From NCBI GenBank assembly GCA_902592345.1, contig CACJEE010000004.1, forward strand, positions 1 through 64,000: DNA of 64,000 bases. Reading direction: 5' to 3'. The notes beneath the pieces were generated by a model that had not been told where the DNA came from, searched no databases, and worked only from the letters and a program-made list of their open reading frames with translations. This DNA comes from an uncultured Alphaproteobacteria bacterium (lineage in GTDB: Bacteria; Pseudomonadota; Alphaproteobacteria; HIMB59; GCA-002718135). A program made the translations under genes and the position numbers. Shown here in pieces: positions 1 to 64,000 of this stretch (position 1 is the first letter of the stretch; every line of letters starts with the position of its first letter).

Positions 1-1
1 G

Positions 2-784
2 GCTTTAAATAAAATAATGACAAATATTGTTGATATAAATAAAGATCAGTTGCCTAGCAAAATTTTAGAATTAGCTAATCAAATTAGACAGGATGATATT
101 AATAATTGCAAAAGCATTGGTGAGTACGGTTATGAATTAATTAACAAAGTTTATAAAAAAAATAAAAAAACTGTAAATATTTTAACTCATTGCAATGCTG
201 GGTGGTTAGCAACTGTAGATTGGGGCACAGCTCTTGCCCCTGTTTTTATAGCTCATAAAAAAAATATACCTGTTCATGTATGGGTTGATGAAACAAGACC
301 ACGAAATCAAGGTTTTAGTTTAACATCTTGGGAACTATTAAATGAAAACATTCCTAATTCACTTATAGTAGACAATGTTGGAGGACATTTAATGCAGAAT
401 AAAAAAATAGATATTTGTATAACAGGAACCGATCGGACAGCTAGTAATGGAGATGTTTGTAATAAGATAGGAACATATCTTAAGGCACTTGCAGCTTATG
501 ATAATAAAATCCCTTTTTACGTTTCAGCACCAATTTCTAGTATAGATTTTAATATCCAAAATGGTGTCCGTGATATACCTATTGAAGAGAGAGATAGTGA
601 AGAAGTATCTCATATTAATGGATTAGACGAAAATAATGAATTAAAAAAAATTAAAATAGTTCCTGAAGGCTCTACTTGTGCAAATTATGCATTCGATGTT
701 ACTCCTGCAAAATTTATAACTAAACTAATTACTGAAAAGGGGGTTATTGATGCTAATTATGAATCAATTAATAATTTGAAATAA
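2..784 (+). CDS. mtnA: S-methyl-5-thioribose-1-phosphate isomerase (MtnA-like), 5' end truncated by window edge
   Basis: Contains THCNAGWLATVDWGTALAP, VWVDETRPRNQG and ICITGTDRTASNGDVCNKIGTY, typical of MtnA/eIF2B-like isomerases. The frame stays open to base 2 upstream of the ATG at 17 (ALNKI-MTN), so the N-terminus lies outside the window. Confidence 0.9.
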   Translation, partial: ALNKIMTNIVDINKDQLPSKILELANQIRQDDINNCKSIGEYGYELINKVYKKNKKTVNILTHCNAGWLATVDWGTALAPVFIAHKKNIPVHVWVDETRPRNQGFSLTSWELLNENIPNSLIVDNVGGHLMQNKKIDICITGTDRTASNGDVCNKIGTYLKALAAYDNKIPFYVSAPISSIDFNIQNGVRDIPIEERDSEEVSHINGLDENNELKKIKIVPEGSTCANYAFDVTPAKFITKLITEKGVIDANYESINNLK

Positions 785-785
785 T

Positions 786-1220
786 ATGTTATTAAAAATC
801 TTAGAAAAATTCGGAAGAAAAAAAGTTGTTTTGGATAGAGGCCCATCTCACCCTGAATTTGCTAAAGCAAAGCCCTGGTTAGAGAGATATTATGTTTTAT
901 TTAGAAAAAGACCAAAATGGTTTCCTTTCAATATTCTAATCCATAGAATGTTAGATGATGATCATGGTGAAGGGGTTCATAATCATATGTGCCCATACAT
1001 TACAATTATATTAAAAGGAGGGTATTGGGAAACTACATCGAAGGGTAAATTTTGGAGACCTCCCGGATACATTGGATTTAGATCAGCCGACCATCTTCAT
1101 CGAGTTGATTTAAAACCAAACACCGAAACAATGACTTTATTTATACCAGGCCCTTTTGGCACAAGAAAAACTAAAAGAGCAAATTATAATACTAAATTTC
1201 ATAAAGGAGTTAATAAATGA
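786..1220 (+). CDS. small cupin-like protein of unknown function
   Basis: 144 aa ORF; HNHMCPYITIILKGGYWETT..GFRSADHLHRVDL looks like a cupin-type metal site. Immediately downstream of mtnA. Confidence 0.6.
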   Translation: MLLKILEKFGRKKVVLDRGPSHPEFAKAKPWLERYYVLFRKRPKWFPFNILIHRMLDDDHGEGVHNHMCPYITIILKGGYWETTSKGKFWRPPGYIGFRSADHLHRVDLKPNTETMTLFIPGPFGTRKTKRANYNTKFHKGVNK

Positions 1221-1510
1221 AAAAAGCTTATTGGGTTGGCATTGTTAATATTAAAAATCATGATGAATATAAAAAATACACAGATATAGCGGGACCTGCA
1301 TTAATAGCTGCTGGTGCTAAAATTTTAAGTAGAGGTGGTAAAATTATAAACTTAGAAGGAAAAGAAATGAATCGCTTAGTTGTTATTGAATTCCCATCTA
1401 TGGAAGATGCTGAATTATTTTATGGGTCTGATGAATATAGAAAAGGTTTGAAATATCTTAACAGTGATGTCTGTGATCGTTTTTTAAATATTGCAGAGGG
1501 TTTAAATTAA
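1217..1510 (+). CDS. DUF1330-family protein
   Basis: 97 aa; KAYWVGIVNIKNHDEYKKYTDIAGPALIAAGAKILSRGG resembles DUF1330; overlaps the preceding ORF by 4 nt. Confidence 0.75.
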   Translation: MKKAYWVGIVNIKNHDEYKKYTDIAGPALIAAGAKILSRGGKIINLEGKEMNRLVVIEFPSMEDAELFYGSDEYRKGLKYLNSDVCDRFLNIAEGLN

Positions 1511-2241
1511 GCAATACCATCAAATATTAATTTGCATCCACTTAGGAATAATAAAATATATATAATATTAAAAAATAACTTTTCTGGAATTTTCTTTTGA
1601 ATAAAGTATCCAATTAAAACACTAATAAATGCAAGTGGTAACAATAGTAAAGAGACCATTAAATTTGATGGTGCTAATAATCCAACATAATAATAGGGAA
1701 TTATTTTTACAAGATTAATAACTAAAAAAGCTAAAGTCATTGTACCAATAAATGAAATTTTATCTAATTTTAAGGGAAGTACATAAAAATTTATAGGTGG
1801 GTTACCGGCATGTATTAAAAAACTTGTATATCCTGCAATTGAAGACCAAAAATAACCTTTTAATTTAGTTGGTTTTAATAAAAAATTACTTTTTTGAATA
1901 AAAGATACAAGGACAAATAAAATTGAAATAATCCCAACCATAATTCTTATCTGATCTTCATTAGTGTATTTAAAAGTGAATGTTCCAAATAAAATACCAA
2001 TAATAGAAGCAGGAATAATTATTTTTAAAATTTTATTTATCCATTTTTTCCAATATAAATAGATAGCAGAAAAATCCATTATAATTAAAAGAGGAAGAAG
2101 AATTCCAGCAGCTTGCAATGGGCTCATAGCAAAAGACATCACTGGTACAGCTAACATCGCTATAGGTCCAGGCACTCCACCTTTAGAAAGGCCAAAAACA
2201 AATACACCGAAGGATGCAAAAATTAAAAAAATAGGATCCAT
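1507..2241 (-). CDS. TauE/SafE-type membrane permease
   Basis: Multi-TM; GVFVFGLSKGGVPGPIAMLAVPVMSFAMSPLQAAGILLPLLI is a TauE/SafE-like N-terminal repeat. Confidence 0.75.
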   Translation of the reverse strand: MDPIFLIFASFGVFVFGLSKGGVPGPIAMLAVPVMSFAMSPLQAAGILLPLLIIMDFSAIYLYWKKWINKILKIIIPASIIGILFGTFTFKYTNEDQIRIMVGIISILFVLVSFIQKSNFLLKPTKLKGYFWSSIAGYTSFLIHAGNPPINFYVLPLKLDKISFIGTMTLAFLVINLVKIIPYYYVGLLAPSNLMVSLLLLPLAFISVLIGYFIQKKIPEKLFFNIIYILLFLSGCKLIFDGIA

Positions 2242-2248
2242 TTAATAA

Positions 2249-3409
2249 TTATTTAAGAACTTTTAGTGCATTCAATATATCATTAATCTGATCTTGAGAG
2301 TCTTCTAATCCGCAGTAAACACGAATGAGATTTCCTTTTACTTCATTCTTAAATGATCTTTTACTAAGACGGGGGAAAGTAATTAAACTGTCAAATCCTC
2401 CCCAGCTATAACCTAGTTTAAATATTTTCAATTTATTATAAAATTTCTTAATAGATTTAAGAGAATGTTTTTTCTTTAAAGAGAATGCAAATAAGCCAGA
2501 GCTTCCTGTAAAATCTCTTTTCCAAATATTATGATTGGGAAAACTTGGAATAGCAGGGTAATATACTTTATCAATAAGGGAATGTTCCAATAATTTATTA
2601 GCCATGTTTAAAGTATTTGTTTCAATTTGTTTCATTCTTAAATTTAGTGTAGGTATCCCTCTCAATGCTAAATATACCTCTTCTGAACCTGGACACATTC
2701 CTAATGTTTTGGCTGTAATTCTTATTTCTTTTGAATGTTTTTTATCAGTACTTACAAATCCTATAAGAACATCAGAATGTCCATTTATATACTTTGTACC
2801 TGCATCAATAATAATATTTATCCCAAGTTTTATAGGATTGCAGAAAATAGGGGAAGCCCAAGTATTATCCATGACAGTTGGTATTTTTTTCTTTTTTGCA
2901 ATTTTTGTTATTTTAGGAATATCAAGTATCTCAAAAGTAGCAGTACCGGGAGATTCAAGATAAATTAATTTTGTTTTATTTGTAATTAATTTTTCAAATT
3001 TATTTATATCTTTTAAAGGGTGAAAATATTTAATTTTTACTCTGTAATTTTTAAGAATTTTTTCACAAAATGTCCTAGTTGGACTGTAAACAGTATCATT
3101 AATTAATACTTCATCATCTTTTTTTAAATATGTTAAAAAAGGAATGATAAGTGCAGCCAGTCCAGAGGGAGCTATAATAGTATCATGGCATTTGTATAAA
3201 CTTGAAATTGCTTTTTCTAATTGTTCAACTGAAGGATTTTTATTAATTCCATATAAAGTACTTCGGTCATCATCATTATTAATATCATTAATATAATCTT
3301 CAAAACTATTGAAGATCATTGTTGATCCTTTATAAATACCAGGATTAATAAAACCTTTTTGTTTTTTTACATCTCTTGAAACTTTTGTTAGTTTAGTATC
3401 TATTTTCAT
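2249..3409 (-). CDS. metC: cystathionine beta-lyase-like PLP enzyme (Cys/Met metabolism family)
   Basis: SGLAALIIPFLTYL, VMDNTWASPIFCNP, DAGTKYINGHSDVLIG (PLP lysine context), YSWGGFDSL. Confidence 0.8.
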   Translation of the reverse strand: MKIDTKLTKVSRDVKKQKGFINPGIYKGSTMIFNSFEDYINDINNDDDRSTLYGINKNPSVEQLEKAISSLYKCHDTIIAPSGLAALIIPFLTYLKKDDEVLINDTVYSPTRTFCEKILKNYRVKIKYFHPLKDINKFEKLITNKTKLIYLESPGTATFEILDIPKITKIAKKKKIPTVMDNTWASPIFCNPIKLGINIIIDAGTKYINGHSDVLIGFVSTDKKHSKEIRITAKTLGMCPGSEEVYLALRGIPTLNLRMKQIETNTLNMANKLLEHSLIDKVYYPAIPSFPNHNIWKRDFTGSSGLFAFSLKKKHSLKSIKKFYNKLKIFKLGYSWGGFDSLITFPRLSKRSFKNEVKGNLIRVYCGLEDSQDQINDILNALKVLK

Positions 3410-3567
3410 AAAACACTATATCTAGTATATATTTTGCAATTATGATACAATTTATGTTTATATCATTCTCTTAAAATTAGCTGTTTCTTAGATCAATTTA
3501 TTTTGTTATTGGGGGGTAATCTTTGAAAAAAGATGTTTAAATAATTATTTAAAACAAAGGAAATAAT

Positions 3568-4572
3568 ATGAAAAAACTATTATCAATCTTTGCAGTTACT
3601 GTTTTTGCTTTTTCAGCAAATGCGGGAACTCTTGATGATGTTAAAAATAGAGGTTTTCTAAAATGTGGTGTAACAACTGGTTTAGCTGGTTTTGCTGCTC
3701 CTGACGATAGTGGAGAGTGGGCTGGTCTTGACGCAGATATGTGTCGTGCAGTTGCTGTAGCAGTTTTTGGAGACCGTTCAAAAGTAGAATTTATCACTAC
3801 TACTGGTAAATCTCGTTTCCCTACATTAGCTTCTGGTGAGGTTGATATGTTAGCGAGAAATACAACTTGGACAATTAGCCGTGATGTTAATCTTGGCTTT
3901 GAGTTCGTAGGTGTTAACTTCTATGATGGACAAGGATTTATGATTCCTTCTTCACTAGGTGTATCAAGTGCAACTGAGTTAGATGGTGCTACTGTTTGTA
4001 TTCAAACTGGTACTACTACTGAGTTAAACCTTGCTGACTTCTTTAGATTAAATGGAATTAGCTACGAAGCTCTTCCAATTGAAACTAATGATGAAGGTAA
4101 AGAAAACTTATTCGCAGGAAGATGTGACGTATATACTACTGATGCATCAGGACTATCTTCAACTAGAGCTGCAGCAGCAGATCCTGGTAAATGGTTAGTT
4201 CTACCTGAAATCATTTCAAAAGAACCTCTAGGACCACTAGTAAGACACGGTGATCACCAATGGGGTGACGTAGTACGTTGGTCTTTAAATGCAATGATTA
4301 TTGCTGAAGAGCTAGGCGTTTCTTCTGAAAACGTTGATGCTCAAAAAAGCTCAAACGTTCCTGAAGTACTTAGACTTCTAGGTGTTGAAGGTTCATACGG
4401 TGAAATGCTTGAATTAGCTCCTGATTGGGCTTACCAAATTATTAAACAAATTGGTAACTATTCAGAGTCTTACGAAGCTAACGTAGGTCCAGATACACCT
4501 CTTGAAATTGCAAGAGGACTTAACGCTCTTTGGACTCAAGGTGGTATTTTATACGCACCTCCGTTCAGATAA
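3568..4572 (+). CDS. aapJ: general L-amino acid ABC transporter, periplasmic substrate-binding protein
   Basis: Signal peptide MKKLLSIFAVTVFAFSANAG; GTLDDVKNRGFLKCGV, DADMCRAVAVAVFGD; followed by two permeases and an ATPase. Confidence 0.9.
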   Translation: MKKLLSIFAVTVFAFSANAGTLDDVKNRGFLKCGVTTGLAGFAAPDDSGEWAGLDADMCRAVAVAVFGDRSKVEFITTTGKSRFPTLASGEVDMLARNTTWTISRDVNLGFEFVGVNFYDGQGFMIPSSLGVSSATELDGATVCIQTGTTTELNLADFFRLNGISYEALPIETNDEGKENLFAGRCDVYTTDASGLSSTRAAAADPGKWLVLPEIISKEPLGPLVRHGDHQWGDVVRWSLNAMIIAEELGVSSENVDAQKSSNVPEVLRLLGVEGSYGEMLELAPDWAYQIIKQIGNYSESYEANVGPDTPLEIARGLNALWTQGGILYAPPFR

Positions 4573-4587
4573 ATCGTTAATTTTTTC

Positions 4588-4620
4588 AATTAGGGGGTTT
4601 TAAAACCCCCTAATTTTTTT
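4588..4620 (+). terminator. Intrinsic terminator/attenuator-like hairpin between aapJ and aapQ
   Basis: Perfect inverted repeat AATTAGGGGGTTTTAAAACCCCCTAATT followed by a T run, in the 60-nt gap after the aapJ stop codon. Confidence 0.85.
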
Positions 4621-4632
4621 TATAGGAGTCTA

Positions 4633-5796
4633 ATGAGATCTAACTTAAATTTTTTTTCTGATGAAAAGTTTAGATCCATATTTTTTCAAACTTTAGTAAT
4701 AGGACTTTTTGCACTTGGTATATATTTTATTGTCCAAACAACTGGTTATAATTTAGAAAAAAGAAATATTGCAACTGGTTGGCGATTTCTTTCAGATCCA
4801 GCAGGATTTGATATTAGTTTCTCTCCATTTATTAATTTTAAATCAACTGACACTCACTTAGATGTATATTTTGTTGGTGTATTAAATACTTTATTAGTTT
4901 CTTTTTGTGGTTGTATTGCGGCAACTATTCTTGGTTTTCTAGTTGGAATTATTCGACTTTCGTCAAATTGGTTACTTGTAAGAGTAGCTTACATTTATGT
5001 TGAATTTACTCGAAACGTTCCATTACTTTTACAAATTATTCTTTGGTATAGTATATTAATTCAATTACCACGTGTAAAACAATCTCTAGAATTTTTAGAT
5101 ATTTTTTTTATTTCTAATAGAGGTATTTATTCTCCAAGACCTGTATTTGAAACTGGATTTTCTTATGTTTTTATAGCTATTATTTTAGCTTTTATTTCAA
5201 GTTTTATAATAAGGAGATGGGCTAAAAAAAGACAGGATGAAACTGGTAAACAATTTCCTGTATTATCATCATCATTTGGCTTAATTATAATTTTACCACT
5301 TTTATTATTTTTTATAATAGGATCACCAATGTCATTTGACTACCCAGCTTTAAAAGGATTTAATTTTAAAGGAGGGATGGTAATAAGACCTGAATTCATT
5401 GCAATGTTTTTAGCTCTTACTATTTATACTGCAGCATTTATTTCAGAAACTGTAAGATCTGGTATTTTATCAGTAACTAAAGGTCAAAGAGAAGCTTCAG
5501 CTTCATTAGGTTTAAAAAAAAGTTGGATTATGAGACTTATAATCATTCCGCAAGCTTTAAGAGTTATAGTACCACCATTAACAAGTCAGTATTTAAATTT
5601 AACAAAGAATTCTTCATTAGGTATTGCCGTAGGTTATGCTGATCTTGTCCACGGTTTTGGAGGAATTAGTTTAAACCAAACTGGTCAAGCAATTGAATGC
5701 ATGGTTATAGTAATGGCAACGTATTTAACTATTAGTTTAACAATATCTGTTTTTATGAATATTTATAACAGAAGTATACAATTTAAAGAGAAGTAA
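4633..5796 (+). CDS. aapQ: general L-amino acid ABC transporter permease
   Basis: FTRNVPLLLQIILWYS, SETVRSGILSVTKGQREASASLGL..(EAA loop). Confidence 0.88.
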   Translation: MRSNLNFFSDEKFRSIFFQTLVIGLFALGIYFIVQTTGYNLEKRNIATGWRFLSDPAGFDISFSPFINFKSTDTHLDVYFVGVLNTLLVSFCGCIAATILGFLVGIIRLSSNWLLVRVAYIYVEFTRNVPLLLQIILWYSILIQLPRVKQSLEFLDIFFISNRGIYSPRPVFETGFSYVFIAIILAFISSFIIRRWAKKRQDETGKQFPVLSSSFGLIIILPLLLFFIIGSPMSFDYPALKGFNFKGGMVIRPEFIAMFLALTIYTAAFISETVRSGILSVTKGQREASASLGLKKSWIMRLIIIPQALRVIVPPLTSQYLNLTKNSSLGIAVGYADLVHGFGGISLNQTGQAIECMVIVMATYLTISLTISVFMNIYNRSIQFKEK

Positions 5797-5797
5797 A

Positions 5798-6931
5798 ATG
5801 AATGATATAACTGAATCAAGAAAACCTCCTGTTGCTACAACTGGTATTTTGGGTTGGTTAAGAATGAACCTTTTCTCAACCTGGGTAAATTCACTAATTT
5901 CTTTATTTGTTCTGTATATTTTATTTCAATTTATCCCTTGGATATTAAATTGGACAATATTTGCAGCTGACTTCAAATATAATTTTAATGGTGAAGAGAT
6001 CGTCAATAGAGAGATGTGTTCACGAGTTCTCGATCCTGAAAATGGGGGAGCTTGCTGGGCAATTATTTATGTTAGATTTTATCAGTTTATGTATGGTTTT
6101 TATCCAAGAGAGGAAGTGTGGAGAGTAAATCTTAGTTATTTAATGTTAGCAGTTGCTGTTGTCCCTCTGTTATTTGATAACTTTCCATTCAGAAAACATT
6201 TTTTAAAATTTACTTATATATTTCCAGTAATTGCTTTTTTTCTTTTAAATGGAGGTCTTGGACTTGAATCAGTTTCTACAAATAAATGGGGAGGTTTACT
6301 TGTTACTTTAGTTCTAGGTTGCACAGGTATTGCACTAGCTTTTCCTCTAGGTATTATTTTAGCATTAGGTAGACGTTCCAATCTTCCAGTTATTAGCATG
6401 ATGTGTACTTTATTTATTGAATTTATTAGGGGAGTACCACTAATTACACTTTTATTCTTTGGAATGGTTATGTTGCCATTATTTTTGCCTGAAGGTATTG
6501 ATATGGATGGATTAGCTCGTGTTTTGGTTGCAGTAACTTTATTTCAGTCTGCATATATGGCTGAGGTTATTAGAGGTGGTTTGCAAGCAATTCCCCAAGG
6601 TCAATATGAGGCAGCGAGATCTATAGGGTTATCTTACTGGCAGATGAATTTAAAAGTTGTTTTACCTCAAGCAATTAGAATTTCAATCCCCTCTATTGTA
6701 AACACTTCAATAGGTTTATTCAAGGATACTACTTTGGTTATTATTGTAGGTTTATTAGATTTGCTTGGGATCGGAAGAGGGGCTTTAGCTGATACTACCT
6801 GGTTAGGTTTGGCCTATGAGGTTTATTTTTTTGTATCTTTAGTGTTCTTTATTTTCACTTTTGCAATGTCTAGATACAGTTTATATTTGGAAAAAAAGCT
6901 TAAAACAGGTATTAACATGGGAGCAGATTAA
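5798..6931 (+). CDS. aapM: general L-amino acid ABC transporter permease
   Basis: [50 protein letters not shown]. Confidence 0.88.
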
Positions 6932-6932
6932 T

Positions 6933-7676
6933 ATGTCAGAAGATTCAATAATTTCATTACAAAATGTAAATAAGTGGTTTGGAGATTTTCATGTACTTAA
7001 AGATGTGGATCTTGAAGTAAAAAAGAAAGAAAGAATTGTTGTTTGCGGACCTTCGGGTTCAGGTAAATCAACGATGATAAGATGCATTAATAGATTAGAA
7101 GAACACCAAGAAGGCACAATAATTGTTGATGGTATTGAACTTACAGGCAATTTAAAAAATATTGATAGTGTAAGAAAAGAAGTTGGAATGGTTTTTCAAC
7201 AATTTAATCTTTTTCCACATTTATCTGTTAAAGAAAATATTACTCTTGCTCCAATCTGGGTAAAAAAAATGCCTAAAGCTGAAGCCGAAGAATTGGCAAT
7301 GCAACAACTTGAAATTGTAAAGATACCTGAACAAGCTGATAAATACCCAGGGCAACTATCTGGAGGTCAACAACAAAGAGTTGCCATAGCTAGATCTCTA
7401 GCAATGAAACCTAATATTATGCTTTTTGATGAACCTACATCCGCTCTTGATCCTGAAATGATTAAAGAAGTTTTAGATGTTATGATTGACTTAGCTGAAG
7501 GTGGAATGACTATGATAGTCGTAACTCATGAAATGGGTTTTGCTAAGACTGTAGCAGACAGAATGGTCTTTATGGACGAGGGGAGAATTGTTGAGCAAGC
7601 AGTACCAGATAAATTTTTTAATAATCCTGAAAGTGATAGAACTAAATTATTTTTAAGTCAAATTCTTAATCATTAA
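6933..7676 (+). CDS. aapP: general L-amino acid ABC transporter ATP-binding protein (start re-assigned from 6861)
   Basis: Walker [26 protein letters not shown], Walker [16 protein letters not shown]. The ATG at 6933 ([17 protein letters not shown]) is 1 nt after the aapM stop and fits better than the listed upstream start inside aapM. Confidence 0.9.
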
Positions 7677-8367
7677 TTAATATATTCACCCTGCGATTCA
7701 TTTTACCTTTATTTTCAATTTTACCTATTTTAATTTCACCTATCTCTCTCGTACTTTTTACGTGAGTACCTCCACATGGTTGGAAGTCAATATTTCCTAT
7801 TTTGACAAATCTTAATTTGCCTTCAATTTTAGGTGGTTTAACAGACATTGTTCTCACAAGTTCTGGTTTACTCTCTAATATATTACTATCTATATACTCG
7901 TATATAATTTCATGATCTTGCTTCATTAATTCATTAATTTTTTTTTGAAGCTCATCTTTATTTATTTTCTTTTCTGGGTCATTAAAATCTAACCTACTTT
8001 TTTCATAGCCGATTTGACCACCAGTTACTCCAAGTGGTATTGATGCGCACATTAAATGTAATGCGCTATGCATTCGCATATATTTGTATCTCTTATCCCA
8101 ATTTATTCTTGCTGTTATTTTTTGATTTATGCTTAATACATTAATATTTTCTAATATATTTTTTATATCACCTCCTGTTTTTATTGTCTCAATCACATCT
8201 ATTTTTTGACCATCAGCTAATATTTCTCCTATATCTCCTGGCTGGCCACCACTTTTTCCATAAAATATTGTATCCTTCAATTCTATCGTATTATTTTCTG
8301 TATTTATTTCTATTATTTCTGTCTCTATTTCTTTTGTGTATGCATTTTCTTCAAATATTTTTGCCAT
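7666..8367 (-). CDS. alaX: alanyl-tRNA editing protein AlaX-like
   Basis: [40 protein letters not shown] (AlaRS editing-domain zinc motifs) without an aminoacylation domain. Confidence 0.85.
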
Positions 8368-8428
8368 AATTTTTTTTAGCAGATTTTCATATTATTATGT
8401 TGACTTTTTTATCAATCTAAATAAATTA

Positions 8429-8443
8429 GAACAAAACAAGAAC
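8429..8443 (+). promoter_or_regulatory. Candidate LexA/SOS box upstream of umuDC
   Basis: GAAC-AAAACAA-GAAC, an exact match to the reverse complement of the alphaproteobacterial LexA direct repeat GTTC-N7-GTTC. A TTGACT (-35-like) lies at 8400-8405. Confidence 0.75.
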
Positions 8444-8507
8444 AATAATATATTTATATTAAATATAAGTATTGTTTATCAATTATTTAAATAAATTTTT
8501 TAAAAAT

Positions 8508-8951
8508 ATGAATGAGAAAAATATATTATCTATTATCAATATAGAAAGCAGCAAAAAGGTTACTACGCCTTTATTTTTAGACTCTGTATCGGCAGGCTTT
8601 CCTTCTCCAGCAACTGATTATTTGGAAAATAAACTTGATTTAAATGAACACCTTGTAAAACATCCTGCGGCTACTTTTATTGTTAAAGCAAGCGGCCCTT
8701 CAATGGTAGAGGCGGGGATTTCATCAGGAGACTTACTGATTGTTGATAGGAGTGTTACACCAAAAAATGATAATATTGTTATAGCCTCTGTACTTGGTGA
8801 TCTAACAGTAAAAAAACTACGCAAGAAAGGGTCTGTGTTATTTTTAGTTTCAGCTAATAACGAATATCCTAGTATTGAAGTGAAAGAAGAGATGGAGTGT
8901 TTTATATGGGGGGTTGTGACTTATGTCATACACAAAGCAATTACAAAATAA
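8508..8951 (+). CDS. umuD: UmuD-like S24-family autoprotease (Pol V subunit); ORF-track start 8472 is a TTG
   Basis: AGFPSPATDYLENKLDLNEHLVKHPAATFIVKASGPSMVEAGISSGDLLIVDRS, close to canonical UmuD including the SM catalytic serine context; an ATG exists at 8508. Confidence 0.92.
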   Translation: MNEKNILSIINIESSKKVTTPLFLDSVSAGFPSPATDYLENKLDLNEHLVKHPAATFIVKASGPSMVEAGISSGDLLIVDRSVTPKNDNIVIASVLGDLTVKKLRKKGSVLFLVSANNEYPSIEVKEEMECFIWGVVTYVIHKAITK

Positions 8952-10233
8952 TCACTCTTCTTTGGGCAATTCTATCGCTTTGATAGATTGCAATAATTTT
9001 TATGCATCTTGTGAGAGAATATTTAATCCAAAATTAATAAGCAAACCTATTGTTGTTCTATCAAATAACGATGGTTGTATAATCACAAGATCAGTGGAGG
9101 CTAAAAAATTAGGAATTAAAATGGGCGAACCATACTTCAAGGCAAAGAAAATTATTGATAAAAATAATGTAAAGGTTTTTTCTTCTAATTATTCCTTATA
9201 TGGAGATATTTCTCAGCGAGTTATGGAAACCTTAGCAAGGTTTGCTCCAGATATAGAAATTTATTCTATAGATGAGGCTTTTTTGGGGTTAAATGGTTTT
9301 GAAAATTATGAGCTAAGTACGTATTGCAGTTACATACGTCGTATCATAAAACAATGGGTAGGTATTCCAGTCAGTATAGGGGTAAGTTCAACAAAGACAC
9401 TTTCAAAAATTGCAAATAACTTGGCAAAAAAAAATAAAGAGTATGATGGTGTGTGCTTATTAAAAACTTGGTTTGACATAAATGAAGCCTTAAAATTAAC
9501 TCCTATAGAAGACGTCTGGGGTATTGGAAGGCGACTGTCTTCTTTTTTACAAAGATATAATATCAACACTGCTTATGACTTTATTCAACTTGATAAAGGA
9601 TGGGTAAGAAAAAATATGGGTGTAGTAGGGGAAAAAACATTTTTAGAACTTTGTGGAGTATCCTGCATTGAATTAGATTTAATTCCATCAGATAAAAAAA
9701 GTTGCTGTGTTTCACGTTCGTTTAGTAAGCCAATAGAAAAAATTTATGATTTAGAAGAATCTGTTTCAGCTTATGGAACAAGAGTTTCTGAAAAGATAAG
9801 AGAAGAGGGATTAGTAGCAGAATCAATGAGTGTATTTGTTCTTACAAATCATTTTAATAGAAAAGAAAAACAGTATTCAAACTCCATTAAATTGCAACTA
9901 CCTTTTCCAACTAATAACAGTATTAAAATTGTGAAACGGACATTGGAAGGAATAAGAAAAATATATCGTGAAGGATACCGTTATAAAAAAGCAGGGGTCA
10001 TTTTATATGGTTTAAGTAAATCAGGTCAAAATAAAGGTCTTTTAGATTACGATAGAGAAAGCTCAGACATAATTATGAATACAATGGATAGAATTAATGA
10101 GCGTTATGGGAGTTCTACAATTAGATTAGCATCTGAGGGTATTGAAAAGTCATGGAAAATGAGAAGAGAGAGCGTGTCTCCGTGTTATACAACAAGCTTT
10201 AATGATTTAGTTGAGGTAAAAATTAATTTATAG
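8923..10233 (+). CDS. umuC: UmuC-like Y-family DNA polymerase (Pol V catalytic subunit)
   Basis: ALIDCNNFYASCERIFNP, VVLSNNDGCIITRS, EIYSIDEAFLGL, GIPVSIGVSSTKTLSKIANNLAKK; overlaps umuD. Confidence 0.95.
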   Translation: MSYTKQLQNNHSSLGNSIALIDCNNFYASCERIFNPKLISKPIVVLSNNDGCIITRSVEAKKLGIKMGEPYFKAKKIIDKNNVKVFSSNYSLYGDISQRVMETLARFAPDIEIYSIDEAFLGLNGFENYELSTYCSYIRRIIKQWVGIPVSIGVSSTKTLSKIANNLAKKNKEYDGVCLLKTWFDINEALKLTPIEDVWGIGRRLSSFLQRYNINTAYDFIQLDKGWVRKNMGVVGEKTFLELCGVSCIELDLIPSDKKSCCVSRSFSKPIEKIYDLEESVSAYGTRVSEKIREEGLVAESMSVFVLTNHFNRKEKQYSNSIKLQLPFPTNNSIKIVKRTLEGIRKIYREGYRYKKAGVILYGLSKSGQNKGLLDYDRESSDIIMNTMDRINERYGSSTIRLASEGIEKSWKMRRESVSPCYTTSFNDLVEVKINL

Positions 10234-10235
10234 AA

Positions 10236-10310
10236 TGGCTCCCCGGGCCGGGCTCGAACCAGCGACCGATCGGTTAACAGCCGATTGCTCTACCACTGAG
10301 CTACCGAGGA
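10236..10310 (-). tRNA. tRNA-Asn (GTT)
   Basis: Reverse complement TCCTCGGTAGCTCAGTGGTAGAGCAATCGGCTGTTAACCGATCGGTCGCTGGTTCGAGCCCGGCCCGGGGAGCCA folds as a cloverleaf (7-bp acceptor stem with one G-U), anticodon GTT, encoded CCA. Confidence 0.95.
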
Positions 10311-10358
10311 ACACAATTTAGCTGTTAATAAAAAAAAGAAAAAAAAACAAGTAAAATT

Positions 10359-10432
10359 TGGAGGCTCGGAGCGGAATCGAACCGCTGTGCAAGGCTTTGC
10401 AGGCCCCTACATCACCACTCTGCCACCGAGCC
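10359..10432 (-). tRNA. tRNA-Cys (GCA)
   Basis: Reverse complement GGCTCGG...GGGGCCTGCAAAGCC...GGTTCGATTCCGCTCCGAGCCTCCA; anticodon GCA, U73, encoded CCA. Confidence 0.95.
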
Positions 10433-10560
10433 AAATTTTTTGGACAATTAATCTGTTATTAACTTCAAGTCAATTAATGAAAATTAAAGAATGAAAAAAA
10501 TAAAAATCATATCAATTTTTAATGTTATTATGTATATGAGTCTTTAAAAATTATCCTTTA

Positions 10561-11217
10561 ATGAATATTAATTTTAATAAAAATCGTGAGGTGATGATAG
10601 AAAATCAGCTCAGACCTAATAAAATAACAAATATTGTAATTCTAGATATTTTTAATAAAGTCTCTAAAGAAAATTTTATATCTGAAGATAAATTGAATAT
10701 TTGCTATTCAGATCAAGACATAACTGTAAAAGACTCTAGAGGATATCTTAAAAATCTTCATTTAGCTCAAATTTTAAACTTTTCAGAAATTCAAAATGAT
10801 GAAAAGGTATTACATATTGGTGGCCTAACAGGATATCTTTCTGTCTTAATATCAAAACTATGCAAAGAAATTTATGTAACTGATAATGATCAAGAATGCG
10901 TGGAAAATATAAATGCACATTTTATTGAAAATAAAATTACTAACGGATATGTTTTTAAAAATTTTTTTTCTGAAGGTTTGCCAGAAAAAGGGCCCTTTGA
11001 TTTAATCATAATTGACTGTCCACAATATAATATTAATCTTGATTTACTAAACCAAATAAATGTGGGAGGTAGGATAGTTTATATTGAAAAAATAAATGAT
11101 GAACTATCTAAAGCTTATAAAATGACCAAATATAAAAATAATTACTCTAAAGATTTCTTATTTGATGTTTTTTCTCATTTATGTCTTACCAAAAAAATTG
11201 AAGGTTTTAATTTCTAA
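10561..11217 (+). CDS. protein-L-isoaspartate O-methyltransferase-like protein (diverged paralogue, TolC-linked)
   Basis: MIENQLRPNKITN..ILDIFNKVSKENFI and VLHIGGLTGYLSVLISKL (altered SAM motif I) resemble the PCMT family; the ATG of the TolC gene overlaps its stop. Confidence 0.7.
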   Translation: MNINFNKNREVMIENQLRPNKITNIVILDIFNKVSKENFISEDKLNICYSDQDITVKDSRGYLKNLHLAQILNFSEIQNDEKVLHIGGLTGYLSVLISKLCKEIYVTDNDQECVENINAHFIENKITNGYVFKNFFSEGLPEKGPFDLIIIDCPQYNINLDLLNQINVGGRIVYIEKINDELSKAYKMTKYKNNYSKDFLFDVFSHLCLTKKIEGFNF

Positions 11218-12500
11218 TGAAAAAATTATTATTCTGTATTTTTCTATTATTTTCTAAATCAGCATTTTCAATTGACATTGATGATGCAATAAAAAGCACA
11301 ATTGAAAACAATCCTAAAGTTAAGATTGCATATGAAAAATTAACAGAATCAAAAGAATTAATTGAAAATGCTTACAATCAAAAATTGCCTACTATAACTA
11401 GTACAATATCAGGAACATATTCAACATCTGATTCTTCAACATCAACTGCAACAACAACACCTGAAACTTTTACAGATAAATATAAACTATCACTTAGTCA
11501 AAATTTATACGATGCTGGTGAAAAAAATTTAGAAATTGAAAGATCAAAATTGTTGTTTGACAAAGAAGTTGTAAATTTCAAAGTAACTATTCAAAATCTA
11601 ATATTAAGTGCTATAGAAGGCTATCTTGCTGTTATTAATTATGAAAAATCTCTTGAAGCAAGTAAAAAGAATTTTGATTCAGTATCACGTTTCTTAGATG
11701 AAACTAAAACAAAATTTGATTTAGGTTCTGCTACTCTTTATGATCTTCAAAATGCAGAGTCAGCTTATGCGATTGCTGAGACTAATTTATTTATTTCACA
11801 GCAAAATTATGATGTGAGTAAAATTACATTTAATAGAATTGTTGGATTGGATCCTATTAATTTAGAAGAAGTTGTTGATTTAAGTAAAGAAATTGACTTA
11901 AATAAATTTATTAAAAATATAGAAAAAAATAATTACACTTTAGCTCTTCTCGATAATGACATTAGAAATACAAGCATACTTCTTTCAAAGGAGAAACTTA
12001 GTAATAAACCATCATTAGATTTATCAACTTCTGTTGAATATTCAGATTCTGGGCGAATAGATTCTGGTACAGAAAAAACTAACGGAACTTTGGGTCTAAC
12101 TTTAACAATACCAATTTTTCAGCAAAATAATGATAAGTCTGATATTAGAAAATATCAATCACAGCTTTTACAAGCCGAATTAAGCTTTGAAGATAAAAAA
12201 CAAGATCTAATAATACAGGCATCAAACCTATATAAAGATTTTTTAATTAGTAAATCAAATATTGACTCAAACACTAAGCAGTTATTGTCAATTCAAACAT
12301 CTTTGGAGAGCATAAAAGAAGAATATAATATTGGCACCAAGACAATAACTGATTTGATTGATGCTGAAAGTGAGCTCCTTACTGTTAATGTAAATTATCA
12401 TTCTGCAAACAAAGATATGATTTTAAATTATTTCAATATTATGGCTCTTGAAGGCTCTTTAATTTCTGCTTTTGAAAATTTTCTTCCTAGTTATAATTAG
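11217..12500 (+). CDS. tolC: TolC-family outer membrane efflux protein
   Basis: Signal peptide; repeated helical pattern with ENNPKVKIAYEKL, LYDAGEKNLEIERSKL, TKFDLGSATLYDLQNAESAYAIAETNL, EYNIGTKTITDLIDAESELL. Confidence 0.9.
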   Translation: MKKLLFCIFLLFSKSAFSIDIDDAIKSTIENNPKVKIAYEKLTESKELIENAYNQKLPTITSTISGTYSTSDSSTSTATTTPETFTDKYKLSLSQNLYDAGEKNLEIERSKLLFDKEVVNFKVTIQNLILSAIEGYLAVINYEKSLEASKKNFDSVSRFLDETKTKFDLGSATLYDLQNAESAYAIAETNLFISQQNYDVSKITFNRIVGLDPINLEEVVDLSKEIDLNKFIKNIEKNNYTLALLDNDIRNTSILLSKEKLSNKPSLDLSTSVEYSDSGRIDSGTEKTNGTLGLTLTIPIFQQNNDKSDIRKYQSQLLQAELSFEDKKQDLIIQASNLYKDFLISKSNIDSNTKQLLSIQTSLESIKEEYNIGTKTITDLIDAESELLTVNVNYHSANKDMILNYFNIMALEGSLISAFENFLPSYN

Positions 12501-12537
12501 TCTTTAGTATTTCCTTTACTTAATTTATAAGAGAATT

Positions 12538-12816
12538 ATGGCAAATAATGAATCCATAAAAGATACACTAGAAGTAATTAGAAGAGCGTTACAAGACGAA
12601 AATAATTTTTCTGAAAAAAATGACAATGTACTGATTTTGAATAAAAAGATTAATGATGATGGAACTGTAAAAATGTTAGGACAATCTAATGATATTGATG
12701 AAGTAAATAATATAATTGAAAAAAAATTAACTGATTTATTAGAAAAAAAAATGAGCAATATGCTTGAAAATCAATTACCAAATATTCTTGATAAATATTT
12801 TAAAAATAAAAAATAA
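12538..12816 (+). CDS. DUF2497/PopZ-like small protein
   Basis: 92 aa; N-terminal SIKDTLEVIRRALQDE and C-terminal VNNIIEKKLTDLLEKKMSNMLENQLPNILDKYF resemble the two conserved ends of PopZ/DUF2497; lies directly upstream of valS. Confidence 0.6.
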   Translation: MANNESIKDTLEVIRRALQDENNFSEKNDNVLILNKKINDDGTVKMLGQSNDIDEVNNIIEKKLTDLLEKKMSNMLENQLPNILDKYFKNKK

Positions 12817-12817
12817 T

Positions 12818-15445
12818 ATGCAGCTTGAAAAGTTTTTTGATTTTTTAAAAGATGAAAAAAAAATATATTCTGATTGGGAATCATCAAATAGTTTTACATC
12901 AAAAAAAAATAAAGAATCATATGCAATTATGATGCCTCCCCCGAATGTTACTGGAAGTCTTCATATGGGTCATGCACTTACTTTTACTATTCAAGATATT
13001 TTAATTCGCTATCATCGTATGCAAGGTAAAGAAGTGTTATGGCAGGCTGGAACAGACCATGCTGGTATTGCAACTCAAATGGTCGTTGAAAGAAAAATTG
13101 CTGATGAAGGTTTAGATCGCAGAATATTAGGAAGAGATAAATTTATTAAAAAAGTTTGGGAATGGAAAGAAGATTCTGGTGGAGCTATTAACAATCAATT
13201 AAGAAGATTGGGCGCATCTGCTGATTGGTCTCGAGAGCGATTTACAATGGACGAAGATTTATCTAAAGCTGTAAGAAAAGTTTTTGTAGACTTATATAAC
13301 GATGGAATTATTTATAGAGACAAAAGATTAGTTAACTGGGATCCTAAATTATTAACTGCTATTTCTGATTTAGAAGTTGAGCAAAAAGAACAAGAAGGAA
13401 GTCTCTGGCACATTAAATATCCTATTGATAGAGATCACTTTATTATTGTTGCAACAACAAGACCTGAGACAATGCTTGGAGACTCAGCTGTAGCTGTGCA
13501 TCCTAAAGATTTAAAATATAAAGATTTAATTGGAAAAACTTGCACACTGCCAATTGTTGAAAAGCAAATTCCTATTATTGCCGATGAATATGCAGATCCT
13601 GAAAAAGGCTCAGGTGCAGTTAAAATAACTCCTGCACATGATTTTAATGATTTTGAAGTAGGCAAAAGACATAATTTAGAATTTGTTAATATTTTTGATG
13701 AATTTGCTAAAGTGAATCAAAATGCACCAACTAAATTTCAAGGTCTGGATAGGTATGAAGCTAGAAATTTAATATTAGAAGAATTAATTAAATTAGATCT
13801 TCTCATAAAAGAAGAAAAACAAGAAATGGTTATCCCTTATGGTGACAGATCTGGAGTAGTAATTGAACCTTGGTTAACAGATCAATGGTTTTGTAATGCA
13901 AAAAAATTATCAATTGATCCCATTAATTCTGTAAAACAAAATAATACAAATTTTGTTCCAAAAATTTGGGAAAAAACTTTTTTTAATTGGATGGAAAATA
14001 TTCAGCCATGGTGTATTTCAAGACAATTATGGTGGGGGCACCAAATACCTGCTTGGTATGGTCCAGATAATAAATCTTTTGTAGCATTATCAATAGAAGA
14101 TGCAAAATTAATTGCAAATAAATATTATGGTAAAGATGTTGAGTTAAAACAAGATGAAGATGTTTTAGATACTTGGTTTTCTTCAGCACTTTGGACATTC
14201 TCAACATTAGATTGGCCTAATAAAACATATGAACTTGATCGATTTTATCCTGGGAATGTCCTGGTAACGGGATTTGATATTATATTCTTCTGGGTAGCTA
14301 GAATGATGATGATGGGCTCATATTTTATGAAAGAGACACCTTTTAAGGATGTTTATATACACCCATTAATTAGAGATGAAAAAGGTCAGAAAATGTCTAA
14401 ATCAAAGGGTAATATTATAGATCCATTAGTTTTATTAGATAAATACGGAGCTGATACTCTCCGTTTTACCCTGACTGCATTATTAAACCCCGGAAGAGAT
14501 GTTAAATTAGCTGAAGAGAGAGTGAAAGGTTATAAATCTTTTACCAACAAAATTTGGAATGCAGCAAATTTTTTAAACTTAAATAATGTTTCTTTTATAG
14601 ATACTATTGATATTGAAAATATTAAATTAGATACTAGCAAATGGATATTAAAAGAGTTTGAAGAAATTCAAAAAAGATATTTTGATAATATTGAGAAATA
14701 TCAATTTCATGAAATAGCAAGTTCTTTGTATCATTTTACATGGCATACATATTGTGACTGGTATATTGAATTCATTAAATCTGATTTTAAAGATCCTGAA
14801 AAATCTGAAGAAACTATTCAAGTTTCAGGATGGGTTTTCGTTCAAATTTTAAAACTACTTCATCCTGTAATGCCATTTATTACAGAAAAGCTTTGGCTTT
14901 CATTAGTAGATAAAAAAACTTTTTTAATGAATCAAGAATTCATTAAAGTTAATTTTGATCACTCTTATCAAGAAAGTAAGAAATATATTTTAAAAATTAT
15001 TGAAATAATGACAGCCTTAAGGAATCTTAGAGCAGATCTAAACATATCATATAAAAATGAAATTGATTTAATTATTGATGCTAAAAATCATTATTTAAAA
15101 AAATTTATTTCTAATTATGAAGAAGAATTTAAAAGACTTATAAAAACTAACACCATATCTTATGAAGAAAACACCAATAAAAAAAAATCAGCCTTTATAG
15201 TATTAAGTGAAATTACAATTTTAGTTCCTTTAGAAGGTATAGTAGATACAGAAAAAGAATTATCTAAGCTGGATGAAAAAAAACTTAATTACAATAAGAA
15301 ACTAAATACAGTTCTGGAAAAACTAAAGAACAAAGCATTTATTGAAAAAGCTCCTGATAATGTTATAGAAAATTTCAAAATGCAAGAACAAGAAATTAAA
15401 TCTTCTATTGAAAAGATTAATGAAATAATGAATACTATTAATTAA
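12818..15445 (+). CDS. valS: valyl-tRNA synthetase (start re-assigned from 12764)
   Basis: PPPNVTGSLHMGHALTFTIQDILIRYHRMQGKEVLWQAGTDHAGIATQ, KMSKSKGNIIDPL. The ATG at 12818 follows the DUF2497 stop. Confidence 0.96.
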   Translation: MQLEKFFDFLKDEKKIYSDWESSNSFTSKKNKESYAIMMPPPNVTGSLHMGHALTFTIQDILIRYHRMQGKEVLWQAGTDHAGIATQMVVERKIADEGLDRRILGRDKFIKKVWEWKEDSGGAINNQLRRLGASADWSRERFTMDEDLSKAVRKVFVDLYNDGIIYRDKRLVNWDPKLLTAISDLEVEQKEQEGSLWHIKYPIDRDHFIIVATTRPETMLGDSAVAVHPKDLKYKDLIGKTCTLPIVEKQIPIIADEYADPEKGSGAVKITPAHDFNDFEVGKRHNLEFVNIFDEFAKVNQNAPTKFQGLDRYEARNLILEELIKLDLLIKEEKQEMVIPYGDRSGVVIEPWLTDQWFCNAKKLSIDPINSVKQNNTNFVPKIWEKTFFNWMENIQPWCISRQLWWGHQIPAWYGPDNKSFVALSIEDAKLIANKYYGKDVELKQDEDVLDTWFSSALWTFSTLDWPNKTYELDRFYPGNVLVTGFDIIFFWVARMMMMGSYFMKETPFKDVYIHPLIRDEKGQKMSKSKGNIIDPLVLLDKYGADTLRFTLTALLNPGRDVKLAEERVKGYKSFTNKIWNAANFLNLNNVSFIDTIDIENIKLDTSKWILKEFEEIQKRYFDNIEKYQFHEIASSLYHFTWHTYCDWYIEFIKSDFKDPEKSEETIQVSGWVFVQILKLLHPVMPFITEKLWLSLVDKKTFLMNQEFIKVNFDHSYQESKKYILKIIEIMTALRNLRADLNISYKNEIDLIIDAKNHYLKKFISNYEEEFKRLIKTNTISYEENTNKKKSAFIVLSEITILVPLEGIVDTEKELSKLDEKKLNYNKKLNTVLEKLKNKAFIEKAPDNVIENFKMQEQEIKSSIEKINEIMNTIN

Positions 15446-17173
15446 ATGACAGATAAAGGTTCAAATATTAAATCTAGACTTCCTAGTAGACATGTTAGTG
15501 TTGGCCCAAAAAGTGCTCCACATAGATCTATGTATTATGCAATGGGAATGACTGAGGAACAAATTTATCAACCTTTTGTTGGCGTTGCTACAACCTGGAA
15601 TGAATCTGCACCATGTAACATTACATTAGGAAGACAGGCACAAGCTGTAAAAAAAGGAGTAAGTGAATTAAATGGCACACCTCGTGAATTTACAACTATA
15701 ACTGTAACTGATGGAATCGCCATGGGCCATGAAGCAATGAAAGCTTCTTTAGTAAGTCGAGAAGTTATTGCTGACTCTGTAGAATTATCAGTTAGAGGTC
15801 ACTGTTATGATGGTATCGTAGGACTTGCCGGTTGTGATAAATCACTTCCAGGTTTGATGATGGCTATGGTAAGACTTAATATTCCTTCAGTTTTTATTTA
15901 TGGTGGTTCTATATTACCAGGAAATTATAAAGGTAAAGATTTGACAATTATTGATGTTTTTGAAGCAGTTGGTAAACATGCATCAGGTGAAATAGATGAA
16001 AAAGAACTAAAAAATATTGAAAAAGTTGCATGTCCTACAGCTGGTTCATGTGGTGGTCAATTTACAGCAAATACAATGGCATGCATATCAGAGGCGCTTG
16101 GATTAGCTTTAACTAACTCTGCCATGACACCTGCAACTTATGAAGAAAGAGATAATTATGGCTTTGAAAGTGGTAAGGCTGTAATGAGCCTTATAGAAAA
16201 GAATATAAGACCAAGAGATATAGTTACTTTAGAATCTTTAAAAAACGCTGCAGTCGTTGTTGCTGCTACTGGTGGATCTACTAATGCCGCATTGCATCTA
16301 CCTGCAATTGCTAATGAGGCAGGTATCAAATTTACTTTAAATGATGTTGTTGAAATTTACCAATCAACTCCTTACATCGGTGATATGTCCCCTGGTGGCA
16401 AATATGTTGCAAAAGATCTTTACGAAGTAGGGGGTGTTCCTATTGTAATTAAATCTCTCTTAGATGGTGGTTATATAAATGGAGATTGCATGACTGTTAC
16501 AGGTAAAACAATTGCAGAAAACCATAAAAGTGTAATATTTCCTAAAGATCAAGATGTTGTTTATACATGTGATAACCCAATAAGTGATCATAGTTCAGTA
16601 GTTGGTTTGTGGGGAAATCTTGCTGAGGAAGGATCAATTTCTAAAATTGCTGGTTTAAAAAATCTTTCTTTTAAAGGTAAAGCAAAGTGTTTTGATTGTG
16701 AGGAAGATGCTTTAACAGCAGTTTTAACAAATGAAATTGTTGCGGGTGATGCAGTAATTATTCGCTATGAAGGACCTAAAGGAGGTCCTGGAATGAGAGA
16801 GATGCTTTCAACTACAGGTGCAATTTATGGACAAGGACTTGGAGAAACAGTTGCCTTGATCACTGATGGCCGTTTTTCTGGAGGCACGAGAGGATTTTGC
16901 ATTGGTCATGTAGGACCAGAAGCTGCAGTTGGCGGAATGATAGGTCTATTAAAAAATGGTGATGAAATTGTAATTGATGCAATTAAAGGTGAGATAAATG
17001 TTTTATTAACTGATGAAGAAATTGCAAAAAGAAAAAAAGAATGGAAACCTAGAAGCACTAATCACAACTCAGGTTCTATTTGGAAATATGCTCAAACAGT
17101 TGGTCCTGCTTATTCAGGTGCTGTTACACAACCTGGTGCAAAAGAAGAAACCCACACATACGCTGATATTTAA
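15446..17173 (+). CDS. ilvD: dihydroxy-acid dehydratase
   Basis: [58 protein letters not shown]. Confidence 0.96.
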
Positions 17174-17175
17174 TT

Positions 17176-17955
17176 CTATAGTGTAATTGTCACAGGCGTG
17201 TGGTCTGAAGCTTTCTCCCAGCCTCTAGGTTCACGATTTACTTCAACTTTTTTTATTAAATCTGTAATATTTGCAGTAGTTAAAAAATGATCAATTCTAA
17301 GCCCATTTCCTTTTTGCCATCCTCCACCTCTGTAACCCCAGAAAGTCCAATTTGTTTTACCTTCAACAAAGTGTTTCACTAAGTCAGTAAAACCCATATT
17401 AATTAAAATTCTATATTGTTCTCTCGTTAAAGGATGAGCACATGCATCATTTTTGAAATTTTCAGGAGAATATACGTCATCATCTGAAGGAATAACATTG
17501 AAGTCACCAGAGATTATTATAGGTGTGTTTTTATTTTTTAATTCTTGAATATATTTATTAAATTTTTTCATCCATTCAATTTTATAATTAAATTTTTCTG
17601 TTTCAATAGGATTACCGTTTGGGAGATAAATATTTATTAATTTAATGTGTTTTTTTATTTTTTTTAATTGTATCTCAGTTTCAATAAATCTAGCGTTTGG
17701 ATCATCATATTTAGGAATTGATGTATTTGTAATTTTTAATTTTTCTTTACTTAAAATAGCAACACCATTCCAAGCTTTTTGTCCATTTACATAAGAGTGA
17801 TAGCCTGCATTTTTTATTATTTCTTTAGGGAAACCATCTTCAATTGTTTTTAACTCTTGTAGTAAATAAATATCTGATTGATCTTTTTTTATAAATTTTT
17901 CTAAATGTTCAATTCTTGCATTAACTGAATTTACATTCCATGTTGATATTTTCAT
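17176..17955 (-). CDS. xthA: exodeoxyribonuclease III (start re-assigned from 17985)
   Basis: MKISTWNVNSVNARIEHL, LLQELKT, SGDFNVIPSDDDVY, RIDHFLTT, SDHTPV. Confidence 0.93.
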   Translation of the reverse strand: MKISTWNVNSVNARIEHLEKFIKKDQSDIYLLQELKTIEDGFPKEIIKNAGYHSYVNGQKAWNGVAILSKEKLKITNTSIPKYDDPNARFIETEIQLKKIKKHIKLINIYLPNGNPIETEKFNYKIEWMKKFNKYIQELKNKNTPIIISGDFNVIPSDDDVYSPENFKNDACAHPLTREQYRILINMGFTDLVKHFVEGKTNWTFWGYRGGGWQKGNGLRIDHFLTTANITDLIKKVEVNREPRGWEKASDHTPVTITL

Positions 17956-18278
17956 TAAATAGAAAAAGAGGTACCACAACCACAAGATGATGATGCTTGA
18001 GGATTGGTAATCTTAAAAGATGAACCAATTAACTCATGAACATAATCAATTTTTGAATTTTGAATTAATTCCATTGAAGTTTCGTCTATAACGACATTTA
18101 TCTTTTCTTCTTCAATTAATATATCATCATCATTTTTAAGATTTTCAAAATCAAATTTATATTGAAAACCTGCACATCCTCCACCTAAGACAGTAATTCT
18201 GAAATAAGCGGCTGAATCTTTCTCTAAAATAGACGCTATATGATCTTGTGCATTGTTTGTTATTTCTATCTTATTCAT
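17955..18278 (-). CDS. erpA: A-type iron-sulfur cluster insertion protein (ErpA/HesB family)
   Basis: RITVLGGGCAGFQYKFDFE and C-terminal SSCGCGTSFSI (three conserved cysteines). Confidence 0.9.
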   Translation of the reverse strand: MNKIEITNNAQDHIASILEKDSAAYFRITVLGGGCAGFQYKFDFENLKNDDDILIEEEKINVVIDETSMELIQNSKIDYVHELIGSSFKITNPQASSSCGCGTSFSI

Positions 18279-18329
18279 AATAAATCAATATATACTTATT
18301 TATAAATAAAATTTATAGCAAAATTTGCA

Positions 18330-19451
18330 ATGTTTGATCATTTAGCTGCCACACCTGAGTTTAGTAGAGGCCGTTTATTTAAAGAGAATGACTCTGACGA
18401 TACTAGAAGTCCATATGAAAGGGATAGATCAAGAGTAATCCATTCTAGTTCATTTCGTAAACTTAAATATAAAACCCAGGTTTTTATTGAAAGTGAAAGT
18501 GATTATTATAGGACAAGATTAACACATTCTTTAGAAGTCTCACAGATCTCTAGATCTATTTGTAGATTACTTAGATTAAATGAAGATTTAGGTGAGACAG
18601 TAGCCCTAGCACATGATCTGGGGCACCCTCCATTTGGTCATAATGGAGAAAAAGCTTTGAATATTGCAATGCAAGATCATGGAGGTTTTAATCATAATGA
18701 TCAGACTCTTAGAGTCTTAACACATATTGAAAAAAGACACCCTGATTTTAGCGGTTTAAATCTTACATGGGAGAGTTTAGAGGGTATAGTAAAGCACAAC
18801 GGAATAGTTATAAATAATACCCCCTTTCATACAAATATTTATAACAATAAACATGATTTACTATTAAGTAAGCAGCCTTTTATGGAGTCTCAAATTGCTG
18901 CAATATCTGATGATGTAGCATATAATAATCATGATGTTGAAGATGCTATAAGAGCGGGATTATTATCTATTGATCAACTTCAAGAAAATATTTTTTTTAA
19001 CAATATAATTAATGAATTAAAAAAAGAATATACTATTATTGATGATAAGTTATTAATGTTTCAAGTCTTGAGAAAAAGTATGTCTTTAATGATTGATGAT
19101 ATTTATAATCAAACTAAAAAAAATATTCTTGATTTAGATATTAAAACAAAAGAAGATCTTCAAAATTATAATAATTTTGTTGTTACATTTTCCTCTTCTA
19201 TGCAATCAAAAGCAAAGGATATAAAATCATTTCTATTTGATAATGTTTATAATCATCAAAATTTACTTGATAAAAGACAAAATGTTGAAAAAATTATTTC
19301 CGATTTATTTAAATACTTTTATAATTCTCCTAACAAACTTCCCAAAGATTGGCGAAGTATAAATGAACCTATAGAGAGGGTAATTTGTGATTACATTTCA
19401 GGTATGACAGATAGATATGCATCAAGACTCCATAAGGACTTATATGAATAA
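18330..19451 (+). CDS. dgt: deoxyguanosinetriphosphate triphosphohydrolase-like protein
   Basis: RDRSRVIHSSSFRKLKYKTQVFI, RLTHSLEVSQISRSI, ALAHDLGHPPFGHNGE (HD domain). Confidence 0.92.
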   Translation: MFDHLAATPEFSRGRLFKENDSDDTRSPYERDRSRVIHSSSFRKLKYKTQVFIESESDYYRTRLTHSLEVSQISRSICRLLRLNEDLGETVALAHDLGHPPFGHNGEKALNIAMQDHGGFNHNDQTLRVLTHIEKRHPDFSGLNLTWESLEGIVKHNGIVINNTPFHTNIYNNKHDLLLSKQPFMESQIAAISDDVAYNNHDVEDAIRAGLLSIDQLQENIFFNNIINELKKEYTIIDDKLLMFQVLRKSMSLMIDDIYNQTKKNILDLDIKTKEDLQNYNNFVVTFSSSMQSKAKDIKSFLFDNVYNHQNLLDKRQNVEKIISDLFKYFYNSPNKLPKDWRSINEPIERVICDYISGMTDRYASRLHKDLYE

Positions 19452-21183
19452 TCATATCGATCTACTTTTTAATTATTTTAATAAATTTGCAGACACTTGT
19501 ATCCAGAACAATTATCTTGATAATTTTAATAGGAAATCAATAAGTATAGATTTTTCATCAAAGTCGAGACAGGGAGATATATCTTCCAATTTTTATCTAG
19601 TAACTATAAAAAAAATTTTAGACAAACAATTTAATTTAAAAGATGAGTTGCTCTCTGGAATTCATAATCTTGCTTTTATTGACAAGTGTGAAATTTCAAA
19701 AAATGGTTTTATAAATATAAATATTAAAAAAAAATTTTTAATAGAGCAAATTCAATTTTTACTTAATGCACAAAATCAATTTGGTAAATCAAATGAAGGC
19801 AATGGTAAAAGGGTCAATGTTGAGTTTGTATCTGCCAATCCAACAGGCCCTGTTACTGTGGCCCATATGCGTGGTGCAGTCTTGGGTGATGTTATATCCT
19901 CTTTACTTTCTAATACTGGACATCAAGTAACAAGAGAATACTATGTTAATAATGCGGGATCTCAAATAGATATATTGGGGAAATCTTTATTTAAAAGATA
20001 TTTAGAGTTACACGGAGAAAAAGTGGAATTAAATAGTAATGAATATCCAGGTGAATATCTAATTGAAATTGCTAAATTAATTAAAAAAAAAGATGGAGAT
20101 AAATGGTTAAATCATGACTCAATTGATAGAGAAGATTATTTTAAAGACTTTGCTGTCAAATATTTAATAGAATTTATTGAGAAGGATTTGATGTTATTAA
20201 ATATCAAATTTGATAAGTTTTCTTTTGAAAAAGATATAGTTAATAGTAACATTATTAATGACTTATTTAATATATTAAATAAAAAAAACTTACTTTATAA
20301 TGGCATTCTTGAAAAACCTAAAGGAGATGACTCTAAAGACTGGGAACCAAGAGAGCAATTACTTTTTAAATCATCTTCAATACTCGATGATCAAGACAGG
20401 GCGTTTAAAAAATCTAACGGAGAATGGACATATTTTGCTAATGATGCCGCATACCACCTAGATAAATATAATAGAGAATTTAATAAGTTAATTAATATAT
20501 GGGGCGCTGATCATGTTGGCTATATTCCACGAATGAAGTCTGTATTAAAAACAATTGCCAATAAAGACGATTATCTTGAAATAGTAACATGTCAAATAGT
20601 GAGACTTATCAAGAATAATAAAATATTAAAAATGTCGAAAAGAGAAGGAAATTTTATCACTTTGCAGGAAGTTTTTAATCAAGTAGGAAAAGATCCTCTT
20701 AGATACTTTATGGTATCTACTAAAAGTGAAACTTCTATGGATTTTGATTTAAATAAAGTTATTGAAAAAAATAAAGATAACTCAGTTTTTTATTGTCAAT
20801 ATGCTTATGCAAGGGCATCTTCGGTTATTAACAAAGCGGAAGATTTAGGTATTGATATAAAATCATTTAATAATTTTGATGAAATTATTAAATATTTAAC
20901 AAAAGATGAAATAGAAATAATATTAAAATTATTATCTTATCCATATATAGTAAAATTAGCCTCTAACACAAGAGAACCTCATCGATTAACTAACTTTATT
21001 GAAGATATATCCGCATCTTTTCATTCATTCTGGAATAAAGGAAAGGAAAATGAATCCCTTCGTTTTATTGATGAAAATAACATAATAAAAACTCAAACAA
21101 AATTAATATGGATTCAATCCATGAGGTTGGTCTTTGAAAATATATTCAATATTATTGGTATTGATTATCACGAAACTATGTAA
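19444..21183 (+). CDS. argS: arginyl-tRNA synthetase
   Basis: VNVEFVSANPTGPVTVAHMRGAVLGDVISSLL, NNAGSQIDILGKS, KMSKREGNFITL. Start at MNNHIDLLF (19444). Confidence 0.95.
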   Translation: MNNHIDLLFNYFNKFADTCIQNNYLDNFNRKSISIDFSSKSRQGDISSNFYLVTIKKILDKQFNLKDELLSGIHNLAFIDKCEISKNGFININIKKKFLIEQIQFLLNAQNQFGKSNEGNGKRVNVEFVSANPTGPVTVAHMRGAVLGDVISSLLSNTGHQVTREYYVNNAGSQIDILGKSLFKRYLELHGEKVELNSNEYPGEYLIEIAKLIKKKDGDKWLNHDSIDREDYFKDFAVKYLIEFIEKDLMLLNIKFDKFSFEKDIVNSNIINDLFNILNKKNLLYNGILEKPKGDDSKDWEPREQLLFKSSSILDDQDRAFKKSNGEWTYFANDAAYHLDKYNREFNKLINIWGADHVGYIPRMKSVLKTIANKDDYLEIVTCQIVRLIKNNKILKMSKREGNFITLQEVFNQVGKDPLRYFMVSTKSETSMDFDLNKVIEKNKDNSVFYCQYAYARASSVINKAEDLGIDIKSFNNFDEIIKYLTKDEIEIILKLLSYPYIVKLASNTREPHRLTNFIEDISASFHSFWNKGKENESLRFIDENNIIKTQTKLIWIQSMRLVFENIFNIIGIDYHETM

Positions 21184-21701
21184 TGAATGCAAGATATTTA
21201 TTTAAGAAAAAAAAATCATACAGAAAGATAATAATTGTTTTATCTTGCCTAATTATAGTATTTTTTTTTCTTTATTTTTTTTTACTATCAAATGAAAATA
21301 AATTTATAATCATTCCAGAAAATACTGATGTTTTTTATATTGTCCCTGAGGATAGAGGAGGGGAAAAGGTGGCAAATATTGATAAGAAAAGTCTTAATAA
21401 AACTACAAAAGAGATTGCTGAACATGAGATAGAAAAACCTGACGATTTATTATTTAGCATTCAATTTTTTACCGATAGTCAGATCATAAATGTTAATCAA
21501 TATTTACAAAAAATAACTAACTCTGATGAATCAATATATAGTATAGATGATTTTTACATCTTAGCTTTGACATCAGAGATAGGGATTGAATACTTTTTAC
21601 TATATAAAAATTTTATGACTCGATTAGATGCTACAAATTATTGCATAAAATTTTTACCTAAAATGAATAATTGTTTAGTAGTAGATACAACTAAATTTTA
21701 A
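21183..21701 (+). CDS. single-TM protein with C-terminal SPOR-like region
   Basis: N-terminal TM (IIIVLSCLIIVFFFLYFFLL); C-terminal segment ..IEYFLLYKNFMTRLDATNYCIKFLPKMNNCLVVD; position after argS matches the SPOR gene of alphaproteobacteria. Confidence 0.55.
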   Translation: MNARYLFKKKKSYRKIIIVLSCLIIVFFFLYFFLLSNENKFIIIPENTDVFYIVPEDRGGEKVANIDKKSLNKTTKEIAEHEIEKPDDLLFSIQFFTDSQIINVNQYLQKITNSDESIYSIDDFYILALTSEIGIEYFLLYKNFMTRLDATNYCIKFLPKMNNCLVVDTTKF

Positions 21702-21737
21702 ATTAGCCAGAATCACAAAAATTTATTATAAGAAAAT

Positions 21738-22508
21738 ATGCTTGATATTAATAATGAAATTGATAATTCTGCTCCTTCAAAACAATTTAATATTACCCTC
21801 AATGCATACGAAGGTCCTATTGACTTACTGTTAGAATTAGCACGAAAGCAAAAAGTAGATTTATCAGAAATATCTATTCTAGAATTAGCCGAACAATACA
21901 TTAATTTTATTAATAAATATCAAGACATACACTTAGAAATTGCTGCAGATTATCTAGTAATGGCTGCCTGGCTTACGTATTTAAAGTCAAGACTACTTCT
22001 TCCAAAAGATGAGAAATCTGAAGATCATACACCTGAAGAATTGGAAGAGGCTCTTAAATTCCAACTCCAAAGATTAGAAGCTTTTCAATCAGTTTCAAAA
22101 AAATTATATTCTAGACCACTTATTGGAAGAGATTCATTTTATGGTGGCTCATCAGAAGGTGTTAAAGTAAAATATAATATTACATACTCATCATCTTTAT
22201 TTGATTTACTTCGAGCTTATTCTGTTATTATTCAAAAAGATGAAAAAGCTAGTCACCTAACTATAGCTTATTCTGAATTATATTCTGTAGATGATGCAAT
22301 ACAAAGATTGCAAAATATCTTTGGAGAAATAACTGAGTGGACAAATTTACTGAACTTAATCCCAAAACTTAATGGCAATAAAATAGTAAATAAATCAATT
22401 TTATCATCTAATTTTGTTGCTGCATTAGAATTAGCTAAAAATGGTTTTATCGATGTAAAACAAAATAATGCATTTGGAAATATATTTGTTAAATTAAGAA
22501 AGTTATGA
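21738..22508 (+). CDS. scpA: segregation and condensation protein A
   Basis: YEGPIDLLLELARKQKVDLSEISILELAEQYINFI, AADYLVMAAWLTYLKSRLLLP. Confidence 0.93.
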   Translation: MLDINNEIDNSAPSKQFNITLNAYEGPIDLLLELARKQKVDLSEISILELAEQYINFINKYQDIHLEIAADYLVMAAWLTYLKSRLLLPKDEKSEDHTPEELEEALKFQLQRLEAFQSVSKKLYSRPLIGRDSFYGGSSEGVKVKYNITYSSSLFDLLRAYSVIIQKDEKASHLTIAYSELYSVDDAIQRLQNIFGEITEWTNLLNLIPKLNGNKIVNKSILSSNFVAALELAKNGFIDVKQNNAFGNIFVKLRKL

Positions 22509-23143
22509 CCATCAATAGAGATACAAAAATCTTAGAAGCAATATTGTTTGCATCAGGTAATCCTGTATTAGAGGAAGATTTGAAATCAAAAATGATGAAT
22601 AAAAAAAATTTCAAACAAGAAATTGAAGATCTTAAAATGTTTTATGAAGATAGAGGAATTAATTTAATTAAAACTGGGAATAAATGGTCTTTTCGAACTT
22701 CAGAAACTATTAAAGACGAATTAACAATCTTTAAAAAACAAAAAAGAAAATTATCTAGAGCTGCAATTGAAACTTTATCAATCATTGCATATCAACAACC
22801 TATAACCAGATCTGAAATTGAAAATATAAGAGGTGTTCAAATGGGCAGAGGCTCAATAGATCATTTAATGGAAATTGGATGGATTAAACCATCTGGAAGA
22901 AAAAATATTCCAGGAAAACCTGCTTTATGGGTTACTACAGATCTTTTTATTGAACATTTTGGAATTGAAAGTATTTCAGATTTACCTAATAAAAATGAAT
23001 TAAAAGCTAGTGGATTTCTTGAAAAGAGATCTGCAATTGCTACGATTACTGATATTGCCATTAATAATGACCCTACAGAAGACGCAGATGTTGAAGAAGA
23101 AGAAACTTTAGAAGATTTTATATCAAAAGAAAACCCTTCATAA
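22505..23143 (+). CDS. scpB: segregation and condensation protein B
   Basis: LEAILFASGNPVLEEDL, LSRAAIETLSIIAYQQPITRSEIENIRGV. Confidence 0.94.
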   Translation: MTINRDTKILEAILFASGNPVLEEDLKSKMMNKKNFKQEIEDLKMFYEDRGINLIKTGNKWSFRTSETIKDELTIFKKQKRKLSRAAIETLSIIAYQQPITRSEIENIRGVQMGRGSIDHLMEIGWIKPSGRKNIPGKPALWVTTDLFIEHFGIESISDLPNKNELKASGFLEKRSAIATITDIAINNDPTEDADVEEEETLEDFISKENPS

Positions 23144-23238
23144 TTAAATAATCTTCAATTTTTTTTGATTTTATGTCGTTTATAGAGTTTTATTTTTTCA
23201 AATTTTACGTTATGAGCATTCAGAAAAGGAGATAATTT

Positions 23239-23424
23239 ATGACACCAAGCATTTGGCAGCTTTTAATTGTACTAGTAATTGTGTTATTATTATTTGGTAG
23301 AGGTAAAATACCTCAGCTCATGGGCGATATGGCTAAAGGAATTAAATCATTTAAAAAAGGTATGAGCGACGAAGATAAAAAAGAAGATAAAAATATAGAG
23401 AATAATTCAGATAACGAAAAGTAA
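23239..23424 (+). CDS. tatA: Sec-independent protein translocase TatA
   Basis: [37 protein letters not shown]. Confidence 0.93.
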
Positions 23425-23426
23425 TT

Positions 23427-23846
23427 ATGCTTACTTTTGGTTGGGGTGAAATTCTTCTAGTTCTTGTTATAGTCATTGTAGTTGTAGGCCCAAAAGATTT
23501 ACCGAAATTAATTAAACAATTCTCTACATTCGCAAAATCTCTTAAAAAATTATCAAGAGAGTTTAAATATTCTTTAAATGAAATTGCTGATCAAGAGGAA
23601 TTTAAAGAAATCAATAAAACTATAATGGAAGCAAAAAATATTAAAGATGATTTAAATATTAAGGACAAGTTTAAATCTGAAGCTAAATCATTAAAAGAAA
23701 CAGCTAATATAATTGAAAAAGAAGTTAAGGATCTAAAAAATTTAGAAAATGAAATTAATTCAACAAAGGAAACATCTACTTTAGATGAAAAAGATGTTCA
23801 GAATAAAAATAAAAATAAGACTCAAGATGAGGCTGATTTAATTTAG
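23427..23846 (+). CDS. tatB: Sec-independent protein translocase TatB
   Basis: FGWGEILLVLVIVIVVVGPKDLPKLIKQ. Confidence 0.9.
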   Translation: MLTFGWGEILLVLVIVIVVVGPKDLPKLIKQFSTFAKSLKKLSREFKYSLNEIADQEEFKEINKTIMEAKNIKDDLNIKDKFKSEAKSLKETANIIEKEVKDLKNLENEINSTKETSTLDEKDVQNKNKNKTQDEADLI

Positions 23847-23854
23847 TAAATATT

Positions 23855-24613
23855 ATGACTAATCAAGAATTTAAAGAAATGTCATTAATTGATCATCTTA
23901 CAGAATTACGCAAAAGGCTTTTGTGGAGTTTTATTTATATAATTATAATTTTTGTAATTTGTTTTTATTTTGCGAGTGATTTATTTTATTTTCTTGCCAA
24001 ACCTTTAGTTAATTTATTGCAAATTGATAAAGGGCAAGGCTTTATTTATACTGCTTTACAAGAGGCTTTTTTTACAGAATTAAAAATTGCATTTTTCTTT
24101 GCTTTGTTTTTTGCATTTCCATTAATTGCTATTCAAATATGGAAATTCATTGCTCCTGGTCTTTATAAACATGAAAAAAATGCTTTTTTACCCTTTTTAA
24201 TAGCTACTCCCATATTATTTTTTGCTGGTGGTGCTATGGTATATTATTTGATTGCCCCACTTGCGTGGAATTTTTTTCTCTCATATCAAAACATGAGTGA
24301 ATCAGGAGTGCCTATAAGATTAGAGGCTAAAATGGGTGAGTACCTCTCTTTAATGATGCGATTTATTTTTGCATTTGGTTTAGCATTTCAACTGCCTGTT
24401 GTGTTAGGGTTGATGGCTAAAGTAGGGATAGTCACATATACGTCTCTTAAAAAGTTTAGAAAATACGCAATTGTTATTGCTTTTTTATCAGCAGCATTTT
24501 TAACCCCTCCTGATCCTTTTAGTCAAATTAGTCTAGCTTTACCAATTATAATACTTTATGAAATCTCTATTTACATTGCTAAAATTATTCAAAAAAATAA
24601 AAAAGATAACTAA
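23855..24613 (+). CDS. tatC: Sec-independent protein translocase TatC
   Basis: MSLIDHLTELRKRLLWS, FRFIFAFGLAFQLPVVL-type TM segments, FLTPPDPFSQ. Confidence 0.95.
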   Translation: MTNQEFKEMSLIDHLTELRKRLLWSFIYIIIIFVICFYFASDLFYFLAKPLVNLLQIDKGQGFIYTALQEAFFTELKIAFFFALFFAFPLIAIQIWKFIAPGLYKHEKNAFLPFLIATPILFFAGGAMVYYLIAPLAWNFFLSYQNMSESGVPIRLEAKMGEYLSLMMRFIFAFGLAFQLPVVLGLMAKVGIVTYTSLKKFRKYAIVIAFLSAAFLTPPDPFSQISLALPIIILYEISIYIAKIIQKNKKDN

Positions 24614-25875
24614 TGCATAACATTAATTATATTAGAGAAAATCCTACAGAGTTTGATAACTTTATTAAAACAAGAGGTGAAAATCCCATAGCTAATAAAA
24701 TTATTGAAATAGATAAGGTTAAAAGAGAAACACAAACAATTTTGCAAAATTTATTAGCTGAAAGAAATCAAATATCTAAATCTATAGGACAATTAAAGAA
24801 TCAAAAAAAAGATACCACTCATGAAATGGAAAAAGTTGAAGATATAAAAAATAAAATTAACACCCTGAAAGAATTAGAAACATTAAAAGACGATGAGTTA
24901 AAAGCAATTCTAAGTAGATTGCCAAATATACCAGACTCTAGTACTCCAGTAGGAGCTACTGAGACTGAAAATGTATTTTATAAAGATTGGGGTGATAAAC
25001 CTACTTTTGATTTCAATCCTAAACTTCACTTTGAAATTGGTGAAAATGCTAATTCAATGAATTTTGAAACTGCAACAAAATTATCAGGTTCAAGATTTGT
25101 TATTTTAAAAGGTCAACTTTCTAAATTAGAGAGAGCTATTACAAATTTTATGATTGATAAACATACTTTAGTAAATGGATATGTTGAGATGCATGTTCCT
25201 TACTTGGTTAAAGAAGAGACATTATATGGCACTGGACAACTGCCAAAGTTTGCAGACGATTTATTTACTGCCGGAGATGATCATTGGTTAATACCTACAG
25301 CTGAAATACCACTGACCGCACTTCATAGTAATGAAATATTAAATATAAATCAATTACCTATGAGATTTACTTCTTATACACCTTGTTTTAGATCTGAGGC
25401 TGGGGCTGCTGGAAAAGATACTAGAGGTATGATTAGACAGCATCAATTTACTAAAGTTGAATTAGTTTCATTAGTAGAACCTCAACAATCAAAAGAGGAA
25501 TTGGAGAGAATGCTTAATTGCGCTGAAGGAATTCTTCAAGATTTAGAGCTTCATTATAGAGTAATTACATTATGCACGGGAGATATGGGTTTTAGCGCTA
25601 ATAAAACTTATGATATAGAGGTGTGGCTTCCTGGGGAAGGTAAATATAGAGAAATATCAAGTTGCTCTAATTGTGGAGATTTTCAAGCAAGAAGAATGAA
25701 TACTAGATATAAACAAAATGACAAAAATATTTATATACATACCTTGAATGGTTCAGGCCTTGCAGTAGGAAGAACATTAATAGCTATATTGGAAAATTAT
25801 CAAACTGCCGATGGTAATGTTAGGATTCCAAAAGTATTAAAAAAATATTTTGATAATCAAGAACATCTTTTTTAG
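24613..25875 (+). CDS. serS: seryl-tRNA synthetase
   Basis: LIPTAEIPLTALHSNEIL, CFRSEAGAAGKDTRGMIRQHQFTKVELV, LNGSGLAVGRTLIAILENYQ. Confidence 0.96.
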   Translation: MHNINYIRENPTEFDNFIKTRGENPIANKIIEIDKVKRETQTILQNLLAERNQISKSIGQLKNQKKDTTHEMEKVEDIKNKINTLKELETLKDDELKAILSRLPNIPDSSTPVGATETENVFYKDWGDKPTFDFNPKLHFEIGENANSMNFETATKLSGSRFVILKGQLSKLERAITNFMIDKHTLVNGYVEMHVPYLVKEETLYGTGQLPKFADDLFTAGDDHWLIPTAEIPLTALHSNEILNINQLPMRFTSYTPCFRSEAGAAGKDTRGMIRQHQFTKVELVSLVEPQQSKEELERMLNCAEGILQDLELHYRVITLCTGDMGFSANKTYDIEVWLPGEGKYREISSCSNCGDFQARRMNTRYKQNDKNIYIHTLNGSGLAVGRTLIAILENYQTADGNVRIPKVLKKYFDNQEHLF

Positions 25876-26501
25876 TGCTTGATGTTAAAAAAATTCGACT
25901 AATACTGGAATTAAGAGAGTCGGGTATTACAGATGCTAAAATCTTATCTGCTATTGAAAAAATCCCTCGTGAAAAATTTATACCTGAAAATTTTAGAAAT
26001 CAAGCCTATGATAATTTAGCGCTACCTATTGGTGATAACCAAACAATTAGTCAGCCTTTCGTTGTAGCTAAAATGACTCAATTACTTGAACTTGAATCAA
26101 AACATAAGGTGTTAGAAGTAGGTACAGGTAGTGGTTATCAAAGTGCTGTTTTATCTAAATTAGCAAGAAGAGTTTACACTATAGAAAGAATAAAAAATCT
26201 ATCAATAAAAGCTGAAAATATATTTAAGGAATTAAAAATTTCCAATATAGTTACAAAATATGCTGATGGTAACCTTGGTTGGAAAGAACAAATTCCATTT
26301 GATAGAATTATTATTACTGCAGCAACATCAAATATTTCTAAAGAAATATCCTCGCAAATAGATGAAGGGGGAATAATAGTTTCTCCAATTAATAGTAAAA
26401 ATAAGCAAATAATTATTAAATATAAAAAGATAAATAATGTTTTGGAATCAGAAACCTATGATGATGTTCTTTTTGTACCTAATCTTTCTGGGACACAGTA
26501 G
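25875..26501 (+). CDS. pcm: protein-L-isoaspartate O-methyltransferase (GTG start)
   Basis: PREKFIPENFRNQAYDNLALPIGDNQTISQPFVVAKMTQLL, VLEVGTGSGYQSAVLSKLAR. Confidence 0.92.
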   Translation: MLDVKKIRLILELRESGITDAKILSAIEKIPREKFIPENFRNQAYDNLALPIGDNQTISQPFVVAKMTQLLELESKHKVLEVGTGSGYQSAVLSKLARRVYTIERIKNLSIKAENIFKELKISNIVTKYADGNLGWKEQIPFDRIIITAATSNISKEISSQIDEGGIIVSPINSKNKQIIIKYKKINNVLESETYDDVLFVPNLSGTQ

Positions 26502-26504
26502 TTG

Positions 26505-27866
26505 TTAATTTAAAATATTTTTATATTTTTTATTACAGTAGTAAAAATATATTAAACCTATTGTCCAGTGCATCACTGCTAAGGCAAAGAAAATAAAATT
26601 ATAGTTTTCGCCAATTTGATAAAAAATTAAAGAAATCAAAATAAAAGGAATTAAAACAAATCTCAAAATAGCCATATACATAACTATTATTGCTCTTTTT
26701 AAACCTTGAAATGTTGCATTACCAATAAAAAAAAATGGAAAAGCTGGAAACATTAAAGCAGAGATTTTTAAATAGTCTGAGCCATATTTTTTAACATCTT
26801 CATTATTGGTAAACAAATTCATAGCTATTTCTGCAGAGAAAAATATTAATAATCCAAATAAAGATAAAATTATTACTCCTACTTTGATTCCTTTTTTGTA
26901 TGTCTCTATGACGCGTTGATATTGTTTTGCTCCAAAATTTTGTCCAACAATAGTTACTGTTGCAGTACTTAAACCTAGAAGGGGTAGGAAGAATAATTGC
27001 TCATATCGTCCTGCAGAAGTGTAACCAGCAATTGCCTCTACTCCAAAAAAACCAACAAAATAAATTAGTATATATGAACCTACTGCTATCATCATCATAC
27101 CTATAGATGCCGGTATACCTTGAGATAAAATATTGTTCATGATTAAGAAATTTGGAATAATTGTTAATTTAACATAGCTATAAATTGATGTTTTTGTTAA
27201 TTTAATAAACAAATAAAATATTCCAACAAACTGGGAAATAATTGTTGCATAAGCAATTCCTTGTATGCCAAGAGGTGATATTAATTGAAATGAAAATATT
27301 TTACCTGAAATTAAAATTGGATTTAAAAATATATTTAAAAAAAAACTAAAAATTAAAACATTTCTATAACTCTTTGTATCACCTTGAGCACTTAAGGATG
27401 AGTTGATTGACATTAAAATAAATATAAATATCGAACCAAAAAATATTATATGTATATATTTTAATGATAGCTCAAGGGTTTCTTTATCATTATTTATAGA
27501 ACTTATTATAGATGGACTAAAATATAAACCTAATGTAGTTATGACAATTGATACAAGAATTGAGAGAATAAAAGACTGAGAAAAGATTTTACCAGAATTT
27601 TCTATATTATTTTTACCTATACTATTAGCAATTAATGATGTTGTTCCAATACTTAAACCAACACCCAAGGCTATTATTATAAAATAAATTGGAAATATTT
27701 GCCCAATTGCTGCTAATGCTGACTCTGAAATCATTTGCCCAGCAAAAATTGAATCAATTACTGAATATAAATTTTGGAATATTGTTCCAATAGAAGAGGG
27801 GATAGCAATTTTAATAAAGAGGGAATAAATACCATCATTTTTAAGATTAATTTGTGATTGATTCAT
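26505..27866 (-). CDS. MATE-family efflux transporter
   Basis: 12-TM pattern; IAIPSSIGTIFQNLYSVIDSIFAGQMISESALAAIG, TATVTIVGQNFGAKQYQRV. Confidence 0.9.
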   Translation of the reverse strand: MNQSQINLKNDGIYSLFIKIAIPSSIGTIFQNLYSVIDSIFAGQMISESALAAIGQIFPIYFIIIALGVGLSIGTTSLIANSIGKNNIENSGKIFSQSFILSILVSIVITTLGLYFSPSIISSINNDKETLELSLKYIHIIFFGSIFIFILMSINSSLSAQGDTKSYRNVLIFSFFLNIFLNPILISGKIFSFQLISPLGIQGIAYATIISQFVGIFYLFIKLTKTSIYSYVKLTIIPNFLIMNNILSQGIPASIGMMMIAVGSYILIYFVGFFGVEAIAGYTSAGRYEQLFFLPLLGLSTATVTIVGQNFGAKQYQRVIETYKKGIKVGVIILSLFGLLIFFSAEIAMNLFTNNEDVKKYGSDYLKISALMFPAFPFFFIGNATFQGLKRAIIVMYMAILRFVLIPFILISLIFYQIGENYNFIFFALAVMHWTIGLIYFYYCNKKYKNILN

Positions 27867-28700
27867 TTATATTTTTTGTATTTTAGGTTTTATATTGCAA
27901 TTTTCATCTTTAAAAATCTGATATAGTTCTTTTATGCATTCTTTCATATTATTTATGAGAAATTTAGATCCATCAAATAAAATAATTCCACTACCTTTCA
28001 TTTCAATATCTTCATTGTATTTTTTTAAAGGCAGTTCAATACGGGTAATTCTATTAGATCCAATTTTTCTAATATTTTCTATAAATAGATCATTATTCTC
28101 AACATTCAAAACTGGATACCAAATTAAAGCTGTTAAGTTTGCATATTCCTTATCTAATATTCTTAGAGTATTTACCACTTTTTCAAAATCATCCTTTATT
28201 TCATAAGAAGGATCAATCAAGACAAGGGTTTTTTCATTTGAATTTATTTTTTGATTAGTAAAATCAAAACCATCTTTATTAAAAAATTTTGAATTAATTT
28301 GTTTTGATAAATTTTTTCTTAAAAGTATAAATTCGTTATTATGTAATTCATAAAATGATAATTTGTCACTATTATCACTCAAGTGACTCATAATTAATGG
28401 TGAGCCAGGATAAAAAGATATTTTTTTAGAATTATTAATATTTCTTATAATTTTTAAATAAAATTTAATTGATTGATTTTCGTATTTGTAGTTTTCTAAT
28501 ATGCTGATCCCATTCTCGTATTCTTTGTTTTTTGACATATAATCACTCTCAAATTTATAATCACCACTGCCTGCATGCGTATCAATGTAACTTATTGAAT
28601 TATGATGCTTTTTTAAGCTTTTATATGCTTGTATTAAGCATATATGTTTAAGGACATCGGCTTGATTACCAGCATGATATCCGTGTTTATAACTAAGCAT
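27867..28700 (-). CDS. rlmJ: 23S rRNA (adenine(2030)-N(6))-methyltransferase RlmJ
   Basis: MLSYKHGYHAGNQADVLKHICLIQ, YIDTHAGSGDY, LVLIDPSYE. Confidence 0.9.
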   Translation of the reverse strand: MLSYKHGYHAGNQADVLKHICLIQAYKSLKKHHNSISYIDTHAGSGDYKFESDYMSKNKEYENGISILENYKYENQSIKFYLKIIRNINNSKKISFYPGSPLIMSHLSDNSDKLSFYELHNNEFILLRKNLSKQINSKFFNKDGFDFTNQKINSNEKTLVLIDPSYEIKDDFEKVVNTLRILDKEYANLTALIWYPVLNVENNDLFIENIRKIGSNRITRIELPLKKYNEDIEMKGSGIILFDGSKFLINNMKECIKELYQIFKDENCNIKPKIQKI

Positions 28701-28846
28701 TATTTAACTCTTTCTATATTATTACTTGCAATTAATTGAATTATTGTTAGTTACAATATTAATTAATTACCGACGAGATTTATACTTATATTTATTACTA
28801 AAATACAAATCTTATAAAACCCCATACATATTAAAAAGGAGATTAC

Positions 28847-29050
28847 ATGGCTACAGGTAAAATTAAATGGTTTAATCCAACCAAAGGATATGGATTTATT
28901 GAAAATGATGCAGGAGGAAAAGATGTATTTTTACATATTTCTGCTCTAGAAGAAGCTGGAATTGACCAGTTACAAGAAGGTGAAGCTGTTACATTTGAAA
29001 TAGGTGAAAACAGAGGAAAAGAAAACGCTATTAACGTTAAAAAAGTATAA
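28847..29050 (+). CDS. CspA-family cold shock protein
   Basis: GKIKWFNPTKGYGFIENDAGGKDVFLHISALE; strong RBS AAAAAGGAG. Confidence 0.96.
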   Translation: MATGKIKWFNPTKGYGFIENDAGGKDVFLHISALEEAGIDQLQEGEAVTFEIGENRGKENAINVKKV

Positions 29051-29059
29051 TACATTTAT

Positions 29060-29281
29060 TTGATTAAATTTTTAGAATGGGCTGGAGTGATTACAGCCAT
29101 TTTATACTCTTTATTTGTTGCCCTAAACGCTGATTTAGAGTTCCTGGGCTTTGGTTTGTTGTTTATATCCGCAATTTTAATTGGAATGTGGGCATATAAA
29201 CTAAAGTATAAGGGTATTTTATTATTACAAATATTCTATGCTAGCGCAGGAATTATAGGTATGTTTAGATGGTTTGGTTAA
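29060..29281 (+). CDS. small membrane protein of unknown function (TTG start)
   Basis: 73 aa, two to three TM segments; 9 nt after cspA and overlaps the next ORF. Confidence 0.55.
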   Translation: MIKFLEWAGVITAILYSLFVALNADLEFLGFGLLFISAILIGMWAYKLKYKGILLLQIFYASAGIIGMFRWFG

Positions 29282-29514
29282 AATTTACTATTTCTTTTTT
29301 TATTATATTCACTTCAGTTAATGCTTCAGAACTATCCAAAGAAGAAATTACTTATTTTAAAATTATTGATTTAAATAATGATGGATTTGTCTCCATTGAT
29401 GAAATAAATCAATCAACAGGTATAATTTTTCAATTAATTGATACTAATAAAGATAATAAAATTTCTTTATTAGAGTTAGAAGATTTAAAGGAAATAATTA
29501 ATATTTTGAAATGA
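29269..29514 (+). CDS. secreted two-EF-hand protein
   Basis: Signal peptide MVWLKFTISFFIIFTSVNA; loops DLNNDGFVSIDE and DTNKDNKISLLE fit the 12-residue EF-hand pattern. Confidence 0.75.
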   Translation: MVWLKFTISFFIIFTSVNASELSKEEITYFKIIDLNNDGFVSIDEINQSTGIIFQLIDTNKDNKISLLELEDLKEIINILK

Positions 29515-30248
29515 GTATTTGGGGAAGATTACTTGGAGGTGCTGCAGGATTTGCATTAGGTGGTCCTATAGGAGCTATAATAGGTGTAATGGCTGGTAGT
29601 GCCTTTGATAGAAAAAAACAAAAAAACTTTCATTATTCTCAAATATCTCAAGATCAAAAACAACAAATTTTTACAATTAGTTTTATTGTTTTAGCAGCTA
29701 AACTTGCAAAAAGTGATGGGCAAGTTACAGATGATGAAATTCAAGCTTTTAAGGAAAAATTTAATGTACCAAAAACTGAATTAGCTAAAGTTGCGAAAAT
29801 ATTTAATGAAGCTAAAAAAGATGTATATGGTTATAAACAAATAGCTGATCAGGTAGGCTTATTATTTACAGATAATAAAATATTGCTTGAGGAAATGCTA
29901 AATAATTTATTTTTTATTGCTGCATCAGATGGTCAAATTTCTTTAAATGAAGTTGATTTATTAAGATCAATTTCTCAATCGTTTTCATTTAATGAAAAAA
30001 CTTTTCAAAGAATATTTCAAATGAATTTAAACAATAATACTTCTGATCCTTATAAAATTTTAGATGTCAGTAGAGAAGATACAGATCAGGCAATAAGAAA
30101 AAAGTGGATAAATTTAAATAAAGAACATCATCCTGATAATTTGATTGCTAAAGGCATGCCAAAAGAATTCATCGAACAATCAAATAAAGAACTTGCCGCA
30201 ATTAATCTTGCATATGATAAAATCAAAGAAATTAGAGCAAAATCTTGA
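29511..30248 (+). CDS. DjlA-like TerB + J-domain protein
   Basis: GGAAGFALGGPIGAIIGVMAG N-terminus, TerB-like LAAKLAKSDGQVTDDEIQAF, C-terminal DPYKILDVSREDTDQAIRKKWINLNKEHHPDNLIAKGMP (HPD motif). Confidence 0.88.
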   Translation: MSIWGRLLGGAAGFALGGPIGAIIGVMAGSAFDRKKQKNFHYSQISQDQKQQIFTISFIVLAAKLAKSDGQVTDDEIQAFKEKFNVPKTELAKVAKIFNEAKKDVYGYKQIADQVGLLFTDNKILLEEMLNNLFFIAASDGQISLNEVDLLRSISQSFSFNEKTFQRIFQMNLNNNTSDPYKILDVSREDTDQAIRKKWINLNKEHHPDNLIAKGMPKEFIEQSNKELAAINLAYDKIKEIRAKS

Positions 30249-31219
30249 TACCAGAAGAGTTATCAATACAATTAATTGAAAAAGTATATAAAAAAATTAA
30301 ACCATTCATTAACGTTACCCCACTTATTAAAGCAAACCGAATTATTGATGACGATTTAAACACAAATGTTTATTTAAAATATGAGTGTTTTCAAAAAAGT
30401 GGATCATTTAAAGCTAGAGGAGCAATTAATAACATTCTTTCGGCCGATAAAAAAGATCTTGCAAATGGAATTACAGCAGTTAGTGCTGGCAATCATGCAA
30501 TTGCAGCATCTTATGCTGCAAATATTTTTAATCTTAAAAATAAAATATTTCTTTATGAATCGGCAAATCCCTACAGAGTAATTCAGTGTAAAAATTATAA
30601 TGCAAATATTTTATTTACAAATAAAAATAAAGCATTTGATGAAGTGAAAAGTGCTGAAAAAGAAGGTTATAAATTTGTTCATCCATTTGATGGAGTAAAT
30701 ACTTTACAAGGATCAGCCACACTTGGTTTGGAAATTATAAATCAAATGAAAAATATTAATACAAAAATAGATAATGTATTAATATCAGTTGGTGGTGGAG
30801 GCTTGATAAGTGGTGTCGGCTCTGCTCTTAAACAGTTTTTTCCTGAAATTAAAATATTTGGTGTTGAACCTGATAATGCAAAAGGAATGACAGAAAGTTT
30901 AAAAATAGGTAAGCCATTAGATAAGGTAGAAATAAATAGTATAGCTGATAGCCTATGCGCACCTCTTCACATGCCTTATTCTTTTGATGTTGCTAAAAAA
31001 GTAATTTATCAAATGGTTAATGTATCTGATCAAGAAATGATAAATTATATGTTGTATAACTTTAAAAATCTAAAACTTTTATTAGAACCTGCTTGCGTAG
31101 CTGGTTTTGCTGCTTTAAAAAAATTAAATTCTTCGAAATTTATAGGTCAAAATACTTTAATTATATTATGTGGATCTAATATTGATTATCAATCTTGGAA
31201 TAAACTAGTTACAAATTAA
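30245..31219 (+). CDS. threonine dehydratase-like PLP enzyme (TTG start)
   Basis: KYECFQKSGSFKARGAINNI (PLP lysine), VSAGNHAIAASYAA, SVGGGGLISGVGSALK. Confidence 0.88.
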   Translation: MIPEELSIQLIEKVYKKIKPFINVTPLIKANRIIDDDLNTNVYLKYECFQKSGSFKARGAINNILSADKKDLANGITAVSAGNHAIAASYAANIFNLKNKIFLYESANPYRVIQCKNYNANILFTNKNKAFDEVKSAEKEGYKFVHPFDGVNTLQGSATLGLEIINQMKNINTKIDNVLISVGGGGLISGVGSALKQFFPEIKIFGVEPDNAKGMTESLKIGKPLDKVEINSIADSLCAPLHMPYSFDVAKKVIYQMVNVSDQEMINYMLYNFKNLKLLLEPACVAGFAALKKLNSSKFIGQNTLIILCGSNIDYQSWNKLVTN

Positions 31220-32316
31220 TAATATAAATTTCCACCTGTGATATTTTTTTTTACACCTGTAGTATTTGGTGTACTTAAAATCAATTTTTTAAGAGATCTT
31301 ATGCCAATATACGCAAACATTTGTGATTCAATTAAATCCCCATTTAATCCATAATCATCAATTAAAGATATTTGTAATTGATGATTCAATTTTTTTATTT
31401 GTGATATTAAATATTTATTTTTTCTTCCACCACCAGTAAATATTATTTCATTAATATCAGTGAAAATTTTATTGTTTATTAAATTAATTATAGAGAAAAT
31501 TGTGAAATTTAGAGATGTTCTTAGTGCATTATGAACTTTAATTTTTTTCAATTCTTTAATTAAGTAATGAAAATTATTTCTATCTAGAGATTTTGGATAT
31601 TTTTTTCTAAAAAATCTATCTTTTTTAAATAAATCAAAGATTTTTTTATTTACATTACCTTTTGAAGCTAGTTTACCATCTTTGTCATATTTTCTATTAA
31701 AAAAATACATCATTAAATCATCTGATATTGCATTAGCTGGACCAATATCAGAAGATATAAAAATTTTTTTATATATTAATGAAAAATTTGCCACTCCTCC
31801 TAAATTTATTATTGCAGCATTTGTATTAATCTTCTTAATTAGAAATTTATGATAAAATGCACCAATTGGAGCTCCTTGACCTCCATTTTTTATATCATTA
31901 ATTCTAAAGTTACTAATTACTTGTATTTTAAAAAAATTTGATATTAATTTTGGATTACCAAGTTGTAATGAAATATTTTTATTTGGAATATGTAATATTG
32001 TTTGTCCACTTAAGCTTATATAATCAATGTCTTTTTTTATTATAGTAAATTCCTTTAAAAATTTCTTTAAATATTTGATAATTAAATTTGTTATTTTAAC
32101 ATTATGAGAATTTATCAGATTTTTTTTACTAATATTTGTTATATTTATTTTTTTAATTTTAATTTGTTCATAGAGTGAATACGGGTAACTTTTTTCTTTT
32201 AGTATTTTAACTTTATTAATTCCATCTGTTGAAATATAAGAAATATCAATCCCATCCATTGATGTCCCTGTCATGATACCTATGATATTAAATATTTTCT
32301 TTTTTTTCATTAACAA
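31216..32316 (-). CDS. anmK: anhydro-N-acetylmuramic acid kinase
   Basis: GIMTGTSMDGIDISYI, INLGGVANFS, SSDIGPANAISDDLM, IIFTGGGRKN. Confidence 0.92.
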   Translation of the reverse strand: MLMKKKKIFNIIGIMTGTSMDGIDISYISTDGINKVKILKEKSYPYSLYEQIKIKKINITNISKKNLINSHNVKITNLIIKYLKKFLKEFTIIKKDIDYISLSGQTILHIPNKNISLQLGNPKLISNFFKIQVISNFRINDIKNGGQGAPIGAFYHKFLIKKINTNAAIINLGGVANFSLIYKKIFISSDIGPANAISDDLMMYFFNRKYDKDGKLASKGNVNKKIFDLFKKDRFFRKKYPKSLDRNNFHYLIKELKKIKVHNALRTSLNFTIFSIINLINNKIFTDINEIIFTGGGRKNKYLISQIKKLNHQLQISLIDDYGLNGDLIESQMFAYIGIRSLKKLILSTPNTTGVKKNITGGNLYY

Positions 32317-32339
32317 AACTTTATAACATTCATAAATTT

Positions 32340-33290
32340 ATGATGTCACTAGATAATAATATTAAAGCTATTTTTTTGATTATATTAGGCATGTTTGTTT
32401 TTTCAATTCAAGATACATTGATTAAATTAATGTCTGATCATATAAATATTTATGTAATTTATATAGTAAGATCTATAGTTGGAATTTTAGTTATTTTTAC
32501 TTATTGTTGGATCTATAAAATTCAACTAATTTTCAAAACTTATTATCCTTTTATTACTATTTTGAGGGTATCCATATTTTTTCTTGGTTTTAGCTTGTAT
32601 TATTTTTCTTTATCAAAAATTTCTTTACCTGAAGCAGTGACTTTATTTTTTATTAGCCCTTTTTTTGTAACTATAAGTTCAAAATTTATTATGGGTGAAA
32701 ATATTGGCATGTATAGATGGAGTGCAATTTTAATCGGTTTTATTGGAGTGTACTTAGTTCTAGATCCAAATTTTAATGATTTTAATATTTATACTCTATT
32801 CCCAATCTTTTGTGCTTTTTTCTACGCAGTAACAGTTGTAATTCAGAAAAAAACATCTGATAAAGACTCTCTATTTACACAAATATTACACACTTATTTA
32901 TCAGCTATTGCTTTTTCAATTATAATTTATTTTTATGTAAATAATTTAACATTTACTCCGTATCAATTGTTAGAATATAAATTTGTGCTTATGAGCTGGA
33001 ATATTCCTAGTTTAAATTATTTTTTATTACTAATAATTATTGGTTTTACTGCAGTAATTGGATTTTTTTCCATTTTTGGCGCCTATCGGATAGGATCACC
33101 TGCAACCATTGCTCCTTATGAATATAGTTTGATAATTTGGTCAATATTATTTGGTTATTTAATATGGAATGATTATTTAACAATAAAAGGTATGGCAGGT
33201 CTTTCATTAATATTAATTGCTAGTTTTTTTACTTTATATAGAGAATATCATCTAAGTATTAAAGTTAGTACAGATAAACCAATAAGATAA
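32340..33290 (+). CDS. EamA/DMT-family transporter
   Basis: 10-TM pattern with two EamA repeats (LGMFVFSIQDTLIKLMSDHINIYVIYIVRSIVGI). Confidence 0.85.
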   Translation: MMSLDNNIKAIFLIILGMFVFSIQDTLIKLMSDHINIYVIYIVRSIVGILVIFTYCWIYKIQLIFKTYYPFITILRVSIFFLGFSLYYFSLSKISLPEAVTLFFISPFFVTISSKFIMGENIGMYRWSAILIGFIGVYLVLDPNFNDFNIYTLFPIFCAFFYAVTVVIQKKTSDKDSLFTQILHTYLSAIAFSIIIYFYVNNLTFTPYQLLEYKFVLMSWNIPSLNYFLLLIIIGFTAVIGFFSIFGAYRIGSPATIAPYEYSLIIWSILFGYLIWNDYLTIKGMAGLSLILIASFFTLYREYHLSIKVSTDKPIR

Positions 33291-33389
33291 CTTTAAACAG
33301 CTTATCAACAAACATATGCACAGTAAAATTAATATTTTATCTTTTTTATTTGATAATCGATATTTCTAGAGTTAAATTATAAATACTTA

Positions 33390-33499
33390 TTACACGCAAA
33401 GGTAGTAAGCAAATTAAATAAAGGAAACTTTATTTAGTTTGTATCGGGAGGAAATGCACGATACATGAAAAAGACCTAGCTTGCTGGGTCTTTTTTTTT
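33390..33499 (+). ncRNA. Candidate structured small RNA or leader RNA ending in an intrinsic terminator
   Basis: Hairpin 1: 33409-33423 pairs with 33428-33442 (15 bp including G-U pairs) capped by GAAA. Hairpin 2: GTATCG/CGATAC enclosing GGAGGAAATGCA. Terminator hairpin AGACCTAG-CTTG-CTGGGTCT plus T9. The 5' end is estimated. Confidence 0.7.
33468..33499 (+). terminator. Rho-independent terminator of the candidate RNA
   Basis: AAAAAGACCTAGCTTGCTGGGTCTTTTTTTTT: 8-bp core stem extended by A-T pairs, CTTG loop, T9 tail. Confidence 0.9.
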
Positions 33500-33534
33500 G
33501 CCTAAAACTCACTATTTATTATAAGAGTTAATCA

Positions 33535-34116
33535 ATGGACTTTAAAAAATATAATAAAATTTTAGATATTTTTTTAAACGATCTTATACCAGAAACTAAA
33601 ATCTCTGTTTCTAAAGGAAATAAAATATTTGGGGCCTTTGTATTAAATAAAATTGATTTAAGTTTAGTCGTTACAGGTGTAAATAACGAAATAGAGAATC
33701 CAATATATCATGGAGAGATTTCTACTATAATAAATTTTTTTAAATTAAGAAATTTAAATCCAAAAGATTATTTATTTATTTCCTCTCATGAACCTTGCTC
33801 TTTATGTTTGTCTGCAATCACTTGGAGTGGTTTCGATAACTTCTATTATTTATTCCATTATGAAGAAACTGAATCTAATTTTAATATTCCATATGATCTG
33901 AAAATTTTAAAAGAAGTCTTTAAGATTGATAAAGGTGCATATTCAAAAAATAACACTTTCTGGCAAAGTTACTCAATTATAGAAGAAATTAAAAAACTAC
34001 AAAATGCAGAAAACGATAAATTATTAGCAAAAATCAAAGAAATTAATAAACTTTATGAGGATATATCAAATAATTATCAATCAGCAAAAAATTCAAACCA
34101 TATTCCTCTAAAATAA
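33535..34116 (+). CDS. cytidine/deoxycytidylate deaminase-fold protein
   Basis: 193 aa; zinc-site HGE (YHGEISTI) and PCSLC (SSHEPCSLCLSAITWSG). Confidence 0.8.
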   Translation: MDFKKYNKILDIFLNDLIPETKISVSKGNKIFGAFVLNKIDLSLVVTGVNNEIENPIYHGEISTIINFFKLRNLNPKDYLFISSHEPCSLCLSAITWSGFDNFYYLFHYEETESNFNIPYDLKILKEVFKIDKGAYSKNNTFWQSYSIIEEIKKLQNAENDKLLAKIKEINKLYEDISNNYQSAKNSNHIPLK

Positions 34117-34149
34117 TTGAAAATATATAACAATAGTATAAATTATTAT

Positions 34150-34294
34150 TAACGGGAGATACTGTAATTTTACAGAGCCGAAGGAGCAACGACCCGGAAA
34201 CTCTCAGGCAAAAAGGACCGTTAGAATAAAAAATCTGGAAAAGAGATTAATCTCTACCGAAGGAGTAAAAACTCTCAGGTAAATATACAGAGAG
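34150..34294 (+). promoter_or_regulatory. Tandem glycine riboswitch upstream of gcvT
   Basis: Two aptamer copies: GGGAGATAC..AGAGCCGAAGGAGCAA..CCCGGAAACTCTCAGGCAAAAAGGACCGTTA (34150-34223), then TCTGG..TCTACCGAAGGAGTAAAAACTCTCAGGTAAATATACAGAGA (34232-34294). Located directly before gcvTHP. Confidence 0.96.
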
Positions 34295-34312
34295 GGCTTA
34301 ACAGGAGTCATT

Positions 34313-35425
34313 TTGACTGAAGAAGCTCTAAAAAATATTTATTTAAAAGATTTTCATAAAAAAAATGATGCGAAGTTTGCTCCATTTGCTGGTTATGATA
34401 TGCCAATTAATTACAAGAAAGGCATTATAAACGAGCACCTACATGTAAGAAATCATACTGGTATCTTTGATGTCTCTCATATGGGACAAATTCTTATTCC
34501 TTTTAATGAAGAAAATATTTTAGCTTTAGAAGCATACATACCTTTGAATATAAAAAAAATAATATCAAATAAATGTCACTATTCATTTATTTTAAATTCT
34601 AATGGAGGAATTGTTGATGATATTATGATTTCGAAAATTAAATTTGATAACAATGAATTTGTATATATAGTTTATAATTCATCAAGAAAACAAATACTTA
34701 ATAAAATCTTTAACGCAACTATTTCAAATTTTAAAATTTTTGAGGACAGATGTTTGATTGCAATACAAGGACCTGAATCTTTTTCTTCTATTAATTCGAT
34801 ATTAAATCTACCTGCATCTATGAATTTTTTAAATATTCAAATTCTTCAATATGATGATAACGATCTTTTTATTTCTAGATCTGGTTATACTGGTGAAGAT
34901 GGTTTTGAGATATCGATATCAAATAATAAGGCAGAAAAATTAATTAGTGATATTCTTAATAATAATAATGTAATTTTATGCGGTCTAGGTTGTCGAGATT
35001 CATTAAGAGTAGAAGCTGGTCTAAGTTTGTATGGAAATGAAATAAACGAAGATATAAATCCTATACAAGCAGGTTTGTCATGGGCTTTAGATAAAAACAG
35101 ATTGCAAGATCATAATTTAAATGGTTCTCAAATTTTATCAAAGGAATTAAGTTCAATTCCATCAGTAAACAAAATAGGATTAAGTCCAATAAATAAAATC
35201 ATGTTAAGAAATCAAATGACTATTCATAACAATAACAAAGAAGAAATTGGATTTATTACGAGTGGATGTTACTCACCAATTTTAAAAAAATCCATTGGTA
35301 TTGGCTATATAAATAAACTTTCAAATATTTCTGAAAAAAAATACGTTAATGTTCGTGATCAATATGAGGAAATTAAACTTGAGAAAATTCCATTTGTGAA
35401 AAAAAATTATAAAAAAGGAGATTAA
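34313..35425 (+). CDS. gcvT: glycine cleavage system T protein (TTG start)
   Basis: KFAPFAGYDMPINYKKGIINEHLHVRNHTGIFDVSHMGQ, SRSGYTGEDGFEIS, GLGCRDSLRVEAGLSLYGNEI. Confidence 0.95.
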   Translation: MTEEALKNIYLKDFHKKNDAKFAPFAGYDMPINYKKGIINEHLHVRNHTGIFDVSHMGQILIPFNEENILALEAYIPLNIKKIISNKCHYSFILNSNGGIVDDIMISKIKFDNNEFVYIVYNSSRKQILNKIFNATISNFKIFEDRCLIAIQGPESFSSINSILNLPASMNFLNIQILQYDDNDLFISRSGYTGEDGFEISISNNKAEKLISDILNNNNVILCGLGCRDSLRVEAGLSLYGNEINEDINPIQAGLSWALDKNRLQDHNLNGSQILSKELSSIPSVNKIGLSPINKIMLRNQMTIHNNNKEEIGFITSGCYSPILKKSIGIGYINKLSNISEKKYVNVRDQYEEIKLEKIPFVKKNYKKGD

Positions 35426-35426
35426 T

Positions 35427-35798
35427 ATGGGTGAAAAAAAATATACTGAAGAGCATGAGTGGGTTCAGCTTAGTGGCGAAATTGCAACTGTTGGCATTAC
35501 AAATCATGCTCAGGAAAGTTTAGGTGATATTGTTTTTGTGGATTTGCCCACTTTAGGTAAAGAAGTTAAAGCTAAAGAAGAATTATGTGTTATTGAATCT
35601 GTAAAAGCTGCTTCAGATATTTACTCACCTCTAGATGGTGAAGTTACAGAAATAAATGATAATTTGTCAAACGATGCTTCTATAGTTAATCAAGATGCTG
35701 AAAATGAAGGTTGGATATTCAAAATAAAAGTATCTAATCCAGATCAATATAATACTTTGATGTCTTTAGATCAGTATTTAGAATTTTTGGATAAATAA
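35427..35798 (+). CDS. gcvH: glycine cleavage system H protein
   Basis: EEHEWVQLSGEIATVGITNHAQESLGDIVFVDLP, CVIESVKAASDIYSPLDGEV (lipoyl lysine). Confidence 0.97.
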   Translation: MGEKKYTEEHEWVQLSGEIATVGITNHAQESLGDIVFVDLPTLGKEVKAKEELCVIESVKAASDIYSPLDGEVTEINDNLSNDASIVNQDAENEGWIFKIKVSNPDQYNTLMSLDQYLEFLDK

Positions 35799-38651
35799 AT
35801 GATCGATATAAATTCTTTTGCAAGTAGGCACATTGGACCTAGAAATGATGATATAGACTCAATGTTAAAATTCATAAAATGTAAAAATCTTGATGAACTA
35901 ATTCAAAAAACTGTCCCTGATCATATTTTATTTAAAGATAAATTAAAATTAAAACCAGGAATGTCAGAAGAATTTAATAAAGTTAATATGCAACTTTTAT
36001 CATTAAAAAATAAATTTAAAAAAACATATATTGGTCTAGGTTATCATAATACTGTGACACCAAGTGTTATTTTGAGAAATATTCTTGAAAATCCTGGTTG
36101 GTATACTGCATATACTCCATATCAGCCTGAAGTCTCTCAAGGCCGTTTAGAAATGCTAATCAACTTTCAACAAATGATAATCGATCTTACTGGATTAGAT
36201 ATTGCTAACGCATCTTTATTGGATGAGAGTACTGCTGCTGCAGAAGCTATGATGATGGCATACAAGATAAAAAAAAATAAACATCATACTTTTTGTGTTC
36301 AAAATTCTTGCCACCCTCAAACTTTATCTGTTTTAAGAACAAGAGCTCATCCTCTTGGAATAAAAATTATAGAAGGCAACCCAAACGAAGATACTTTTGG
36401 TTGTTTAATACAAAATCCTGATACTTATGGAGAAATTGAAGATTTAGAAACACTTATTAAAAGCAATAAATCTAAGGAAATTATATCCATTGTTGCCGCA
36501 GATATTATGAGTATGGTTATTATGAATTCTCCAGGTTCCTATGATGCTGATATTGTTATAGGCACTTCACAACGTTTCGGTGTTCCAATGGGATTGGGAG
36601 GACCTCATGCAGCATTTTTTGCAACTAAGGATGAATTTAAAAGATTAATGCCAGGTAGGTTAATAGGTGTATCAGTTGATAGAAACAATAAAAGATCATA
36701 CAGAATGGCTCTTCAAACTCGTGAACAACACATAAGAAGAGAAAAAGCAACTAGCAATATTTGTACTGCTCAAGCTTTATTAGCAATAATTGCCGCGGCT
36801 TATGCTATTTATCATGGACCGGAAAGGTTAATAAATATTGCGTCTACTATAAATTACAATATTAGATATCTTAAAAAATCATTAGAAAAATTAAATTATA
36901 ACATTAAATCTAATAAATATTTTGACACAATAGTCATTGAAGACTCTAAAGCTAAAGAGTGGTTTAATAAATCAGTGGAAGATGGAATTAATTTTAGACT
37001 AATTAACAACACTACATTTTCAATCACTATTGATGAAACTACAACTTTAGAAGATATCGATAATCTAATTGCTTTTTTTAATATAACCAATAAAGAAATT
37101 GATGCTAACGAAATTGAAATGAATCTTGACCCTATTTTTAATGATGAAAAAATTCTTAGAAAAGATAAAATATTATCCCATCCAATATTTAATATTTATC
37201 ATTCTGAGACAGAAATGATGCGTTATCTAAAAAAATTAGAAAATAAAGATATTGCACTAAATAGATCAATGATTCCTCTTGGTTCATGTACTATGAAATT
37301 AAATGCAGCCTCAGAAATGTTACCAATAACGTTACCAGGATTTGCAAACGCCCATCCTTTTTTAGAAAAACAACAAAGAGAGGGTTATAATCAAATGATG
37401 AGAGAGTTAATATCTATGCTCAAAGATATAACAGGATTTGATGCAATATCATTGCAACCAAATGCAGGAGCTCAAGGTGAATTTGCAGGATTACTTGCAA
37501 TTAAAAAATTTCATGAATCTAATAATGAGTATGATAGAAATATATGTCTAATACCTAATAGTGCTCATGGTACTAATCCAGCAAGTGCACAGATGTGTGG
37601 TATGGAAGTATCTATTGTTAAATGTGATGATTTAGGAAACGTAGATTTAAATCACTTGGACCTCAAAATTAAAGAAGCTGGAAATAAATTAGCAGCTTTG
37701 ATGATTACTTATCCATCTACACATGGAGTATTTGAAGAATCAATATCAATAATTTGTGAAGCTATTCATAATGCTGGTGGTCAAGTTTATATGGATGGTG
37801 CGAATTTAAATGCAATGGTAGGAATTGCAAAACCTGGAAAATTTGGTCCTGATGTTTCTCATATGAATCTTCATAAAACTTTTTGCATTCCGCATGGAGG
37901 AGGTGGTCCTGGCATGGGCCCTATTGGAGTCAAATCACATCTAGAGAATTTTTTACCAGGACATCCGATTGTTAATAATGAACTTGGATTAACAGCACTT
38001 GACGCGGTTTCTGCCGCGCCATGGGGAAGCCCTTCAATTTTACCTATTTCTTATTCATATATTTCAATGATGGGAGATGAAGGATTAAAATTAGCTACAC
38101 AAATAGCTATTTTAAATGCCAATTATATAAAAGAAAAATTAAGTGATTACTTTACTCTTTTATATTCTGGTAAAAACGGAATGGTCGCTCATGAGTGCAT
38201 AATTGATATTCGTCCAATCAAAGATGAATTAAATATATCTGAAGAAGATATTGCAAAAAGACTTATCGATTATGGTTTCCATGCTCCAACAATGTCCTTT
38301 CCTGTTCCAGGAACTTTAATGATCGAACCCACTGAAAGTGAATCAAAGGAAGAAATTGATAGATTTTGTACAGCTATGATTTCTATACATGATGAAATTC
38401 AAAAAATTCGAGATGGCACTTATGATGCAGAAGATAATCCAATAAAAAACTCTCCACACACAATAGAGGAAGTTTCAGCAGATGAATGGAGTCATAAATA
38501 TACAAGAGCGGAGGCAGTTTATCCTCATTCTTACTTATACAATAATAAATATTGGCCACCTGTTGCAAGAATAGATAATGTATTTGGTGATAGAAATCTT
38601 TTTTGTGTATGCCCACCTATTGAAGAATATGAAGATGTATCCAATGCATAA
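35799..38651 (+). CDS. gcvP: glycine dehydrogenase (single-chain P protein)
   Basis: 950 aa; [52 protein letters not shown] (PLP lysine). Confidence 0.97.
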
Positions 38652-38655
38652 CTAA

Positions 38656-39684
38656 ATGATTTATTTAAATTTACTTTTAGTTTTTATATGTATTGTATTT
38701 ATTCATGAATTTGGTCATTATCTTTTTGCAAGAATATTTAAAGCTGAAGTTACAGACTTTTCCATTGGTTTTGGAAAACCATTATTACAATTCAAGGATA
38801 AAAATAATACTGTTTGGAAAATTTCACCTATCCCTCTTGGAGGTTATGTAAAAATCAAAGGCCTTGATTCAGTTTTTCAAAAAAATCAAAATCAGGAACC
38901 TGGCTCTTTTCAATCACTAAAACTTTATCAAAAAATATTTATTCTTCTCGCTGGTAGTTTTTTTAATATATTCTCTGCTTGGATAGCTTTATTTAGTATA
39001 TTCTTTTTTTTTGGAATTGCTTCATTTGCTCCAATAATAGGTAAAGTTTTGGAAAATTCTTCTGCTGAAGAAAATGATTTACGAGTTAATGATATTATTA
39101 TTTCTGTTAATGATAGTCAAATATATGAGTTTAGTGATATTCCTAAAGCTTTAGGTAATAGCAAATATATCTCAATATTAATTCAAAGAAATAATGAACT
39201 CATAGAAAAGAATTTTGAACTAAATTTTAATAAAGAAATAAATAGATTTGTTATCGGAATATCAAGTAATAGTGAGCCTGTTGTTGATCAATTTAATTTA
39301 TATGAATCAATCCAACAATCTTTATTATTCATTCCAACTTACTATTCTGCATCTATAAATTTTTTAAGGCAATCTTATCAAGATAATACTCTACAGGAAC
39401 AGTTAGCTGGACCAGTAGGAATTGTTAAAATGGCTGATCAAATGATGTTAGATAAACTAAGAGGAGTAATATTTTTATTTATTGTAATTTCTTTATTTGT
39501 AGGTGTTTTTAATCTTTTACCCATTCCTCTTCTTGATGGAGGGCATATTGTTTACTTTATCATAAGTAAGATTTTTGCAAATTCCCTTCCTGAACTTGTA
39601 ACTAGAATTTATATTACAACTGGATTAACAATTATATCTTTTTTATTTATTTTTGTTACATTTAACGATATTTTTTATAAATAA
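38656..39684 (+). CDS. rseP: M50-family site-2 membrane metalloprotease (RseP-like)
   Basis: FIHEFGHYLFARIF (HExxH), PDZ-like middle region, FNLLPIPLLDGGHIVYF (NxxPxPxLDGG motif). Confidence 0.9.
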   Translation: MIYLNLLLVFICIVFIHEFGHYLFARIFKAEVTDFSIGFGKPLLQFKDKNNTVWKISPIPLGGYVKIKGLDSVFQKNQNQEPGSFQSLKLYQKIFILLAGSFFNIFSAWIALFSIFFFFGIASFAPIIGKVLENSSAEENDLRVNDIIISVNDSQIYEFSDIPKALGNSKYISILIQRNNELIEKNFELNFNKEINRFVIGISSNSEPVVDQFNLYESIQQSLLFIPTYYSASINFLRQSYQDNTLQEQLAGPVGIVKMADQMMLDKLRGVIFLFIVISLFVGVFNLLPIPLLDGGHIVYFIISKIFANSLPELVTRIYITTGLTIISFLFIFVTFNDIFYK

Positions 39685-39694
39685 TTTTAATGAA

Positions 39695-40081
39695 ATGAGT
39701 GATATGTCAAATTTTAATAAAGTAAAAACTTTTATGAATACCTATGGTCAGGAAGTAAAAAATACTCCCGAATTTCCTGACTCTAAAATTGTTCAATTAA
39801 GGATAGATTTAATTCAGGAAGAATTAAATGAATTAAAAGAAGCTATCAATAATAACGATATTATTGAAGTAGCTGATGCTTTAACTGATATACTTTATGT
39901 TACATATGGAGCTGGGCATTCTTTTGGCGTTGATCTAGATAGTTGCTTTAATGAAGTTCAGAATTCAAATATGAGTAAATTAGGAGATGATGGAAAACCA
40001 ATTTACAATGAGTCTGGTAAGGTAATGAAAGGACCAAATTATTTTAAACCAAACATTAAAAAAATTATTGGATTAGAGTAA
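39695..40081 (+). CDS. MazG/HisE-like all-alpha NTP pyrophosphohydrolase
   Basis: LRIDLIQEELNELKEAINNNDIIEVADALTDILYVTYGAG (EExxE..ExxD). The conserved part begins near 39695/39704; the listed 39653 start lies inside rseP. Confidence 0.8.
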   Translation: MSDMSNFNKVKTFMNTYGQEVKNTPEFPDSKIVQLRIDLIQEELNELKEAINNNDIIEVADALTDILYVTYGAGHSFGVDLDSCFNEVQNSNMSKLGDDGKPIYNESGKVMKGPNYFKPNIKKIIGLE

Positions 40082-41245
40082 ATTTAAGGAATTCTCTAAT
40101 GCAGTTTTTAAATCTTCTGGATCTTCAATACCAATTGACAATCTTACCAGAGAATCACTAATTCCAAGCTCATCTCTTATATTTTTATTAATGGAAGCAT
40201 GAGTCATTATTGCTGGATGTTCTATTAAACTTTCAACACCTCCCAGACTTTCGGCTAAAGTAAAAATTTCTATATTTTCTAAAAATTTGAGTGTGCTCTT
40301 TAAGTCTGTATCTAATTCAATAGATATAATACCTCCGTAACCATTCATCTGTGATGTTGCTAATTCATAATTAGGATCTGATTTTAAACCAGGGTATCTA
40401 ACTGTTTTTATCTTTGGGTGATTTTGTAGAAATTCACTAATTAACATAGCATTTGAATTGTGTCTCTCCATCCTAACACCTAGTGTTTTTATGCTACGAA
40501 TTAATAAATAACAGTCAAAAGGAGAGGGGACTGAGCCAACAGCATTTTGTAAATATTTAATTTTTTTAGTTAGCTGTAGGTCATCTTTAATAACTATTGC
40601 CCCACCAATTAAGTCTGAATGACCGCCAAGATATTTTGTTGACGAATGCAATACAACATCAGCTCCCATAGTTAATGGTTGTTGATTATAAGGAGAAGCA
40701 AAAGTATTATCACAAACAATTTTTATATTTTCATTAGAAATTTCAGATTTTATTTTTTTTATATCAACGATTTTTAAGAGGGGATTTGAAGGCGTCTCAA
40801 TCCAAATCATTTTTGTATTGTTTTTTATTAAACCAGGCCAATTATTTTCTTTATTAAAGTCAGTATAAGTGATTTCAATATTTTGATTTACACTTTTAAC
40901 TTTATCAAAAATTCTTCTTGTCCCTCCGTAAACATCATCAGAACAAATAATATGAAAATCTTTATCTAATGCATCTGTTAAACAATTAATAGCAGCCATA
41001 CCCGATGAAAAAGCAAATGCGTATTCGCCTTCTTCTATTTCGGCTAATAATTTTTCTAAAATTTCTCTAGTAGGATTGTTAGTCCTTGCATATTCATACT
41101 TAAAATCACCCGGACTTTTTTGCTTAAAAGTTGAAGATAAATGAATTGGCGGCATTACTGCTCCAGTTTCTTTATCTTCTTTATGTCCACTATGGATAAC
41201 TTTTGTATTAAATAATCTTTTCTTTTGAACCATATTTATAACCAA
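40073..41245 (-). CDS. cystathionine gamma-synthase/gamma-lyase-type PLP enzyme
   Basis: TKVIHSGHKEDKETGAVMPPIHLSSTF, CDNTFASPYNQQPL, HSSTKYLGGHSDLIGGA, SLGGVESLIEHPA. Confidence 0.88.
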   Translation of the reverse strand: MVINMVQKKRLFNTKVIHSGHKEDKETGAVMPPIHLSSTFKQKSPGDFKYEYARTNNPTREILEKLLAEIEEGEYAFAFSSGMAAINCLTDALDKDFHIICSDDVYGGTRRIFDKVKSVNQNIEITYTDFNKENNWPGLIKNNTKMIWIETPSNPLLKIVDIKKIKSEISNENIKIVCDNTFASPYNQQPLTMGADVVLHSSTKYLGGHSDLIGGAIVIKDDLQLTKKIKYLQNAVGSVPSPFDCYLLIRSIKTLGVRMERHNSNAMLISEFLQNHPKIKTVRYPGLKSDPNYELATSQMNGYGGIISIELDTDLKSTLKFLENIEIFTLAESLGGVESLIEHPAIMTHASINKNIRDELGISDSLVRLSIGIEDPEDLKTALENSLNLL

Positions 41246-42237
41246 TCTGGAATAGGTAAATTATTATCATTTAAAAAATCCTTATTAAACATTTTTTCAT
41301 AATATTTATTTGCATCATCACATAGAATAGTGACTATTGTATTACCTGGACCTAATTCTTTCGCCATTTTGATTGCACCCATTACATTTACCCCAGAACT
41401 AGTTCCAAGGAACAAACCATCAGTTTTTATTAATTTATAGAGTATTTCTAAACATTCTTTATCATCAACATAATATGACATATCTACTGAACAGTTTTCT
41501 AAATTTTTGGTAATTCTTGCTTGTCCTATACCCTCAGTAAATGAAGGTTCTCCTTTTTTTTCTAACTTACCTCTAGTAAAATAATTGTACATGGATGAAC
41601 CTTGTGAGTCTGTGCAGGCTATTTTAATGTTTTTATTTTTTGATTTTAGACCAATTCCAACTCCTGTTAATGTTCCTCCAGTTCCAATAGAGCAAGTAAA
41701 TCCATCAATTTTGCCATCAGTTTGATGAAAAATTTCAGAAGCAGTTGTGTTTTGATGAAATTTATAATTCGATATATTTTCAAATTGTCCGGCCCAAAAT
41801 GTTTTTACGCCTCTTTCTTTTTCTATTTCTTTTGCTAATTTTTCAGAGACTCTCTGATAATTTCCTGGATCAGAAAAAGGTTTAGGGTCTACTAAATGTA
41901 GTTCCGCTCCCATATTTGTTAATATATCTCTTTTTGATGGAGCGGTTATATTTGGCATAACTATAACAGTTTTGTAACCTTTAGCGTTGTTAACAAGAGT
42001 CAAGCCTATGCCAGTATTACCAAAAGTACCCTCTACGCATATTCCATTTGGTTCAATTAAATTATTTTTTTCAGCATCTAAGATTATGCCAAGTGCAGTT
42101 CTGTCTTTAATAGATCCACCAGGATTAAGAAATTCAGCTTTTCCATAAATTTCGCAGTTTGTTATTTCAGATGGATATTTAAGTTTAATTAATGGAGTGT
42201 TGCCTATTAAATCAATAATATTATTTGTTAGCATCAA
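41236..42237 (-). CDS. cysK: cysteine synthase A-like
   Basis: [55 protein letters not shown]. Confidence 0.9.
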
Positions 42238-42796
42238 TGTCTCTTACACCATAAGGTTTAAAACTCGTATCTGAATTTGTGCTTATATTTTTAGCAGGAT
42301 TGCCGACCATTGTTGCGTTTTCAGGCACATCTTTTAAAATTACTGTATTAGCTCCTATTCTTGAACCTTCTCCAACAGTAATAGGTCCTAATATTTGAGC
42401 ACTTGAACCAACAATAACATTATTTAATAAAGTTGGATGTCTTTTACTATTTCTCTGGTCTTTTGAATTTTCTGCTGGTGATATACCTCCTAAAGTAACT
42501 CCATGGTAAAGTGTAACATTATCACCTATTTCAGAACTTTCTCCAATCACCACACCCATTCCATGGTCTATAAATAAATTTTTGCCAATTTTTGCACCTG
42601 GATGTATTTCTATTCCAGTTAAAAAACGACTAAATTGAGAAATTATTCTAGCAATTAAATAAAATTTATATTTCCATATTTTGTTAGCTAAATGATGAAA
42701 AAAAACTGCTTTTACACCTGGATAAGTTAATATTATGCTGAGTTTATCACGAGCAGCTGGATCTCTTTTAATTATTGAATCTAAAAAACTATTCAT
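42221..42796 (-). CDS. cysE: serine O-acetyltransferase
   Basis: [42 protein letters not shown] (left-handed beta-helix hexapeptides). Confidence 0.92.
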
Positions 42797-43517
42797 ATTT
42801 TTTTATTGAGCGTCCCCAGCATATAACTGCAAAATATATAGAAGTTAATACCCAAATTATAAAAATAATAGTGCTATCAAACATAAAAATTTTAGAGGAG
42901 GGTGTTGTAACTAATTTCAAAGTTGTTGCTGACCATATAATCGTAAAAAAGATTGTTAAATTTCTTAATTCCCTAACTCGTAAGGGATGAACAAATTTAA
43001 TTGGAACAAACGTTAAAAATAAACAAATAATTATTACCGCAGCATTGATGTATTCATTTGTTCCTAATATAAAAAAATATAATACTACTATATTCCATAC
43101 AGCTGGAAATCCTCTAAAGTAATAATCTTCAGTTTTCATTTGAAGATTTGCAAAAGTAAAAAGAGATACTAAAAAAATAGCTGCGGGTAGAATGACTTCT
43201 AATATTCCAGGAACCATGCCAAACCAGTAAATCATTAGACTAGGAATGATCACATAATTCAAATAGTCAATGACACTATCTAAAATTGTACCATCAATAT
43301 TAGGTGTTTGCTCAGTGACATTAACTTTTCTAGCTAAAGTTCCATCTAAACCATCTATTAATAAAGCTAATCCTAACCATAAAAATGCACCTACGGCATC
43401 ACTGTTTAAAATAGCAATAATTGCTAAAAATCCCAAAACTGCGCCAGAACCTGTAAATCCATGTACTGCCCAAGCTGCTATTTTGTTTTTATTTAATTTA
43501 TCTAAATTTAGAAACAT
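42789..43517 (-). CDS. pcs: phosphatidylcholine synthase-like CDP-alcohol phosphatidyltransferase
   Basis: [67 protein letters not shown], characteristic of bacterial Pcs. Confidence 0.85.
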
Positions 43518-43595
43518 TAAAAATTTATATCATTATATACAAAAAATGTTTGATAATTTTATATTTATTTGAAGAATCAAATGATATTTTAAATT

Positions 43596-44432
43596 ATGAA
43601 TATTGTAACTGATGTAGTTTTACCTATTGCCTTGGCATTTATAATGTTTTCACTAGGACTTGGATTATCAATTTCTGATTTTACAAGAATATTTTTAAAA
43701 CCAAAAGAATTCATTGTAGGGTTTATATCCCAGTTAATCCTTTTACCAATTGTAGCTTTAATACTTGTATATATTTGGCCATTATCTCCAGAGATAGCAA
43801 TAGGTGTAATGATACTTGCTGCTGCACCAGGAGGAGCTACTTCAAATATTTTAACTTCTTTTGCTAAAGGTGACGTAGCGTTATCAATATCTTTAACAGC
43901 GGTTATAAGTATATTGAGTGTAATTACAATTCCATTAATCTTAGGTATTTCATTATCTATTTTAGGTACTAATTTATTAAGTGAAGGAATTTCGCTTATT
44001 GATATCGCATTAAAAATGTTTTTAATAGTAACTATTCCAGTTTTAATAGGTATGTTATTAAAAAACGTTTTTAGTTCCTTTGAAAATTTAGCAAAAAAAA
44101 TATCAACTGTTTTGTTTTTCTTAGTATTATTAGGTGCTGTTTTAGCAGAAAGAGAAAATGTAGTTGCTTATTTTGCTGAAGCTGGATTAATCACACTCGT
44201 TTTAAATATAGTTATGATGCTTTTGGCTTATTATTTAAGTAAATCTTTTATTTCTGATGTATCTCAACAAAAAGCTATCACACTTGAATGCGGCCTTCAA
44301 AATGGAACACTAGCAATTGTAGTTGCGAATGTTTTTTTTGATGGAGGTGCATATTTAATCCCTGCAGCAACCTACAGTTTAATTATGTATGCAACTTCAC
44401 TTCCTTATATTTATTATTTAAGAAGAAATTAA
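43596..44432 (+). CDS. bile acid:sodium symporter (BASS)-family transporter
   Basis: MFSLGLGLSISDFTRIF, AAAPGGATSNILTSFAKGDVALSISLTAVIS, ECGLQNGTLAIVVA. Confidence 0.9.
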   Translation: MNIVTDVVLPIALAFIMFSLGLGLSISDFTRIFLKPKEFIVGFISQLILLPIVALILVYIWPLSPEIAIGVMILAAAPGGATSNILTSFAKGDVALSISLTAVISILSVITIPLILGISLSILGTNLLSEGISLIDIALKMFLIVTIPVLIGMLLKNVFSSFENLAKKISTVLFFLVLLGAVLAERENVVAYFAEAGLITLVLNIVMMLLAYYLSKSFISDVSQQKAITLECGLQNGTLAIVVANVFFDGGAYLIPAATYSLIMYATSLPYIYYLRRN

Positions 44433-45212
44433 TACTGGAAAAGTTTGAGAGTCTAAAGGATCTCCATTTTTTAATTTTATATATGGAAAAGGGGGAGACA
44501 TTTCACCTTTTCGCTTTATATAAGTAGCATCATCTCCAGTAAATCTAACAGAAAAAGCTCTACGTCTATTTTTTGAATTATTTTCTGGAGCACCGTGCAC
44601 TGTAGAGAAATTAAAAACAACAGCGTCTCCAGGACTGACTTTCCAGCTTTTAATTTTATATTTTTTTCTATCTTTTTCTATATTTGGTATGTGCTCAAAT
44701 TCTCCATCTTTTTGCTCATAACTATGTCCAAAGAATTTAGTAGGTAGAAATTTTTTGTTCCATTTATTAGAACCAATCACAAATTCAGGAGAAGATGATT
44801 TATTAACTTCATCTAATGGTATCCAAAAACTACAGTTATCTTTTCCATTTACGCAATAATATGATTGATCTTGATGCCATGGGGTTCTTTTTTTTGAGCC
44901 AATTTCTTTAACTAGAACATGTTCATGAAATAAATTGACCTTTACAGATTGCATCAGTTCTTTGGCAACCTTAGGGATGTTCGATTCAAATATAAATTCT
45001 TTGTATTCTTTAATTCTATTCCAATTACAATAATCATCATAAAAAATTTCTTTTTGATTATTTTTTTCATAAACACATTTATATTTACTTGGATTTTCAA
45101 AATTTTTTTTTACACCATTTTTAAGAATGTTTATCCATTTTTTACTAATAATATCACGTAAAACTACAACACCATTTTTTTTGTAGTCTTTAATAATAGA
45201 GTTTTTAATCAT
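44418..45212 (-). CDS. phytanoyl-CoA dioxygenase-family Fe(II)/2OG oxygenase
   Basis: TPWHQDQSYYCVNGKDNCSFWIPLDEV (HxD) and VVFNFSTVHGAPENNSKNRRRAFSVRFTGDDATYI (distal H, R). Confidence 0.88.
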   Translation of the reverse strand: MIKNSIIKDYKKNGVVVLRDIISKKWINILKNGVKKNFENPSKYKCVYEKNNQKEIFYDDYCNWNRIKEYKEFIFESNIPKVAKELMQSVKVNLFHEHVLVKEIGSKKRTPWHQDQSYYCVNGKDNCSFWIPLDEVNKSSSPEFVIGSNKWNKKFLPTKFFGHSYEQKDGEFEHIPNIEKDRKKYKIKSWKVSPGDAVVFNFSTVHGAPENNSKNRRRAFSVRFTGDDATYIKRKGEMSPPFPYIKLKNGDPLDSQTFPVLISS

Positions 45213-45224
45213 AATCTGAAATGA

Positions 45225-45986
45225 CTAATTTTTAATTTTATATCCTTTTGCAAAAGTATAACTTATTATTAATACGCATGAAAATAAAAAAAATAAAATT
45301 GTTATTAAACTTGTTATTATACTTACATCAGCAATTTCATAAAAGCTCCATCTAAAGCCGCTAACAAGATACAACACTGGATTAAGAAGTGAGATTTTTT
45401 GCCAAAACTCAGGTAACATATTAATGCTATAAAAACTTCCACCGAGGAATACTAATGGAGTAATAATTAAAATAGGAATAAGTTGTAGTTTCTCAAAATT
45501 ATCTGCCCAAATACCTATAAGAAAACCAAATAATGCAAATGTTACAGATGTAAGAATTAAAAAGAACATCATGATAAAAGGATGTTCAATATGAAGATCA
45601 ACAAAAAGACCTGCTGTGCATATTATAATAGTCCCAATAATCAATGATTTAGTTGCCGCTGCTCCAACAAAGCCTAAGATAATTTCTATGCTTGAGAGAG
45701 GCGCAGCTAATAACTCATAAACAGTATTTGTAAATTTTGGAAAAAAAATTCCAAATGATGCATTAGATATAGATTGAGTAAGAATAGTTAACATTATCAT
45801 ACCAGGAACAATAAATGATCCATAACTTATTCCTTCAATTTCTGTAATTCTAGATCCTATTGCAGATCCAAAAACAACAAAATATAATGAAGTAGAAATA
45901 AACGGAGATATAAGACTTTGAAATAATGTCCTTCTCATTCTATCCATTTCATGTAGGTATATTGATTTAACCCCGATCCAATTCAT
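45225..45986 (-). CDS. ABC-2 type transporter permease
   Basis: Multi-TM; YGSFIVPGMIMLTILTQSISNASFGIFFPKF, LAAPLSSIEIILG. Confidence 0.88.
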   Translation of the reverse strand: MNWIGVKSIYLHEMDRMRRTLFQSLISPFISTSLYFVVFGSAIGSRITEIEGISYGSFIVPGMIMLTILTQSISNASFGIFFPKFTNTVYELLAAPLSSIEIILGFVGAAATKSLIIGTIIICTAGLFVDLHIEHPFIMMFFLILTSVTFALFGFLIGIWADNFEKLQLIPILIITPLVFLGGSFYSINMLPEFWQKISLLNPVLYLVSGFRWSFYEIADVSIITSLITILFFLFSCVLIISYTFAKGYKIKN

Positions 45987-46911
45987 TTTCAGACTCCTTT
46001 ACTAAATTTAAAAAAATTGATTCAAGTGAACTTTGTTCTGTACTAATATCTTTTAGTTGTATCCCTAAATTCTTAATCTCTGATAGTAACGATGTTATGC
46101 CTGTATTTTTACCCTTAGTATCATATATATAAGTTAATGAATTCTTCTCTTGATTTAATTCTAAATTAAAATTTTTAAGATCTGTTGGTATTTCTTTTAT
46201 CGAATTAACTAATTCAATTTTTAAAATTTTTTGACCTAATTTTTTAATCAAATTCTCTTTTTCATCTACAAGAATTATTTTACCATTGTTTATAATTCCG
46301 ACTCTATCAGCAATTTCTTCTGCTTCTTCAATGTAATGTGTTGTTAATATAATGGTAACACCATTCTTTTTTAAACGTTTAACAACTTCCCACATATCTT
46401 TTCTTAATTCTACATCCACAGAAGCTGTTGGCTCATCCAAAAAAAGTATTTTTGGTTCATGAGACAATGCTTTTGCAATTAAAACTCTTCTCTTCATTCC
46501 TCCTGATAATTCTCGTAATTTATTATCTTTCTTCTCCCATAATGAGAGTTCTTTTAATAATTTTTCGATATACTCATGATTAGATGGTTTGCCATAAAGA
46601 CCTCTTGAATAATTAACATTATTCCAAACTGTTTCAAAAGCCTCTAAATTTAATTCTTGAGGAACTATACCAATTAATGATCTTGCCTCACGGTATTGTT
46701 TTTTAATATCAAAATTATTAACTGTAATATCACCATTATCAAAATTTAAAATACCACAGATTGTATTAATTAATGTTGATTTACCTGCACCATTTGGTCC
46801 TAATAAAGCAAATATCTCACCTTCATTAATACTTAAGGTTAAATTATCTAATGCTTGAAACTTATTTTTATATATTTTTGATACTTTTGATATTTGTAAA
46901 ATTTCAGACAT
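45967..46911 (-). CDS. ABC-2 transporter ATP-binding protein
   Basis: LLGPNGAGKSTLINTICGIL, LSGGMKRRVLIAKALSHEPKILFLDEPTASVD. Confidence 0.93.
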   Translation of the reverse strand: MSEILQISKVSKIYKNKFQALDNLTLSINEGEIFALLGPNGAGKSTLINTICGILNFDNGDITVNNFDIKKQYREARSLIGIVPQELNLEAFETVWNNVNYSRGLYGKPSNHEYIEKLLKELSLWEKKDNKLRELSGGMKRRVLIAKALSHEPKILFLDEPTASVDVELRKDMWEVVKRLKKNGVTIILTTHYIEEAEEIADRVGIINNGKIILVDEKENLIKKLGQKILKIELVNSIKEIPTDLKNFNLELNQEKNSLTYIYDTKGKNTGITSLLSEIKNLGIQLKDISTEQSSLESIFLNLVKESENELDRG

Positions 46912-47033
46912 TTTATAATATAGTTATCAGATTAGGATTATTTTTTTTAAAATTAAAAAAGAATATTTTTTGAAAACTGTTAATCTTATTTATCATATTT
47001 TTTACATAAATGCACAAAATTAAGAAAAATTAT

Positions 47034-47402
47034 CTAATTAAAATTTTGATTATCTTTTTTTAATAAATGTTTGTTTTTATAAAATAAAAGTAATGCAAAA
47101 AATTCATATATCAAATAACCTATATGGTAAATTACAGGTAATTTGGCAAAATTAGATAATAATTTATATTTTGGCATCTCTTCCCAAACTATTAGAAAAG
47201 CATCTAATCCTTTATATAATTTTTTATTTTTAATAATATGTAATCTTCTTATAAGATCTTTTGATGATAGTTTTGTTTCATTTAATGCATCTTTATTATT
47301 AATCACATCTACCCAATCAATGCTGTTATTAATTTTTTTATAGTGATTAATTTCAGCACGACATATGCTACAAGATTCATTAAAATATCCCTTAATAGTC
47401 AT
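47034..47402 (-). CDS. DCC-family (DUF393) thiol-disulfide oxidoreductase-like protein
   Basis: YFNESCSICRAEINHYKK; C-x-x-C near the N-terminus, ~120 aa. Confidence 0.7.
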   Translation of the reverse strand: MTIKGYFNESCSICRAEINHYKKINNSIDWVDVINNKDALNETKLSSKDLIRRLHIIKNKKLYKGLDAFLIVWEEMPKYKLLSNFAKLPVIYHIGYLIYEFFALLLFYKNKHLLKKDNQNFN

Positions 47403-47416
47403 AATTATTATCTAGT

Positions 47417-48214
47417 TTAATTATATAGAAATTCAATTTTACCTATTTTACCAAAATCTGCACTTACTTCGGTCTCAGCAACTAGTTCATGAGCTTTTGT
47501 GCATGTTCCAGTTGAAATAAATTGCCCTTTTAATAGTGTTTCTCCTTTTTTTGAAATCTTATTTATAAGCCACAAAGCTGAGTTTAGTGGATTGCCCATT
47601 ACATTTTTTGTATTACCTTCACCAATAATTTTTTTATTATATGATATATTAATAGAATGATCTTCAAAATTAATTTTATTTAATTTAAATACTTCCGAAT
47701 TCCTTATCCAAAATTCTGATGCACCATTAGTGGCTATTAAATTTAAAGCACCAATTTCTTTTAATGACTTATTAAATCTAAAGTCAACAATCTCTAATGA
47801 ACAAACAAATCCATCAAATAAATCATCAATATTATTAATTGAGAACGGAGCTTTTGATATATCTATATCTTCTTTGACTCTTAATGCAATTTCAGGTTCT
47901 ATAAATGGTTTGCTAAATTTTTTAGATGATAATTTTGTTGGTTCAATTGAATAAAATCTAGAAAATAAGTTTCCATAGAATGGTTCATTAATATCAAGTT
48001 GTTTTTGTGCATCTAAACTAGTACATCCTACTTTTTTTCCTATAGAAATATTTTCTTTAAGATTAAAATATAGTAGTTTTAATTCTTCTTGAATTAAATA
48101 AGCTTCATTTTTTGTTTTAGGTGTTATATGTTTTGGTAAATTATTAATATTTGATTTGTTAAGTCTATGTTCAAATAAAAATTTAGCTGCTTCTTGTATG
48201 TGAATATTTAGCAT
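47417..48214 (-). CDS. 2-keto-4-pentenoate hydratase-like (FAH superfamily)
   Basis: GKKVGCTSLDAQKQLDINEPFYGNLF, FIEPEIALRV, MGNPLNSALWLINKIS, GQFISTGTCTKAHEL. Confidence 0.85.
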   Translation of the reverse strand: MLNIHIQEAAKFLFEHRLNKSNINNLPKHITPKTKNEAYLIQEELKLLYFNLKENISIGKKVGCTSLDAQKQLDINEPFYGNLFSRFYSIEPTKLSSKKFSKPFIEPEIALRVKEDIDISKAPFSINNIDDLFDGFVCSLEIVDFRFNKSLKEIGALNLIATNGASEFWIRNSEVFKLNKINFEDHSINISYNKKIIGEGNTKNVMGNPLNSALWLINKISKKGETLLKGQFISTGTCTKAHELVAETEVSADFGKIGKIEFLYN

Positions 48215-48924
48215 TAAATTGAGTATTGATTCATTTCATTATAATATTTCAGAGACTCCTCATATATTTTCTTATATTTTTTTGGAACATTAATTTTTTC
48301 TTTTCTGTACTTCGAAAAAGTATTCGATAATTCAACATTTTTATACCAAACTTTTGACCATATTCCATCAGAAGATCTTTTGCCCTTAGGCCAAGATAGC
48401 ATTTTTTTTGAAAATCTTATTTTTAATTCTCTACACAATTTTTTTATTGTTTTATTTGGATTTATCAAAATATTATCAGCATTAATAACAATAAAATTTA
48501 AATTATTTTTTTTAACTTTATTAAATATTTTAAATTGTTTTTTAAAACCTATGTCATCAATATTGCGCAGTGAATTTTTTTTAATATATGAATTTATTAC
48601 TTTTGCAGGGTGTCTTATAAGAAAACAGTTATATCCTTTTGTTATCCAATCTAAATTTGTATTTTTTATAATATGTTGGGTCATGTGCTTTTGATAGAAA
48701 ATTTTATTATTTCCTGGCTTTGATGTTATTAATTTTATAATTTTGTTTTGTGAGACAGAATAATGATTAATAATTTCTTTTTTCATTGGATGATTTAAGC
48801 GAGTTTTTTTAAGATAATAAGCATAAAAAGGTTCATCTAGAACATATGTATCCTTCCTATTTTCAAAAGATCTCATTAAAGCAGTACTAAGATTGCGAGG
48901 TCCAGACCACATAAAAATAATCAT
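48214..48924 (-). CDS. sulfotransferase-family protein
   Basis: MWSGPRNLSTALMRSFENRKDTYVLDEPFYAYYL (5' phosphosulfate-type motif) and FLIRHPAKVINSYIKK (3' phosphate-type motif). Confidence 0.8.
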   Translation of the reverse strand: MIIFMWSGPRNLSTALMRSFENRKDTYVLDEPFYAYYLKKTRLNHPMKKEIINHYSVSQNKIIKLITSKPGNNKIFYQKHMTQHIIKNTNLDWITKGYNCFLIRHPAKVINSYIKKNSLRNIDDIGFKKQFKIFNKVKKNNLNFIVINADNILINPNKTIKKLCRELKIRFSKKMLSWPKGKRSSDGIWSKVWYKNVELSNTFSKYRKEKINVPKKYKKIYEESLKYYNEMNQYSI

Positions 48925-49820
48925 TATCTTTCCATTAATTCTAAATATAAATTTCTTAATTTAATGGTTATTTGATTATTTCTTATATTAAATTTTGTAC
49001 TATTGATTTTTTTTACTGGGATTATATTAGCAAATGTACCAGTGACAAAAGCTTCATCTGCTTTTAGCACATCTTTAAGTTTAAAATTTCTTTGGTAAAC
49101 TTTAATTTTATTTTTTTTACATAAGTCTATAACTTTTTGTCTAGTAATACCTTTGACGCAATATTTTCCTGTAGAAGTGTAGACACAATTATTTTTAACA
49201 TAGAAAAAATGAGTACTATTATTTGTTGCAATATTTCCATTTATATCAAACATAAGAGCTTCATCTGCTTTTTGTTTTTTTGCTTCAATACAAGCTATTA
49301 TACAATTGAGTTTGCTTAATGAATTTATTCTTGGATCTTGAACATTATGTGGCCCTCTAATAGTTTTGACTGTTTTCAAAACTAAACCTTTCCTGTAAAT
49401 ATTATCCTGAGGTTGTTTGTACTCAGGTATAACAATTATGGTTGGTTTTGAAATTGTGAATGCTGGATCTTGATAAGGAGTACTTTTAATTCCTCTAGAT
49501 ACAACAAGCCTTAAGTGCACATCTGTTTTCATTTTATTTATATTAATTGTATCATGTAATATTTTTGAAATTTGTTTTTTTGATAAATGAATTTTCAAAC
49601 TAATTTTTTTAGCATCATCATACAATCTATCTAAATGATCTTTTAAGAATAAAAATTTATTATTATGAAATCGTATACCCGACCAGATTCCATCACCAAG
49701 AATCACACTAGAGTCAAAAACAGATACTTTTGCTTTATCTCTTGAATAAAATTTATTGTTAATAAATATTTTTATTTTCTTATTTCTTTTATCTTTAATG
49801 TAATCATGACTTGATGGCAT
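48924..49820 (-). CDS. class IV (branched-chain/D-amino-acid) aminotransferase
   Basis: VFDSSVILGDGIWSGIRFHNNKFLFLKDHLDRLYDDAKKI, LSKLNCIIACIEAKKQKADEALM, TGTFANIIPV. Confidence 0.85.
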   Translation of the reverse strand: MPSSHDYIKDKRNKKIKIFINNKFYSRDKAKVSVFDSSVILGDGIWSGIRFHNNKFLFLKDHLDRLYDDAKKISLKIHLSKKQISKILHDTININKMKTDVHLRLVVSRGIKSTPYQDPAFTISKPTIIVIPEYKQPQDNIYRKGLVLKTVKTIRGPHNVQDPRINSLSKLNCIIACIEAKKQKADEALMFDINGNIATNNSTHFFYVKNNCVYTSTGKYCVKGITRQKVIDLCKKNKIKVYQRNFKLKDVLKADEAFVTGTFANIIPVKKINSTKFNIRNNQITIKLRNLYLELMER

Positions 49821-49837
49821 AAATGTACTAATAATAA

Positions 49838-49865
49838 AATAAAGGGTAGAAATCTACCCTTTATT
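49838..49865 (-). terminator. Hairpin terminator downstream of metY
   Basis: 12-bp perfect stem AATAAAGGGTAG-AAAT-CTACCCTTTATT followed by a U-rich stretch on the minus strand. Confidence 0.75.
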
Positions 49866-49896
49866 CATAAGAACGATATATTACAATACAAGGACT

Positions 49897-51222
49897 CTAT
49901 GCTACGTTCTTAACTTTATTTTCAAGCTTATTAATAGCTTGATCAATATCATTGATAATGTCATCAATATGCTCAATACCAATAGATAACCTTATATAAC
50001 CTGGTGTTACACCAGCTCTAAGTTGATCTTCCGAACTTAACTGGGAATGTGTTGTTGAAGCAGGATGAATAGCCAATGTTCTTGCATCACCTATATTTGC
50101 TACATGATATATTAATTCAAGGCTATCAATGAATTTTTTACCAGCTTCTACACCACCTTCTAATTCAAATCCAACCAATGGACCGAAACCATCTTCCATG
50201 TATTTTTCTGCTCTTTTTTTATAAATATCTTTTTTGTATTTAGGATAAATTACACGATTTACATTTTTTCTACCCTTAAGATATTCTGCAACTTTTTCAG
50301 CATTTTCTTGATGTTTCTTGAAACGTATTGGCAAGGTCTCTAAACCTTGTATAAAATTAAATGCGTTAATCGGTGAAAGTGCAGATCCTAAATCGCGTAA
50401 TAATACAAATCTTGCCCTAACAGCAAAAGTAATATTTGCGCCTAGAACTTCTGGCACAACATTACCTAAAACCCAACCCCAATAACTTGGCTCTGGTTGA
50501 TTGAAATTAGGTTGTCTTTGAGGTTTTTTTGTCCAATCAAAATTACCTCCATCAACTATTATTCCACCTATTGAGTTACCATGACCACCAATCCATTTAG
50601 TTAAGGAATGAACAACTATAGCAGCTCCATGTTTAATAGGCTTACAAGTAATTGGTGCAGCTGTATTATCTACTATAAGAGGAATTCCTAATTCTTTACC
50701 TAATGAAGCAACTTCTTCAATAGGAAAAACATTTAGTTTTGGATTTGGAAGTGTTTCTGCAAAAAAAGCTCTTGTTTTTGAATCTGATAATTTAACAAAT
50801 GTCATTGGATCTTCAGGATTGGCAAATCTAACTTCTATACCTAATTTTTTAAAAGTATTTTCAAATTGATTCCAAGTTCCTCCATATAAATCAGTTGAAG
50901 AAACTATATTATCTCCAGCTTGACATAAATTTTGAATAGCAAATGCAGAAGCAGCTTGACCAGAAGAAACAGCAACTGCAGCTAATCCACCTTCTAATTG
51001 AGCAATTCTTTCTTCTAGAACTGCTGTTGTAGGGTTCATTATGCGAGTATAAATATTACCAAGTTCCTTTAATGAAAATAAGTTACTTGCATGTTCTTGA
51101 CTATTAAATTGATAACTTGTGGTTTGATAGATAGGTACAGCAACTGAATTTGTAGATTCATCTTTTCTATAAGAGCCACCATGAAGAGCTATTGTTTCAG
51201 GATGTAAAGATTTAGTAGTCAT
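49897..51222 (-). CDS. metY: O-acetylhomoserine/O-succinylhomoserine sulfhydrylase-type enzyme (MetY)
   Basis: ETIALHGGSYRKDESTNSVAVPIYQTTSYQF, VHSLTKWIGGHGNSIGGIIVDGG, SVGIEHIDDI-type C-terminus. Confidence 0.9.
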   Translation of the reverse strand: MTTKSLHPETIALHGGSYRKDESTNSVAVPIYQTTSYQFNSQEHASNLFSLKELGNIYTRIMNPTTAVLEERIAQLEGGLAAVAVSSGQAASAFAIQNLCQAGDNIVSSTDLYGGTWNQFENTFKKLGIEVRFANPEDPMTFVKLSDSKTRAFFAETLPNPKLNVFPIEEVASLGKELGIPLIVDNTAAPITCKPIKHGAAIVVHSLTKWIGGHGNSIGGIIVDGGNFDWTKKPQRQPNFNQPEPSYWGWVLGNVVPEVLGANITFAVRARFVLLRDLGSALSPINAFNFIQGLETLPIRFKKHQENAEKVAEYLKGRKNVNRVIYPKYKKDIYKKRAEKYMEDGFGPLVGFELEGGVEAGKKFIDSLELIYHVANIGDARTLAIHPASTTHSQLSSEDQLRAGVTPGYIRLSIGIEHIDDIINDIDQAINKLENKVKNVA

Positions 51223-51292
51223 TTTAGTCCTTTCTCTTTAGTACTAATTTTATTAAACGGTGCACAATCTGAAAATCAAATACCGTTACATT
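51223..51292 (-). promoter_or_regulatory. Candidate SAM-II/SAM-V-like riboswitch in the metY leader
   Basis: Minus-strand sequence GTAACGGTATTTGATTTTCAGATTGTGCACCGTTTAATAAAATTAGTACTAAAGAGAAAGGACTAAA-ATG: P1 AACGGT/ACCGTT; loop with UGAUUU and GAUUGUGC; downstream UAAUAAAAU and GUACUAAA as in SAM-II-type pseudoknots; GUGC can pair with GUAC. Confidence 0.68.
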
Positions 51293-51387
51293 ACTTTTAG
51301 AATAATTTTTTAAAAAATATATAATAATAGTATATTTTTCTTAAATTTTCTTTTATATACAATAAAAAAAGAATAATATTCTAAATT

Positions 51388-51852
51388 ATGGATAATATTG
51401 ATAAAAAAATACTTGAGGAACTACAAAAAAATTCTTCTCAACCTCTTTCTGAACTTTCAAAAAAAGTCGGTTTATCTAACACCCCTTGTTGGAATAGAAT
51501 AAAGAAATTAGAAGAAGAAAAAATCATAAAATCTAAATCTATTATTATAGATAATAAAAAAATTAATTTGTCTATTACTGTTTTTTTATCCATATCTATA
51601 CAAAATCATTCACCAGAATGGTTAAAAAATTTTCAAAAAGTAGTAAATAAGTATGATCAAATTATTGAAGTACATCGTTTAACAGGGAGTAATAGTGATT
51701 ATCAAATTACTATTTTATCTCCATCAATAGAAGAATATGATAAATTTCAACAACGATTAATTAAAGAAATTGAATGCACTAATATGTCTTCACATATTTC
51801 ATTACAAACAATTAAGAAAAATTACAAATATCCATTAGATTTTATTTTATAA
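51388..51852 (+). CDS. Lrp/AsnC-family transcriptional regulator
   Basis: MDNIDKKILEELQKNSSQPLSELSKKVGLSNTPCWNRIKKLEEEKII. Confidence 0.92.
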   Translation: MDNIDKKILEELQKNSSQPLSELSKKVGLSNTPCWNRIKKLEEEKIIKSKSIIIDNKKINLSITVFLSISIQNHSPEWLKNFQKVVNKYDQIIEVHRLTGSNSDYQITILSPSIEEYDKFQQRLIKEIECTNMSSHISLQTIKKNYKYPLDFIL

Positions 51853-51892
51853 ATTTATTTGTTTAATTTCTTATAAAATATAAGAAGAGTGC

Positions 51893-53062
51893 ATGTTAAA
51901 TAAAAATTTATTTATTTTATCTGTTGGTCAGATATTTTCTTTTACATCACCTGTTGTTAGCGTTTTGTTAAGTGGAATTATAGGATCTGCCATGACAGAT
52001 ATTAATTATTTAGCAACTCTTCCAACTGCGTTAATGATAGTAGGTACTGCATTTGGCTCATTAATTGCTTCTAAAATAATGAAAATGAAGGGTAGGAAAT
52101 TTGGTTTTTCTCTAGCTTCCATAATAAATAGTTTATTTTCTTTATTCTGTGCTTATGCAATTTTAATTAATAGCTTTGAATTATTTTGTTTAGGAAATTT
52201 AATTATTGGTCTTTCTGTTGCTTTTGCTCAGCAATATCGTTTTGCAGCTAGTGAATCTGTAGAAAAATCAAATATACCTAAGGCTATATCTTTAATACTT
52301 CTGTTAGGCATAGTAGCTTCATTACTAGGTGCTAACATTGTCTCAGTCACCAAAGATTTTCATCAGACAACATATGTAGGTTCTTATATCTCAATGTCTC
52401 TTCTAACTATTATCCCATTTTTCTTTTTTATATTTTATAAAAATGAAGAAAAGATTGAATCAAAAATAATAAAATCACAAAAATCAATATTTGAATTATT
52501 ATCGAATAAAAATATACAATTATCAATTTTAAGTGCTGGAATAGGGTATACTACAATGAGTACTTTAATGACGGCTACACCTATTTCAATGAATATGATG
52601 CATGGTTTTAGTCTTTTTTCTACAGGAATAGTTCTTCAAATACATGTCGTAGGAATGTTCTTACCATCCTTAATAACTGGAGACTTAATAAAAATTTTTG
52701 GACATAAAAAAATGATTTATTCTGGTATAATTATATTATTAATCACTATTATAATTCATTTTAATTTTGAAACCTATTATGGCTACATGATAGGTTTATT
52801 ATTGCTTGGTATAGGTTGGAATTTTTTATTTGTATCAGGAACAAGTCTTTTAGTTGTATCTTATAATAAAGAGGACAAATTTTTAGCTCAAGGAATTAAT
52901 GATTTCGTTGTTTTTTCATCACAAGCTTTAGGTTCTTTATCTGCTGGTATAATATTATTTTCTACAAGTTGGCAGACTCTTAATTTAATATGTTTACCGT
53001 TGTTAATTATTCTTTTATTATTTTCTTTATTTAATAAAAACAAATTAAAAAATGAGCAATAA
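51893..53062 (+). CDS. MFS transporter
   Basis: 12-TM pattern; GSLIASKIMKMKGRKFGFSLASI. Confidence 0.82.
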   Translation: MLNKNLFILSVGQIFSFTSPVVSVLLSGIIGSAMTDINYLATLPTALMIVGTAFGSLIASKIMKMKGRKFGFSLASIINSLFSLFCAYAILINSFELFCLGNLIIGLSVAFAQQYRFAASESVEKSNIPKAISLILLLGIVASLLGANIVSVTKDFHQTTYVGSYISMSLLTIIPFFFFIFYKNEEKIESKIIKSQKSIFELLSNKNIQLSILSAGIGYTTMSTLMTATPISMNMMHGFSLFSTGIVLQIHVVGMFLPSLITGDLIKIFGHKKMIYSGIIILLITIIIHFNFETYYGYMIGLLLLGIGWNFLFVSGTSLLVVSYNKEDKFLAQGINDFVVFSSQALGSLSAGIILFSTSWQTLNLICLPLLIILLLFSLFNKNKLKNEQ

Positions 53063-53915
53063 AAAAGTAGGTTTTATAGGTGCTGGTTATATGGGTTATG
53101 GTATGGCTAAAAACCTTATCAAAGATTTTGATGTATATGTAATTGCTCATAAAAATAGAAAACCAATTGATAAGCTTATAAAAGATGGTGCAACAGAAGT
53201 TTTTACTTATGAAGAATTATTAAATCTAAATCTGGATTGTTTAATGATGTGCGTAACCAATACACCTATTGCTATTAATATTGCTGAAGAATTAGTCTCT
53301 TTCATTAGTAATGAATTACATATCATTGATTTAACAACGCATAATAAAAATGGTACAACAAAAATGAAAAATATTTTTAATTCTCCAAATATTAAATACA
53401 CAGTTAACCCAGTAATGGGAGGCCCAGTTCAAAGTGAAGAAGGTGTACTTGGTGGTATTTGGGGTGGAGATATTAAAGACTTTGATAATTCAAAAATTTT
53501 TCTTCAATCATTTTGTAAAGATGTTTTTAATTTTGGTTCAGCTGAGAAAGCTGCACAGGCAAAATTATTATCTAATTTTTTATCTTTACTAACTACAACA
53601 ACTGTAATTGAGTTTTTTAGATCTGCGAAAATGCTTGATATAGATATTAATCTTTTATGCGATGTAGCTAAGTTAGGTTCTGGTAATTCAGGTGCTTTAA
53701 ATAGAATTGCTGATAAAGCTCTTGAAGGAAATTATAAAGGTTATGTATTTTCAGTAAATAATACTCTTAAGGACTTAACTTATATTAATGAATTAATGCA
53801 AGACTCAAATAATGCAGAACAATTATCAAAATTAGCGATGAATTTTTATCAATCTGCTAAAGATAAAGGAATGGGAGACCTGCTTGTTAGTGAACTTATT
53901 CAAAAAGAATACTAA
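53052..53915 (+). CDS. 3-hydroxyisobutyrate dehydrogenase-family NAD(P)-binding oxidoreductase
   Basis: KKVGFIGAGYMGYGMAKNLIK, NPVMGGPVQSEEGVLGG, KAAQAKLLSNFLS. Confidence 0.85.
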   Translation: MSNKKVGFIGAGYMGYGMAKNLIKDFDVYVIAHKNRKPIDKLIKDGATEVFTYEELLNLNLDCLMMCVTNTPIAINIAEELVSFISNELHIIDLTTHNKNGTTKMKNIFNSPNIKYTVNPVMGGPVQSEEGVLGGIWGGDIKDFDNSKIFLQSFCKDVFNFGSAEKAAQAKLLSNFLSLLTTTTVIEFFRSAKMLDIDINLLCDVAKLGSGNSGALNRIADKALEGNYKGYVFSVNNTLKDLTYINELMQDSNNAEQLSKLAMNFYQSAKDKGMGDLLVSELIQKEY

Positions 53916-53924
53916 GTTATATTT

Positions 53925-54095
53925 ATGAGTAAATTAATTCCTATCATATACATGATTGGCGTACTTTTATTAGTTCTTCCAAGTTTTATTAAATCTAATC
54001 AGAATTTAAAAACATTTTTAACTAATCTTAGTTTATGGGTTGCATTAATATTAGTAATATTTTCATTATATTATTTTTTTAAATTAATTGCTTAA
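53925..54095 (+). CDS. 56-aa two-TM membrane protein (absent from supplied ORF track)
   Basis: ATG..TAA: MSKLIPIIYMIGVLLLVLPSFIKSNQNLKTFLTNLSLWVALILVIFSLYYFFKLIA; fills the gap between flanking genes exactly. Confidence 0.6.
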   Translation: MSKLIPIIYMIGVLLLVLPSFIKSNQNLKTFLTNLSLWVALILVIFSLYYFFKLIA

Positions 54096-54105
54096 CTTAT
54101 AAAGT

Positions 54106-55161
54106 ATGAACAAGATTATTCAGAATACACTTTTTTACATTGTTGTATTTTGTGTGACTTATTTTATTTACATTTATCCAGTTGAGATTCTAAACGAACT
54201 TCTTCTTAACGAACAAGTAAATAGAAGAAGTTCATTTTATTATACAATTATTATTTCAATTCTCATTATTTTTTATTTTCGATCTTATACATCCTTAAAG
54301 CCACTTAAAATATTTATCTATGAAGGAATGGGTATTGGTTTTATAAGTTTTTGGATAGTAACTATTGCTATTATTATTGACGGAATTTTTAATATTAATT
54401 CATATTACTTAGGATTATTGAGTTTATTTTTTATTTTAATATTATCTATAATTTCTTTTTATTTTGGATCTAAAATATTTATAAAAAATATAAATATTAA
54501 GTCAAATAAAATCAAATCTGATGTTTCATTTGTTTTTATGAGTGATGTCCATATGGGCTCAAATAGCATTAAGCATTTAAATAAAATAATTTTACAATTA
54601 AAAAATAAATCATATGATTTTCTTTTAATAGGAGGTGACTTAATTGATTCTTCATCTTTTAATTTATCAAATTTAAAAATTATTAAAGAAAATATTAGTT
54701 GTCCTATATATTTTGTTACTGGTAATCACGAATATTATTTAAAAGATTCAAATACCAAAATAAAAGAAATTAATAATTACGGAATAAATCATATTTGTAA
54801 CAATAATATAGAAGTAAATAATATTAACCTTATTGGGATTGATGATAATATATCTAAAAGCCAACAAATAGAAATAATAAAAGATAAATATTCAAAGGAA
54901 AAATTTAACTTAACCTTAATTCATAAACCATCAATTTGGGATCAAGTACATAAAGAGTGTGATTTAATGTTATCTGGACATACTCATAATGGACAAATTT
55001 TTCCCTTTAACTTTTTTGTAAGAATGCAATTTAAATTTAAATACGGTCTATATGATTCTAATAATTCAAAATTGTATGTATCTTCTGGATCCGGTACATG
55101 GGGGCCTAAAATGAGATTAGGCACATTTAATGAAATTATTTTGATTCATTTGAGCAAATAA
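54106..55161 (+). CDS. membrane-anchored calcineurin-like metallophosphoesterase
   Basis: N-terminal TMs; FMSDVHMGSN, LLIGGDLIDSS, VTGNHEYYL, LSGHTHNGQIFP. Confidence 0.9.
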   Translation: MNKIIQNTLFYIVVFCVTYFIYIYPVEILNELLLNEQVNRRSSFYYTIIISILIIFYFRSYTSLKPLKIFIYEGMGIGFISFWIVTIAIIIDGIFNINSYYLGLLSLFFILILSIISFYFGSKIFIKNINIKSNKIKSDVSFVFMSDVHMGSNSIKHLNKIILQLKNKSYDFLLIGGDLIDSSSFNLSNLKIIKENISCPIYFVTGNHEYYLKDSNTKIKEINNYGINHICNNNIEVNNINLIGIDDNISKSQQIEIIKDKYSKEKFNLTLIHKPSIWDQVHKECDLMLSGHTHNGQIFPFNFFVRMQFKFKYGLYDSNNSKLYVSSGSGTWGPKMRLGTFNEIILIHLSK

Positions 55162-55165
55162 ATTA

Positions 55166-56089
55166 ATGAAATTAGAAAATAAAAATTATTTAGGAATTTT
55201 TCTAGGTTTTTTAGGTTATGTTATTTTTGTTTTATTAGATTCAATTATTAAAAAATATCTTGTTAATTATTACCCTGTAATTGAAATTAATTTTTTTATT
55301 TGTCTTTTTAGTCTGATCCCAATATCAATTTCTTTACATTTTATTAGTGGTTGGAAAGTCTTAATTAATAATAAAATACATATTCAATTATTTAGAGGTG
55401 TCTTAGGTCTTATTTGTGCAGCTATAATAATTAACTCTTTTAAAAATCATGCCTTTAGTGAAATATATCCTATTCTTTTTAGTGCACCTTTAATTATAAC
55501 TGCTCTTTCATTCTTTGTATTAAAAGAAAAAATTGGTCCAAAAAGATTATTGGCTGTAATAATTGGATTTGTTGGGGTTTTAATAGTTGCTAGACCAGGA
55601 ACTATTCATTTTACCTTTAGTTTATTTTTACTTTTTATAGGAGCAATTATTTTAGCAGTTAATGTTATTTTAATAAGAAGTTATGCAAGTAATCAATCTT
55701 CAATAGCTTTTGCTTTTTATGGATTTTTAGTAGGATTAATTATTAGTGCTATTATAACAACACAAATTTATGTTCCTTTAATTGATGGTGACATTTATGT
55801 ATTTGTTTTATGTGGAATTATTGCTGGTACAGGAGGATTATGTATTAGTGCAGCATCTAAGATGCTTGAATCAAGTTTATTTGCACCTTTGCAGTATTTT
55901 CAATTAATAGCAGGTTTTGTATTTGGGTATCTTTTTTTCGGTGATGTGCCAGATTATTATGAAATTGTAGGATCATTAGTAATTTCTATCAGTGGGTTAT
56001 TTATTATTTATAGAGATTATCAGACAGGTATCAGGTCTTTTACTAGTAAAGTTAGTGGATCTAGTGATATTATTAATAGAGATCATTAA
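55166..56089 (+). CDS. EamA/DMT-family transporter
   Basis: 10-TM pattern; FLGYVIFVLLDSIIKKYLVNYYPVIEINFF, FVLKEKIGPKRLLAVIIGFVGVLIVARPG. Confidence 0.87.
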   Translation: MKLENKNYLGIFLGFLGYVIFVLLDSIIKKYLVNYYPVIEINFFICLFSLIPISISLHFISGWKVLINNKIHIQLFRGVLGLICAAIIINSFKNHAFSEIYPILFSAPLIITALSFFVLKEKIGPKRLLAVIIGFVGVLIVARPGTIHFTFSLFLLFIGAIILAVNVILIRSYASNQSSIAFAFYGFLVGLIISAIITTQIYVPLIDGDIYVFVLCGIIAGTGGLCISAASKMLESSLFAPLQYFQLIAGFVFGYLFFGDVPDYYEIVGSLVISISGLFIIYRDYQTGIRSFTSKVSGSSDIINRDH

Positions 56090-56138
56090 ATTATAAATAT
56101 TAAAAATTAGCTACTATTATTTTAAATTTATTGATTAA

Positions 56139-56648
56139 TTAATCTGTAATGTCATTTTCAATACCTTTCGTAATAGCACATAATGAAATAAATGATATTC
56201 CGAAAACTACATAAGGATGACCTGCTGCTGCAAATATTTCTTTATAATTAGATAAATTTGTATCTATTAAGATCGACTTTGGAGAATTTTTATGTGCAAC
56301 TGGAGAAACACCTCCAATACTGAAACCTGTAAATTTTTTACATTCATCAGCATTAGCTTTTGTAGTTAGAGAATTGTATATTTTTGATATTTTTTCTAAA
56401 GAAACGAATTTATTTCCTGAGACTAAACAAAGATGAAAATTATTTTCTAAGTCTTTAAACAAAAGACTTTTTACAATAGATCCCACTTCTGTATTAAGTG
56501 ATTTGGCAGCATCAATAGCTGTTCTGGCAGTTTCATCTAATGCAATTAATTTTATATTATGATCATATTTTTTGAGAAATGACTTAACTTTTTTAACATT
56601 TTTTTTTTCTAATAAATTATTCATGATTATTTTCTTAAAATTTTTCAC
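56139..56648 (-). CDS. YbaK/EbsC-family aminoacyl-tRNA deacylase-like protein
   Basis: ETARTAIDAAKSLNTEVGSIVKSLLFKD, GFSIGGVSPVAHKN. Confidence 0.87.
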   Translation of the reverse strand: MKNFKKIIMNNLLEKKNVKKVKSFLKKYDHNIKLIALDETARTAIDAAKSLNTEVGSIVKSLLFKDLENNFHLCLVSGNKFVSLEKISKIYNSLTTKANADECKKFTGFSIGGVSPVAHKNSPKSILIDTNLSNYKEIFAAAGHPYVVFGISFISLCAITKGIENDITD

Positions 56649-57075
56649 AAATTAAAAAATCATCCTCAAGCCAATGATTTTTTAAATAAGAATTATTTTT
56701 TTTATAATTCTGTAAATAAATTTGTATAAAAAACTTAATAGAAGATTTAAATTCTTCAATATGTTTTTTATAAGACTCTTCTTCATTTGTATTATAAATT
56801 TTAATATCTTCTAGAACAGCTGATTGTAAAAAAATTTTATATCTATTTTCATATTCTTTACTATTTGCATCCGATGGATTGATAAAATATAATGCTCCAT
56901 ATATTGCTGCACATCTATTCATAGTAATTAAGGAATTTATATCAGATGAATGATTTGAATTTAATATTTCATTCAAAGGTTTCAATTCGTTCGCATTGAT
57001 ATTTTTCAAAAAGAACAATATTAATAAAAAAATTATTAGATTAATTAATTTATTATTAGATAATAATTTTATCAT
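56635..57075 (-). CDS. hypothetical secreted protein
   Basis: 146 aa; hydrophobic N-terminal signal (LINLIIFLLILFFLKNINA); overlaps both neighbours. Confidence 0.5.
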   Translation of the reverse strand: MIKLLSNNKLINLIIFLLILFFLKNINANELKPLNEILNSNHSSDINSLITMNRCAAIYGALYFINPSDANSKEYENRYKIFLQSAVLEDIKIYNTNEEESYKKHIEEFKSSIKFFIQIYLQNYKKNNSYLKNHWLEDDFLICEKF

Positions 57076-57826
57076 TAATGTTTATTATACCACTTTCTAA
57101 AGGTTTTAAATAAACTCCCATATCTGAATGTTTATAAATTTTGTTAATTTCTAAAGGAAGATTAATAGTGTTAATATCTGTTTGAGGTTTTAAATTTGTT
57201 GCACTACATCTTGGTATATGCATATCTACTTTAAATTTAATATCATTAATAGATATTATTTTACCTACCCACTTTCTTTCTTCCCATGGTTCAATATTAT
57301 CAATATATATATTTCCTCTAAATCTCTGAAATTCAATTACAGTATTTATTTTATCCGAAAATTCTTTAATGCTGTTTAAATTTATTAAAGATATTGTATT
57401 ATGAGTTTCTTTTGAGTGTGTTGTATCAAAAAAAGGGAACTCTTTATTTTGCAACAAAAATGTGGGTTCTTTTATTGAATTTTCAAGCTCTATTAATCTC
57501 TTACATAATAGATTACGTTCATTTTTATTATCTAAATTTATTGTTAAAATTTTAGAATCTTTTGAAGATAGTATTAGTTTTCTTCCATCTAAATAAAATG
57601 AATATTTATTTAATGATACTGTGTTTTTTAATGATAAAAAATCTTTATGATTTCTTGAAACAGAATTTTGTTCTAATATTTTTGCAGTTTTTAAATCTGC
57701 ATTTCTTGTAAAAGCTATTAATCTATCATTTTTAATTCCAACATTTTTTATGATTTCACATTCGCTAGTATTTTGAAAAGAGAGAGATTTAACAGGACTA
57801 AAAAATAATTTTTTAATAATAGCCAT
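57056..57826 (-). CDS. MOSC-domain protein
   Basis: IKKLFFSPVKSLSFQNTSECEI, FRGNIYIDNIEPWEERKWVGKIISI, DMHIPRCSATNLKPQTD (conserved MOSC cysteine). Confidence 0.85.
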   Translation of the reverse strand: MAIIKKLFFSPVKSLSFQNTSECEIIKNVGIKNDRLIAFTRNADLKTAKILEQNSVSRNHKDFLSLKNTVSLNKYSFYLDGRKLILSSKDSKILTINLDNKNERNLLCKRLIELENSIKEPTFLLQNKEFPFFDTTHSKETHNTISLINLNSIKEFSDKINTVIEFQRFRGNIYIDNIEPWEERKWVGKIISINDIKFKVDMHIPRCSATNLKPQTDINTINLPLEINKIYKHSDMGVYLKPLESGIININDKIII

Positions 57827-57836
57827 ATAAATATCT

Positions 57837-59891
57837 TTAGCGTAATGCTGCCTGGATATTACCTCCGTCGACCGTCATAATATCTCCTGTTGTTTTTTTA
57901 GCTAACGAAAGAAACAAAAAAGCTTTTGCAACATCTTCTGCTAAAACTTCTTCTTTCAATAGATTTCCTGACATATATTCTTTTTCTGAGACATTTCTTG
58001 CTTTGGCTCTAGAAGAGATCATATTTTTAGTTAGAAGTCCTGATCTAATTCTATCCGCATTCACTCCATTTGATCTTATTCCAAATTTTCCATACTCTAT
58101 AGTATAATGTCTCATCAGTGACAAAGTTGCTGCTTTTGGTATACCGTAAGGACCAAAATTATTTCCTGGATTAATAGCTTGTTTAGAAATATTAAATAAA
58201 AGAACTCCACCTGTGTTTTGTTTTAACATTACATTAATACATGATTGAGAGAGATACTGATGAGCATAAAAATTTAAATCAAAACTTTCTTTTAAAATTT
58301 TATTACTAACTTTTGCCATTTCTCCTTGCCAAGCTGCACCAGCACTAGAAATCATAATATCTATTCCACCATACATATTAACAACTTTAGCAATTGCATT
58401 CTTTACATCACTTTTATTTGTAACATCGCATTTTATAATTGATGCTAATTTAGTTATATCTTGAGGAGTTTTATTTATATTATTAATATTATTTTCTAAA
58501 AGAACAACTTCTGAACCATTTTTAAGAAATTCTCTTGCGATTGACAAACCAATAGCACCACAACCACCACTTATCACTGTAACATTCCCAGTTAAAATAG
58601 CTCTTGTAGCATTTTTTAGCTTTGCTTGTTCTAACGGCCAGTACTCAACTTTAAAAATTTCTTTATCAGGTATGGATGTAAACTTTCCTAATGATTCAGC
58701 CTTGGAAATAATTTCGACTGTTGCTTCTGCTAAGTCACCAGCTATTATAGCTTCTTTTTTTGATCGACCAATTGCAACAATGCCAAATTTTGGAATATAA
58801 ATTAATCTAGGATTTCCATCAAGTTCAATAGTATTTTTAACAAATTTTTTATTTTTTAAATAATATTTTTTGTAATTATTTTTATATTTTTTTATTTCTT
58901 TATTTATAAAATTATCAAGATTTCTTTCCTCCATATTTTTAATTTTAAGTATAAGAGGTTTTGCTTTAGTTCTTATAACATGATCTGGAGTAACAGTTCC
59001 TTTACTTGTAAATATTTTAAGATTTGAATGATCTAAATAATTTAATATCTTTTGATTAACTCGTATATCAAATATCCATTTTGTATATGTACCGTCCGAA
59101 TTCTTTGTAGACAAGTTTTTTCTAATTAATGGTAAAATAATTTCATGATTAAAATTATTATTTTTTTTAATATTTTTTTTTCTATTTATTATATTATTTT
59201 TATATTTACTTAGTTTTTTTTCAGCAATTGTTACATATTTTATCATACGGTCATAACTTTCTTTTGCTGTATTACCAAAGGTAAATATACCGTGATTTAG
59301 TAAAATTAGACCTTCGACCTTTTCATTCTTTTTAAAAATTTTATATGCTAATTTTGCTAAATCAAAACCAGGAATAACATATGGAACAATTCCCATTTTA
59401 TTGCCAAATATTTTTTTACAAATTTCAATATCATTAGGTTGATCAATTAAACTTAGAATTGCATTAGCGTGAGTATGGTCAATAAACTTAAATGGAAGAA
59501 ATGCATGAAGTAATGTTTCAACTGAAGGGTTTGGTGATTTAGAGTCTAAAAGATATTTTCTTTGAAGGTTGACCATATCAAAATCATTTAACTTAGATAA
59601 TTTTTTTGTTTTTAATAATGGCTCTAATTCAACTGCTGGCAAACCTGGAGAGTCAATTGATCCCATATCCCATCCACTGCCTTTAACATGCATAATATTA
59701 ATTCTTTCATTAAAAATATTTTTTGTTGTTGTTTTTAATGATGTATTGCCACCACCATGGAGAACTAATTTATTATTTTTACCTAGGAGTTGTGTAGTAT
59801 AAATTCTTAATGCTAAATCTTTTGAAATATTTTTTTGTTTATATTTTCTGATATAATTATTTGCTTCAATATTGTTCCAGTCATTTTTCAT
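57837..59891 (-). CDS. bifunctional aldolase/short-chain dehydrogenase
   Basis: N-terminal class II aldolase (VLHGGGNTSLKT, VKGSGWDMG, HTHANAIL, LLNHGIFTFG), C-terminal SDR (VISGGCGAIGLSIAREFLKNG, GPYGIPKAATLSLMRHY). Confidence 0.92.
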   Translation of the reverse strand: MKNDWNNIEANNYIRKYKQKNISKDLALRIYTTQLLGKNNKLVLHGGGNTSLKTTTKNIFNERINIMHVKGSGWDMGSIDSPGLPAVELEPLLKTKKLSKLNDFDMVNLQRKYLLDSKSPNPSVETLLHAFLPFKFIDHTHANAILSLIDQPNDIEICKKIFGNKMGIVPYVIPGFDLAKLAYKIFKKNEKVEGLILLNHGIFTFGNTAKESYDRMIKYVTIAEKKLSKYKNNIINRKKNIKKNNNFNHEIILPLIRKNLSTKNSDGTYTKWIFDIRVNQKILNYLDHSNLKIFTSKGTVTPDHVIRTKAKPLILKIKNMEERNLDNFINKEIKKYKNNYKKYYLKNKKFVKNTIELDGNPRLIYIPKFGIVAIGRSKKEAIIAGDLAEATVEIISKAESLGKFTSIPDKEIFKVEYWPLEQAKLKNATRAILTGNVTVISGGCGAIGLSIAREFLKNGSEVVLLENNINNINKTPQDITKLASIIKCDVTNKSDVKNAIAKVVNMYGGIDIMISSAGAAWQGEMAKVSNKILKESFDLNFYAHQYLSQSCINVMLKQNTGGVLLFNISKQAINPGNNFGPYGIPKAATLSLMRHYTIEYGKFGIRSNGVNADRIRSGLLTKNMISSRAKARNVSEKEYMSGNLLKEEVLAEDVAKAFLFLSLAKKTTGDIMTVDGGNIQAALR

Positions 59892-59954
59892 AATGTTTTA
59901 GTTATATTATTTTTTAATAAAAAAACTAATAAATTATTTTTATATTTATAAAAA

Positions 59955-60902
59955 TTAATTTTTAATTTTAAAACTATTCATCTTATCTATACAATCATCA
60001 AAATTTATAATGCCTGCATCAGAACCTAATCCAGTTGCAACTAGACCTGATGTAATTGTTGCAAATTTAAGAGAAGTTTCGATATCCATTTCTTTAATCA
60101 ATGCAACTATCATTCCTGCATCAAATGCATCACCACAGCCTGTCGTATCAACTACTTTAATATCAAAAGCTGGTGTCATTATTTTGTTTTCTTTATTCAT
60201 AAATAAGGATCCTTCACCACCCATAGTAAGTACACAATTTTTAACACCTCTATCTAGGTAATATTTTGCAATATCTTCAGGATTATCCAATCCACACATT
60301 ATACTTGCTTCTTCAATACTTGGCATAAAATAATCTATATGGGGAAGAAGCGGTTCAACAATAGTTGCAGTTTCCTCAGTTGCTCCAATTAAATCCCACG
60401 TAGTAATACAATTTCTGTTTTGAGCTTCTTTTAAAATATCTACTGAAATTGGGCCATCAAGTTTTTTGAGTAAACCAGTACCACCAAGATGAAAAACTTT
60501 ACAATCATAAATATCTACTTTTTCTTTTTTAGGTGGAAGAAAATAATCACAAGCGCCTCTTAAGTGTAAAGCTGGTCTTTCTCCGTTAGGTCTTATATTT
60601 AAAATTGTTGATGATGTTGGCACGCCTTTTAGTCTTTCAAAGCCAATAGTATCAACACCAAATTTCTCAAGTGTTGATAATACAAAATCTGCTTTTTCAT
60701 CATCCCCAACTGCACCTACCCCTAAAGTAGAAACTCCAAGTTTAGCGCAGTCTATTACTGTACCTCCAGCTGTACCGGCAACAGTTAATCTTAATTCATC
60801 AATATAAGCTAGATTACCTCCATCGGGAATTTTTGAAACAGGTCTTCCTAATATATCTAAAACAACTAACCCTAAAACTGTTGTATCGTATTTCTTTTGC
60901 AT
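59955..60902 (-). CDS. PfkB-family carbohydrate kinase
   Basis: GGTVIDCAKLGVSTLGVGAVGDDEKADFVL, VVDTTGCGDAFDAGMIVAL. Confidence 0.92.
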   Translation of the reverse strand: MQKKYDTTVLGLVVLDILGRPVSKIPDGGNLAYIDELRLTVAGTAGGTVIDCAKLGVSTLGVGAVGDDEKADFVLSTLEKFGVDTIGFERLKGVPTSSTILNIRPNGERPALHLRGACDYFLPPKKEKVDIYDCKVFHLGGTGLLKKLDGPISVDILKEAQNRNCITTWDLIGATEETATIVEPLLPHIDYFMPSIEEASIMCGLDNPEDIAKYYLDRGVKNCVLTMGGEGSLFMNKENKIMTPAFDIKVVDTTGCGDAFDAGMIVALIKEMDIETSLKFATITSGLVATGLGSDAGIINFDDCIDKMNSFKIKN

Positions 60903-60907
60903 ATTAA

Positions 60908-61744
60908 TTATTCAAGATCTTTCTCAATACTTTTTAAATGATTAATTGATTGTTCAGTGTAATTATCTTTAAACTCTTCAGCTCTCCCACCTCTAACGCA
61001 AGCAAAAGGATCTGATACTGGAGGGATAAGTTCCATCGTTATATAATTATTAAAATTTATATCTTTTAATGCTTGAAGAATTGGTTTGAAATCTGTGTGT
61101 CCAGTACCTGGTGCAGCACGATTAGAGTCAGCGATATGACAATGGTTTAATTTAGATCCAATTTTTCTATAGGCGTTTGCAATATTAACTTCTTCAATAG
61201 ACATATGAAATGTATCACCATGAATACCTGCATTTGTTAACTCCAATGCATCCAAAATTTTTTCAGCCTGCTCTAATCTATTTATAAAATATGTTTCATA
61301 TCTATTCCAAGGTTCTATGGATATACTAATGCCAGCTTTTTGTGCATACTCGCCAACTTGCTGGATGGACTCAATTGCATATTTCATTTCTTCCTCTTCA
61401 GATTTCAATGATTCTATTTTGCCAACAGGGGAGGGCGCTACAATCATTGTAGTAGAATTAATTTCCGCACCCATATCTGCAATTTCTTTGCAATAATCTA
61501 TTGCTTTTATTCGCATTGATTTTTCAGGATTAATTAAATCTCTCTCACTTGTAAATATTGAACATATAGAATTTACTTTAATATTGTATTCTTCATTTAG
61601 TTTATTTACTTCATTGAAGTTGTACCAACTTGGCTCTCCAACAAGTTCAATGCCATTATAACCAAATTTATTTAATCTTTTGACTTGAGTAAGGTAATCT
61701 TCACCTGAATAAACAATTGTATTATAAGAATATTTAAAAGACAT
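60908..61744 (-). CDS. sugar phosphate isomerase/epimerase (xylose isomerase-like TIM barrel)
   Basis: LNKFGYNGIELVGEPSWYNF, ISIEPWNRYETYFINRLEQA, GIHGDTFHMSIEE, CHIADSNRAAPGTGHTDF. Confidence 0.9.
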   Translation of the reverse strand: MSFKYSYNTIVYSGEDYLTQVKRLNKFGYNGIELVGEPSWYNFNEVNKLNEEYNIKVNSICSIFTSERDLINPEKSMRIKAIDYCKEIADMGAEINSTTMIVAPSPVGKIESLKSEEEEMKYAIESIQQVGEYAQKAGISISIEPWNRYETYFINRLEQAEKILDALELTNAGIHGDTFHMSIEEVNIANAYRKIGSKLNHCHIADSNRAAPGTGHTDFKPILQALKDINFNNYITMELIPPVSDPFACVRGGRAEEFKDNYTEQSINHLKSIEKDLE

Positions 61745-61758
61745 TTTGTTTTTTCCTC

Positions 61759-62907
61759 CTAAAGTTCAACATTAGTTTTTAGCCATTGTTTAGTATTTCC
61801 AGAATTAATTACTGCTTCACAAACTTTTTGTGTTTGTAATGCATTTCTAAAATCTGGTTGTGCTTTATTTTCACTGTCTACAGAAGCTAAGAAATCAGCC
61901 ACTCCGTGAGTAAAAGAATGTTCAAATCCTATATTAAGTCCAGGCACCCACCATTTATCCATATAGGGCTGATCTCCATCTGTTACGTGTATATCTCTCC
62001 AACCGCGCACAATAGATTCATCACTATGATCGAAATACTTTAAACGATGAAGATCATGTAGATCCCATGCAATTGATGAATTTTCTCCATTAATTTCAAA
62101 TGTATATAAAGCCTTATGGCCACGAGCATATCGTGTTGACTCAAATATTGCTAATGATCCATTTTTAAATTTAGCAAGAAAGGCACATGCGTCATCAATT
62201 CCAACTTTTTGAACTTTTCCGGTAAGGCTATGCGTTCTTTCTTTTATAAATGTTTCAGTCATTGCGCTTACTTCAGTTATCGCACCATTTAACCACATAG
62301 CAGTATCAATACAATGTGCTAACAAATCTCCAGTTACACCACTTCCTGCAACATCTACATCTAATCTCCATAAGCCTTCTCCACCTTGAGGTAAATCAGA
62401 AGAAATTGTCCAATCTTGAAGAAAATTAGCTCGATAATGAAATATTCTTCCTAACGATCCTCTATCGATAATATTTTTTGCTAGAGTTACAGAAGGTATT
62501 CGCCTGTAGTTGTACCATACCATATTAGGTACGCCTGCTTTTTCAACAGCTGCAACCATCTCTTCTCCTTCTGCAACATTAAGTGAAAGAGGTTTTTCTG
62601 TTAAAATCCACTTACCATTTTCCGCTGCTGCAATAGCAATGTCACGGTGCATATTATTGGGAGCACAAATGTCTATTACATCTATTTCTTTACTCTCAAC
62701 AACTTCTTTCCAGTCAGTAACAACTTTTTCATATCCCCAATTAGAGGCAAAACTTTTTGCACGTTCTTCATTTCGTGCACAAAACATTTTTAATTCAGGT
62801 TCATATGGAAGATCTGGAAAAAATTTTGCAGCTTGACGAAAAGCATTTGTATGAGCTTTTCCCATAAAGCCATAACCTATCATACCAACTCTTAATTTCT
62901 TTTTCAT
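61759..62907 (-). CDS. Gfo/Idh/MocA-family oxidoreductase
   Basis: [59 protein letters not shown]. Confidence 0.92.
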
Positions 62908-62921
62908 TTTATCCTCCTATA

Positions 62922-64000
62922 TTAAAATTTTAACCACTTACTTCCACCCAAACCAGACTCAACAACCTTTGAAATAAACTTTACACCCTTTAAACCATCT
63001 TCAATTGATGGAACTAAAAGTAATTCATCTTCTATTTTTTGATTTTTTTTGAAAGCGATTATTTGTTTAGCAAAATCTGAATAAATATTTGCAAATCCCT
63101 CTAAATAACCTTCTGGATGCCCTGGCGGTATTCTGGTTACTCTTCCAGCGACATCTATAGTTTCATTACCTGCTCGACGAATTATTTTTTTTGCTTCACC
63201 AAATATATCAACTCTCAAATAATTTGGATTTTCTTGTTCCCACTCCAAACCACCTTTATCTCCATAAATTCTGATTTTTAAAGCATTTTCATTTCCTGGC
63301 GCAACTTGAGATGACCATAGCATTCCTTTTACACCATTTTCATACCTCAACAGTACGTGAGCGTTATCATCATTTTTTCTTCCTTCAACGAAACTACTAA
63401 TGTCTGCACATAATTCTGTAAGTTTTGCACCAGTAATAAAGTCTGCTAAATTAAATGCATGACTCCCAATATCTCCAATAGAACCGCCCATTCCAGCTTT
63501 TGATGGGTCAGTTCTCCATGATGCTTGTTTTTGACCTTCATTTTCAATAGGTAATGTCAGCCAATCTTGAGCATATTCAACTTGTATGACTCTTAAATTT
63601 CCAATTGATCCATTGTGACACATTTCTCTTGCTTGTCTTACCATTGGATAGCCAGTGTAATTATGTGTTAACGCGAACAAAGCGCTAGAATTTTTTACAC
63701 ATTCAAAAAATTTTTCAGCATCTTCTAGATTATGTGTAAGTGGCTTATCACAAATAACATGTATGCCTTTCATTATAAAAGCTTCAGCAATTGGGTAATG
63801 AAGATGATTAGGTGTAACAATAGCAACAACATCTATTCCATTTTCTAAGTTCGACTCTTTTTCTGCCATTTCTAGATATGTCGAATAAGATCTATCTTCT
63901 GCAATTCCCAATTCTTTGGCAGATGAATGTGCAACTTCAGGATTGCTAGCTAGAGATCCAGCTACTAACTCATAGTGATCATCAATTCTTGATGCTATAC
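62922..64000 (-). CDS. Gfo/Idh/MocA-family oxidoreductase, N-terminus beyond right window edge
   Basis: VVAIVTPNHLHYPIAEAFIMKGIHVICDKPLTHNLEDA. The minus-strand frame stays open past 63911 to 64000, reading ..IASRIDDHYELVAGSLASNPEVAHSSAKEL-GIAEDRS, so the listed Met is internal. Confidence 0.92.
   Translation of the reverse strand, partial: IASRIDDHYELVAGSLASNPEVAHSSAKELGIAEDRSYSTYLEMAEKESNLENGIDVVAIVTPNHLHYPIAEAFIMKGIHVICDKPLTHNLEDAEKFFECVKNSSALFALTHNYTGYPMVRQAREMCHNGSIGNLRVIQVEYAQDWLTLPIENEGQKQASWRTDPSKAGMGGSIGDIGSHAFNLADFITGAKLTELCADISSFVEGRKNDDNAHVLLRYENGVKGMLWSSQVAPGNENALKIRIYGDKGGLEWEQENPNYLRVDIFGEAKKIIRRAGNETIDVAGRVTRIPPGHPEGYLEGFANIYSDFAKQIIAFKKNQKIEDELLLVPSIEDGLKGVKFISKVVESGLGGSKWLKF

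Follow-up and report, generated by a model that had tools for sequence, protein, structure and literature searches.

Organization of the locus

The 64,000-nucleotide stretch of DNA analyzed here (the window) has a 244-nt gap, 33291-33534, between an EamA transporter gene and a cytidine-deaminase-like gene, and within this gap lies a compact structured RNA element that is preceded by putative promoter elements and followed by an intrinsic terminator (Table 1). A glycine riboswitch aptamer is found farther downstream, between the deaminase gene and gcvT.

Table 1. Features of the IMES-4 locus (positions in the window)
Feature	Position	Strand	Evidence or remarks
EamA transporter gene	32340-33290		Pfam PF00892
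-35 element TTGATA	33350-33355	+	TTGAT kept in most of 19 upstream-sequence clusters
-10 element TAAATT	33373-33378	+	17-nt spacer from -35 element
Predicted sRNA (about 114 nt), comprising IMES-4 and the terminator	33385-33499	+	Fold, conserved promoter and terminator
IMES-4 RNA (RF02037)	33386-33465	+	cmscan
Hairpin 1, UUAUUAC-ACGCAAAG-GUAGUAA, loop ACGCAAAG	33386-33409	+	97.7% of cells paired; 4/8 pairs changed on both sides
Hairpin 2, AU-rich, GAAA tetraloop closed by G-C	33411-33440	+	12/13 pairs changed on both sides
Hairpin 3, GUAUCG..CGAUAC, 12-nt loop GGAGGAAAUGCA	33441-33464	+	100% paired; GC to AU and UA to AU changes
Intrinsic terminator, AGACCUAG-CUUG-CUGGGUCU plus T9	33470-33499	+	96.6% paired; 6/10 pairs changed on both sides
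Cytidine-deaminase-like gene	33535-34116		Pfam PF00383
Glycine riboswitch aptamer (RF00504)	34143-34230	+	64 bits; one aptamer over cut-off

In Rfam 15 the only match above its gathering score in the gap is IMES-4, which scores 103 bits (cut-off 48, E 3e-16), and all other matches there score far under their cut-offs. The alignment covers the full model (1-80 of 80) with no non-standard or broken pairs, and the window RNA has the same helices and the same three consecutive hairpins, with loops ACGCAAAG, GAAA, and GGAGGAAAUGCA. A sequence-only reading of this DNA had not recognized the family and had proposed an Rfam search as a check; that search shows the element to be real but described. Judged by this match, the RNA at 33386-33465 is IMES-4, a marine bacterial family that was already catalogued, and not a new one. 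The motif was reportedly described by Weinberg et al. in 2009 from marine metagenomes. Our literature search found no paper naming IMES-4 or RF02037. The Rfam model ends short of the terminator, and the present analysis adds the promoter, the terminator, the host family, the gene neighborhood, and a tandem duplication.

The promoter elements noted earlier, TTGATA and TAAATT separated by 17 nt, are indeed present and conserved in homologs. Both the TTGAT box and the -10 box TA..TT (T, A, T, and T in 16, 18, 16, and 16 of the 19 clusters, respectively) keep a fixed distance from hairpin 1, and the spacer is variable; TTGATA is also among the listed promoter-like sites, which are common in this AT-rich stretch. 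From this conserved pair of elements, transcription is predicted to start at about 33385, at the base of hairpin 1, giving an RNA of about 114 nt. The three consecutive hairpins of the sequence-only reading, which correspond to hairpins 2 and 3 and the terminator, are all there; the additional hairpin upstream of them had been overlooked, and it moves the start of the element to about 33385. The terminator with its T9 tract, likewise noted earlier, is plain in the sequence and its hairpin (helix 4) covaries. A simple terminator scan listed nothing at 33470-33499, which we read as a putative miss due to the stem running into the T tract.

Conservation of the fold

The minimum free energy of 33385-33499 (115 nt) is -40.3 kcal/mol, compared with a mean of -17.6 for shuffled sequences (z -7.9), and none of 200 shuffles was as stable. 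In an alignment of 44 distinct homologs, 94.2% of the cells pair and 24 of the 37 pairs have changed on both sides. Not one of 500 shuffles attained the covariation score of 0.261 (0.134 in shuffles), and slid controls gave at most 0.090. The relatives thus show strong covariation, the kind of evidence that the sequence-only reading had asked for.

The stem sequences drift while two of the loops stay nearly fixed. The hairpin 3 loop is identical in 44 of 44 homologs (motif GGGAGGAAAUGCACG), and the other motif, CACGCAAAGG, is found in nearly all of them, with one deviating homolog (L075). The loop 3 motif served as the seed of the contig scan, so part of the invariance of loop 3 comes from how the sample was drawn; the Rfam-model search of relatives was not so seeded, and all of its fetched matches (L001-L028) carry the motif.

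Hairpin 2 had been described as a 15-bp stem closed by the pair 33409-33442. Its inner 13 bp belong to the conserved helix, but the outermost pair is broken in 34 of the 43 homologs that have letters on both sides and forms in nine. The next pair, 33410-33441, is kept in 40 of 44, with C-G replaced by U-A four times, and its competitor in hairpin 3, 33441-33464, forms in all 44. The proposed competition between the two hairpins at 33441-33442 would therefore, on this alignment, be at most a junction that slides by a single base pair.

A free-standing small RNA gene

The sequence-only reading had offered two possibilities, a free sRNA of ~105 nt or an attenuator or leader of the downstream deaminase gene. 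That the RNA ends in a terminator, and that the deaminase is the usual next gene in homologous loci, would fit a cis-acting leader; the upstream neighbor is AnmK in most of these loci and EamA in others. However, linkage to a regulated deaminase does not hold across relatives. Loci L020, L026, and L094 have tandem IMES-4 copies and no deaminase ORF, with gcvT as the next gene (its glycine riboswitch is seen in L094), and in L070, L077, and L099 an opposite-strand gene, in L070 and L099 encoding a PBP-like solute-binding protein, stands between IMES-4 and the deaminase gene. In the consensus fold, too, the terminator arms showed no alternative pairing. Since IMES-4 persists without the deaminase gene, or with an opposite-strand gene in between, we consider it a stand-alone sRNA, and a leader function is very improbable. 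The other possibility fares well: promoter and terminator are the RNA's own, its fold covaries, and it is retained where the downstream gene is missing; the predicted length is ~114 nt. We put the probability that this is IMES-4 and a free-standing small non-coding RNA gene at roughly 0.9.

The tandem copies are 218 nt apart, with no adjoining deaminase, in L020/L027/L094 and in L026/L028. In L026 the two IMES-4 bodies are nearly identical and their promoters differ, as after gene conversion; in L020 the two bodies differ. In L097, with IMES-4 at 727-806, there is no downstream deaminase ORF of 70 aa or more and the spacing to gcvT is that of deaminase-bearing loci; the deaminase gene may be broken there.

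Might the element instead be a small mRNA? The hairpin 3 loop has an SD-like GGAGG shortly before an AUG at 33454, from which a tiny peptide, MHDT, could be translated in the window. The SD-AUG spacing is only 2 nt, however, and the frame, which stops after MHDT in the window and some homologs, runs on without a stop as far as the RNA extends in many others. Thus, of the SD-like loop followed by tiny ORFs that had been pointed out, the loop is invariant and the ORFs are not conserved. The alignment does not support a conserved peptide from this AUG, and a peptide-coding role is hardly credible.

Distribution

IMES-4 is present once in its own genome. In a sample of 61 genomes of relatives it occurs in 26, all from the genus of the window, and it was not found in the sister-family genomes of that sample. 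Across the window's family it was found in 78 of 110 genomes, in all six genera, and in every one of the 10 near-complete genomes (at least 90% complete). A class-wide sample of 386 genomes had it in its own genus only. When a custom model was run on 14 sister-family genomes, scores were at chance level (at most 18.4 bits), and the region with the best of these had no IMES-4 loop motif.

The named records from the contig scan are mostly AG-type alphaproteobacterial genomes; MarineAlpha5 bins and records carrying the label Pelagibacteraceae or SAR11 are also among them. Pattern matches in a Streptomyces (L038) and a gammaproteobacterial (L056) sequence were rejected, as the rest of the RNA is missing. 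No viral contig had the exact loop 3 pattern.

RNA-binding proteins and other small RNAs

Proteins that commonly partner with small RNAs were sought in the order to which this genome belongs. Hfq (PF17209) was found in 0 of 41 genomes and ProQ (PF04352) in 0 of 61, where the genome carrying the window is 76% complete and ten relatives of at least 90% completeness, all from the sister family, were negative too; CsrA (PF02599) was found in 0 of 61, with three control genomes positive. This group may lack the usual sRNA-binding proteins.

Three well-known kinds of small RNA were considered. IMES-4 resembles the CsrA-sequestering RNAs of the CsrB/RsmZ type in being short, in having GGA-containing loops, and in ending in a terminator, but those RNAs sequester CsrA, and we discarded a CsrA sponge because no CsrA turned up in the 61 genomes. 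The bacterial small SRP RNA (RF00169) is likewise a small structured RNA with a purine-rich GGA-containing hairpin; the same genome encodes it separately (G000:C3:14765-14861), and this identity was rejected for IMES-4. 6S RNA is a single long bulged hairpin. IMES-4 has no such hairpin, and a search of 61 genomes from the order gave no canonical 6S RNA (RF00013), with controls including Caulobacter positive, so this assignment was also rejected.

Possible partners and mode of action

The anatomy of the element, a terminated sRNA with invariant single-stranded loops as expected of a fixed seed, is compatible with a base-pairing sRNA, in which loop 1 or loop 3 would pair with the ribosome-binding regions of mRNAs and regulate them without a known chaperone. 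When loops 1 and 3 were tested against 740 gene starts shared by orthology between two genomes, however, conserved pairing was no better than that of shuffled loops; the test used two genomes, one of them partial, simple ORF starts, and mononucleotide-shuffled loops with no accessibility term, so that weak pairing or pairing with few targets would escape it. Its top match for the terminator loop was the deaminase gene's own upstream region, which contains the terminator of this RNA. In its own genome, single-mismatch complements of loop 3 are situated within coding sequence of either strand and not at gene starts. Together with the failure to find Hfq and ProQ, these results make antisense regulation unlikely. 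Among the intergenic sequences of both genomes, the loop 1 complement (CCTTTGCG) occurs only at IMES-4 itself. Overall, neither mRNAs nor rRNA gave any antisense partner above shuffles, and none common to intergenic regions was seen.

The ribosome is another conceivable partner. The GGGAGG of loop 3, exposed and invariant, could form six pairs, one of them G-U, with the anti-Shine-Dalgarno CCUCCU of 16S rRNA, whose canonical 3' end is present in both genomes, and IMES-4 might in this way titrate or mark free 30S subunits. Yet AGGAGG would pair better and the G is nonetheless invariant, the remainder of the invariant loop and the whole of loop 1 would be left unaccounted for, and the rRNA complementarity of loops 1 and 3 is not above that of shuffles. 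Such a decoy strikes us as quite improbable.

With drifting stems, fixed loops, and no antisense partner found, protein binding would be the likeliest step. We propose that the three drifting stems would act as a scaffold, holding out two invariant loops rich in purines, ACGCAAAG and GGAGGAAAUGCA, for a partner that is a protein or a ribonucleoprotein, and that the RNA would work by binding or sequestering this partner and not by pairing with mRNAs. We favor this proposal tentatively, at a little short of even odds. A wider reading, in which IMES-4 would be a core RNA that binds a protein or the ribosome independently of a chaperone, is confined to a single family of streamlined marine alphaproteobacteria, and has a function outside the described RNA families, is possible and somewhat doubtful.

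For a known family, the present analysis contributes the architecture of the gene and the range of its hosts, and it excludes the readings as a leader or a peptide gene. An unexplained catalogue entry becomes a defined sRNA gene, from promoter to terminator, that occurs in every near-complete genome of one marine alphaproteobacterial family. Searches of the sister family did not turn it up, and the group gave no matches to Hfq, ProQ, or CsrA. With a deaminase leader and a tiny peptide set aside, the function of IMES-4 can now be tested in relatives.
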